From Lachnospiraceae bacterium (GTDB lineage: Bacteria; Bacillota; Clostridia; Lachnospirales; Lachnospiraceae): a stretch of DNA of 37,832 bases. A program made the position numbers and the translations under genes. The stretch spans positions 1 through 37,832 of the forward strand of contig JAGARW010000124.1 in assembly GCA_017621975.1 (NCBI GenBank), given 5' to 3'. Positions 1 through 37,832 of this stretch are shown here, in pieces. The notes under the pieces are model-generated. The model was not told the origin of the DNA and ran no database searches. It was given only the letters and a program-made list of their open reading frames with translations. Position 1 is the stretch's first letter, and each line of letters opens with the position of its first letter.

Positions 1-899
1 GCCGCAATGCCCTTTGTATATAAATTGCCGTACCAACCCGTCCTTTTTTGCAGATAAGGCTTCGCCCATTTCCACAATTCAGGCGCTTCCTTTGGATCGC
101 CGCAGATGATTTCAAGGCATGCCTCAAGCGCCTTGTCGAAAAGTCTGATTCCCCAGACCGCTTTCATATTCGTTTTCGTTATCATTTCCTGCAAATAGAA
201 CCGCGCCGTTTCAAATTGTTTCCTGTCGATGTAATATCGAACCACTTTGTTGTATGCGGAAACGATCTGCAAGTTATTCCCCGACCTGACGGCATTCTCC
301 AGCAGTTCCTTATAAAGCGCTTCCTTTTCCTGCTCTTTCCCTAAAAAAGAATAAAACCCGATCAGCGTGGTTCTGCATTCATCCGTCCATTCCGTCATGC
401 CGTTTTTCCATTCCGCTACCAAGACTTCCATGACGTCCTTATAATCCAGATCCTGAGAGAGAAAAATACAATCCATCAGATCCAAAGAAGCGATTTCGTC
501 GCACATCTGGTAGTCCTTATCATAACCGCACGCGCAGTCAAAGTTTGCGTTTTTTGCTTCCTCGAACAGCTCGTCATATTTTCCGTCGGCACAGTATCTG
601 TTCAGAATGGCGGTTAAAACATTCAATGTAAAGCCGATTCCCTGAAACGAATTTGTTCTCCGGTCCCTGCATTCCTCACGAAACAAATAAGTAACGGCAG
701 CTTCATCGTCGATTCGGGAGTACAGCATATAGTACGCTAAACGCATGCGGTTTTTCGCGTTTTTATCCCTGATCCCCCATTCTTTATCCCGATATCCGTC
801 GTATCGGACGCGGGAGGTATCTCCGCCCTTTAACGCCTCATACGCTCCGGCCTGCTCAAATAATTTTTCCCAAAGCAATTCTGCATAACCCGTCTGCAA
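1..899 (-). CDS. Hypothetical helical repeat-like protein (3' end outside window)
   Basis: An open frame of 299 codons runs without a stop from a TTG codon at 899-897 off the left edge of the window. It has no early ATG. Upstream is AGGAGAGGGG, about ten bases before the TTG. An ATG at 909-907 is in another frame, and an in-frame ATT at 905-903 sits at better spacing from AGGAG, so the start is uncertain. The product is rich in Leu, Glu, Asp, Tyr and aromatic residues in a helical pattern resembling a TPR-like solenoid, but I see no clear TPR consensus and recognise no named family. It follows the LRR gene by about 60 bases in the same direction and may share its transcript. No function can be given. 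Confidence 0.7.
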   Translation of the reverse strand, partial: MQTGYAELLWEKLFEQAGAYEALKGGDTSRVRYDGYRDKEWGIRDKNAKNRMRLAYYMLYSRIDDEAAVTYLFREECRDRRTNSFQGIGFTLNVLTAILNRYCADGKYDELFEEAKNANFDCACGYDKDYQMCDEIASLDLMDCIFLSQDLDYKDVMEVLVAEWKNGMTEWTDECRTTLIGFYSFLGKEQEKEALYKELLENAVRSGNNLQIVSAYNKVVRYYIDRKQFETARFYLQEMITKTNMKAVWGIRLFDKALEACLEIICGDPKEAPELWKWAKPYLQKRTGWYGNLYTKGIA

Positions 900-960
900 A
901 ACAATACATCCCCTCTCCTGTTTGACCGCCGATCAGAAATGTCGAACGCGAAATACCGTT

Positions 961-1812
961 CTAAATCCGCACAAATTCGATGCCGTTCTCTCTGGCGTAT
1001 TCCTCCGCTTTCGAACCGGCTTTTCCCTTGATTTGAAAGCCCGGAACGACCTGATATCCTTTGATTCGGAACGCTAATTTTTCGGGAGAAGCATACTCCC
1101 TGATTTCCATAACGCCTACTGACTTTTTTCCAAATTCTGTCACGCTTTCCGGAATGGTCAATTCTTTCAGAGAAATGCAGTTAAAAAACGCATAGTCGCC
1201 AATGCGCGTAACGCCGTTTTCAATGCTTACCTCTCTCAGGCTTTCGCAATCGGTAAACGCCTCCGTTAAATCCTTCGCCGTACCGGGGATATATGCGCGT
1301 TCCAGACGTCCGCAGTTCATAAACGCATGGGAAATATCCTCTATCCCATCGGGCAGTTTCGCCGTTCTTATCCCTGTGCTTTCAAACGCCCATGAGGCAT
1401 TTTTTAATGCCGCCGGCAAATCGATGCGCTTTAATTCAAAACAACAGTTGAATGCATAATGCAGCGAAACGATATGCTCCGGCAGCGATACCTGCTCTAA
1501 GCTTTCGCAGCCGTAAAATGCCCCCTCAATCGAAGTTACGCTTTCTGGTATGACGATACTTTTCAACGCCGTAAAACCGTCGAAGGTACTTTCTAAGGAA
1601 ACGACTCTTCTTCCCATCATTTCAGAAGGAACTGTAAGATTCGCTTCGCTGCCGTTATAACGCAGGAGCTCGATTCCGTCTTCCAAATTTGTACAGGTCC
1701 ACAGCCCGTCTTCGCTTTCGAACGTCTCGACGCCCTCTTCGTATTTTGGAAAATAATCATAGCTTTCTCCGGTTCCGTATCTTCCGCATTCGTTGCTCCA
1801 ATAAGCTGTCAT
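961..1812 (-). CDS. BspA-like leucine-rich repeat protein
   Basis: A 283-residue protein. From about residue 90 to 240 it carries tandem repeats of roughly 22-24 residues with patterns such as 'LKSIVIPESVTSI', 'LEQVSLPEHIVSL' and 'LKELTIPESVTEF', typical of LRR_5/BspA-type repeats. It ends in 'GSKAEEYARENGIEFVRI', the usual terminal cap of this family. There is no signal peptide or anchor, so it is probably cytoplasmic, unlike surface BspA proteins. I chose the ATG at 1812 because AGGAGG lies eight bases upstream. The frame stays open to an ATG at 1875 that overlaps the stop of a 30-codon ORF, so a longer form is possible. LRR_5 proteins are common and varied in Clostridia; the ligand is unknown. 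Confidence 0.85.
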   Translation of the reverse strand: MTAYWSNECGRYGTGESYDYFPKYEEGVETFESEDGLWTCTNLEDGIELLRYNGSEANLTVPSEMMGRRVVSLESTFDGFTALKSIVIPESVTSIEGAFYGCESLEQVSLPEHIVSLHYAFNCCFELKRIDLPAALKNASWAFESTGIRTAKLPDGIEDISHAFMNCGRLERAYIPGTAKDLTEAFTDCESLREVSIENGVTRIGDYAFFNCISLKELTIPESVTEFGKKSVGVMEIREYASPEKLAFRIKGYQVVPGFQIKGKAGSKAEEYARENGIEFVRI

Positions 1813-1871
1813 TCTGTTGTCCTCCTGCCTCAAAATCAATTTTATCGATTCGGTTTCCGATCCGAAACGGA

Positions 1872-1964
1872 TCATACAAACTCGTCGTACGGTATTTCAA
1901 AGCTGCCCTCCGGCGCTGTCCACAGGCTGTTGCCATTGTGTCCGGCCGGTATGCGCTTTTCCAT
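1872..1964 (-). CDS. Possible small ORF or gene remnant upstream of the LRR gene
   Basis: A 30-codon ORF whose TGA overlaps (ATGA) an in-frame upstream ATG of the LRR frame. Its composition (Gly, Pro, Trp, acidic C-terminus) looks like protein rather than random sequence, but only a weak AGG lies before the ATG. It could be a coupled leader peptide or the tail of a decayed gene. No family recognised. Confidence 0.25.
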   Translation of the reverse strand: MEKRIPAGHNGNSLWTAPEGSFEIPYDEFV

Positions 1965-1981
1965 TTTTGATACCTGATAAC

Positions 1982-2200
1982 TTACTTTTTATGTTCCCCG
2001 TGTATCAGGAAATAGACAACTTCCTCCAAAGAAAACGGCGACTCCCAATACTCGCAGCACATCATTTTAATATCTTCCTCATCCCAATCGATGTCGCACA
2101 ATTCTGTTATTGAACGAACCTGTTCTTCGCTTACTTCATCGCAATCGGCTATTTCATTCACAAGCAATTTCAATTTTTCGGTTTTTTCCTGTTCAGACAT
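1982..2200 (-). CDS. Small acidic hypothetical protein (72 aa)
   Basis: A 72-residue protein starting MSEQEKTEKL, with GGAGG nine bases before the ATG at 2200. The frame is open further upstream to 2323, but those codons lack a good ribosome binding site. The product is strongly acidic and helical, with a Cys-Asp rich middle, paired Cys residues ('MMCCEYW') and a C-terminal 'SLEEVVYFLIHGEHKK'. No family recognised. It sits among other small orphan genes of the same strand and may be co-transcribed with the LRR gene. Confidence 0.6.
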   Translation of the reverse strand: MSEQEKTEKLKLLVNEIADCDEVSEEQVRSITELCDIDWDEEDIKMMCCEYWESPFSLEEVVYFLIHGEHKK

Positions 2201-2336
2201 GATCCGCTTCCTCCATTCATTAAAATATCCTGTACATTTCATTCCGTCCACCCCAAAAAGGTCGTTTTCACATAATATAATCTGCAAATCCGTAAAAAAA
2301 CAGGAGTGCCGAAGCGCTCCCATTTTCTAAACCCTC

Positions 2337-2365
2337 TTGCAAAGTTCGCAGTGTTGGTTTATAAT
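2337..2365 (+). promoter_or_regulatory. Sigma-A promoter for predicted antisense RNA
   Basis: TTGCAA at 2337-2342 and a perfect TATAAT at 2360-2365 are separated by exactly 17 bases. No coding frame follows on this strand. The next feature is a strong hairpin with a T-run about 110 bases downstream, so the promoter appears to serve a short non-coding RNA. Confidence 0.7.
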
Positions 2366-2371
2366 CATCAT

Positions 2372-2487
2372 AGAAGCTGAAGGATTCAAGCACGTCCGAC
2401 GGTTATTCAATCGGAAACGAGTAATCAATTTTAGAAAAACAAACGGATCACTGGCTATTCTCTATTCGCAGTAGAGGATAGCCTTTT
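2372..2487 (+). ncRNA. Predicted antisense RNA (candidate type I antitoxin)
   Basis: Expected start is about seven bases after the TATAAT at 2360-2365; expected end is the T-run at 2484-2487 after a 12-bp hairpin. The roughly 116-base RNA is non-coding. It converges on the small hydrophobic-peptide gene at 2574-2491 on the other strand. It would pair with that mRNA's 3' part across the shared hairpin, if the peptide mRNA extends through it. This is the layout known for TxpA/RatA and BsrG/SR4 type I systems in Bacillus. Promoter and terminator are seen; the antitoxin role is inference. Confidence 0.5.
2453..2487. terminator. Hairpin terminator shared by toxin mRNA and antisense RNA
   Basis: Arms 2453-2464 and 2472-2483 pair over 12 bp (one G-U) around a 7-base loop, followed on the plus strand by TTTT. 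On the minus strand the arms carry one mismatch, with a T-rich stretch further down. It probably ends transcription in both directions between the convergent units. Confidence 0.65.
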
Positions 2488-2490
2488 CCG

Positions 2491-2574
2491 TTACTTGCGA
2501 TTGTGTTTATTGTCTATGTATGTCAAGGCTGCAAAAATCACCAGCACTAACGTAAGCACTTCTAACGTATTCAT
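2491..2574 (-). CDS. Small hydrophobic peptide, candidate type I (holin-like) toxin
   Basis: A 27-codon ORF. The product has an uncharged N-terminal half (only Glu5 charged), one membrane segment at about residues 6-20 ('VLTLVLVIFAALTYI'), and a charged C-terminal tail ending DNKHNRK. A strong AAAGGAGG lies six bases before the ATG, and an extended -10 promoter lies about 70 bases upstream. This architecture matches the Firmicutes 'putative holin-like toxin' and Bsr/Txp-type membrane peptides (established family knowledge). The convergent promoter on the opposite strand supports a type I toxin-antitoxin pair. Similarity is by pattern only, and a short regulatory membrane peptide is an alternative. 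Confidence 0.6.
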   Translation of the reverse strand: MNTLEVLTLVLVIFAALTYIDNKHNRK

Positions 2575-2645
2575 ACCGACCTCCTTTCCGTTTCCAGAAA
2601 GGACAACCGCAGACTATCCCTACCTGCTCTAATCTGACTACGTGA

Positions 2646-2654
2646 ATTATAACA
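2646..2654 (-). promoter_or_regulatory. Extended -10 promoter of the small peptide gene
   Basis: The minus strand reads TGTTATAAT, a perfect extended -10 (TGn plus TATAAT). The -35 region is poor, as often seen with extended -10 promoters. Expected start near 2639 gives a leader of about 65 bases before the peptide ATG at 2574. Confidence 0.55.
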
Positions 2655-2712
2655 CGTTATGTCGAATAATGCCATAAAAGATAAGCGTTTTCTAAGCCAG
2701 AAATAAATTCAT

Positions 2713-3201
2713 TCATTTCCATATCCGATACATACATGCGCCGTCATCGCAATGCGTGATAAGCCAGCCATAATCTTTCGGGAAAAGATAAAAATCATCC
2801 ATTGACATAGGATATTCAAATAAAACTTTTTTTATCTCGTCTAATCTGCCTTCATATATCCAGCCGCCGTCGACAATAAGATAATAGTAAGCCGTTAAAT
2901 TTTTTCCCGGTACAAGATCGTCAATGCCGCTGATATAGCTCTTCCAGTCCCGCCAGTTTGTTCTGATACAATCCGTTCTGTTTAATTCCTTCCGAAATCG
3001 TGTCCACATATAGGTAAGCTGAATCGCAGGATATTTCTGATAGTCGCAAAATGAATAGTATAATTTTTGAATCACTTCCTGATAACGATTTTTTGACACT
3101 TCATGAAACTTTTCCCGGTCAATGCCATATTCTTTTATGATAGCTTCCATTTCATTACGCATTTCATAGCGTACATTCTTACTTTCCGTTTGCTGAATCA
3201 T
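2713..3201 (-). CDS. Hypothetical protein (162 aa), possibly DUF6756-like
   Basis: A 162-residue protein with an aromatic-rich C-terminal half: 'AYYYLIVDGGWIYEGRL', then 'DYGWLITHCDDG'. The pairing of a 'YLIVDGG' strand with a 'YGWLITHCDD' strand resembles small proteins filed as DUF6756, which are often near polymorphic-toxin immunity genes; this is a weak recollection, not a search result. AGGG lies eight bases before the ATG at 3201; a second ATG lies 13 codons in. It follows the SUKH-like gene by 28 bases on the same strand, so the two probably form one unit. An immunity role is a guess from context. Confidence 0.6.
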   Translation of the reverse strand: MIQQTESKNVRYEMRNEMEAIIKEYGIDREKFHEVSKNRYQEVIQKLYYSFCDYQKYPAIQLTYMWTRFRKELNRTDCIRTNWRDWKSYISGIDDLVPGKNLTAYYYLIVDGGWIYEGRLDEIKKVLFEYPMSMDDFYLFPKDYGWLITHCDDGACMYRIWK

Positions 3202-3229
3202 ATCTTAATCCCTGTCGTTTTTTCAACTC

Positions 3230-3721
3230 TCATAATTGCAGTTCACGATTCATTATTTTTTTCATAAAATCTTCAAATGAATCTGCAACCCATTCGCATT
3301 CTTCAAATTCCGGTTCGCTTCCCTTCACGATCGAACCATTTTCCATAGAAATCGCATAGTAGGAATACCCATCCTTAACAGACAGTATCATCGGAAGATG
3401 CTGATTCCAAAATTCCTTAATTTCACTTTCCCATTCTGCGTCATTTTCAATGCCTTCAAGACTGAGCAATTCCCATTCATTCCATTGGAACGCCTTATCC
3501 TTCTGCGGATCATAATCATCTTTACACAAAAACCATGTCGTTTCATCGCTGCTTATCATACTTTGAACAGTCGTTATCAAATCAGACCATATTTCAGGGA
3601 CATGTTCGTATCTGTTTTTCACTGTTTCCGGTAAATCTTCCCGCTTCTCTTTCATTTCTATCTTCCAGCCGCATTCCTCCATATACGCCAGAAATTTTTC
3701 TATCATATGCATATCTCTCAC
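3230..3721 (-). CDS. SMI1/KNR4 (SUKH)-like protein, probable immunity protein
   Basis: A 163-residue acidic protein. The second half carries the SUKH-type order: a strand ending 'WELLSLEGI', a central helix, then 'MILSVKDGYSYYAISMENG', 'GSIVKGSEPEF' and a final helix 'SFEDFMKKIM'. SUKH proteins commonly act as immunity proteins against toxin nuclease or deaminase domains (established). No toxin gene is visible here, so this may be an orphan immunity gene. The start is taken as GTG at 3721, with GGA eight bases upstream. That GTG overlaps the stop of the preceding reading frame (GTGA), suggesting coupling. In-frame ATGs at 3712 and 3706 are alternatives. Confidence 0.7.
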   Translation of the reverse strand: MRDMHMIEKFLAYMEECGWKIEMKEKREDLPETVKNRYEHVPEIWSDLITTVQSMISSDETTWFLCKDDYDPQKDKAFQWNEWELLSLEGIENDAEWESEIKEFWNQHLPMILSVKDGYSYYAISMENGSIVKGSEPEFEECEWVADSFEDFMKKIMNRELQL

Positions 3722-3903
3722 TCAGTCCATCCTTTCAGCCATGCCATACCCAAATAGAGCTTTCCGGTTCACACAAAATATTCTGCGCATTCATTTTCAA
3801 CATACTGCAAAAAAATCCTGCCGTTATCAGCTTCTATCTGCATATAATCGCCTTCCAGACAAGCATCCTGACACGTTCCTTCTCCCAAAATTACTTCTAT
3901 CAT
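3718..3903 (-). pseudogene. Small ORF interrupted by an in-frame TGA, overlapping the SUKH-like gene
   Basis: From an ATG at 3903 the frame reads 44 residues, then TGA at 3771-3769. It continues open for 16 more codons to a TGA at 3720-3718, which overlaps the GTG start of the SUKH-like gene. The N-terminal part ('MIEVILGEGT', acidic strands, 'VENECAEYF') looks like a compact beta-rich domain. The exact stop/start overlap of the extended frame suggests the original gene ended there and the inner TGA is a nonsense mutation; a genuine 44-residue protein is the alternative. The ribosome binding site is weak. No family recognised. Confidence 0.35.
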
Positions 3904-4046
3904 TTATCTTAAAATCAAGTAGGATGGGATTTTAAAATTCTCGACCGATCGCACCCGATTGCGTAATCAAATAATGTATTCGGTCTGTATCGCGTTTGCA
4001 CCATCTTCCATCTTCAAAAAAGAATCTAAAAAAATTTTTCAATCCG

Positions 4047-4075
4047 TTGATATTCCGGTACAATTTGAGTATAAT
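4047..4075 (+). promoter_or_regulatory. Sigma-A promoter of the type III toxin-antitoxin locus
   Basis: TTGATA at 4047-4052, a 17-base spacer and a perfect TATAAT at 4070-4075. Transcription should begin near 4082, directly in front of the structured RNA region that precedes the ToxN/AbiQ-like gene. Confidence 0.75.
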
Positions 4076-4081
4076 AATAAT

Positions 4082-4219
4082 GAGCTAAGTACTCGCCGGT
4101 CATGACGGCAAGAATATCATGAACGTGTATGTTTAGCTTCCGCAAGCGACGGGGTGCTGCAAAGCGTAGAATATTGCTTACTTGTAGAAGGGCTTGCCGC
4201 AAGGCAGGTCCTTTGTTTT
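4082..4219 (+). ncRNA. Predicted ToxI-like antitoxin RNA
   Basis: A non-coding stretch of about 138 bases between a strong promoter and a terminator-like hairpin, placed immediately upstream of a ToxN/AbiQ-type gene. It contains several short hairpins: GCCG...CGGC at about 4097, GCTT-CCGC-AAGC at about 4137, and the terminator at 4188-4213. In type III systems the antitoxin is such an RNA, usually with tandem repeats of about 35 bases, followed by a terminator that sets the RNA-to-toxin ratio (established). I do not see clean tandem repeats here, only loose similarity between GCTTCCGCAAG and GCTTGCCGCAAG. The assignment rests on position. Confidence 0.55.
4188..4219 (+). terminator. Attenuating terminator between antitoxin RNA and toxin gene
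   Basis: Arms 4188-4198 and 4203-4213 pair over 11 bp (two G-U) around a GCAA tetraloop, followed by TGTTTT. It lies 20 bases before the toxin ATG, where type III loci carry their internal terminator. Confidence 0.7.
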
Positions 4220-4238
4220 ATGAGAGGATAGCATTGTT

Positions 4239-4687
4239 ATGAGACTTGTTTCCATCGACACAACCCTTTTTGATAAATATAAAAACGATCCAGAGGTTCT
4301 TACGAAATCCAAACGTCCTTATGTCCTTGTACTTCGTTTGAAATACAAAGGGAAGAACTGTGATTTTGCTGTTCCGATTCGTCCAACATTCCTGCCGCAG
4401 CACCTAAGGATCAGTATTTTGCCTTACCTCCCAGACCTACCACACGTCCTAAAAACAGACATGGTCTGCACTACATAAAAATGTTTCCCGTTACCAAACA
4501 ATATCTCAGACGGTATCGCATCGAAGGCAACCAATTTGCCACACTGATTCAAACCATCATCGATAAAAATACAAAAACAATCGTGAATGATTGTCAGGCA
4601 TATCTTGACGCATATACCAACGGATACCATCCACAATTCTCAACGGATATTGATTATCTGCTTTCGCAGCTTTTCTCAGAAAATTGA
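4239..4687 (+). pseudogene. ToxN/AbiQ-family endoribonuclease toxin gene, frameshifted
   Basis: Two frames make up one protein. The first part (from ATG 4239; AGAGGA ten bases upstream) reads 'MRLVSIDTTLFDKY' through 'KRPYVLVLRLKYKGKNCDF'. The remainder, in another frame from 4382, reads 'SNIPAAAPKDQYFALPP', 'NRHGLHYIKMFPVTKQYL' and on to 'YLLSQLFSEN'. One missing base at about 4380-4382 accounts for the break; restoring it gives about 149 residues, near the family's usual length. As read, the first frame ends after 79 residues at 4478. ToxN/AbiQ enzymes cut RNA and are held inactive by the repeat RNA encoded upstream; AbiQ protects against phage (established). Here the toxin is probably dead, unless the deletion is a sequencing error. 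The upstream promoter, RNA and terminator look intact. Confidence 0.8.
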
Positions 4688-4700
4688 TTTTTATCTCACG

Positions 4701-4725
4701 GGCTTCCAATCACGGAAGTCTTTTT
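4701..4725 (+). terminator. Terminator after the ToxN-like gene
   Basis: Arms 4701-4707 and 4714-4720 (7 bp, one G-U) around a 6-base loop, followed by five T. It lies 13 bases past the toxin stop codon. A second small hairpin (GGATGT/ACATCC, about 4776-4793) follows before the convergent gene. Confidence 0.65.
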
Positions 4726-4827
4726 ACTCCTCCCAAGGAAGTCCGGACTTTCCAAAGTGCCGCAGGCAGATACCAGGATGTAAATCCACATCCCGCAGCC
4801 CCAACCATTTCTTCTTTCCAACAGGAT

Positions 4828-5523
4828 CTATTTACGGTAGTTTTTCATCTTTATTTCAAATAATCCATCATAAATGAGCTCTTTCACAGCCTGATCACCC
4901 AACTCGTATTTTTCCACTGCCAGCTTTTTAAGCATTTCATATATTGCAGATATCTTTTCTGCCCCCTGCGCCCGAAAATCCTCCTCATTATGAATACCAA
5001 GACCTTCCAAAAGCTCCGCTGTGGCAGCAGTAGCTTCCTGCTTTCGGACAAGCTTCCTTAATTCTGCCTCTGAACCCAAATAAATATACTTTTGTTCCGG
5101 TATATATAACGGTTTATGATCTGTAATTTCAAACAGTCCGCTTATCATGGGCGGAATCCCCTTGCAAAACTGTATTAAACTAAGCTCATGATGTCCGCAC
5201 ATAGCGTGGTCGGCAGGCTGTGTTTTGTAAGCCGTAAAAAAGCACAAAACTTTTGACGCGCATTTTTGTATGGAATCAGGCTGTATTTTCCGGTCCCTGC
5301 TATATGCGATCGCTTCGTATTCCTGCCCTATCGGTATATCCTTCTCCGCATATTGATGATGAAAATACATGCTGTTTGCCGCAAATTTATTTTTCTGAAA
5401 AGCATCATAGGCTGTTTGTGAAAATATTCCAAACTCTTCACAATTTTTCTCAATTTCGGGAAGTAACTCCTGTTTCGCAAATGACGGGGCAAACCGCTCC
5501 CATAAAACTAAATATTCTCCCAT
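4828..5523 (-). CDS. Hypothetical protein (231 aa)
   Basis: A 231-residue soluble protein with no family I recognise. The N-terminal half is aromatic-rich ('MGEYLVLWERFAPSFAKQ', 'NSMYFHHQYAEKD'). The middle has a Cys-His pair ('MCGHHELSLIQFC'). The last third (from about residue 150) is a charged helical region ending 'IYDGLFEIKMKNYRK'. The ATG at 5523 lacks a clear Shine-Dalgarno sequence and lies ten bases after the stop of the DUF6718-like gene, so translation may depend on coupling. The two genes probably form one unit. There is no signal peptide or membrane segment. Confidence 0.65.
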   Translation of the reverse strand: MGEYLVLWERFAPSFAKQELLPEIEKNCEEFGIFSQTAYDAFQKNKFAANSMYFHHQYAEKDIPIGQEYEAIAYSRDRKIQPDSIQKCASKVLCFFTAYKTQPADHAMCGHHELSLIQFCKGIPPMISGLFEITDHKPLYIPEQKYIYLGSEAELRKLVRKQEATAATAELLEGLGIHNEEDFRAQGAEKISAIYEMLKKLAVEKYELGDQAVKELIYDGLFEIKMKNYRK

Positions 5524-5533
5524 ATTATTTTAT

Positions 5534-5770
5534 CTATTTGTTACACGATAATGTCAAAATACGTTCCTGAAATTTTTCCTTGTTTTCCATAATCTCATAT
5601 GGCTCGTATTCTCCATAAGCACTTGGACGACTAATCGTTACCAACTGCACTCCATTCTGACCTATCTGTTTTTGTAGTTTCTCCGTAAAATCTGCCAACG
5701 CTTTTCCATGTCTGGTCTTTACTGCTATGCATCCTTTTTTATCAAATCTCTTTGCTACAAGATAACACAT
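5534..5770 (-). CDS. DUF6718-like small protein (78 aa)
   Basis: A 78-residue protein with AGGAGG nine bases before the ATG at 5770. The pattern 'MCYLVAKRFDKKGCIAVKT', then 'HGKALADFTEKLQ', then 'VQLVTISRPSAYGEYEPY' matches my recollection of the DUF6718 family, small proteins of unknown function in Clostridia and Bacilli. The invariant-looking 'SRPSAYGEY' segment is the main reason. It sits directly upstream of the 231-residue orphan, and the operon lies at the right edge of the accessory region, next to rlmH. No function is known. Confidence 0.65.
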   Translation of the reverse strand: MCYLVAKRFDKKGCIAVKTRHGKALADFTEKLQKQIGQNGVQLVTISRPSAYGEYEPYEIMENKEKFQERILTLSCNK

Positions 5771-5784
5771 GCTTCAGTACCTCC

Positions 5785-5913
5785 TCAAACTCCTGTTAGG
5801 TATTTGCCTGAATCTCTATTGGATAATGAAAATAATTCGGTTGATAATACAAATGCGCTCCTATAATAATCTAAATCAACATTGTTCAATACTTGACTTC
5901 CTGATAAAATCAT
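5785..5913 (-). CDS. Possible small ORF (42 aa) upstream of the DUF6718-like gene
   Basis: A 42-codon ORF from ATG 5913 to TGA 5785. It ends inside the ribosome-binding region of the next gene, which fits a coupled leader. The sequence 'VLNNVDLDYYRSAFVLSTEL' looks protein-like. The ribosome binding site is weak (GAAGTG). It could be a real small protein, or a remnant. No family recognised. Confidence 0.3.
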   Translation of the reverse strand: MILSGSQVLNNVDLDYYRSAFVLSTELFSLSNRDSGKYLTGV

Positions 5914-5959
5914 ATCACTTCATTTAAAACATTACCTATCAGTTTCAAGCCTTTCTCCC

Positions 5960-6439
5960 TTATTTATGATACGGCTCCCCGTTTACAATGCGGAATCCCC
6001 GGTAGATCTGTTCCAGAAGGATCACCCTCATCAACTGATGCGGAAACGTCATATCCGAAAAACTGACGGAAGCGTCGGCTTTCTGCCTGACGCGCTCGTG
6101 CAGTCCGAGCGAACCGCCGATAATAAAAGCGATATGGCTCCTGCCGGAAATACCGAGCCTTTCGATCTGCCTGCCAAACGCGACGGAATCCATCTTTCTG
6201 CCGCCGATATCAAGCGTGACTACATAAGCGTCCGGCGCAATTTTCCCAAGAATACGCTCCGCTTCTTTCGCTTTGATCGCGTCTTCCTGCGCTTCGGACG
6301 CGCCATCCGGCGTCTTTTCATCCGCCACCTCGCAGATTTCCAGCCTGCAATAACGACCGAGACGCTTCGCATATTCTGCGACAGCGTCCCGGAAATAATG
6401 TTCCTTCAATTTTCCAACAGCAATTACGGTAATCTTCAT
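5960..6439 (-). CDS. rlmH: 23S rRNA (pseudouridine1915-N3)-methyltransferase RlmH
   Basis: A 159-residue SPOUT-class methyltransferase, the exact usual length of RlmH. It methylates pseudouridine 1915 in helix 69 of 23S rRNA using S-adenosylmethionine. The N-terminus 'MKITVIAVGKLKEHYF' is diagnostic. The SAM-binding knot is formed by 'FIIGGSLGLHERVRQKA' and the C-terminal 'FPHQLMRVILLEQIYRGFRI...GEPYHK', both family signatures. I chose the ATG at 6439, four bases after AAGGAG, over an ATG six codons upstream. It follows the zinc-ribbon membrane protein gene by about 50 bases on the same strand. Confidence 0.97.
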   Translation of the reverse strand: MKITVIAVGKLKEHYFRDAVAEYAKRLGRYCRLEICEVADEKTPDGASEAQEDAIKAKEAERILGKIAPDAYVVTLDIGGRKMDSVAFGRQIERLGISGRSHIAFIIGGSLGLHERVRQKADASVSFSDMTFPHQLMRVILLEQIYRGFRIVNGEPYHK

Positions 6440-6490
6440 ACCGCTCCTTCCATTCACAGAGTTTTTTATTCTTTGTATTTCAAAAGCCTG

Positions 6491-7423
6491 TCATTCAAAC
6501 AGTTCCGGATAAAATTCGTCGACAAGATGATCGAGAAAACCTTCCTCGATATTCAGAAATTTTTCTGAAATCCGCCCCTTGATCAGCTCCGTCCGTCTGA
6601 AATATTTTTCTTCCTCGGAAAGATTTCCTTCCGAAATCTGCGTATCGATCTCCTGCGCCCGGATCGATTCCCGGCACCAGTTCATGATCTCGTCCTTCAG
6701 ACTGCTTTCCGTCGCCGCCTCTTTTTTATAACGCTTTGCGGAACTCATAGAGCGTACGCCTACGGCAATAAAAATCACAAACAGGCTGCCCATAACGCCG
6801 TAGAACAGCGCGCCGATCTGAACCGGAAACGGAAGCATACCGGAAGCCGCCGCCAGAACCGCGATCAGACCGATCACGCCGACGCCGATCAGCGTATAAG
6901 CGGAATCCTTAAACTCCGCGGCCTTCTGCGCGCTTTCTTTATAAGCGCCCTCATATTTCCTGCCGCTCTCCGGTATATCGGACGCAGAATCCCCGCCGTT
7001 CCCGCAGACGCCTTTGGGATCGTCCGCCGCTTCCGCAGACGCAGGTTTCTGCGCGCTGGTCTGCCATGCGTCGTCTCCCGATTCGTCGCCGTCCGCCGCG
7101 ATATCCCCGCCGTCTTTCTTTTCCACTTCCGCCGCTCTTGCCGCGTCTTCATGCAGAAAAACGGCTGCAATCTGTTTTGCCCGCGCTAACTCTTCCTTTG
7201 CGACAAAAAGCTCATAAACGTTTTCCGCTTCGTCCTCCTGCATACTTGCGGATACGATCCCATTGTAAGAAAGGAAGGACATAAGCCTTGTCATCTGCTC
7301 CTGCTCCCCGAAAAGAAGCGGTTCTTTCGCCTCTTCCAGAGTCTCTACAAGCTCGCATCCGCAGTCGGCGCATTTTGTGATCCCTTCCACATACTCGTTT
7401 TTACATTTTGGACACCAAGGCAT
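6491..7423 (-). CDS. Zinc-ribbon membrane protein with DUF2007-like domain
   Basis: A 310-residue protein. Residues 1-25 form a zinc ribbon with two Cys pairs ('CPKCKNEY', 'CADCGCEL'). Residues 35-95 resemble the DUF2007-type fold ('LMSFLSYNGIVSASM...VYELFVAKEELARA'). A low-complexity Asp/Ala/Gly linker runs to about 165. Two membrane segments lie at about 178-200 and 203-225, followed by a charged cytoplasmic tail. The start at ATG 7423 is set by TAGGAGGG seven bases upstream; a TTG two codons earlier is less likely. It probably shares a transcript with rlmH. Function unknown; zinc-ribbon plus DUF2007 proteins are common, poorly characterised membrane proteins in Clostridia. Confidence 0.75.
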   Translation of the reverse strand: MPWCPKCKNEYVEGITKCADCGCELVETLEEAKEPLLFGEQEQMTRLMSFLSYNGIVSASMQEDEAENVYELFVAKEELARAKQIAAVFLHEDAARAAEVEKKDGGDIAADGDESGDDAWQTSAQKPASAEAADDPKGVCGNGGDSASDIPESGRKYEGAYKESAQKAAEFKDSAYTLIGVGVIGLIAVLAAASGMLPFPVQIGALFYGVMGSLFVIFIAVGVRSMSSAKRYKKEAATESSLKDEIMNWCRESIRAQEIDTQISEGNLSEEEKYFRRTELIKGRISEKFLNIEEGFLDHLVDEFYPELFE

Positions 7424-7461
7424 TCTCAATCCCTCCTATACTGTTTCTTTTTCGATCTTTT

Positions 7462-7534
7462 CCGCCGCTTATGCTCCGGCGTTTGCAGCGTCTCTTTGCC
7501 GCCGTTTATCCTCCGGTCTCATTCCGCCGTTTAT
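7462..7534 (-). repeat. Three imperfect short repeats between nfnB and the zinc-ribbon gene
   Basis: The minus strand reads ATAAACGGCGG at 7534-7524 and 7509-7499 and ATAAGCGGCGG at 7472-7462. The first copy includes the nfnB stop codon. Spacings are 25 and 37 bases. No terminator is evident in this 107-base gap. The purpose is unknown; it may be slippage-derived 3' untranslated sequence. Confidence 0.5.
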
Positions 7535-8916
7535 TTTCCGCTCAGATATTCGTCGATCCCTTTTGCGCCCGCTTTTCCGGCTCCCATCGCCAGAATGACA
7601 GTCGCTGCGCCCGTTACGGCGTCGCCGCCTGCGTATACGCCCTCTTTTGTCGTTCTGCCGCAGTCTTCCTCCGCAATGATGCACTTGCGCTTATTAACTT
7701 CAAGTCCCCGCGTCGTTGAAGAGATCAGTGGATTCGGAGACGTGCCGAGCGACATGATCACCGTATCGACTTCAATGACAAATTCCGAACCGGGAATCTC
7801 GACCGGTCTTCTTCTGCCGGATTCGTCGGGTTCGCCAAGCTCCATGCGGATACATTTGATGCCGCTTACCCAACCGTTTTCATCCGCAAGGATTTCGACC
7901 GGATTGGTCAACAGATCAAAAATAATGCCTTCTTCTTTTGCATGATGCACTTCTTCCACTCTGGCAGGAAGCTCTTCCTCGCTTCTTCTATATACAATGT
8001 GCACCTCAGCGCCAAGACGCAGCGCCGTTCTCGCCGCATCCATCGCAACGTTTCCGCCGCCGACAACGGCAACCTTCTTTCCATGCATGATCGGCGTTCT
8101 GGAATCCTCCTTGAACGCTTTCATCAGATTGCTTCTCGTCAGATATTCGTTCGCAGAGAACACACCGTTCGCCTGCTCGCCCGGAATGCCCATAAACTTC
8201 GGAAGTCCCGCGCCGGAGCCGATAAATACAGCGTCAAAGCCTTCTTCTTCCATCAGTTCGTCGATCGTCGTCGATTTGCCGATGACAACGTCGGTTTCAA
8301 TCTTTACGCCGAGCGCTTTTACGTTTTCAATCTCCTTGCGTACAACCTTTTCCTTCGGCAGACGGAATTCCGGGATCCCATAAACGAGTACGCCGCCCGC
8401 TTCATGCAGCGCTTCAAAGATCGTTACGTCGTAGCCCATTTTCGCCAGATCGCCCGCGCATGTCAGACCTGCGGGACCGGAACCGATCACGGCTCCCTTC
8501 TTTCCTTTTTTCTCTTTTGCGCCTTCCGGCCGGATGCCGTTCTCACTTGCCCAGTCGGCTACAAAACGTTCCAGCTTACCGATCGAGATCGGCTCGCCCT
8601 TGATACCGCGGATGCACTTTCCTTCGCACTGGCTCTCCTGCGGGCAGACGCGTCCGCAGATCGCCGGAAGCGCGCTCGCTTCGCTGATAATCTGATACGC
8701 TTTTTCGATATTACCTTCCTTTACCTGCTCGATAAAGCCCGGGATATTGATCGCGACCGGACAGCCCTTCACGCACTGCGCGTTTTTGCAGTTGATACAT
8801 CTCGAGGCTTCTTCCATTGCTTCTTCCTGATTATAACCAAGGCATACTTCTTCAAAATTGCGGGCGCGTACGGCAGGCTCCTGCTCGCGCACCGGTACTT
8901 TCTTTAATACGTCCAT
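7531..8916 (-). CDS. nfnB: NfnB/NfnL large subunit of ferredoxin:NADP+ transhydrogenase (GltD-like)
   Basis: A 461-residue flavoprotein. Residues 35-105 hold two [4Fe-4S] motifs ('CINCKNAQCVKGCPV' and 'CGRVCPQESQCEGKC'). Two nucleotide-binding Rossmann motifs follow ('GSGPAGLTCAGDL' near 144 and 'GGGNVAMDAARTAL' near 287). The C-terminal 'GVYAGGDAVTGAATVILAMGAG' closes the FAD site. The fold is that of the glutamate synthase small subunit, but no glutamate synthase large subunit is nearby and the gene follows the NfnS-like gene. That pairing defines NfnAB, which couples reduction of NADP+ by ferredoxin and NADH through flavin-based bifurcation (established in Clostridium kluyveri and Thermotoga). 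GGAGG lies before ATG 8916. All cluster Cys residues appear present. Confidence 0.9.
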   Translation of the reverse strand: MDVLKKVPVREQEPAVRARNFEEVCLGYNQEEAMEEASRCINCKNAQCVKGCPVAINIPGFIEQVKEGNIEKAYQIISEASALPAICGRVCPQESQCEGKCIRGIKGEPISIGKLERFVADWASENGIRPEGAKEKKGKKGAVIGSGPAGLTCAGDLAKMGYDVTIFEALHEAGGVLVYGIPEFRLPKEKVVRKEIENVKALGVKIETDVVIGKSTTIDELMEEEGFDAVFIGSGAGLPKFMGIPGEQANGVFSANEYLTRSNLMKAFKEDSRTPIMHGKKVAVVGGGNVAMDAARTALRLGAEVHIVYRRSEEELPARVEEVHHAKEEGIIFDLLTNPVEILADENGWVSGIKCIRMELGEPDESGRRRPVEIPGSEFVIEVDTVIMSLGTSPNPLISSTTRGLEVNKRKCIIAEEDCGRTTKEGVYAGGDAVTGAATVILAMGAGKAGAKGIDEYLSGK

Positions 8917-8959
8917 TCTTTTCCTCCATTCCGATCAGAAAACTGTTCTCAGATTATTT

Positions 8960-9844
8960 TCAATCTCCGCAGTTTCCGCACCCGCCGTGATGGGTGTCTC
9001 CTTCCTGCTCCTTCAGCATCGCTCTTCCCTCTGCCGTTTTATACATCTGCTGGCGTTTCATCGCCTGATCAAAATCCACTTTATGTCCGTCAAATTCCGG
9101 TCCGTCCACGCAGGCGAACTTCACTTCCCCGCCTACCGTGACACGGCATGCGCCGCACATACCCGTACCGTCTACCATGATCGGGTTTAAGCTGACAACA
9201 GTCGGAATCGCAAGTTCCTTCGTCAGCTTGCATACAAATTTCATCATAATCATCGGTCCGATCGCAATGCATACGTCGTACGCTTTTCCCTCTTTTTCCA
9301 CCAGGTCCTGAATCGTCTGCGTTACCATGCCGCTTCTGCCATAGGAACCGTCGTCCGTCGTCACATACAGATTGCCGGCGACAGCCTTCATTTCTTCTTC
9401 CAGAATCAAAAGGTCTTTCGTTTTCGCACCGACGATAACGTCCGCTAAAACGCCGTTCTCATGCAGCCATTTCACCTGCGGATAAACGGGAGCCGTACCG
9501 ACGCCTCCGGCAACGAACAAAATTTTTTTCTTCTTTAATACTTCTTTCTCCTCGGAAATCAGTTCGGAAGCGCATCCAAGCGGTCCGACGAAATCATGGA
9601 AGGCGTCCCCCGCTTTCATGGCCGCCATACGCTTCGTTTCCGCGCCGACGCCCTGAAACACGATCGTTACGGTTCCTGCTTCTCTGTCGTAATCGCAGAT
9701 TGTCAACGGGATCCGCTCCCCCGTATCGTCCATTCTGACAATGACAAACTGTCCCGGATAACAGGACTTTGCAACTCGTTTTGCTTCCACAACCATTGAA
9801 TATATGTTGTCTGTCAATTCTCTGGCTTCCAAAATTTGAAACAT
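8960..9844 (-). CDS. nfnA: NfnA/NfnS small subunit (sulfide dehydrogenase/PyrK-like flavoprotein)
   Basis: A 294-residue protein of the dihydroorotate dehydrogenase electron-transfer type. The N-terminal FAD domain has 'CYPGQFVIVRM' and 'RIPLTICDYD'. The NAD domain holds 'LFVAGGVGTAPVYPQVKWL'. The C-terminal [2Fe-2S] motif is 'DGTGMCGACRV...FACVDGPEFDGHKVD'. A short His/Gly/Cys tail ('HHGGCGNCGD') follows. It binds NADH and FAD and is the bifurcating-side subunit of NfnAB. The gene lies 43 bases before nfnB, same strand. GGAGG sits eight bases before ATG 9844. PyrK is the alternative, but no pyrD is present and the partner is the GltD-like subunit. Confidence 0.9.
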   Translation of the reverse strand: MFQILEARELTDNIYSMVVEAKRVAKSCYPGQFVIVRMDDTGERIPLTICDYDREAGTVTIVFQGVGAETKRMAAMKAGDAFHDFVGPLGCASELISEEKEVLKKKKILFVAGGVGTAPVYPQVKWLHENGVLADVIVGAKTKDLLILEEEMKAVAGNLYVTTDDGSYGRSGMVTQTIQDLVEKEGKAYDVCIAIGPMIMMKFVCKLTKELAIPTVVSLNPIMVDGTGMCGACRVTVGGEVKFACVDGPEFDGHKVDFDQAMKRQQMYKTAEGRAMLKEQEGDTHHGGCGNCGD

Positions 9845-9881
9845 GCTCTCTTCCTCCGTTCAGTATTCGTATATCTTTTTT

Positions 9882-9910
9882 ATGATAAAATATCTCATCT
9901 TAAAATACAA
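9882..9910 (-). promoter_or_regulatory. Possible promoter of nfnA-nfnB
   Basis: The minus strand reads TTGTAT (9910-9905), 17 bases, then TATCAT (9887-9882), in the 100-base AT-rich gap before nfnA. The match is moderate, and other overlapping -10-like sites exist. Confidence 0.35.
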
Positions 9911-9945
9911 TCCAAATTTTCTACAATCCGTTATTTTGTCGTTTT

Positions 9946-11355
9946 TTAGAAAGATACGACGGAATAATAGCCTTTATCATCGAGCGCCGCATTGAATAGT
10001 TCCCCCGTTTCGGCGTCGACGCAGTATAAATTTCCGGTTCTTGTATTAACGCCCGACGGGTCCTCGTAATATTCCACGATCAAATAATAGTTTCTCTGAT
10101 TGATCGCAATCGCGCTGCTGCATACATAGAGATTGCGTCCGCCTTTCCCCGGCACCGAACAATTCACATCGACGATAACGCCCTTCTCGATCAGACCTGC
10201 CACAAGCAGATTGACCGCGCTCGGAAGATCGATCGCCGCCTCGAACAAAAGCGTATAATCTCTTCTGACCACTTCGCTTGACGCGCCGTCCTCGCTGTAA
10301 GAAATAAACTGATAGGTGCTGCCGCCGATCGGCAGAGCGATCGGATTGTTGTATGGAATACTGTCTCTTGTCGGCGTGCTTCCGTCTACCGTATAATAAA
10401 CGCTTTCACCGTCCGGCACGGTAACAGTAATCATCTGCGGCGTAGAATATCCACCGGAAGAAAGTAAAACCTCCGGCTCATGCGCTTTCTGCAGATGGAT
10501 CTGATAAATCTGTACTGCCGTTTCACTCTTGATCCCGTAATCGTTCACAAAAAACGCCCTGACCGTATAGATACCGTCTTCCAGAAAAATTGGAGCCGTA
10601 TAGACGTCGCTTGTTTCGTCCGGCTCTCCTCCGTCCAGCGTGTAATATACCTTGCCGGACGTATTGGCCGTAAGCTTCAGAGGAATCCGCTCTTCATATG
10701 TTCCCTGAGGATAATTGAACTGCGGCGGGTTGGCAATATATTTTGTAAACGTATTCTCGATTTTATCGGAATTACTTGACCGGATCAGATCGTTGATTGC
10801 CGTGTAATCTTCTTCCTTTTCATAAATAGCAATCAGATTTCTATATGCGTCTTCATTTTCTTTATCGAGAGCAATGACGTCCTGAAACGTCGTAACGGCG
10901 TTTTTGATCTGCCCGTTTAACACATAATAGCTTCCGAGCAGATTGCGCGCCTCCATATCAGAACCGTCTTTTTCAACCGCCTGAAGCGTATATTCCACTG
11001 CTTTCGCATAATTTTTTTTGTCGGCGGCTCTCTGCGCTCTGGCAAGCTGGGTTTCCACACTGCCCATCCGATTCCAGAGGAAAACACCTCCTGCAAAAAG
11101 AACGATCAACGCGGCTGCTGCAAGCGTCGTATAAAAACTAACCGCGCCCCGCCTTGCTTCTTCTTTTTCCTGTGCCTCTTCTTTTTTTTGCTGTTCTTCG
11201 CTTTGTATTAACTGGCTTGTGATTCCTTCCAGAGCGCCGTTTATCGTCGCTTCAATTTCCGGTTCAAAGTCAGGGACAATCTGTATTTCTTTTCCGCATT
11301 TCGGACAATACAGCTTTCCCTCCTCCAGTTCATATCCGCAGTCCGGGCACTTCAT
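9946..11355 (-). CDS. Zinc-ribbon/TPR membrane protein with chitobiase-like repeats
   Basis: A 469-residue protein. Residues 1-22 form a zinc ribbon ('MKCPDCGYEL', 'YCPKCGKEI'). A charged Glu/Gln helix leads to one membrane segment at about 74-93. Residues 100-205 are three TPR-like helical pairs ('YAKAVEYTLQAVEKDGSDMEARNLLGSYY' type pattern, shown in part). Two beta domains of the chitobiase C-terminal/FN3-like kind follow, each with 'YYTLDGGEPD' or 'YYTVDGSTPT'. A final domain (about 380-469) has 'DAETGELF'. Most of the protein should face outside the membrane. The ATG at 11355 lies two bases past the folD stop, so translation is probably coupled to folD; an upstream start overlapping folD was rejected. 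Role unknown; beta domains suggest a surface or wall-binding part. Confidence 0.75.
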   Translation of the reverse strand: MKCPDCGYELEEGKLYCPKCGKEIQIVPDFEPEIEATINGALEGITSQLIQSEEQQKKEEAQEKEEARRGAVSFYTTLAAAALIVLFAGGVFLWNRMGSVETQLARAQRAADKKNYAKAVEYTLQAVEKDGSDMEARNLLGSYYVLNGQIKNAVTTFQDVIALDKENEDAYRNLIAIYEKEEDYTAINDLIRSSNSDKIENTFTKYIANPPQFNYPQGTYEERIPLKLTANTSGKVYYTLDGGEPDETSDVYTAPIFLEDGIYTVRAFFVNDYGIKSETAVQIYQIHLQKAHEPEVLLSSGGYSTPQMITVTVPDGESVYYTVDGSTPTRDSIPYNNPIALPIGGSTYQFISYSEDGASSEVVRRDYTLLFEAAIDLPSAVNLLVAGLIEKGVIVDVNCSVPGKGGRNLYVCSSAIAINQRNYYLIVEYYEDPSGVNTRTGNLYCVDAETGELFNAALDDKGYYSVVSF

Positions 11356-11357
11356 AC

Positions 11358-12212
11358 TTACATACCCTGCTGCATCTGCGCGGAATGCAGGCAATTATAC
11401 ATCAGCATAGCGATCGTCATTGGTCCGACGCCGCCCGGAACCGGCGTGATCGCGCTGCACATGTCTTTCACATCTTCAAAATCAACGTCTCCGCATAATT
11501 TATTGTTTTCGTTTCTATGAATGCCGACGTCGATCACAACGGCGCCTTCTTTGATATATTCATGGTCGATAAATTTCGGTTTTCCGATCGCAACGACAAG
11601 GATATCCGCGCGTCTGCAAATCTCTTTCAGGTTTTTCGTGCGGGAATGCGCCACCGTAACCGTGCCGTTTTCCCGAAGCAGCAAAAGCGCCATCGGCTTG
11701 CCGACGATATTGCTTCTGCCGACTACAACGCATTCCTTCCCTTCGATCGCAACGCCGGAACGCTTCAGCAGTTCGATAATACCTGCCGGCGTACAGGAAA
11801 CAAAGCCGGGCTGCCCGATACAGAGCGCGCCGACGCTCTGCGTATGAAAGCCGTCCACGTCCTTGCGCGGATCGATCGCCTCGATCACCTTGTCTTCGTT
11901 GATATGCTTCGGCAGCGGAAGCTGCACGAGAATCCCGTCGCATGTTTCCATTTTGTTCAGTTTGTCGATCAGTGCAAGCAGCTCTTCCTCGCTTGTCTCC
12001 TCCGGCAGTTCATAAGCAAGCGACTTAATTCCGACATAAGCGCACGCTTTTTTCTTATTTCCGACATAAACGCTCGACGCCGGGTCTGCTCCGACCTGAA
12101 TCACCGCAAGCGCAACCTCGCGGCCCTCTTTTTTCAGATTTTCTATCTGCGCCTTTACTTCCTCTTTGATCTGCGCAGAAATCGCTTTTCCGTCAATGAT
12201 CTTTGTTTCCAT
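11358..12212 (-). CDS. folD: Bifunctional methylene-THF dehydrogenase/methenyl-THF cyclohydrolase FolD
   Basis: A 284-residue cytoplasmic enzyme, the usual FolD length. It interconverts 5,10-methylene-, 5,10-methenyl- and 10-formyl-tetrahydrofolate with NADP. Visible signatures: 'YVGNKKKACAYVGI' with catalytic Lys53, 'GILVQLPLPKH' (about 116-126), the Rossmann segment 'VVVGRSNIVGKPMALLL' and the C-terminal 'TPVPGGVGPMTIAML'. ATG 12212 is seven bases after AAGGAG; the upstream in-frame extension was rejected. It follows fhs by about 45 bases. Together they supply one-carbon units for purine, formyl-methionine and possibly reductive acetyl-CoA metabolism; the window does not show whether the organism is acetogenic. 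Confidence 0.97.
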   Translation of the reverse strand: METKIIDGKAISAQIKEEVKAQIENLKKEGREVALAVIQVGADPASSVYVGNKKKACAYVGIKSLAYELPEETSEEELLALIDKLNKMETCDGILVQLPLPKHINEDKVIEAIDPRKDVDGFHTQSVGALCIGQPGFVSCTPAGIIELLKRSGVAIEGKECVVVGRSNIVGKPMALLLLRENGTVTVAHSRTKNLKEICRRADILVVAIGKPKFIDHEYIKEGAVVIDVGIHRNENNKLCGDVDFEDVKDMCSAITPVPGGVGPMTIAMLMYNCLHSAQMQQGM

Positions 12213-12257
12213 AGTTGATCTCCTTCCGTTCCGAAACGATGCAGCCTGATTTCTCAT

Positions 12258-13928
12258 TTAAAACAGCCCTGTGATTTTTCCGTTTTCATCTACGTCAATG
12301 CTATACGCAGCCGGCTTCTTCGGAAGTCCCGGCATTGTCATGACCGATCCGGTCAATGCCACGATAAATCCTGCGCCTGCCGATACATAAACATCCCTGA
12401 CTGTCATTGTAAAGCCCTGCGGTCTGCCGAGCAGCGTCTGATCGTCCGAAAGCGAATACTGTGTCTTTGCCATGCAGATCGGCAGATTTCCAAATCCAAG
12501 CTCTTCCAGCTTAGCGATCTGTTTTGCCGCGCCCGCAACATAAGACACGCCTGCGGCTCCGTAAATCTCTTTTGCAATCGTTTCGATCTTTTCCTTGATT
12601 GGAAGCTTCTCATCGTATAATACTTTGAAGCGGCTTTCCTTCGTCTCTAATGTATGCAGCACCTTATTTGCAAGCGCAATACCGCCTTCTCCGCCTTTTT
12701 CCCATACCTGCGAAATTTCAAATTCGCAGCCCCGCTCTTCGCAGAATTTCTTCACGAAGCCGATCTCCGCCTCCGTATCCGTCACAAAGGAATTGAGCGT
12801 TACGACGACCGGAACGCCGTATTTCTGCAGATTTTCCATATGTTTTTCCAGATTGACGATTCCGGCTTTCAAAGCGTCCAGATTTTCCTCGGAAAGCTCC
12901 GCCTTCGGCACGCCGCCGTTATATTTCAAAGCGCGGATCGTTGCGACGAGCACAACGGCGTCCGGTTTCAGTCCCGCCATACGGCATTTGATGTCAAAAA
13001 ACTTCTCCGCGCCGAGATCGGCTCCGAAGCCCGCTTCCGTAATGACATAATCGGCCATTTTGAGCGCCGCTTTTGTGGCGCGTACGGAATTGCAGCCGTG
13101 CGCGATATTGGCGAACGGACCGCCGTGTACGAGCGCGGGCGTATGCTCAAGCGTCTGGATCAGATTCGGCTTCAAAGCGTCTTTCAACAGCGCCGCCATC
13201 GAACCGACCGCCTGAAGCTGCCCAGCCGTCACGACCTCTCCGCTATATGTATAAGCGACGACCATCCGGGAAAGTCTCGCCTTCAAATCTTCCATATCGT
13301 CCGCCAGACAAAGCACCGCCATAATTTCCGACGCTACCGTAATGACGAAATGGTCTTCCCGTACCGTGCCGTCCGTTTTGCTTCCGAGTCCGACGACGAT
13401 ATTCCGCAGCACACGGTCGTTCATGTCAAGACATCTTTTCCATACGACCTGACGCGGATCGATCCCAAGCTCGTTGCCCTGCTGGATATGATTGTCGAGA
13501 ATTGCCGCCAGAAGATTGTTGGCAGAAGTGATCGCATGAAAATCGCCTGTAAAATGGAGGTTCATATCTTCCATCGGAACGACCTGCGCATAACCGCCTC
13601 CTGCCGCGCCGCCCTTGATACCGAAGCACGGACCGAGAGACGGCTCCCTAAGCGCGATCACCGCTTTTTTGCCGAGCTTTCCGAACGCCTCCCCGAGTCC
13701 GACGCTTGTCGTCGTCTTTCCTTCTCCCGCCGGAGTCGGATTGATCGCCGTCACAAGAATCAACTTACCGTTTTCATTGTCTTTGATCTTTTCCAGATAT
13801 TCGTCGGAAATTTTCGCTTTATACTTTCCATAAAGCTCCAACTCGTCCGGCGTGATCGAAAGTTTCCCGGCAATCTCCGTAATCGGCTTCATAACGGCTT
13901 CCTGTGCAATTTGAATGTCAGTTTTCAT
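12258..13928 (-). CDS. fhs: Formate-tetrahydrofolate ligase
   Basis: A 556-residue enzyme, full family length. It joins formate to tetrahydrofolate using ATP to make 10-formyl-tetrahydrofolate. The ATP-binding P-loop '[19 protein letters not shown]' lies at residues 65-83. Further signatures are '[19 protein letters not shown]' and '[19 protein letters not shown]'. A perfect AAAAGGAGG precedes ATG 13928. folD follows directly in the same direction, giving a one-carbon operon with the zinc-ribbon/TPR gene at its end. No clear promoter stands out in the 98-base gap behind the ftsK-like gene, so read-through from it is possible. Confidence 0.97.
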
Positions 13929-14026
13929 AATATCTCCTCCTTTTCTGTACCATATCTTATATCATCCACACAGATTTTTCTTCTTTCCAATTCTCCGCAT
14001 GGGCGTTTTCCCATCTTGTCCAAATA

Positions 14027-16684
14027 CTACACGGATTCCTCGATATACTGTTCAAATTCTTCACTGCTCATCAGTATTTTGCGCGGCTTCGTGCCTTCCT
14101 CGTCCCCTACGACGCCCGCTTCGTACAACTGATCCATGATCCTTGCCGCGCGGTTAAAGCCGATCTTAAAAGCTCTCTGCAAAAGACCGATCGACGCTTT
14201 ATCTTTCTCAATAATAAAGCGCCCCGCCTCCACAAAATAATCGTCTTTTTCGGAAGCTGCCGCGCCCGCGCCGCCTCCGGAAGCAGTTCCGAGATTCTGT
14301 ATCTGGGATTCGATATCGTCGCTGTAGACGTTGCCAAGCGTCTGATTTTTCAGAAAGTCAACGACGTCCGCGACTTCTTTATCGGAAACAAACGCGCCCT
14401 GAATACGCGCCGGCTTCGGATACCCCTGCGGATAAAAGAGCATATCGCCTTTTCCAAGCAGCTTTTCCGCTCCGTTCATATCCAGAATCGTACGGGAATC
14501 AACGCCGCTCGATACCGCAAACGCCACGCGGCTCGGCATGTTCGCCTTAATCAGTCCGGTAATAACGTCCACGCTCGGACGCTGCGTTGCAATAATCAGA
14601 TGGATGCCCGCCGCTCTTGCAAGCTGCGCGAGACGGCAGATCGATTCTTCGACCTCGCCAGGCGCTACCATCATCAAATCCGCAAGCTCGTCGACAATAA
14701 TGACGATCTGAGGCATTTTTGCCGGAGCGTCGGGGCTCCCTGCCATCGACTCGACTTTTTTGTTGTAGCCTTTCAGGTCGCGGACATTGAAATCCGCAAA
14801 TTTCTTGTAGCGGTCTGTCATTTCAGCTACACCCCAGTGCAGAGCGGCAGCCGCCTTTTTCGGATCGGTCACGACCGGAATCAGAAGATGAGGAATTCCG
14901 TTATAAACGCTCAGCTCCACAACCTTCGGATCGACCATGATCATTTTCACGTCTTCAGGAGACGCTTTGTACAAAATACTCATAATCAGCGTATTGATGC
15001 ATACGCTCTTACCGGAGCCGGTCGCTCCCGCAATGAGCATATGCGGCATCTTCGCAATGTCGGTAACGATCGTTTTGCCGCCGATGTCCTTTCCGACAGC
15101 AAACGCCAGATTTGCCGGAAAACTCTTAAATTCCTTGCTCTCCAACAGATCGCGCAGCGCCACCGTAGCGTTTTCTTTATTGGGAACTTCAATACCGACT
15201 GCCGCCTTGCCCGGAATCGGCGCTTCGATACGGATATCCGTCGCCGCCAGATTGAGCTTAATATCGTCTGCCAGATTTACGATCCTGCTGACCTTAACGC
15301 CCGCCTCCGGCTGCATTTCATACCGGGTAACGGCGGGTCCCTGACTGATGTCGGTAATCGTCACCTTAACGCCGAACGTCTGCAAGGTCTGCTGCAGGCG
15401 CATCGCCGTCTCTTTTAACTGATTTGCAGAGTCTCCGGAGCCTTTATTGCTGCCCTTCTGCAGCAGTGAGATCGGCGGAAAAGCATATTCCTTAAGACGC
15501 TCCGTGCGTTTCTTCTGCTCCTGCACCGGGACAGACGCCATAACCTCAGCTTTTCCCACGGCTTGTCCGCTCTGCATCCGGTTAGACGCCGCCGCAGCGT
15601 GCTCTGTCTGTGTCCGTTTAGACGCCGCAGTATGCTCCGGCTGTTCCTGCTCAGGTTCTGCCGCCTCCGGTTCGTACGGCGTTACATGAAGCTGAGGCAT
15701 CATATCGAACGGCTCTTTCTCATTGACAGGCTGTTCCTGTATTGCAAGCCCTATTGGATGTATCGCATCTGAAACGTCTTCTGTCCGCCCCGCCGTATGA
15801 ATACGGATCCGTTCAACTTCTGTCTGCTCATTGGCGTCTTCCTCCAAAGTGATCTCATGAATATCGTCCCTATGAATATGGATACGTTCTTCCTTTTCTT
15901 TTGCAAGCGACGTATCCAGCATAACGCCGGACACTTTTTTATCCATGCGCAGAATACGTTCCTGCTCCTCCTGCTCTTTTTGAAGCTCTAATTCTTCCCT
16001 GCGGCGCTGCTGCTCCTGCCGCCGCATTTCACTGCGTTCCCGCCTGCGGTTGGAGTCCTCTACAGCGCTCTCATATACCCTCTGGCTGCCTTCGCGTACA
16101 CCGCGCAGCAATGATTTCTCCGTAATAATGACAATGCAAATAATCGCAAGCACGATAACAATGAGCATCGTTCCTGTTTTATCAAGAAAACGGTTGAGCA
16201 GATATGCCAAAGTTCCGAACAGAACGCCTCCGCCGCACTTATCCTGACTGCTATATCTATAAAGATCTATGATATTGTATTGCTCCATTTTGAGGGAAGC
16301 GCCGCCGACCATGTCAAGCACGATACCTGCAAGACATACGAGAACGCCGCCTGCGATCAGCTTGAGCGTTGCAATATTCAGTCCTTTATTGGCAAGCCGG
16401 AAAGCGACCGCCAAAAAAAGCAGCACCGGGACCGCATATGCGGGGAGCCCGAAAACGCCGAATAAGAAATGGCTGATCGTATCTCCTGCCACACCAATGA
16501 CCCCAAAGTTGCAAAGGAACAAAAAAACAGCCACTGCCAGTACGGCGATCAGCGCTATCTCATCACGGACGCTGCTCTCAGGAGCGGTATTCGTTCTCTT
16601 TGCTCCGGATGTTGTCTGCCTCTTTCCACGATTTCCTGTATTCTGTTTTCTGCCGTTACCTTTCCTAGCTGCCACGTTTTCCAC
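14027..16684 (-). CDS. FtsK/SpoIIIE family DNA translocase
   Basis: An 885-residue protein. Four membrane segments lie in about residues 40-190, followed by a long charged Gln/Glu/Arg linker (about 200-400) typical of this family. The motor domain has Walker A 'GATGSGKSVCIN' at about 550 and Walker B 'IVIIVDELADLMMVA' at about 660, plus 'ATQRPSVDVITGLIKANMP'. The C-terminal winged-helix gamma domain (about 815-885, 'SIGLLQRAFKIGFNRAARIMDQL') reads polar DNA sequences. It pumps DNA at the closing septum in division or sporulation; SpoIIIE versus FtsK cannot be decided here. The GTG at 16684 is chosen because an in-frame stop lies about nine codons upstream; its ribosome binding site is weak. 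Confidence 0.95.
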   Translation of the reverse strand: MENVAARKGNGRKQNTGNRGKRQTTSGAKRTNTAPESSVRDEIALIAVLAVAVFLFLCNFGVIGVAGDTISHFLFGVFGLPAYAVPVLLFLAVAFRLANKGLNIATLKLIAGGVLVCLAGIVLDMVGGASLKMEQYNIIDLYRYSSQDKCGGGVLFGTLAYLLNRFLDKTGTMLIVIVLAIICIVIITEKSLLRGVREGSQRVYESAVEDSNRRRERSEMRRQEQQRRREELELQKEQEEQERILRMDKKVSGVMLDTSLAKEKEERIHIHRDDIHEITLEEDANEQTEVERIRIHTAGRTEDVSDAIHPIGLAIQEQPVNEKEPFDMMPQLHVTPYEPEAAEPEQEQPEHTAASKRTQTEHAAAASNRMQSGQAVGKAEVMASVPVQEQKKRTERLKEYAFPPISLLQKGSNKGSGDSANQLKETAMRLQQTLQTFGVKVTITDISQGPAVTRYEMQPEAGVKVSRIVNLADDIKLNLAATDIRIEAPIPGKAAVGIEVPNKENATVALRDLLESKEFKSFPANLAFAVGKDIGGKTIVTDIAKMPHMLIAGATGSGKSVCINTLIMSILYKASPEDVKMIMVDPKVVELSVYNGIPHLLIPVVTDPKKAAAALHWGVAEMTDRYKKFADFNVRDLKGYNKKVESMAGSPDAPAKMPQIVIIVDELADLMMVAPGEVEESICRLAQLARAAGIHLIIATQRPSVDVITGLIKANMPSRVAFAVSSGVDSRTILDMNGAEKLLGKGDMLFYPQGYPKPARIQGAFVSDKEVADVVDFLKNQTLGNVYSDDIESQIQNLGTASGGGAGAAASEKDDYFVEAGRFIIEKDKASIGLLQRAFKIGFNRAARIMDQLYEAGVVGDEEGTKPRKILMSSEEFEQYIEESV

Positions 16685-16761
16685 CTGCCGATATTTCTTT
16701 GGAAGCGCTTCTCATTTCTATTTTCTATGCTTCCTATTATCTTTTTTTACATATATTTTTG

Positions 16762-16790
16762 AGTATAACACGTTTTTGCTTTGATGGCAA
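16762..16790 (-). promoter_or_regulatory. Promoter of the ftsK/spoIIIE-like gene
   Basis: The minus strand reads TTGCCA (16790-16785), 17 bases, then TATACT (16767-16762) with an upstream TG (extended -10). Expected start is near 16755, about 70 bases before the GTG. Confidence 0.65.
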
Positions 16791-16887
16791 CGAGACATCC
16801 TTATGTAAAACTCTCCTTAAAATCTTTGTTAAAATCCATATTTTTTCATAAAATTAATCAAATAAATAAAAAAATGAAATTCCTGCT

Positions 16888-16916
16888 TGCAAAATTCCGT
16901 AATACCATTTATAATA
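16888..16916 (+). promoter_or_regulatory. Promoter of tRNA-Thr
   Basis: TTGCAA (16888-16893), a 17-base spacer and a perfect TATAAT (16911-16916). The tRNA begins 20 bases after the -10. Confidence 0.75.
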
Positions 16917-16935
16917 ACAAAGGTCAGTTACTTAT

Positions 16936-17008
16936 GCCGAAATAGCTCAGTTGGTAGAGCACTTCACTCGTAATGAAGGGGTCGAGGGTTCGAGTCCCTT
17001 TTTCGGCT
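16936..17008 (+). tRNA. tRNA-Thr (anticodon CGT)
   Basis: A 73-base cloverleaf. The acceptor stem GCCGAAA pairs with TTTCGGC, with a T discriminator. The D arm holds AGTTGGTAG, and the T arm holds GGTTCGAGTCC. The anticodon stem CTTCA/TGAAG encloses CTCGTAA, giving anticodon CGT at 16969-16971, which reads the Thr codon ACG. The 3' CCA is not encoded. It is a single tRNA with its own promoter and terminator. Confidence 0.95.
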
Positions 17009-17018
17009 GACAAAATGG

Positions 17019-17070
17019 TGTCTCTAAGGACAAGAGCTTCGTTATCGCTTTTGCTTTAGAGACATTTTTT
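17019..17070 (+). terminator. Terminator after tRNA-Thr
   Basis: TGTCTCTAA (17019-17027) pairs with TTAGAGACA (17056-17064), and an inner CAAGAGC/GCTTTTG helix extends it. Six T follow. It begins 11 bases after the tRNA. Confidence 0.85.
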
Positions 17071-17141
17071 ACTGCATACAATACGTTCCGCAAACTTTAC
17101 ATTTATAATCAAAGCTCCTGCTTCATATTTTTCGAACTACT

Positions 17142-18110
17142 ATGAATATACAAATGCAAAGACCCACTTTTATAAAAAAATTATGCTTTCTTCTTTTTAC
17201 TGTTTTTCTGTTTCTTTTCTGTCCATATAAAAAAGAAGTCTGTGCGTCTTCATACCCCTCCTCCAACAATGGATACAGTTATCTGCAAGTGCCCACCCAG
17301 ATCACAAAATGCAGAAATACTTATTTTATTGTAGACTGCTATCACGACCAGATCATCTACAGCGAAAATCTCGGCGCTCCCCTGAAGCAATGGAAAATCA
17401 TGACGAACAATGTCTGCCAGCCGCATGCGCTTGCAAGCGACGGCACGGTATATCTTGTCGTCGATACAGAAAATCATAGAGTGATTTCTTATGAAAAAGG
17501 CTCCGACCGTTTCAGGGAACTGCAAACATTCGAACACATCGGAAACCGTCCCCATTATGTTACCTATGAACCTTCCGACGGACTCTTTTACGTATGGAGC
17601 TCTCTGACCGGAGAAATGTTTTTGTTTAGGCGTACGCCCGGGACATCAGAGCTTACGCTGGCGGAAGTCCGCTCCGTTCCTATTTTAAACGGATTATATG
17701 TCCGCTCCTTTACGATCGTCGGAGATTCCATCCTTTTCCCATGTGTCGAGCTTGGATGTATTTTACAGGTCAACCGGTATTCCTTTGAAATCGAACAGCT
17801 CTACCCTGTTCCCGATACGATCGCCGGAATGGTGCAGATCACGCCGATCCAGAATTATTTTTACATCACGGTGTCCAGCGACCGCAGCTATGACAGAAGC
17901 TACGCCACAATCGTACGCACAGCCGACTTAAGCCAACTGCAATATGGAAATTATGAAGATCTGAAGCATCTGTTCGGAAACAACGGAACGCCCTATTACA
18001 TCTCGCAGTTCGACGGCAGCTATTTTATGATTCACGAAGACGTTTCCCCCGGCATTTACCGTTTTGACGTACAGGACAATACGATTCGTAATATAAAAGG
18101 GATGCATTAG
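17142..18110 (+). CDS. Secreted beta-propeller-like hypothetical protein
   Basis: A 322-residue protein. Lys residues at 12-13 followed by a hydrophobic run (about 14-28, 'LCFLLFTVFLFLFC') and 'VCASSYP' suggest a signal peptide cut near residue 35. The mature part shows repeats of short strands such as 'YFIVDCYHDQIIYSE', 'YLVVDTENHRVISYE' and 'LFYVWSSLTGEMFLF', the NHL/YVTN-like pattern of a beta-propeller. The first two blades keep the 'D..H/N..I' motif of NHL repeats. No strong ribosome binding site precedes ATG 17142; a TATAAT at 17104-17109 with a poor -35 may be its promoter. It is the only plus-strand gene in this area and ends at a bidirectional terminator. Ligand and partners unknown. 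Confidence 0.7.
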   Translation: MNIQMQRPTFIKKLCFLLFTVFLFLFCPYKKEVCASSYPSSNNGYSYLQVPTQITKCRNTYFIVDCYHDQIIYSENLGAPLKQWKIMTNNVCQPHALASDGTVYLVVDTENHRVISYEKGSDRFRELQTFEHIGNRPHYVTYEPSDGLFYVWSSLTGEMFLFRRTPGTSELTLAEVRSVPILNGLYVRSFTIVGDSILFPCVELGCILQVNRYSFEIEQLYPVPDTIAGMVQITPIQNYFYITVSSDRSYDRSYATIVRTADLSQLQYGNYEDLKHLFGNNGTPYYISQFDGSYFMIHEDVSPGIYRFDVQDNTIRNIKGMH

Positions 18111-18121
18111 CATCCCTTTTT
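18096..18121. terminator. Bidirectional terminator between convergent genes
   Basis: AAAGGGATGC (18096-18105) and GCATCCCTTT (18110-18119) pair perfectly over 10 bp around ATTA, with T-runs on both strands. The stop codon of the propeller-like gene (18108-18110) lies in the hairpin. Confidence 0.85.
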
Positions 18122-18159
18122 CACAATCTGGTATCGCCAAGACCTATGCCGCACGCCGC

Positions 18160-19080
18160 TCAGCTGCATGCCCAGTCAGCCAGTACCTTAGAAAAATCCC
18201 TGTTTTTCAAATCTTCTCTGCGGATCATGAAATTCAGCGTCCCGCCGTTCAGATCAAGATCCATTTCACCGATATCCCCCGCCGGGAACGTAAAGGTATC
18301 GTCGTCCAACTGAAACAGCAGGGTATCCCACTCCTCCAGAGGCTTGCCGCATTCCTTGCCATACAGACGGGGATCGTCCTGCGTATAGCGGGGATAGCCG
18401 CCGATCTTACAGCCGCCGATCTCGATCTGCTTCCGAATCCTGTTCAAAAGCTCCCGCTCCTCGCCCGTTTCATCACGCAGGCGATACGGCATATACGCTT
18501 CCGGATCCGCGCCTGGCAGCCGCCTTTCCAGAGTAGAAGCAAACAGAGCGTCAAACCGGCAATTCCAGTAATTGGGCTTCTCCTGCTCTGCGGGCAAAAA
18601 TATCATTTTCAAAGGAATTTCAGGAGTGCGCCATTCGGGACCGTCCTCCCACGGGCACGGCATCTTGCCGCGGCACTCTTCCTCCGTGACGGTTTCATCT
18701 ACGGACGGATAATAAAGCAGACGCCACTGGCGCTGGATCGTGCCGTCCGTCTCACTGTACAGGCCGAATCCTCCGTCATAGTTAAACTCGGACAGAAATA
18801 TCTGCAGGATACCGCTGTCCGGAAATTCATCCATGCGGGGCATCTGTGAAAAGTTGATCTGCGCGCACAGCCACAGCGTCTGACCGTCCGCCCCAATCGG
18901 GTAACTCTGATCGTGCGGCAGATAGGGAATCCCGCCCAAATGACTGTCCGTAATCCCGAAAGGCTCCCTGCTGAACCGTAGCGGACACACAGGCTTCCTG
19001 TTCTTTTCCTGAAGTTCCTCCACGATCTGCTCACAGCAGCGGATTTTTTCCATGTCTGTCTGCTCTCTTTCAAGGCTCAC
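18160..19080 (-). CDS. DUF1963 (YwqG-like) protein
   Basis: A 306-residue cytoplasmic protein of the DUF1963 family. Family features seen: 'SHLGGIPYLPHDQSYP' (target-glycine-proline turn), 'LWLCAQINFSQMP', 'GILQIFLSE', and a C-terminal 'KIGGYPRYTQDDPR...LLFQLDDD', ending 'GGTLNFMIRREDLKNRDFSK' (shown in part). These segments match Bacillus YwqG in order. The GTG at 19080 is chosen because GGGAGG lies eight bases upstream; an upstream GTG at 19122 has no good site. YwqG sits beside toxin/immunity genes in Bacillus, but here it lies alone behind mscS. Biochemical role unknown. Confidence 0.85.
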   Translation of the reverse strand: MSLEREQTDMEKIRCCEQIVEELQEKNRKPVCPLRFSREPFGITDSHLGGIPYLPHDQSYPIGADGQTLWLCAQINFSQMPRMDEFPDSGILQIFLSEFNYDGGFGLYSETDGTIQRQWRLLYYPSVDETVTEEECRGKMPCPWEDGPEWRTPEIPLKMIFLPAEQEKPNYWNCRFDALFASTLERRLPGADPEAYMPYRLRDETGEERELLNRIRKQIEIGGCKIGGYPRYTQDDPRLYGKECGKPLEEWDTLLFQLDDDTFTFPAGDIGEMDLDLNGGTLNFMIRREDLKNRDFSKVLADWACS

Positions 19081-19148
19081 GCGCTTTTCCTCCCCTCTAT
19101 TTAATTTACTTTTTTTGTCCACTCTTTATTATTGCTTCAAAACCTGCG

Positions 19149-20024
19149 TTACGCTTTTCCCATATGCACATCTACCTGCGGATAAGGAATCGAGATGCCG
19201 CCGTCCTCAAGCGCCGTCTTCGCCTCCTCCAGCACCTGTGCCCGTCCGTCCCAGTAATCTGCATTTTCAAACCAGCACCGTATTCCAATCTCAACCGAGC
19301 TGTCTAAAAGCTCTTTGACAAACACTTTTCGTTCCTTATTCTGAAGAACCTTCTCATTCCGGTCCAACACATCGAGCAATATCCGCTTTGCCTCCTTAAT
19401 ATCGGTGTCGTAAGAAATCCCCACCGATACGTCAAGCCGGCGCGTCGTCATTGTCGAAAAATTCACAATATTATTGTTGGCAAGCGCGCCATTCGGCAGT
19501 GTGATAATCATATTGTCCCCTGTCTGCAGCTTTGTGTAAAATAACTGGATTTCAACGACCGTTCCTTCCTGTCCCTTCGTTCCTTCTATAATATAATCGC
19601 CTACGACAAAGGGCTTTACAAGCAGGATCAGTACCCCTCCCGCGCAGTTCGATAAACTGCCCTGCAAAGCGAGGGCGAACGCCACGCCGACCGAACCTAG
19701 CATCGCCACAACGCTTGCCGCGTCCAGACCAAAGCTGATTGCGATCATCAAAATCAGCAACGCCGTCAATCCTATTTTGATCAGTGAATCCAAAAACTGT
19801 ATCACACCCTGATCCGCATTCGCACGCGTAAGCGACGCCTTAATCAGCTTTCTCAGAAGCTTGATCGCCTGCAGTCCGATAAAAAGTACGATCGCCGCCA
19901 ACAAAACGCGGATTCCAAGACCAAGCGCCTTTTCCGGCAGCTGCTGTAAAAACCGCTCGATCACCCCTCTGTCTACTTCTACGCCCGCCGCCGCAGTCAC
20001 AATATCCATATCCTGTTCCGCCAT
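19149..20024 (-). CDS. Small-conductance mechanosensitive channel, MscS family
   Basis: A 291-residue membrane protein of typical MscS length. Three membrane helices lie at about 35-55, 80-100 and 104-130. The third has the Gly/Ala-rich pore pattern 'GSVGVAFALALQGSLSNCAGG'. The cytoplasmic beta domain follows ('VGDYIIEGTKGQEGTVVEIQLFYT', in part; 'ITLPNGALANNNIVNFS'), then a C-terminal alpha-beta domain ending 'ISIPYPQVDVHMGKA'. It opens under membrane tension to release solutes at osmotic down-shock. AGGAG is five bases before ATG 20024. It lies 44 bases behind glgB and may be read from the same transcript. Confidence 0.95.
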   Translation of the reverse strand: MAEQDMDIVTAAAGVEVDRGVIERFLQQLPEKALGLGIRVLLAAIVLFIGLQAIKLLRKLIKASLTRANADQGVIQFLDSLIKIGLTALLILMIAISFGLDAASVVAMLGSVGVAFALALQGSLSNCAGGVLILLVKPFVVGDYIIEGTKGQEGTVVEIQLFYTKLQTGDNMIITLPNGALANNNIVNFSTMTTRRLDVSVGISYDTDIKEAKRILLDVLDRNEKVLQNKERKVFVKELLDSSVEIGIRCWFENADYWDGRAQVLEEAKTALEDGGISIPYPQVDVHMGKA

Positions 20025-20068
20025 TCTCTCTCCTGTCCTTTCCTCAGCTTATGAAACGCGAATTTCTT

Positions 20069-22525
20069 TTATGCCTTTTTCGTTTTCGCACGCTTCGCGC
20101 TTGTTTCGTTTTTCACGGTTTTTACTGTTTTCGAAGTCTTCGCGCCCTTTGCAGGCTTTACGCTTTCCGCAGCCTTCGCGCTCTTTGCGCTCTTTATGCT
20201 TTCCGCAGCCTTCGCGCTCTTTGCGCTCTTTACGCTTTCCGCAGCCTTTACGCTCTTTCGCCTGCCCGCGGGCTTTTCTGCCGGAGTCTCTTCCGGAATA
20301 CAGGAAAATACCTGTACCGACAAAGGCGCCGATTTGATCGTAATCGAATATTCCCTGCCGTCGCACTCGCTCTCTTTCGCCGTCTTTACCCTCGGATTCG
20401 TAAGGCCGCTTCCTCCGTAGATTTCCGCGTCCGTATTCAGAATCTCTTTGTATTTTCCGGCGAACGGCACGCCGATCTTGTGGGGATTCCACAGCGCGTT
20501 TGCAAAGTTTTCAACGATCAGCAGCCACTCGTCCGAACGTTTGCCTTTTCGCAGGAACACAAGCATACATTCGTCGGCAGAAATATTATTGATCCATTCG
20601 AAACCTTCTTGCTCCGCATCCAGCTCATACAGCGCGGGATGTTCCTGATAGAAATGATTCAGATCCTGCATCAGCCGGTTTACGCCCTGATGCTCCTCAT
20701 ATTGCAGCAGTTCCCACTCCACTTCCCTGTTTTCATTCCATTCGTCGAATTCTCCGATATCCTGTCCCATAAAAAGCAGCTTTTTGCCCGGATGCATCAT
20801 CATATGCGCAAACGTCAGACGCAGATTTGCGAATTTATCCTTTCGCTCGCCCGGCATTTTACCGATCAGGGACGCTTTCCCATGCACGACTTCGTCATGT
20901 GAAAACTCCAGGACGAATTTTTCACTATAAGCGTAGATCATACTGAACGTCAGCTCTCCGTGATGATAAGAACGGAAGTACGGATCATATTTGATGTACT
21001 GCAGATAATCGTTCATCCAGCCCATATTCCATTTAAAGGTAAATCCGAGTCCTCCGTCTTCCAGCGGACCCGTTACCATCGGCCACGCCGTTGATTCTTC
21101 CGCAATGCTGACCGCTCCCTTGCCTCGTTTTGCAATCATGGAATTTAAATGCTTCAAAAATTCCATTGCTTCCAGATTTTCATTGCCTCCGTACATATTA
21201 GCGACCCACTGCCCGTCCTGCTTGCCGTAATCGAGATACAGCATCGAAGCCACTGCGTCGATGCGGATGCCGTCGGCATGATACTTTTCGATCCAGAAAA
21301 GCGCGTTGGCAATCAGATAATTGGAAACCTCCGGTCTGCCATAGTTATAAATCAGCGTTCCCCAATCGGGATGCGCTCCCTGTCTCGGATCCTTGTGCTC
21401 ATACAGACAGGTTCCGTCAAAATTCGAAAGCCCATAAACATCTCTCGGAAAATGCGCCGGTACCCAGTCTAAAATAACGCCGATTCCCGCCTTATGCATT
21501 TCATTCATAAAATACATAAAATCTTTCGGGCTGCCATAGCGCGCTGTCGGCGCATAATAACCGATCGTCTGATACCCCCACGAAGCGTCGAACGGATGCT
21601 CCATGATCGGCATCAGCTCAATATGGGTATACCCCATCCGTTTTACATATTCAATGATCTGCGGCGCAAGCTCGCGGTAGTTCAGATACGGTATCTCCTC
21701 TCCGTCTTCGGACTGCATATCTTCCGCTTCCTTTTTCGCCTTCCGTTTAAACGAACCGAGGTATAATTCATAAATGCTGATCGGCGCGTTTTTATCCTGC
21801 TTTGCACCTCTGCTCGCAATCCAGTCTTCGTCTTCCCATGCAAAACCGGAAATATCCTCTGTCACGGAAGCAGTTCCAGGACGCAGCTCCGTCCGGAATG
21901 CGTACGGATCGGACTTTAAATAAGTCAGTCCGCCTGTCAGCTTGATTTCAAATTTATAATTTTCTCCGGCTCCAACGTCCGGCAGAAACAGCTCGAAAAT
22001 ACCGGAATCCCATAATCTGCGCATCTGATAGATTCTGCCGTCCCAGTTATTAAAATCGCCTACAACGCTGACGCGAAGGGCATTCGGCGCCCAGACAGCA
22101 AAATGCATACCCGCTGTGCCGTCTATCGTCATTGCGTGCGCTCCTAATATGTCGTATACCGTATAATGAATCCCTGCCTGAAACCGATCGGTGTCTTTTT
22201 TTGTAATGACCGGAGCATAATTATAAATCTCTTTCCTGCGATGTTCCTTTTTACCGTCGCATACAAGATATTCGTAAGCAAACGTTTCTTTTTCCGGAAT
22301 GAGAGCCGCATAATATCCGGATTCGTCTACACATTCCATCGGATACGCCTTTGATCCGTCCAGACTGCGTATTTTAACGGAATTGGTATCCGGGAAAAAC
22401 GCCTGTACAAGCAGCTTGCCGCCCGCTTTATGCGCGCCGAGCAGCCTGTGCGGATTGTCCGATTCCGAGTAAACGATTTCTTCAATATCCCGCCAGTTCA
22501 TCAATTTGTATAACTTATCATTCAT
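20069..22525 (-). CDS. glgB: 1,4-alpha-glucan branching enzyme with Lys/Ala-rich C-terminal tail
   Basis: An 818-residue GH13 enzyme that moves alpha-1,4 glucan segments to alpha-1,6 positions in glycogen. Domains: N-terminal glucan-binding modules (about 15-105 and 125-215), a (beta/alpha)8 barrel (about 250-640) with nucleophile Asp423 ('GIRIDAVASM'), acid/base Glu at 476/477 ('IAEESTAWP') and Asp544 ('FSHDEVVHGK'), then a beta domain to about 745. The last 70 or so residues are an unusual basic Lys-Ala-Ser tail made of 12-residue repeats, absent from ordinary GlgB (usually 630-730 residues). GGAGGG precedes ATG 22525. No other glycogen gene is in the window. Confidence 0.95.
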   Translation of the reverse strand: MNDKLYKLMNWRDIEEIVYSESDNPHRLLGAHKAGGKLLVQAFFPDTNSVKIRSLDGSKAYPMECVDESGYYAALIPEKETFAYEYLVCDGKKEHRRKEIYNYAPVITKKDTDRFQAGIHYTVYDILGAHAMTIDGTAGMHFAVWAPNALRVSVVGDFNNWDGRIYQMRRLWDSGIFELFLPDVGAGENYKFEIKLTGGLTYLKSDPYAFRTELRPGTASVTEDISGFAWEDEDWIASRGAKQDKNAPISIYELYLGSFKRKAKKEAEDMQSEDGEEIPYLNYRELAPQIIEYVKRMGYTHIELMPIMEHPFDASWGYQTIGYYAPTARYGSPKDFMYFMNEMHKAGIGVILDWVPAHFPRDVYGLSNFDGTCLYEHKDPRQGAHPDWGTLIYNYGRPEVSNYLIANALFWIEKYHADGIRIDAVASMLYLDYGKQDGQWVANMYGGNENLEAMEFLKHLNSMIAKRGKGAVSIAEESTAWPMVTGPLEDGGLGFTFKWNMGWMNDYLQYIKYDPYFRSYHHGELTFSMIYAYSEKFVLEFSHDEVVHGKASLIGKMPGERKDKFANLRLTFAHMMMHPGKKLLFMGQDIGEFDEWNENREVEWELLQYEEHQGVNRLMQDLNHFYQEHPALYELDAEQEGFEWINNISADECMLVFLRKGKRSDEWLLIVENFANALWNPHKIGVPFAGKYKEILNTDAEIYGGSGLTNPRVKTAKESECDGREYSITIKSAPLSVQVFSCIPEETPAEKPAGRRKSVKAAESVKSAKSAKAAESIKSAKSAKAAESVKPAKGAKTSKTVKTVKNETSAKRAKTKKA
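20161..20256 (-). repeat. 36-bp tandem repeats encoding the GlgB tail
   Basis: About two and a half near-identical copies of a 36-base unit (unit starts 20161, 20197, 20233), encoding 12-residue repeats of the form KAAESVKSAKSA. Copies differ by single bases (for example Val/Ile), as in recent slippage expansion. Copy number may vary among strains. Confidence 0.85.
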
Positions 22526-22600
22526 TCGACACTTTCCCTCCCTGTGAGCTTATTATTTAATCAGTCTTTCTTTTTATACCCCAATTATATAAGTCCGCCT

Positions 22601-23842
22601 TTATGCTTCGATTTCGTGAATCAGAAGTCCGCTGCGCAGCTTCGGCTCAAACCATGTTGATTTCGGCGGCATCAGAAGTCCTGCGTCGGACACGTCGAAC
22701 AGCTCCTGAATCGACGTCGGATACATCGCGAACGCCACCTTGCAGTCCTCCGACACACGGCGCTCCAATTCGGCAAGCCCGCGGATACCTCCGACAAAAT
22801 CAATCCTTGTATCCGTCTTCGGATCTTCAATGCCAAGCAGCGGCGTCAGCACTTCCTTCTGCAGAATGGAAACGTCAAGCCGACCGACCGGATCGGCTCC
22901 GTCGTTATCTTTTTGATAAGTGAGACGATACCATTCTCCTTCCAGATACATTGTGATCTCGCCTTTCACAGCTGGACGCACCGCCTCTTTGCCAAGCTTT
23001 TCTACCCGGAACGCTTTCGAAAGCTTATCCAGGAACGCCTCCGGCGTATAGCCGTTTAAATCTTTGACGACACGGTTGTAATCCATAATCATAAGCTGTT
23101 CGTCCGGGAACAGCACCGACAGAAAATAATTGAATTCTTCCGTCCCTGTATAATCAGGATGCGCCGCTCTTCTTTTTAAAGCTACCTTGACGGCGGATGC
23201 ACATCTGTGATGCCCATCGGCAATATAGATCTCCTGAACCTCCCGGAAACCTTCTTCGATCATGCGGATTCTTTCGTCGTCTGCGATTCTCCACATTTTA
23301 TGACCGATTCCGTCCTCGGATATAAAATCATACAGCGGCGCTTCCCGCTTTACCGCGTCGACCTGCTCATTGATCTTCGCCTTTGCACGATAAGCAAGAA
23401 AGATCGGACCTGTCTGCGCGCTGCATATATCGACATGGCGGATGCGGTCTTCTTCTTTTTCCGCTCTTGTATTTTCATGTTTCTTGATCACGCCGCTCTC
23501 GTAATCATCCACACTGGCGCAGGCGGCGATACCCGTCTGCGTCCGACCGTCCATTGTCAGTTCATATATGTAATAGCACGGCTTTTCTTCTTTTACGAAC
23601 TCTCCCTTTTCAATCATACCGTATAGAAGCTCTTTCGCTTTTTCATAAACGCAGGGAGCGTACATATCCGTCGTTTCCTCGAACTGTGTTTCCGCCCTGT
23701 CGATCCGCAGAAAGGACATCGGATTTTTTTTCGTCTCTGCAAGCGCCTCTTTCCGGTTATATACGTCATAGGGAAGCGCTGCTATTTTGTCCTCCAATCC
23801 CTCGCGCGGGCGGACGCCGCTAAATGGTCTGATATTAGCCAT
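22601..23842 (-). CDS. DUF1015 family protein
   Basis: A 413-residue cytoplasmic protein with the DUF1015 signatures: N-terminal 'ANIRPFSGVRP...AALPYDVYNRKEA', 'PMSFLRIDRAE', central 'IYIADGHHRCASAVKVALK' near residue 208 and C-terminal 'DTRIDFVGGI' and 'MPPKSTWFEPKLRSGLLIHEI'. The 'DGHHR' core resembles the nucleotide-binding turn of ParB-like/SerK-type proteins; this is a visual resemblance only. Family members often sit near serA and serC in Clostridia, as here, but their activity is not established to my knowledge. GAGGA is seven bases before ATG 23842; its promoter is divergent from that of element A. glgB follows 75 bases downstream. Confidence 0.9.
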   Translation of the reverse strand: MANIRPFSGVRPREGLEDKIAALPYDVYNRKEALAETKKNPMSFLRIDRAETQFEETTDMYAPCVYEKAKELLYGMIEKGEFVKEEKPCYYIYELTMDGRTQTGIAACASVDDYESGVIKKHENTRAEKEEDRIRHVDICSAQTGPIFLAYRAKAKINEQVDAVKREAPLYDFISEDGIGHKMWRIADDERIRMIEEGFREVQEIYIADGHHRCASAVKVALKRRAAHPDYTGTEEFNYFLSVLFPDEQLMIMDYNRVVKDLNGYTPEAFLDKLSKAFRVEKLGKEAVRPAVKGEITMYLEGEWYRLTYQKDNDGADPVGRLDVSILQKEVLTPLLGIEDPKTDTRIDFVGGIRGLAELERRVSEDCKVAFAMYPTSIQELFDVSDAGLLMPPKSTWFEPKLRSGLLIHEIEA

Positions 23843-23892
23843 CGTAGTTTCCTCACATTCTTTTTGTATTTTCTTTTTATATTCTATTTATA

Positions 23893-23921
23893 ATTTTAAC
23901 AAATCCGTCTTCTTAATACAA
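23893..23921 (-). promoter_or_regulatory. Promoter of the DUF1015 gene
   Basis: The minus strand reads TTGTAT (23921-23916), 17 bases, then TAAAAT (23898-23893). It is back to back with the plus-strand promoter at 23929-23957; the -35 boxes are seven bases apart. Confidence 0.55.
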
Positions 23922-23928
23922 TTCGTTT

Positions 23929-23957
23929 TTGACAGAAAAAATAAGCGGTGATAGAAT
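23929..23957 (+). promoter_or_regulatory. Strong promoter in front of structured element A
   Basis: A perfect -35 TTGACA (23929-23934), a 17-base spacer and TAGAAT (23952-23957). Transcription should start near 23964, at the very edge of the long inverted repeat. The element would therefore form the leader of the RNA for the 92-residue gene, or an RNA of its own. Confidence 0.8.
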
Positions 23958-23970
23958 AGTACATAAAATA

Positions 23971-24268
23971 CGGACGTGAAAGAGCGCTTTGAGTCCGAAA
24001 ACATCAGATTGCATAAAGTAATTGCCCGCTGTCAGCTTCGAAAAATGGATTTTCTAAAATGTTCCCGAAAGGCTATTTATATTTTACGCAACCGTCCGCA
24101 ATTCGCCGTCCGGGCTCAGCGCGGACTTTTCAGGACATCCATGTCCTGAAATTTCTGGCATACGGCGGAACATCAAGAAAATCTCATTTTCTCTCGCAAT
24201 CGACAGCTTAGCAATTATTTTATGCAATCTGATGCCGGAATCTCCAGCACATTTTTCACCGTCCGCAT
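23971..24268 (+). ncRNA. Structured element A: long hairpin with conserved two-hairpin core
   Basis: The two ends form an imperfect inverted repeat of about 90 bases per arm (for example CATCAGATTGCATAAA near 24003 against its complement near 24233). Inside is a 136-base core (24048-24183) closed by GATTTTCT/AGAAAATC and GTTCC/GGAAC. The core holds hairpin 2 (GTCCGC 24094-24099 with GCGGAC 24121-24126; loop containing ATTCGCC and GGCTCA) and hairpin 3 (TTTCAGGACAT 24128-24138 with ATGTCCTGAAA 24141-24151). The core recurs as element B with compensatory changes. A strong promoter starts transcription at its edge; no terminator follows before the 92-residue gene. Regulatory leader, stand-alone RNA and mobile repeat are all open. 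I recognise no named RNA family. Confidence 0.65.
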
Positions 24269-24295
24269 TAATTTATTAGAAAGGAATGAGAAAGC

Positions 24296-24574
24296 ATGAC
24301 GAAAGAACAGGAAGCTATGCTGACCCGTATCAACAAATATGCAGAAGAAGTAATGGGGGATATCGATCCTCAGAAAACGCCCGTATCGCAGCAGCTTGAG
24401 CAGTTAAAACCGATTATGGAAACGATCGCTTCCGAGCAGAACCGCCCGCTTACGGATATTTTCATTGAATATATGGATCTCGCCAGCGAATTTTCCGTAA
24501 AAAATGCAAAGGATTTTCAAGACGATTATCTTGATTTTGACGCCGTGCAGGGCGACTTGTACAAGCTGCACTAA
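24296..24574 (+). CDS. Small helical hypothetical protein (92 aa)
   Basis: A 92-residue acidic, helix-rich protein ('MTKEQEAMLTRINKYAEEVM', then 'VSQQLEQLKPIMETIASEQ', ending 'FDAVQGDLYKLH'). AAAGGA lies ten bases before the ATG at 24296. It has no signal peptide or membrane segment and belongs to no family I recognise. It is transcribed from the promoter at 23929 through structured element A, so its leader would be about 330 bases long, and it has its own terminator just downstream. Its expression may depend on how the leader folds (inference). Confidence 0.7.
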   Translation: MTKEQEAMLTRINKYAEEVMGDIDPQKTPVSQQLEQLKPIMETIASEQNRPLTDIFIEYMDLASEFSVKNAKDFQDDYLDFDAVQGDLYKLH

Positions 24575-24592
24575 ACATAAAGATTTGAAGCG

Positions 24593-24631
24593 AAAAAAGA
24601 AAGCTGTCCATCAAAAACAGCTTTCTTTTTT
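24593..24631 (+). terminator. Terminator of the 92-residue gene
   Basis: GAAAGCTGT (24599-24607) pairs with ACAGCTTTC (24617-24625), flanked by an A-run and a run of T, allowing use on both strands. It ends nine bases before element B. Confidence 0.85.
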
Positions 24632-24640
24632 ATTTCATAG

Positions 24641-24936
24641 GATTCGGGGGCAAAAGGTTTTATTGAAAACTGGTACTGTCAAATTATATTGACTGTGCCT
24701 GCGCAGGATATTAGGCTTTCTTAGTGTTCCGCCTCCATGCAGCAATTTTCGGACACGATGTCCGAAAAAGGCGAAGTTGAGCCACGGATGGCGAATCTTC
24801 GCCGATTGCGTCAGACTGTTTCAGATTATTGCCGGAACGCTTAGAAAGTCTTATATCCGCAGCCCGGAACAGAAAATAAAATTTTTGTACAATTTGACCA
24901 GGCATCGTAAAAATAAAACCTTTTGACACCCGAATC
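24641..24936 (-). ncRNA. Structured element B: second copy of the long hairpin element
   Basis: A 296-base inverted repeat with ends GATTCGGG and CCCGAATC and arms sharing CAAAAGGTTTTATT. On the minus strand its 137-base core (24850-24714) follows the same order as element A: closing helix, GTTCC/GGAAC, GGCGAAG/CTTCGCC hairpin (24770-24776 with 24797-24803) and TTTTCGGACA/TGTCCGAAAA hairpin (24746-24755 with 24759-24768), with the same ATTCGCC and GGCTCA loop blocks. The outer arms are unlike those of A in sequence. TTCATAG occurs directly on both sides (24634-24640, 24937-24943), like a target duplication. It would be read as the 3' region of serC-serA. Function unknown. Confidence 0.6.
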
Positions 24937-24989
24937 TTCATAGGAAACTACCCCGCTTTGTTTTGTACGAAAGTTGTGTTCCTATGAAG
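24936..24989. repeat. Perfect 11-bp inverted repeat downstream of serA
   Basis: CTTCATAGGAA (24936-24946) and TTCCTATGAAG (24979-24989) are exact complements around a 32-base loop. It begins 13 bases past the serA stop codon (transcription runs leftward), where a terminator is expected, but no T-run follows on either strand. One arm overlaps the direct repeat flanking element B. Confidence 0.6.
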
Positions 24990-25001
24990 CCTGCGGACGT
25001 A

Positions 25002-26165
25002 TTATTTTACGACTCTGACGCGGAATACGCCGTCGATCTGCTCAAGCGTCTCAATAATCTCTTTTGTCGCCGGCGTTTCTACGTCGAGCATCGTATAAGC
25101 GACCTCGCCTCTCGACTTATTCGTCAGGTCGGAAATATTGATGCCGTTGTCGCCGAACGCCGCCGTAAATTTAGCGATCATGTTCGTAACGTTTTTATGG
25201 AAGATCGCGATACGTCCCGCCTTGTCGCAGACGCCCATATCGCAGTTCGGATAATTTACGCTGTTCTTGATGTTGCCGTTTTCCAGATATTCCATCATTT
25301 CCTTGACAGCCATCTTTGCACAGTTGTCCTCGGACTCCTCCGTAGAAGCGCCAAGGTGCGGAATGACGATACATCCCTCCGCTCCGACTGTCGTCGGATT
25401 GGCAAAATCGGAAACATACTTTCTTACTTTTCCTTCCCCGATCGCGGCAATCACAGCCTTTTCATCTACAAGCAAGTCTCTCGCGAAGTTCAGAAGGATC
25501 ACGCCGTCCTTCATCTTACCGATCGCTTCTGCATTTATCATACCCTTTGTCGCATCCATAAGCGGCACATGGATCGTAATAATATCGCAGTTTGCATAGA
25601 TCTCATCCACGTTCAGCACATGTTTTACGTCGCGGCTTAAATTCCATGCGGCGTCTACGGATACATACGGGTCATAGCCGTAAACTTCCATACCGAGATG
25701 CTTCGCTACGTTGGCAACCTTGACGCCGATCGCGCCAAGACCGATGATACCGAGCTTTTTGTTCTCGATCTCCGTACCGGCAAATTTCTTTTTCTCTTTT
25801 TCGGCAGCTTTTGCCACATCTTCATTGCCGACCTGCGTTTTCACCCATTCGATACCGCCGACAACATCTCGGGAAGCAAGCAGCATACCTGCGATGACAA
25901 GCTCTTTTACGCCGTTTGCGTTCGCGCCCGGCGTATTAAATACAACGATACCTTTTTCCGCGCATTGATCGAGCGGAATGTTATTGACGCCTGCGCCCGC
26001 CCTCGCGACGGCAAGCAGTTCGTCTGAAAGCTCCATATCGTGCATCGCGGCGCTTCTGACAAGAATGCCCTGCGCATCGTTTATTTCCTTTGTCTCTTTA
26101 AAATTCTCACGGAACAAGTCAAGACCTACTTTTGCAATAGGATTCAGGCAATAATATTGAAACAT
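25002..26165 (-). CDS. serA: D-3-phosphoglycerate dehydrogenase
   Basis: A 387-residue enzyme of the short SerA type. It oxidises 3-phosphoglycerate to 3-phosphohydroxypyruvate with NAD, the first step of serine synthesis. The Rossmann motif 'GLGAIGVKVANVA' begins at residue 142. The catalytic Arg is in 'LLNFARDLLVDE' and the catalytic His in 'IPHLGASTEESEDN'. A C-terminal ACT domain (about 317-387, 'GDNGINISDLTNKSRGEVAY') suggests allosteric control by serine. Its ATG shares a base with the serC stop (TAATG), and its AAAGGAG site lies within the end of serC, so translation is coupled. Upstream order serC then serA is typical of Clostridia. Confidence 0.96.
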   Translation of the reverse strand: MFQYYCLNPIAKVGLDLFRENFKETKEINDAQGILVRSAAMHDMELSDELLAVARAGAGVNNIPLDQCAEKGIVVFNTPGANANGVKELVIAGMLLASRDVVGGIEWVKTQVGNEDVAKAAEKEKKKFAGTEIENKKLGIIGLGAIGVKVANVAKHLGMEVYGYDPYVSVDAAWNLSRDVKHVLNVDEIYANCDIITIHVPLMDATKGMINAEAIGKMKDGVILLNFARDLLVDEKAVIAAIGEGKVRKYVSDFANPTTVGAEGCIVIPHLGASTEESEDNCAKMAVKEMMEYLENGNIKNSVNYPNCDMGVCDKAGRIAIFHKNVTNMIAKFTAAFGDNGINISDLTNKSRGEVAYTMLDVETPATKEIIETLEQIDGVFRVRVVK

Positions 26166-27247
26166 TACAGATTCTCCTTTTCAAATTTCTTCATGAATTC
26201 TACAAGCGCGGTAACGCCTTCAATCGGCATTGCATTGTAAATGCTTGCGCGCATACCGCCGACCGTTCTATGTCCTTTCAGGTTCTCAAAGCCCGCTTCC
26301 TTTGCCTCCTTGACAAATTTGGCGTCCAGCTCTTCGCTTCCCGTAACGAACGGCACGTTCATAAGAGAACGGTCTTTCTTTTCCACCGTACCGTGGAAAA
26401 GCTTGCTTTCGTCAAGGAAATCATACAGAATCTTCGCTTTCTTTTCGTTTCTTTCCTTCATAACGGAAAGCCCGCCCATCTTCTTTAACCATTTGAACAC
26501 CTTACCGCAAATATAAATACCGTATGCGGGCGGCGTATTGTACAGGGAACCCGCGTCCGCATGTGTCTTGTATTTGAGCATGGTCGGCGTGCCCGGAAGC
26601 ACGTCTTCCGTAATCAGGTCTTCTCTGATAATTACGATCACAACGCCCGCAGGCCCGATGTTTTTCTGCACGCCGCCATAGATCACGCCGTATTTTGTCA
26701 CATCGACAGGCTCGGACAAAAAGCAGGAAGAAACGTCCGATACGAGCGTCTTGCCCTTTGTATTCGGAAGCTCCTTGAATTTCGTTCCGTAGATTGTATT
26801 ATTCTCACATATGTACACATAATCCGCGTCTTCGGAAATCGGCAGATCGGAGCAGTCGGGAATATAGGAAAACGTCTTATCCTCGCTGGATGCGATCTTA
26901 TTTGCCTTACCGTAAATGCAGGCTTCCTGATATGCTTTCTTTGCCCATTGTCCCGTTACGATATAATCCGCCACTTTATTTTTCATCAGATTCATCGGAA
27001 TCATAGCGAACTGCTGACTCGCGCCGCCCTGCAAAAAGAGCACCTTATAATTATCGGGAATATTCATCAGATCGCGCAGGTCTGCTTCCGCCTCTTTAAT
27101 AATGGTATCATAAGCCTTAGATCGGTGACTCATCTCCATTACCGACATCCCGGTCCCCTTATAATCTAACATTTCATCTGCGGCTTCTTTTAATACTTCT
27201 TCAGGCAGAACAGCCGGTCCTGCTGAAAAATTGTACACTCTGGACAT
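26165..27247 (-). CDS. serC: Phosphoserine aminotransferase
   Basis: A 360-residue PLP enzyme of standard SerC length. It converts 3-phosphohydroxypyruvate and glutamate to O-phosphoserine and 2-oxoglutarate. The N-terminus 'VYNFSAGPAVLPEEVLKEA', 'LFLQGGASQQFAMIPMNL', the PLP-binding Lys195 in 'YGGVQKNIGPAG', and the C-terminal 'GHRTVGGMRASIYNAMP' are all diagnostic. GAGGAGG is seven bases before ATG 27247. It leads the serC-serA operon from a good promoter. The third enzyme, phosphoserine phosphatase (serB), is not in this window. Confidence 0.97.
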   Translation of the reverse strand: MSRVYNFSAGPAVLPEEVLKEAADEMLDYKGTGMSVMEMSHRSKAYDTIIKEAEADLRDLMNIPDNYKVLFLQGGASQQFAMIPMNLMKNKVADYIVTGQWAKKAYQEACIYGKANKIASSEDKTFSYIPDCSDLPISEDADYVYICENNTIYGTKFKELPNTKGKTLVSDVSSCFLSEPVDVTKYGVIYGGVQKNIGPAGVVIVIIREDLITEDVLPGTPTMLKYKTHADAGSLYNTPPAYGIYICGKVFKWLKKMGGLSVMKERNEKKAKILYDFLDESKLFHGTVEKKDRSLMNVPFVTGSEELDAKFVKEAKEAGFENLKGHRTVGGMRASIYNAMPIEGVTALVEFMKKFEKENL

Positions 27248-27293
27248 GAATCTTCCTCCTCAACTTATTCTGTTTCAAAACCTAACAGGTTTC

Positions 27294-27322
27294 ATTGTAC
27301 CTTTTTAAGAACAATACGTCAA
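27294..27322 (-). promoter_or_regulatory. Promoter of serC-serA
   Basis: The minus strand reads TTGACG (27322-27317), 17 bases, then TACAAT (27299-27294). Expected start is near 27287, leaving a 40-base leader with a small AAACC/GGTTT hairpin. The promoter lies in the gap just after the L,D-transpeptidase gene; no riboswitch or T-box is seen. Confidence 0.7.
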
Positions 27323-27326
27323 TACT

Positions 27327-28763
27327 TTAATAGAACATAACGACGGGCGTTCCGATTTCCACACGCTCATAAAGCTGCGCCATCGCCTCTTCCGGTGTGT
27401 TGATACAGCCGTGAGAGCCTTTTGTCTTATAGATCTCGCCGCCGAATTCGTCCCGCCACCTTGCGTCGTGAATGCCGATACCGCCCTTGACCGGCATCCA
27501 GTATTTGACGAACGATGCGTACCCCGGTCCGCGCAGCGTCCGGTTTCTTTGTTTTGCATAGACATAGCAGACCATAGGCGGCGTGTCGCGCCGACGCAGC
27601 ATATCTCCGGTCACGACCGGCGTATCAAGAACACATTTGCCGTCTTCATAGTAATACAAATGCTGCTCTCCCATATCGATCTCGATATACGTATCTCCGA
27701 TATCGTCTCTTCCCTTCTGCCTTGCCTCCTGCAGATAAACGGGGTCGCGTACTTCCGTCCGCCTCTCGCAAAACGCCTGATACAAATATTCCTTTTCCGC
27801 CTTTCGGTCGATCCGGTTGCCGTACGTCCCTCCGGTAATCGTTACCGTATCGCCTCTTGTCGCATGGAAGGCGCGCTCCGCGCCTACCGTATCGTACCGG
27901 TCCGCAAGCGAATCGACAAACGCCTCCAGTTTTTCCCGGTCGACGGTAAATTCTCCGTTTTCGTCGACCAAAAACGGATTCTCGCCCGTCGTAAGCACAT
28001 CTTCGTCGGAAGACGTATCGTTCTGCGCTACGAGCCAGTCGCAGACGATATCCGGCGTCAGCCGTACCTCTTCCTTACCGAACCGATAACGGACGCCGCA
28101 CGTCTGAAACGCGTCGATCCTGCGCCACAGATCGATCACGGACTGCATTTCCTCATCAAGCGGGAGATCGTGATAACAGCCTTCCGCAGCCAGATCGCAT
28201 ACCTGATCGCCGCGCAGCATGGCTTCCTTTATCGTTTCCCGGCATTTTTCCGGATCCAGAACCCGCTCCCGTTCGTTGACAAGTTCATAACCGTTTGCCG
28301 TTTTCCGTATAAATACCCTGTAGGCGTCGTCCGTCTTTCTCTCCTTCACAAAAGAAAGATCGGAAAAAACCTGTTCGAACCGTTTTTCGTCAAAACTCCG
28401 CTCCGGTATGATCTCACGCCTTGAAGCCGGCGCTCTCACATTTTCATACCACTTCCACGGATTCTGTTCCGCAAACAGTGCAAGCAGCGGCTTCTCGTAA
28501 CTTTGCTCCAGACCGATATCTTCCATACGGACGTTCTCCCGCTCTCCGCCCGGAAGCAGCAGCGTAAGCGTTTCATACTCCGGCTGCGCAAGCAGCTCTG
28601 TATTGACTGTCCAGACGCTTTTTCCGGTGCAGTAGATTCCGTTGATCCATGTGCCGTAAGAAAAACGTCCCATATAGTAAACGGACAGCCCTATATACAG
28701 GGCTGCCGGAATACCAATGACTATATCCGCGATGCGGAGTAATTTTTGTATTTTATGCTTCAT
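27327..28763 (-). CDS. L,D-transpeptidase (YkuD) with peptidoglycan-binding-like N-terminal region
   Basis: A 478-residue membrane-anchored protein. Residues 12-32 are a membrane segment, so the rest lies outside the cell. The middle (about 40-330) resembles the YoaR/PG_binding_4-type region found before YkuD domains in Clostridia (inference). The C-terminal YkuD domain starts at about 355 ('TYIEIDMGEQHLYYYEDGK') and has the catalytic 'GIGIHDARW...GSHGCINTPEEA', with Cys as nucleophile. Such enzymes make 3-3 cross-links in peptidoglycan and resist beta-lactams. The ribosome binding site is weak. It follows ilvB by 55 bases with no terminator seen, so partial co-transcription is possible. Confidence 0.93.
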   Translation of the reverse strand: MKHKIQKLLRIADIVIGIPAALYIGLSVYYMGRFSYGTWINGIYCTGKSVWTVNTELLAQPEYETLTLLLPGGERENVRMEDIGLEQSYEKPLLALFAEQNPWKWYENVRAPASRREIIPERSFDEKRFEQVFSDLSFVKERKTDDAYRVFIRKTANGYELVNERERVLDPEKCRETIKEAMLRGDQVCDLAAEGCYHDLPLDEEMQSVIDLWRRIDAFQTCGVRYRFGKEEVRLTPDIVCDWLVAQNDTSSDEDVLTTGENPFLVDENGEFTVDREKLEAFVDSLADRYDTVGAERAFHATRGDTVTITGGTYGNRIDRKAEKEYLYQAFCERRTEVRDPVYLQEARQKGRDDIGDTYIEIDMGEQHLYYYEDGKCVLDTPVVTGDMLRRRDTPPMVCYVYAKQRNRTLRGPGYASFVKYWMPVKGGIGIHDARWRDEFGGEIYKTKGSHGCINTPEEAMAQLYERVEIGTPVVMFY

Positions 28764-28818
28764 AGGCTGTTCTCTTTAGCGTATATGCGCCCGGACGAAC
28801 CGCTTCCTCATCCGCCGC

Positions 28819-30498
28819 TTATTTTTCCTTTGCTTTCAGATCGTCTCCGTCAAACGCCTCGCTGATCGCCCCGCCGGGAGCCACCATCGGGAACACCTTG
28901 TCGTCCTTCGGGATCACGCATTCGATCACGACGGGACCGCCTGCGGAAAGCGCTTCCTCGAGCGCGGGAGCCACTTCTTCTTTTTTCGTCACACGGATCG
29001 CCTTACAGCCGAGTCCTTCGGAAACCTTGCAGAAATCCACTTTATCCTCAAGGACCGTCTGGGAATATCTGTGATCGTAAAACAGCGTCTGCCACTGACG
29101 CACCATGCCGAGCACATGGTTGTTGATCACGACCTGAATAATCGGGATATTATATCTGCTTGCCGTTGCAAGCTCGTTCATGTTCATACGGAAACAGCCG
29201 TCTCCCGCAATGTTGATACACGTCTTATCCGGTCTGCCGATCTTTGCGCCGATACATGCTCCGAGACCGTAGCCCATCGTACCGAGACCGCCGGAAGACA
29301 AAAAGCTCCTCGGCTGCGTGTATTTGTAATACTGCGCCGCCCACATCTGATGCTGTCCGACGTCCGTCGTAATGATCGCCTGACCGTTCGTAACGCGGTC
29401 GATCTCTTCCATTACATACGGGCAGGAAAGTCCTTCGTCCTCGTATTTGAGCGGAAATTTCTCTTTTAATTCCAGTATATGCGCATGCCATTGTTCATGA
29501 CGCTTCGGCTCCAGCTTCTCATTCAGGATCGAAAGCACATGCTTTAAGTCGCCGACAATGGAAGCGGCCGTTTTGATGTTTTTATTGATCTCCGCCGCAT
29601 CAATATCGATATGCAGCACCTTTGCTTTGGAAGCAAATTTCTTAGCGTTGCCGACAACCCGGTCCGAAAAGCGCGCTCCGAGCGCAATCAGCAGATCGCA
29701 TTCGCTGACGCCCAGATTGGAGATTTTTGTCCCGTGCATACCGATCATGCCGGTATACATCTCATCTTTGCCGTCGAAAGCGCCTTTGCCCATCAGCGTA
29801 TCGCATACGGGCGCGTCGATCTTTTTCGCAAATTCGCGCACCTCTTCGCAGGCTCCCGAAATAATCGCGCCGCCGCCAAGATAGATGTAAGGACGCTCCG
29901 CTCTGCGGATCAGATCGAGCGCCGCCTCAATGTCCTCGTCCGTAAATTTTTCAGGCGTGGGAGCCGCAGCAGGCTTCTGCGGAATATATTCGTATGTCGC
30001 CGCTGTGACGTCCTTTGTAATATCGACGAGCACCGGTCCCGGTCTTCCCGATCCTGCAATACGGAACGCCTTGCGGATCGTATCCGCCAGAATCGACACG
30101 TCTTTGACGATATAGCCGTGCTTCGTGATCGGCATCGTCACGCCCGCAATATCGACCTCCTGAAACGTATCCTTGCCGAGCAGCGGCAGATTGACGTTAG
30201 CTGTGATTGCCACCATCGGCACGCTGTCCATATAAGCGGTCGCAATACCGGTTACCAGATTAGTCGCCCCCGGTCCGCTCGTCGCCATACAGACGCCGGT
30301 TTTTCCGGTCGCCCTTGCATACCCGTCCGCCGCATGGGCAGCTCCCTGCTCATGCGAGGTCAGAATATGCTTGATTTCTTTATGTTTGTATAAAGCGTCG
30401 TATACGTTAAGAATCGTACCGCCCGGATATCCGAATACGGTATCAACCCCCTGCTCCTTCAAACATTCTATTACAATTTCCGCTCCTGTTAACTGCAT
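28819..30498 (-). CDS. ilvB: Acetolactate synthase large subunit
   Basis: A 559-residue thiamine diphosphate enzyme. It joins two pyruvates to acetolactate, or pyruvate and 2-oxobutyrate to acetohydroxybutyrate. Catalytic Glu50 lies in 'SHEQGAAHAADGYAR'. 'SGPGATNLVTGIATAYMDS' follows. The diphosphate-binding motif 'GDGCFRMNMNELATASRY' is near residue 430, ending in Asn-Asn. The C-terminus is complete ('EAFDGDDLKAKEK'). AGGAGG is seven bases before ATG 30498. It is the third gene of leuB-ilvD-ilvB. The regulatory small subunit gene ilvN/ilvH is not adjacent, so it must be elsewhere if present. Confidence 0.95.
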   Translation of the reverse strand: MQLTGAEIVIECLKEQGVDTVFGYPGGTILNVYDALYKHKEIKHILTSHEQGAAHAADGYARATGKTGVCMATSGPGATNLVTGIATAYMDSVPMVAITANVNLPLLGKDTFQEVDIAGVTMPITKHGYIVKDVSILADTIRKAFRIAGSGRPGPVLVDITKDVTAATYEYIPQKPAAAPTPEKFTDEDIEAALDLIRRAERPYIYLGGGAIISGACEEVREFAKKIDAPVCDTLMGKGAFDGKDEMYTGMIGMHGTKISNLGVSECDLLIALGARFSDRVVGNAKKFASKAKVLHIDIDAAEINKNIKTAASIVGDLKHVLSILNEKLEPKRHEQWHAHILELKEKFPLKYEDEGLSCPYVMEEIDRVTNGQAIITTDVGQHQMWAAQYYKYTQPRSFLSSGGLGTMGYGLGACIGAKIGRPDKTCINIAGDGCFRMNMNELATASRYNIPIIQVVINNHVLGMVRQWQTLFYDHRYSQTVLEDKVDFCKVSEGLGCKAIRVTKKEEVAPALEEALSAGGPVVIECVIPKDDKVFPMVAPGGAISEAFDGDDLKAKEK

Positions 30499-30521
30499 GT
30501 GATCTCCTCCTGTGTACCCGT

Positions 30522-32189
30522 TTATTTCTGTACTTCCAGAATCGCGCCTCTGTTGCCGCTTGTAACAAGCTCATGGTATCTTGCAAGATAACCGGTCGTC
30601 ACCTTCGGCTCCCTCGGCTTCCAGTTCTTTCTTCTCTCCGCCAGCACCTCGTCGGAAACCTTGACGTTCAGCGTATTTTCCGGGATATTGATGCTGATGA
30701 CGTCGCCCTCCTCAACAAGCGCGATCGGACCGCCGACGGCCGCTTCCGGTGAAACATGACCGATCGATGCGCCTCTGGACGCGCCCGAAAAGCGTCCGTC
30801 CGTAATGAGCGCCACGCTGGAGCCAAGTCCCATCCCTGCAATCGCGGAAGTCGGATTGAGCATTTCTCTCATGCCCGGACCTCCCTTCGGTCCTTCGTAG
30901 CGGATGACAACGACGTCGCCCTCTTTGATCTTTCCGCCCGTGATCGCCGCGATCGCGTCTTCCTCGCAGTCAAATACTCTTGCGGGTCCTTCGTGCACCA
31001 TCATTTCCGGTACGACGGCGGAACGCTTTACAACGCCGGAATCCGGCGCAAGATTTCCTTTCAGCACGGCGATGCCGCCCGTTTCGGAATAAGGATTCTC
31101 GATCGGACGGATGACCTCCGGGTCTTTATTGACGCAGCCGGCAATATTTTCTCCGACTGTCTTGTCCGTTACGGTCAAAAGATCCGTATATAATAAGTTT
31201 TTCTTTGTCAGCTCGTTCATCACGGCGTATACGCCGCCCGCTTCGTTCAGATCCTCCATATAGGTAGGACCTGCCGGAGCTAAGTGACACAAATTCGGCG
31301 TCTTGGAAGACAGCTCGTTCGCAATATCAAGATTCAGCTCCACGCCCGCTTCGTGCGCGATTGCAGGGAGATGAAGCATCGAGTTTGTAGAGCAGCCGAG
31401 CGCCATATCGACTGTCAGAGCGTTCAGAAACGCTTTCTCCGTCATAATATCCCGCGGTTTTATGTCCTTTTTCACAAGCTCCATAATCTGCATGCCCGCA
31501 TGCTTTGCCAGACGGATACGTTCGGAGTAGACCGCCGGGATCGTTCCGTTGCCGCGAAGTCCCATGCCGAGCGCTTCTGTCAGACAATTCATGGAATTTG
31601 CCGTATACATCCCGGAGCAGGAGCCGCAGGTCGGGCATACCTTCTCCTCGAATTCCGCCAGATCGTCCATCGTCATCGTGCCTGCGGCAACGCTGCCGAC
31701 CGCCTCAAACATAGACGACAGGCTTCTCTTCTGTCCTTTGACATGTCCCGCCAGCATCGGTCCGCCGGATACGAAGATCGTCGGAATATTAACTCTGGCA
31801 GCCGCCATCAGAAGTCCCGGAACGTTTTTATCGCAGTTCGGCACGCAGACAAGTCCGTCGAAACCGTGCGCCATTGCCATACACTCCGTACTGTCCGCGA
31901 TCAGATCTCTCGTTACGAGAGAATATTTCATACCGATATGTCCCATCGCGATACCGTCGCATACGGCGATCGCCGGAAATACGACCGGCGTGCCTCCCGC
32001 CATCGCGACGCCCATTTTAACGGCTTCTACAATTTTATCCAGATTCATATGTCCGGGTACGATCTCGTTATAAGAGCTTACGATACCGATCATCGGTCTT
32101 TCTCTTTCTTCCTGCGTATATCCGAGCGCGTTGAACAGACTTCTGTGCGGAGCCTGCTGTACTCCTTTTTTTACGGAATCACTTCTCAT
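30522..32189 (-). CDS. ilvD: Dihydroxy-acid dehydratase
   Basis: A 555-residue iron-sulfur dehydratase of full length. It removes water from 2,3-dihydroxy-isovalerate and 2,3-dihydroxy-3-methylvalerate to give the keto acids for valine, leucine and isoleucine. Cluster Cys residues are seen at about 119 ('[19 protein letters not shown]') and 185-191 ('[19 protein letters not shown]'). The N-terminal motif is '[13 protein letters not shown]' (VPGH as in the oxygen-sensitive E. coli enzyme), which fits an anaerobe. GGGAGG precedes ATG 32189. It lies 23 bases before ilvB and about 100 behind leuB, within one operon. Confidence 0.97.
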
Positions 32190-32292
32190 TTCTGTTTCCT
32201 CCCTGATTCTGAATGCTTTTCTTCCTGTTTTATCCTGTTTCCGCGCCGGTCGGCGCGGCGTATTTCCTTTTTCCGGCTTTTTCAGACCGCCG

Positions 32293-33378
32293 CTACGAAA
32301 TTCGTTCGGCGATCAGCCGTCCCATCTCGCTGCAGCCTACCTGCGTGCAGCCGTCCGACATAATATCGCCCGTGCGGTAACCTTCCTTTAGAACCGCCTT
32401 GACCGCCCGATCGACCGCGTCCGCCTCTTTGTCGAGATCAAAGCTGTAACGCAGCATCATGGAAGCGGAAAGAATCGTTGCGATCGGATTCGCAATGTCC
32501 ATCCCTGCGATATCCGGCGCGCTGCCGTGGCTCGGCTCATACAGACCGAACTTCGTATCGTTCAGGCTCGCGGACGCAAGCATGCCGATCGATCCCGTTA
32601 CCATACTTGCCTCGTCGGAAAGAATGTCTCCGAACATGTTCTCTGTCAGAATGACGTCAAACTGTGCCGGATCTTTCACAAGCTGCATCGCGCAGTTGTC
32701 TACAAGCATATGCTCCAGCGCGACGTCGGGATAGTCCTTTGCCACCTCTTCCACGACCGCTCTCCAGAGCCTTGAAGAATCAAGTACGTTCGCCTTATCG
32801 ACGCTCGTCACTTTCTGCCGTCTTTTTCTTGCGATCTCAAATCCTTTCACAGCGATCCTTCGAATCTCGTCTTCGCTGTAAGTCAGCGTATCGACCGCCT
32901 TTCTGACGCCGTTTTCCGTAACGGTCCGTCTCTCTCCGAAATAAAGCCCTCCGGTCAGCTCGCGCATAATCAGCATATCAAAACCGCCGCGTCTTACCTC
33001 TCCGCGCAGCGGACAGGCGTCTGCCAATTCTTCATAGAGCACCGCTGGTCTGAGATTCGCAAACAGATTCAGCGCCTTGCGGATCTTTAAAAGCCCTGCC
33101 TCGGGACGCTTATCCGGCGGGAGCTTATACCACGGCGATTTTGTCGTGTCGCCGCCGATCGAACCCATCAGCACCGCGTCCGCCGCTTTTGCGTCCGCAA
33201 TCGCTTCTTCCGTCAGAGGAACGCCATGCACATCGATGGAAGCGCCTCCCATCAAAATATCCTTATATGTAATCTCGTGTCCGTAAACGGAAGCGACCCG
33301 ATCGAGCGCTCCCTTTGCCTGTTTCACGATCTCCGGCCCGATTCCGTCCCCCGGAATGCATACAATATTTAATTTCAT
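32293..33378 (-). CDS. leuB: 3-isopropylmalate dehydrogenase
   Basis: A 361-residue enzyme. It oxidises and decarboxylates 3-isopropylmalate in leucine synthesis with NAD. Signatures: '[19 protein letters not shown]' at the start, '[13 protein letters not shown]', and '[19 protein letters not shown]' for metal and substrate binding. The GSAPDIAG cofactor segment is present ('[16 protein letters not shown]'). The ATG at 33378 gives the usual N-terminus and has AAAGGA just before it; an ATG six codons upstream is less likely. It leads leuB-ilvD-ilvB. leuC and leuD are not beside it, which is unusual for a leucine operon. Confidence 0.96.
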
Positions 33379-33476
33379 TTTTCCTTTACACTCCATTCTC
33401 CGTCTGACCCGGATAGATAAACGCAGTATTCCCGCCGACTGACTATCCGTCCGGGCGCAGTATAATATCTTTCGAT

Positions 33477-33506
33477 ATTATATCATAAACCCGATATTCT
33501 TAACAA
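33477..33506 (-). promoter_or_regulatory. Promoter of leuB-ilvD-ilvB
   Basis: The minus strand reads TTGTTA (33506-33501), 18 bases, then TATAAT (33482-33477). The leader of about 90 bases contains a stem of CCCGGA...TAG against CTATCCGGG with a three-base bulge, ending 24 bases before the leuB ATG. No T-box consensus (GGTGG with ACCGCG) is visible. Confidence 0.65.
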
Positions 33507-33546
33507 TGCATAAAATTTATATTTATGATAACGCACAGTTATAATA

Positions 33547-33580
33547 AAAGTCCCGGATAGCTCATAATATCCGGGACTTT
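33547..33580 (-). terminator. Terminator after yajC
   Basis: A perfect 13-bp stem AAAGTCCCGGATA/TATCCGGGACTTT (33568-33580 with 33547-33559) around an 8-base loop, followed on the minus strand by TATTATAA. It starts 25 bases past the yajC stop and separates it from the leuB promoter. Confidence 0.85.
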
Positions 33581-33604
33581 CACTGTCGGTTTTTACTTTT
33601 CCTT

Positions 33605-33913
33605 TTATGCCTCAGAAGCCTTTTCAACCTGCGCAATCGCACTCTTCTGCATCGGAATACGGCAGTTCTTGTTGTTTCCGAATTCCACAATAACGGTATC
33701 GTCCGTAATATCGATGACAATGCCGTAAAAGCCGCTCGTTGTCAAAATGCTGTCGCCGATCTCAAGCGCAGATAACATCGCGCCGATTCTTTTCTGCTCC
33801 TTTTTCTGCGGACGGATCATCATAAAATAAATAAATGCGAAGATCAGCACAACATATGCTGCCAGAATCAATCCCGAACTCTGAGCGCCTGCTCCTGTCA
33901 GTAAAATTCCCAT
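33605..33913 (-). CDS. yajC: Preprotein translocase accessory subunit YajC
   Basis: A 102-residue membrane protein. One N-terminal membrane helix (about 15-33, 'LILAAYVVLIFAFIYFMMI') is followed by the family signature 'RPQKKEQKRIGAMLSALEIGD' (in part) and a small beta domain ('ILTTSGFYGIVIDITDDTVIVEF'). YajC joins SecDF and YidC at the Sec translocon. The ATG at 33913 has AGGAGG eight bases upstream; the ATG two codons earlier is too close to it. It follows tgt, as in many bacteria, but secDF does not follow here: the operon ends at a terminator. Confidence 0.95.
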   Translation of the reverse strand: MGILLTGAGAQSSGLILAAYVVLIFAFIYFMMIRPQKKEQKRIGAMLSALEIGDSILTTSGFYGIVIDITDDTVIVEFGNNKNCRIPMQKSAIAQVEKASEA

Positions 33914-34028
33914 TTTCATTTCCTCCTAAACAAAATTCAAGTACAACGAATATCATACCGAAAAACAGCCGATTCATCAAGTCTTTTCTATCGAATCATG
34001 AGGAATCTTTTTCTGCGGAACATTTTCG

Positions 34029-35174
34029 TCAAAAACTTTCCGCTTCCATACCTGCCAGCTTCCTCTTCTTATAAGCCGCAAATTCTCCCGCATCCAGAGC
34101 GTCCCTGATCTCGGTCATCATCGTATTATAGAAATATAGATTATGCAGCACGCACAGCCGCATGCCGAGCATTTCCTTTGCCTTCAGCAGATGACGGATA
34201 TACGCTCTCGAATAGCGCCTGCATGCCGGGCAGCCGCAGCCTTCCTCGATCGGACGCTCGTCCAGCTCATACTTTGCATTGAACAGATTCAGCTTGCCCT
34301 GATTGGTATAGACATGCCCGTGCCGTCCGTTGCGGGACGGATAGACGCAGTCGAAAAAGTCGACGCCCCGCTCCACACCTTCCAGTATATTTGCCGGCGT
34401 GCCGACTCCCATCAAATACGTAGGCTTGTCCACAGGCAGATAAGGTACTGCTTCTTCCAATATATGGTACATTTCCTCATGCGTCTCGCCGACGGCAAGC
34501 CCGCCTACCGCATAGCCGTCAAGTTCAAGCTCCGCGATCCGCTTCGCATGCTCCACCCTGATGTCTGCAAAAACGGCTCCCTGATTAATGCCGAACAGCA
34601 TTTGTTTTTTATTGATCGTATCTTCAAGGCAGTTCAGTCTTGCCATCTCGTCGCGGCAGCGCACGAGCCAGCGCGTCGTGCGGTCTACGGAATTCTGCAC
34701 ATAAGCGCGGTCCGCCCGGCTTGACGGACACTCGTCAAACGCCATTGCGATCGTCGACGCCAGATTGGACTGAATCCGCATACTTTCTTCCGGCCCCATA
34801 AAAATCTTTCTGCCGTCGATATGGGAATTGAAATAAACCCCTTCTTCTTTGATCTTACGCAGACCGGCAAGCGAAAACACCTGAAAACCGCCCGAATCGG
34901 TCAGAATCGGCTTATTCCATGACATAAACCGATGCAGACCGCCAAGCTGTTTAATAATGCGATCCCCCGGACGCACATGCAGATGATACGTATTGGAAAG
35001 CTCAACCTGCGTGCCGATACCTTCCAGATCTTCTGTTGATACGGCTCCTTTGATGGCAGCCACCGTCCCGACATTCATAAAGACAGGCGTCTGAATCACG
35101 CCGTGCACCGTATGGAATTCTCCGCGCTTTGCACGTCCTTCCTGCTTTAAAAGATGATAATTCTGTTCCGACAT
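34029..35174 (-). CDS. tgt: tRNA-guanine transglycosylase
   Basis: A 381-residue enzyme. It exchanges guanine 34 for the queuine precursor preQ1 in Asp, Asn, His and Tyr tRNAs. Seen: 'DSGGFQVFSLAGLRKI' with the general-base Asp, 'DFFDCVYPSRNGRHGHVYT' with the nucleophile Asp, and the zinc site 'CGCPACRRYSRAYIRHL...LHNLYFYN' (Cys-x-Cys-x2-Cys...His). The ATG at 35174 lies six bases after the vanY-like stop and has no clear ribosome binding site, which suggests coupling. yajC follows. No queuosine synthesis genes are in the window. Confidence 0.97.
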   Translation of the reverse strand: MSEQNYHLLKQEGRAKRGEFHTVHGVIQTPVFMNVGTVAAIKGAVSTEDLEGIGTQVELSNTYHLHVRPGDRIIKQLGGLHRFMSWNKPILTDSGGFQVFSLAGLRKIKEEGVYFNSHIDGRKIFMGPEESMRIQSNLASTIAMAFDECPSSRADRAYVQNSVDRTTRWLVRCRDEMARLNCLEDTINKKQMLFGINQGAVFADIRVEHAKRIAELELDGYAVGGLAVGETHEEMYHILEEAVPYLPVDKPTYLMGVGTPANILEGVERGVDFFDCVYPSRNGRHGHVYTNQGKLNLFNAKYELDERPIEEGCGCPACRRYSRAYIRHLLKAKEMLGMRLCVLHNLYFYNTMMTEIRDALDAGEFAAYKKRKLAGMEAESF

Positions 35175-35180
35175 ATCATA

Positions 35181-36263
35181 TTATAAGCTGTCTACAAACT
35201 CTTCCAGACAGATTCCTTTCTCTTTCATTACCGCAGCCGCCTCCTTTCCGACATAGCGGAAATGCCACGGTTCATATTCAATACTCGTTATATATTCTTT
35301 TCCCTGCGGATAACGCAGCGTGAAGCCGTACTCATGGCTGTGTTCCTGAAGCCATTTACCCGCCTGCGTCTCGCCAAAGCCGTCGTTTAACGAATAATAG
35401 CTGTCGCAGACAATGTCCAGCGCCAGACCGATCTGGTGTTCGCTCGCCCCCGGAACGGTAACTGCCTGCGAGGATATTTTATATGCCTCCATATAACTCA
35501 TGCCCTTGCCCATATACGCCTTGATCTTGCGGTTAAAAAGCACTTTCTGACGGTTCAGGTCACGGTATGGGGAACAGATCACGAGATTGACGCCGTCATT
35601 TTTCGCCCCCTGAAGCATTGCAAGCAGATCGTCAATGATTCTCGCATCACATTTCATAGAGCCTTTGATCGTCCCAAGCTCAAACGTATAATCGTCCGGA
35701 ATCGGGTGCTGCTTATTGATCAATAAAAGCCTCCAGTCGTCTTTGTCAAATACGACTTCGTCAAGCGCCACTTCCTCGCCGCCTGCTTCCGTCACAGACT
35801 CCGCCGCCGCGCTGTTTTCTTCCAAAATCTCATCCAGCGTATACTTGTCGATGTCTTCCATATTTTCCAGCTCGGTGTCTTCATAACCGTCCAGTACATC
35901 GTCGTCGTCAAGAACGTCTATCTGCTGCGTTCCGTCATCTTTCTGCGCTTCTTCCGCCTCTCCCCCGGTCGCGCCGCCAACCTCCGAAAGCATCGCCGCG
36001 TCTTCTAGCGCAAAAATCATCGACTGCCCGTCAAGCTCCATATCTTCAAAAATCGGAAAAGAAAAGCTGCTGCTCATAACGAAGAAAAGAAATGCCGCGA
36101 CAATGCAGGCGTGCTTTTTTCCATTGGATACAAAATAATCCGCAATAGAAATACATAGCATTGCAATCAACAGAAACGGCAGCAGAATCCGCCTCATCCA
36201 CTTATTCTTTTTTCCGAGCCTCGTAAAACGGGATACGAGCTTTTCTTTCGTTGTCTGTTTCAT
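35181..36263 (-). CDS. VanY-type D-alanyl-D-alanine carboxypeptidase
   Basis: A 360-residue membrane-anchored peptidase. Two hydrophobic segments lie at about 24-46 and 51-70. A long acidic, low-complexity linker (about 75-165) leads to the M15B/VanY domain (about 180-355). Zinc ligands sit in 'SEHQIGLALDIV' (His, Asp) and 'EPWHFRYVG' (His). 'ICSPYRDLNRQKVLFNRK' matches the substrate-binding region. It trims the terminal D-Ala of peptidoglycan stem peptides outside the membrane. No vanA/H/X or VanRS genes are near, so a housekeeping role is likelier than glycopeptide resistance. It starts the vanY-like/tgt/yajC unit; AAGGA lies close to ATG 36263. Confidence 0.92.
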   Translation of the reverse strand: MKQTTKEKLVSRFTRLGKKNKWMRRILLPFLLIAMLCISIADYFVSNGKKHACIVAAFLFFVMSSSFSFPIFEDMELDGQSMIFALEDAAMLSEVGGATGGEAEEAQKDDGTQQIDVLDDDDVLDGYEDTELENMEDIDKYTLDEILEENSAAAESVTEAGGEEVALDEVVFDKDDWRLLLINKQHPIPDDYTFELGTIKGSMKCDARIIDDLLAMLQGAKNDGVNLVICSPYRDLNRQKVLFNRKIKAYMGKGMSYMEAYKISSQAVTVPGASEHQIGLALDIVCDSYYSLNDGFGETQAGKWLQEHSHEYGFTLRYPQGKEYITSIEYEPWHFRYVGKEAAAVMKEKGICLEEFVDSL

Positions 36264-36299
36264 TTTCCTTCCCCATTATGTAAACATGCATATAGATTT

Positions 36300-36328
36300 A
36301 TATTATCACATGTTAAAATTTCCGTCAA
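36300..36328 (-). promoter_or_regulatory. Promoter of the vanY-like/tgt/yajC operon
   Basis: The minus strand reads TTGACG (36328-36323), 17 bases, then TAATAT (36305-36300). It is divergent from the aroC promoter, whose -35 starts eight bases away. Confidence 0.65.
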
Positions 36329-36335
36329 TTCTCCC

Positions 36336-36364
36336 TTGTCGAACTATGAAAGATTCTTTATACT
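36336..36364 (+). promoter_or_regulatory. Promoter of aroC
   Basis: TTGTCG (36336-36341), a 17-base spacer and TATACT (36359-36364). Expected start is near 36371, giving a leader of about 80 bases that contains a small GTTCC/GGAAC hairpin. Confidence 0.65.
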
Positions 36365-36452
36365 AAATGCAGGGTTCCAAAACACCGGAACGCAAAAGCA
36401 GAGAATGTCTCTTCATTTTTATTTAAAATACAGCAAAAGGAGTTTACAGCAT

Positions 36453-37553
36453 ATGGCAGGTTCAATATTCGGAACATGTTTCACAATCACAACATGGGGA
36501 GAATCCCACGGAGCTGCGCTCGGCGTTGTCGTAGACGGCTGTCCGGCAGGGCTGCCTCTGTCGGAAGCGGATATTCAAATCTATCTGGACCGCAGAAAGC
36601 CGGGACAGACAAAAATTTCCACACCGCGCAGGGAGGCAGATCAGGTACGCATCCTCTCCGGCGTATTCGAAGGCAGGACGACCGGAACGCCGATTTCCCT
36701 CATGGTAGAAAATACCTCTCAGAAATCTGCGGACTACAGCGAAATCGCTTCCTATTACCGTCCCGGTCATGCCGATTATACGTTCGACGCGAAATACGGC
36801 TTCCGCGACTACCGTGGCGGCGGACGCTCGTCCGGGCGGGAAACGATCGGAAGAGTTGCCGCAGGCGCCATCGCTTTAAAGCTTTTAAAAGAACTCGGCA
36901 TTGAGGTCTGCGCTTATACAAAATCCATCGGTCCAATCTCCGTACCGGACGGCCGCTTTGACAAAGAAGCCATTTTGAATACTCCTACCGCTATGCCCGA
37001 CTATATGGCAAACGAGCAGGCGGAAAATTATCTGAAGAACTGCATGATGGAAAAGGATTCGTCCGGCGGCGTTATCGAATGCCTCATCGACGGTATGCCC
37101 GCGGGCATCGGCGAACCCGTTTTTGACAAGCTGGACGCACAGCTCGGCAAAGCTATCCTGTCGATCGGCGCCGTCAAAGCGTTTGAAATCGGCGACGGTT
37201 TTGCAGTCTCACAGGCAAAAGGCTCCGAAAACAACGACGCGTTCGTTATGTCAGACGGCAGGGTAACAAAAAAGACAAACCATGCGGGCGGCATCCTCGG
37301 CGGCATGAGCGATTCCTCGCAGATTCTGCTGCGCGCTTATATCAAACCGACGCCTTCGATTTTCCGCCCGCAGGAAACCGTTAACAAAAACGGAGAAAAC
37401 ATTACGGTAGAGATCAAAGGACGCCATGATCCCGTTATTGTGCCGCGCGCAGTCGTCGTCGTGGAAGCAATGACCGCTCTTGCCGTCGTCGATCTTCTAT
37501 TTGAACATATGCACGCTAAAATGGACGGGATCAAAGAATTTTACCGGAAATAG
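36453..37553 (+). CDS. aroC: Chorismate synthase
   Basis: A 366-residue enzyme, full length. It removes phosphate from 5-enolpyruvylshikimate 3-phosphate to give chorismate and needs reduced FMN. The N-terminal signature 'GSIFGTCFTITTWGESHG', the second signature 'YGFRDYRGGGRSSGRETIGR' and the C-terminal 'GRHDPVIVPRAVVVVEAM' are all present. The ATG at 36453 gives the canonical 'MAGSIFG' start and has AAGGAG ten bases before it; the upstream in-frame ATG at 36336 lies inside the promoter. It stands alone between its own promoter and terminator. Confidence 0.97.
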   Translation: MAGSIFGTCFTITTWGESHGAALGVVVDGCPAGLPLSEADIQIYLDRRKPGQTKISTPRREADQVRILSGVFEGRTTGTPISLMVENTSQKSADYSEIASYYRPGHADYTFDAKYGFRDYRGGGRSSGRETIGRVAAGAIALKLLKELGIEVCAYTKSIGPISVPDGRFDKEAILNTPTAMPDYMANEQAENYLKNCMMEKDSSGGVIECLIDGMPAGIGEPVFDKLDAQLGKAILSIGAVKAFEIGDGFAVSQAKGSENNDAFVMSDGRVTKKTNHAGGILGGMSDSSQILLRAYIKPTPSIFRPQETVNKNGENITVEIKGRHDPVIVPRAVVVVEAMTALAVVDLLFEHMHAKMDGIKEFYRK

Positions 37554-37578
37554 CTGCAAAAATATGCCGGACATCAAG

Positions 37579-37615
37579 ACAGGCGGTTTGACATTTATGC
37601 CAAGCCGCCTGTTTT
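37579..37615. terminator. Terminator between aroC and ilvC
   Basis: Arms 37579-37590 and 37601-37612 pair over 12 bp (one G-U) around a 10-base loop, with TTTT following on the plus strand. It ends aroC; on the minus strand it also follows the convergent ilvC, about 55 bases beyond its stop. Confidence 0.8.
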
Positions 37616-37670
37616 ATAGTGCGATCAAGCGTTTCCGCTTTTATACTTATGTGTTGCGCATAAATTACGC

Positions 37671-37832
37671 TTAGTTATTGATCAGCTTACCGCTCTCATC
37701 ATTCCAGCTATACAGCTTGCGGATCTCTTCGCCTACCTTCTCAGAAGGATGCTCGGACGCGAGCTTTCTCATCGCTTTGAAATGTACCTGCTTGCCTGCG
37801 GAAGACATATCAAGCAGGAATTCTTTTGCAAA
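37671..37832 (-). CDS. ilvC: Ketol-acid reductoisomerase, C-terminal 53 residues
   Basis: An open frame enters from the right edge and ends at TAA 37673-37671. The 53 residues include 'FAKEFLLDMSSAGKQVHF', 'MRKLASEHPSEKVGEE' and the ending 'IRKLYSWNDESGKLINN', which match the C-terminus of class I IlvC. The enzyme converts acetolactate to 2,3-dihydroxy-isovalerate with NADPH, the step between IlvB and IlvD. Its start and promoter lie outside the window, and it is separated from leuB-ilvD-ilvB by the vanY-like and aroC units. Confidence 0.9.
   Translation of the reverse strand, partial: FAKEFLLDMSSAGKQVHFKAMRKLASEHPSEKVGEEIRKLYSWNDESGKLINN

Follow-up and report, generated by a model that had tools for sequence, protein, structure and literature searches.

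The two strongly folding elements of this locus, here called A and B, raise the question of whether they are conserved as RNA, spread as DNA, or both. The window (the whole stretch of DNA analysed, 37,832 nt from a Lachnospiraceae bacterium) had received a first-pass annotation, in which A and B were taken for two copies of an undescribed structured RNA element, A on the plus strand and B on the minus strand. The features of the region are as follows.

23971..24268, minus strand: element A, a diverged copy of TwoAYGGAY whose arms are self-complementary (Rfam match, fold)
24033..24198, minus strand: core of element A, RF01731 TwoAYGGAY (Rfam, 112.8 bits)
24105..24115, minus strand: top of the P3 hairpin of A with GGA (GCCCGGACGGC on the minus strand; read from the sequence)
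24136..24143, minus strand: loop of the P2 hairpin of A with GGA (CATGGATG on the minus strand; read from the sequence)
24296..24574, plus strand: 92-aa ORF between A and B, no Pfam match (ORF list, Pfam)
24593..24630, plus strand: hairpin and T-tract downstream of the 92-aa ORF, resembling a terminator by eye (read from the sequence)
24634..24642, no strand: target-site duplication, left copy, TTCATAGGA (flank comparison at B)
24641..24936, plus strand: element B, a full TwoAYGGAY element overlapping the left duplication by its first two bases (Rfam, fold)
24641..24657, plus strand: left terminal inverted repeat of B, a variant of GATTCGGGTGTCAAAAGG (sequence)
24699..24865, plus strand: core of element B, RF01731 TwoAYGGAY (Rfam, 121.6 bits)
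24751..24763, plus strand: top of the P2 hairpin of B, loop CACGATG, without GGA (read from the sequence)
24781..24792, plus strand: top of the P3 hairpin of B with a GGA-bearing loop (GCCACGGATGGC; read from the sequence)
24919..24936, minus strand: right terminal inverted repeat of B, exact GATTCGGGTGTCAAAAGG (repeat scan)
24937..24945, no strand: target-site duplication, right copy, TTCATAGGA (flank comparison at B)
24937..24987, plus strand: right part of a second palindromic repeat (TTCATAGGAAA...TTCCTATGAAG), interrupted by B (repeat comparison)

Both elements were found at the positions given by the first-pass annotation and both fold strongly. On the strand of the Rfam match, z was −10.0 for A and −9.2 for B against shuffled sequences, and none of 200 shuffles was equally stable in either case. 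An Rfam 15 scan of the window identified A and B as TwoAYGGAY (RF01731), with model positions 1–168 of 168 matched in both and scores of 112.8 bits (A) and 121.6 bits (B) against a gathering cut-off of 43 with the Rfam covariance model. By this match the RNA strand of A is the minus strand and that of B the plus strand, the reverse of what had been proposed. The cores of A and B can be aligned, and their hairpins differ in sequence yet remain paired, which agrees with the earlier description. Loops of the AYGGAY type carry GGA in both hairpins of A and in P3 only of B. Since RF01731 already names both elements, the Rfam scan that had been put forward as a check on their novelty answers it in the negative: A and B are a known RNA motif, not an undescribed RNA family. 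TwoAYGGAY was rated as probably RNA and probably not cis-regulatory by Weinberg et al. 2010, who gave human gut, gammaproteobacteria and Clostridiales as its sources (PMC2864571), and Rfam 15 lists it with the families of improved structure (PMC11701678).

The motif is also far from being present in two copies. In the window's genome (G000; 2.68 Mb, 196 contigs, 85% complete) there were 55 RF01731 matches, including those of A and B, and all lay above the cut-off. Ten genomes of the genus including this one were divided equally, with matches in five (55, 55, 17, 8 and 2) and zero in five. RF01731 was found in 9 of 61 genomes in a search of relatives, and in a sample spread evenly over the phylum, scanned with few candidates scored in each genome, 51 of 398 genomes matched at E 0.001 or better and 34 of them lay above the cut-off. 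A search of some 85,000 species genomes with an exact 17-base terminal repeat gave at least 111 stretches; among the titles listed for these, 67 of 80 were Lachnospiraceae or a genus placed in that family. RF01731 lay between the terminal repeats in 15 of 18 loci, chosen for repeats 235–315 bp apart (16 at 295–315) from a larger number of such loci.

Sequence outside the core was examined in 117 copies (G000, 55/55; G001, 17/17; G006, 8/8; G008, 2/2; G017, 6/7; G013, 6/20; G005, 23/55). When folded with 110-base flanks, 18 of them on the complementary strand, 113 copies had 25 pairs or more beyond the Rfam core; of the four that did not, two are truncated at a contig end. The outer arms had been described as unrelated between copies yet self-complementary. 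This holds for A compared with B and fails among other copies, where arms are common property: the 3′ arm of B is 86–97% identical to the 3′ arms of several other copies, and in the window's genome many arms are common to several copies, one family of them ending in the terminal inverted repeat GATTCGGGTGTCAAAAGG. At three mismatches or fewer, GATTCGGGTGTCAAAAGG occurred at 72 places in this genome, compared with 0 for the reversed control. Both terminal repeats were within 3/18 mismatches in 14 of the 55 copies and within a lax limit of 8/18 in 35. The left end of B differs from GATTCGGGTGTCAAAAGG at 6 of 18 positions without gaps and is one base shorter. At the ends of A neither a terminal repeat nor a target duplication was recognised; A is grouped with the transposon copies by its core and fold alone, which weakly suggests that A itself was mobile.

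Target duplications were sought in the 35 copies of the window's genome that passed the lax limit, 16 others having no recognisable paired repeats and 4 being truncated at contig ends. Perfect duplications of at least 9 bp flanked 6 of these 35 copies, compared with 0.5% of mismatched-flank controls, and a duplication score of 7 or more was reached by 12 of 35, compared with 1.7% of the controls. A clear target duplication was absent from most of the 35 testable copies.

The sequence into which B appears to have been inserted is itself repeated. This second repeat (∼55 bp, TTTCATAGGAAATTACTCC...GTTCCTATGAAA; 24634–24642 joined to 24937–24987 in the window) occurs at 24 places in the same genome (loci L294–L317), and 15 of these were classified by script. 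Twelve of the 15 were uninterrupted and 77–84% identical to the joined flanks of B; these empty sites are paralogous, and two places, L304 and L311, are near-identical, lie near contig ends and are perhaps one. The remaining three, B included, were interrupted by a TwoAYGGAY element or by a derivative without the core. By eye, the ∼55-bp repeat often stands directly behind a hairpin with a T-tract, and several of its copies bear a TwoAYGGAY element at their edge.

Derivatives with the same ends, in which the core was partly or wholly gone, measured 62, 68, 87, 152–153 (four), 161 and 198 bp. In the four core-less derivatives of 152–153 bp (on G000 contigs C151, C174, C67 and C160) the junction, read from the sequences, coincides with a short CAG/GCAG repeat that marks the base of the core. 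Such junctions suggest deletion of the hairpin during replication.

No transposase was seen by eye among the ORFs around terminal-repeat places in 20 loci of the window's genome, and none was found by Pfam among five long ORFs lying between repeat pairs in the at least 111 stretches, all from draft assemblies, in which absence is weak evidence. The five long ORFs had been candidates for the transposase; their Pfam matches were DUF7916, CYTH, a response regulator with ATPase and a transport permease, and one had no match. We suppose that the element, of ∼310 bp, would be moved by a transposase supplied in trans.

The same core was found between other ends. In G005, it is flanked by a quite different terminal repeat (CACGACAAACGCATG...), forming elements of ∼400 bp (loci L098–L117). 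Duplications of 10–12 bp flanked 3 of 9 G005 copies testable at the lax limit, out of 33 copies tried from G005, G006 and G008, against a null of 0/2000. The arms of these ∼400-bp elements are very long and up to 108/117 identical. The core is thus found with two types of terminal repeat, and its identity was therefore kept while the ends differ. In three distant genomes (G339, G363 and G170) the complementarity of the arms equalled or came close to that of shuffled sequences, and the motif is therefore not always within a transposon.

Terminal inverted repeats, 9-bp duplications, copies of the target without an insertion, deletion derivatives and a high but patchy copy number together make the mobility of B and of the family well supported, and we regard it as very likely that the element is mobile. 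Somewhat less firmly, we take both elements as likely copies of a MITE-like, non-autonomous transposon centred on the TwoAYGGAY structured-RNA motif.

Mobility bears on how the covariation is to be read. Because the arms in the window's genome carry transposon terminal inverted repeats, covariation there can arise at the DNA level, and covariation in palindromic mobile DNA can pass wrongly for selection on RNA. If a stem functions as RNA, G·U should exceed A·C on the strand that is transcribed; a DNA palindrome should show the two about equally often. The comparison of core with arms in these terms is a simple check able to separate an RNA signal from a DNA signal within one element. In the outer arms, 237 G·U stood against 212 A·C (95% interval of the fraction 0.49–0.57, copies resampled). 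In P1 of the core the numbers were 83 and 31 (95% interval 0.64–0.81, copies resampled); one fixed G·T column dominates this total, and counting by genome and column gave 47 versus 39, which was not significant. P2 and P3 were counted on anchored hairpins; alignment-column counts are distorted by gaps from loop length. In P2, 13 G·U were found against 1 A·C in 109 of 113 copies, with an anchoring that maximises Watson–Crick plus G·U pairs and so slightly favours G·U. P3 showed no G·U excess (16 versus 24 in 101 of 113 copies). As a control, 19 tRNAs gave 32 G·U and 0 A·C, in a bracket notation that may hide mismatches, and no weight is placed on this control. Except for P3, the core thus inclines to the RNA pattern and the arms to the DNA pattern. 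Selection on RNA structure, which the first-pass annotation had read from the paired changes, finds support in the G·U excess of P1 and P2 and none in P3 or the outer arms.

Changes in the two ends of a copy matched each other 19 times, compared with a mean of 5.2 and a maximum of 14 in 500 shuffles; 19 of the 55 copies were used, and about 11 of the 19 changes came from L023, L030 and L046, perhaps old subfamilies. Such an excess is expected if template switching homogenises the arms or if transposition selects symmetric ends. Template switching is able to create and maintain stems (PMC8794818), and the whole covariation might have come from correction of quasi-palindromes by this route, in a repeat existing purely at the DNA level and having no functional RNA. 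The near equality of G·U and A·C in the arms, the matching double changes there and the lack of a G·U excess in P3 all fit this explanation. The core fits it less well. Against it stand the preponderance of G·U in P1 and P2, subject to the column count for the former and the anchoring bias for the latter, and also two features of P3. GGA occurs in its loop in 25 of the 26 species-level sequences. Its tandem G.A step is retained in 65 of 101 copies, and where the step is missing, paired bases mostly take its place. On balance we think a repeat of DNA alone unlikely, and a core functional as RNA is slightly favoured.

If the core acts as RNA, the GGA loops point to a candidate partner. A 2014 paper matched the TwoAYGGAY loops to CsrA sites and proposed that CsrA binds them (PMC4333381). 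At the copy level, GGA was counted in the P3 loop of 99/101 copies, a figure given no weight here since the anchoring rewarded GGA. The P2 loop contained GGA in 17 of 26 species-level sequences (16/26 by another reading) and lacked it in 47 of 52 copies of the window's genome, which has a single csrA. CsrA was found in 49 of 51 genomes with TwoAYGGAY in the phylum sample, the exceptions being G241 and G295, compared with 236 of 347 others (Fisher P 4e-6); among the 61 relatives it was found in all 9 genomes with the motif and in 34 of 52 others (P 0.047). Flagellin was found in 50 of the 51 and in 272 of the 347 (P 2e-4). Among flagellin-positive genomes alone, CsrA was present in 49 of 50 with the motif and 231 of 272 without (Fisher P 0.010). 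All these tallies were taken at E 0.001 or better, counted by hand and left uncorrected for relatedness. CsrA as the sole cause of the co-occurrence was discarded, flagellin being associated equally strongly (50/51). The GGA loops and the co-occurrence with CsrA lend partial support to the 2014 proposal, short of proof; binding of CsrA by the core is, in our estimate, possible and tentatively put.

A stand-alone multicopy regulatory RNA, for example one that sequesters CsrA, would account for the same loops and the same co-occurrence. In that case the outer stem would be part of the RNA and the transposon features would be incidental. Membership of an Rfam RNA family, the rating in PMC2864571, the match of the loops to CsrA sites (PMC4333381) and the occurrence of the core in distant genomes without clear arms are all in its favour. 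It leaves the target duplications and common terminal repeats without a role, as well as the target repeat split by B and the core-less derivatives that retain the ends, and the arms lack the G·U preference that an RNA stem should have. We judge it improbable, more so than the purely DNA-level repeat.

The genes around the elements were considered for a role in cis. A sits between a DUF1015 gene and the 92-aa ORF, which are divergent, and B between the 92-aa ORF and a 2-hydroxyacid dehydrogenase gene. With a simple ORF heuristic, 46 of the 55 copies in the window's genome overlapped no called ORF by more than ∼100 bases. The 46 copies with both neighbours in this genome were unbiased in orientation (same-sense 14, antisense 14, convergent 9, divergent 9). 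By the same heuristic G001 gave 3, 6, 6 and 2 in these classes, and G005 gave 3, 6, 1 and 10, a divergent excess with n = 20. A consensus terminator scan of the region returned no terminator-like site, and the hairpin at 24593–24630 was not listed by it. A terminator or attenuator acting in cis between genes, which the intergenic position of most copies and the hairpin with T-tract preceding B might suggest, is very improbable in view of an orientation unbiased in the window's genome, if not in G005, the place of A between divergent genes and the negative terminator scan.

Among the matches from the relatives search and from the ten genomes of the genus, all ten pairs of copies less than 1 kb apart, A/B included, are head-to-head (minus then plus); the others are on G000:C64, G001:C18, G005:C22/C53/C65/C97/C160 and G017:C33/C47. 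A scan for an intrinsic promoter of the core RNA gave 3 promoter-like sites, compared with 2.4 expected by shuffling. One of the three, at 23929–23957 (TTGACA, 17, TAGAAT; 11/12), would read A opposite to the Rfam strand, towards the 92-aa ORF.

Returning to the MITE-like transposon with the TwoAYGGAY motif at its centre, we propose the following course of events from these comparisons of sequence. Once transcribed, the core would form a junction bearing two hairpins, at least one of which usually has GGA in its loop. Its action as RNA would be the reason why different elements and lineages have retained it; the most plausible such action is to bind a CsrA-type regulator, whether as a decoy or as a portable regulatory site. 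The arms would stay self-complementary mainly because transposon ends are homogenised at the DNA level. Taken to its furthest extent, TwoAYGGAY might be a portable CsrA-binding RNA module, spread by small clostridial transposons, with each insertion adding a decoy or a control on a neighbouring gene; we offer this as a speculation and hold it more doubtful than the binding itself. FliW is a protein antagonist of CsrA, and such a module, if real, would be a mobile, RNA-based counterpart to it. If the core binds CsrA, a genome would carry dozens of such mobile sites for it, and CsrA regulation in gut clostridia would become directly testable.

In the open library that was searched, we met no paper that treats TwoAYGGAY as mobile, and the passages on repeat families in PMC2267715 make no mention of transposition. 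The setting of a known motif as the core of a MITE-like element was not found described there. Part of an orphan RNA family of 2010 would thereby be explained, as one that travels in these bacteria as the core of a transposable element.

The elements share features with three known systems. Both cores match RF01731 over its full length at more than twice the gathering score, with two hairpins, the tandem G.A step and AYGGAY-type loops, of which B has GGA in P3 only. They differ from the family in that its match spans 166–167 bases, whereas here the core lies inside an element of ∼310 bp with terminal inverted repeats and duplications, and most copies in the window's genome have no GGA in one loop. 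With sRNAs of the CsrB/RsmZ type they have in common the presence of CsrA in the same genomes and, to a varying extent, GGA in hairpin loops; TwoAYGGAY differs in having two hairpins only, often one GGA and predicted binding, and in its many copies within inverted-repeat elements. No CsrB-type RNA is known to be established in these bacteria. As of 2014 the sRNA class was known only from Gammaproteobacteria (PMC4333381).

The third system is that of the small mobile repeats of bacteria that resemble MITEs. ERIC, Correia/NEMIS and BOX belong here, and the RU elements of enterobacteria are a further example (PMC2759123). The elements described here are likewise short and mostly intergenic, have inverted ends, target duplications and no long ORF, reach a high and patchy copy number and undergo internal deletions. 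They differ from these repeats in that the conserved core is a named structured-RNA motif, carried between two types of terminal repeat.
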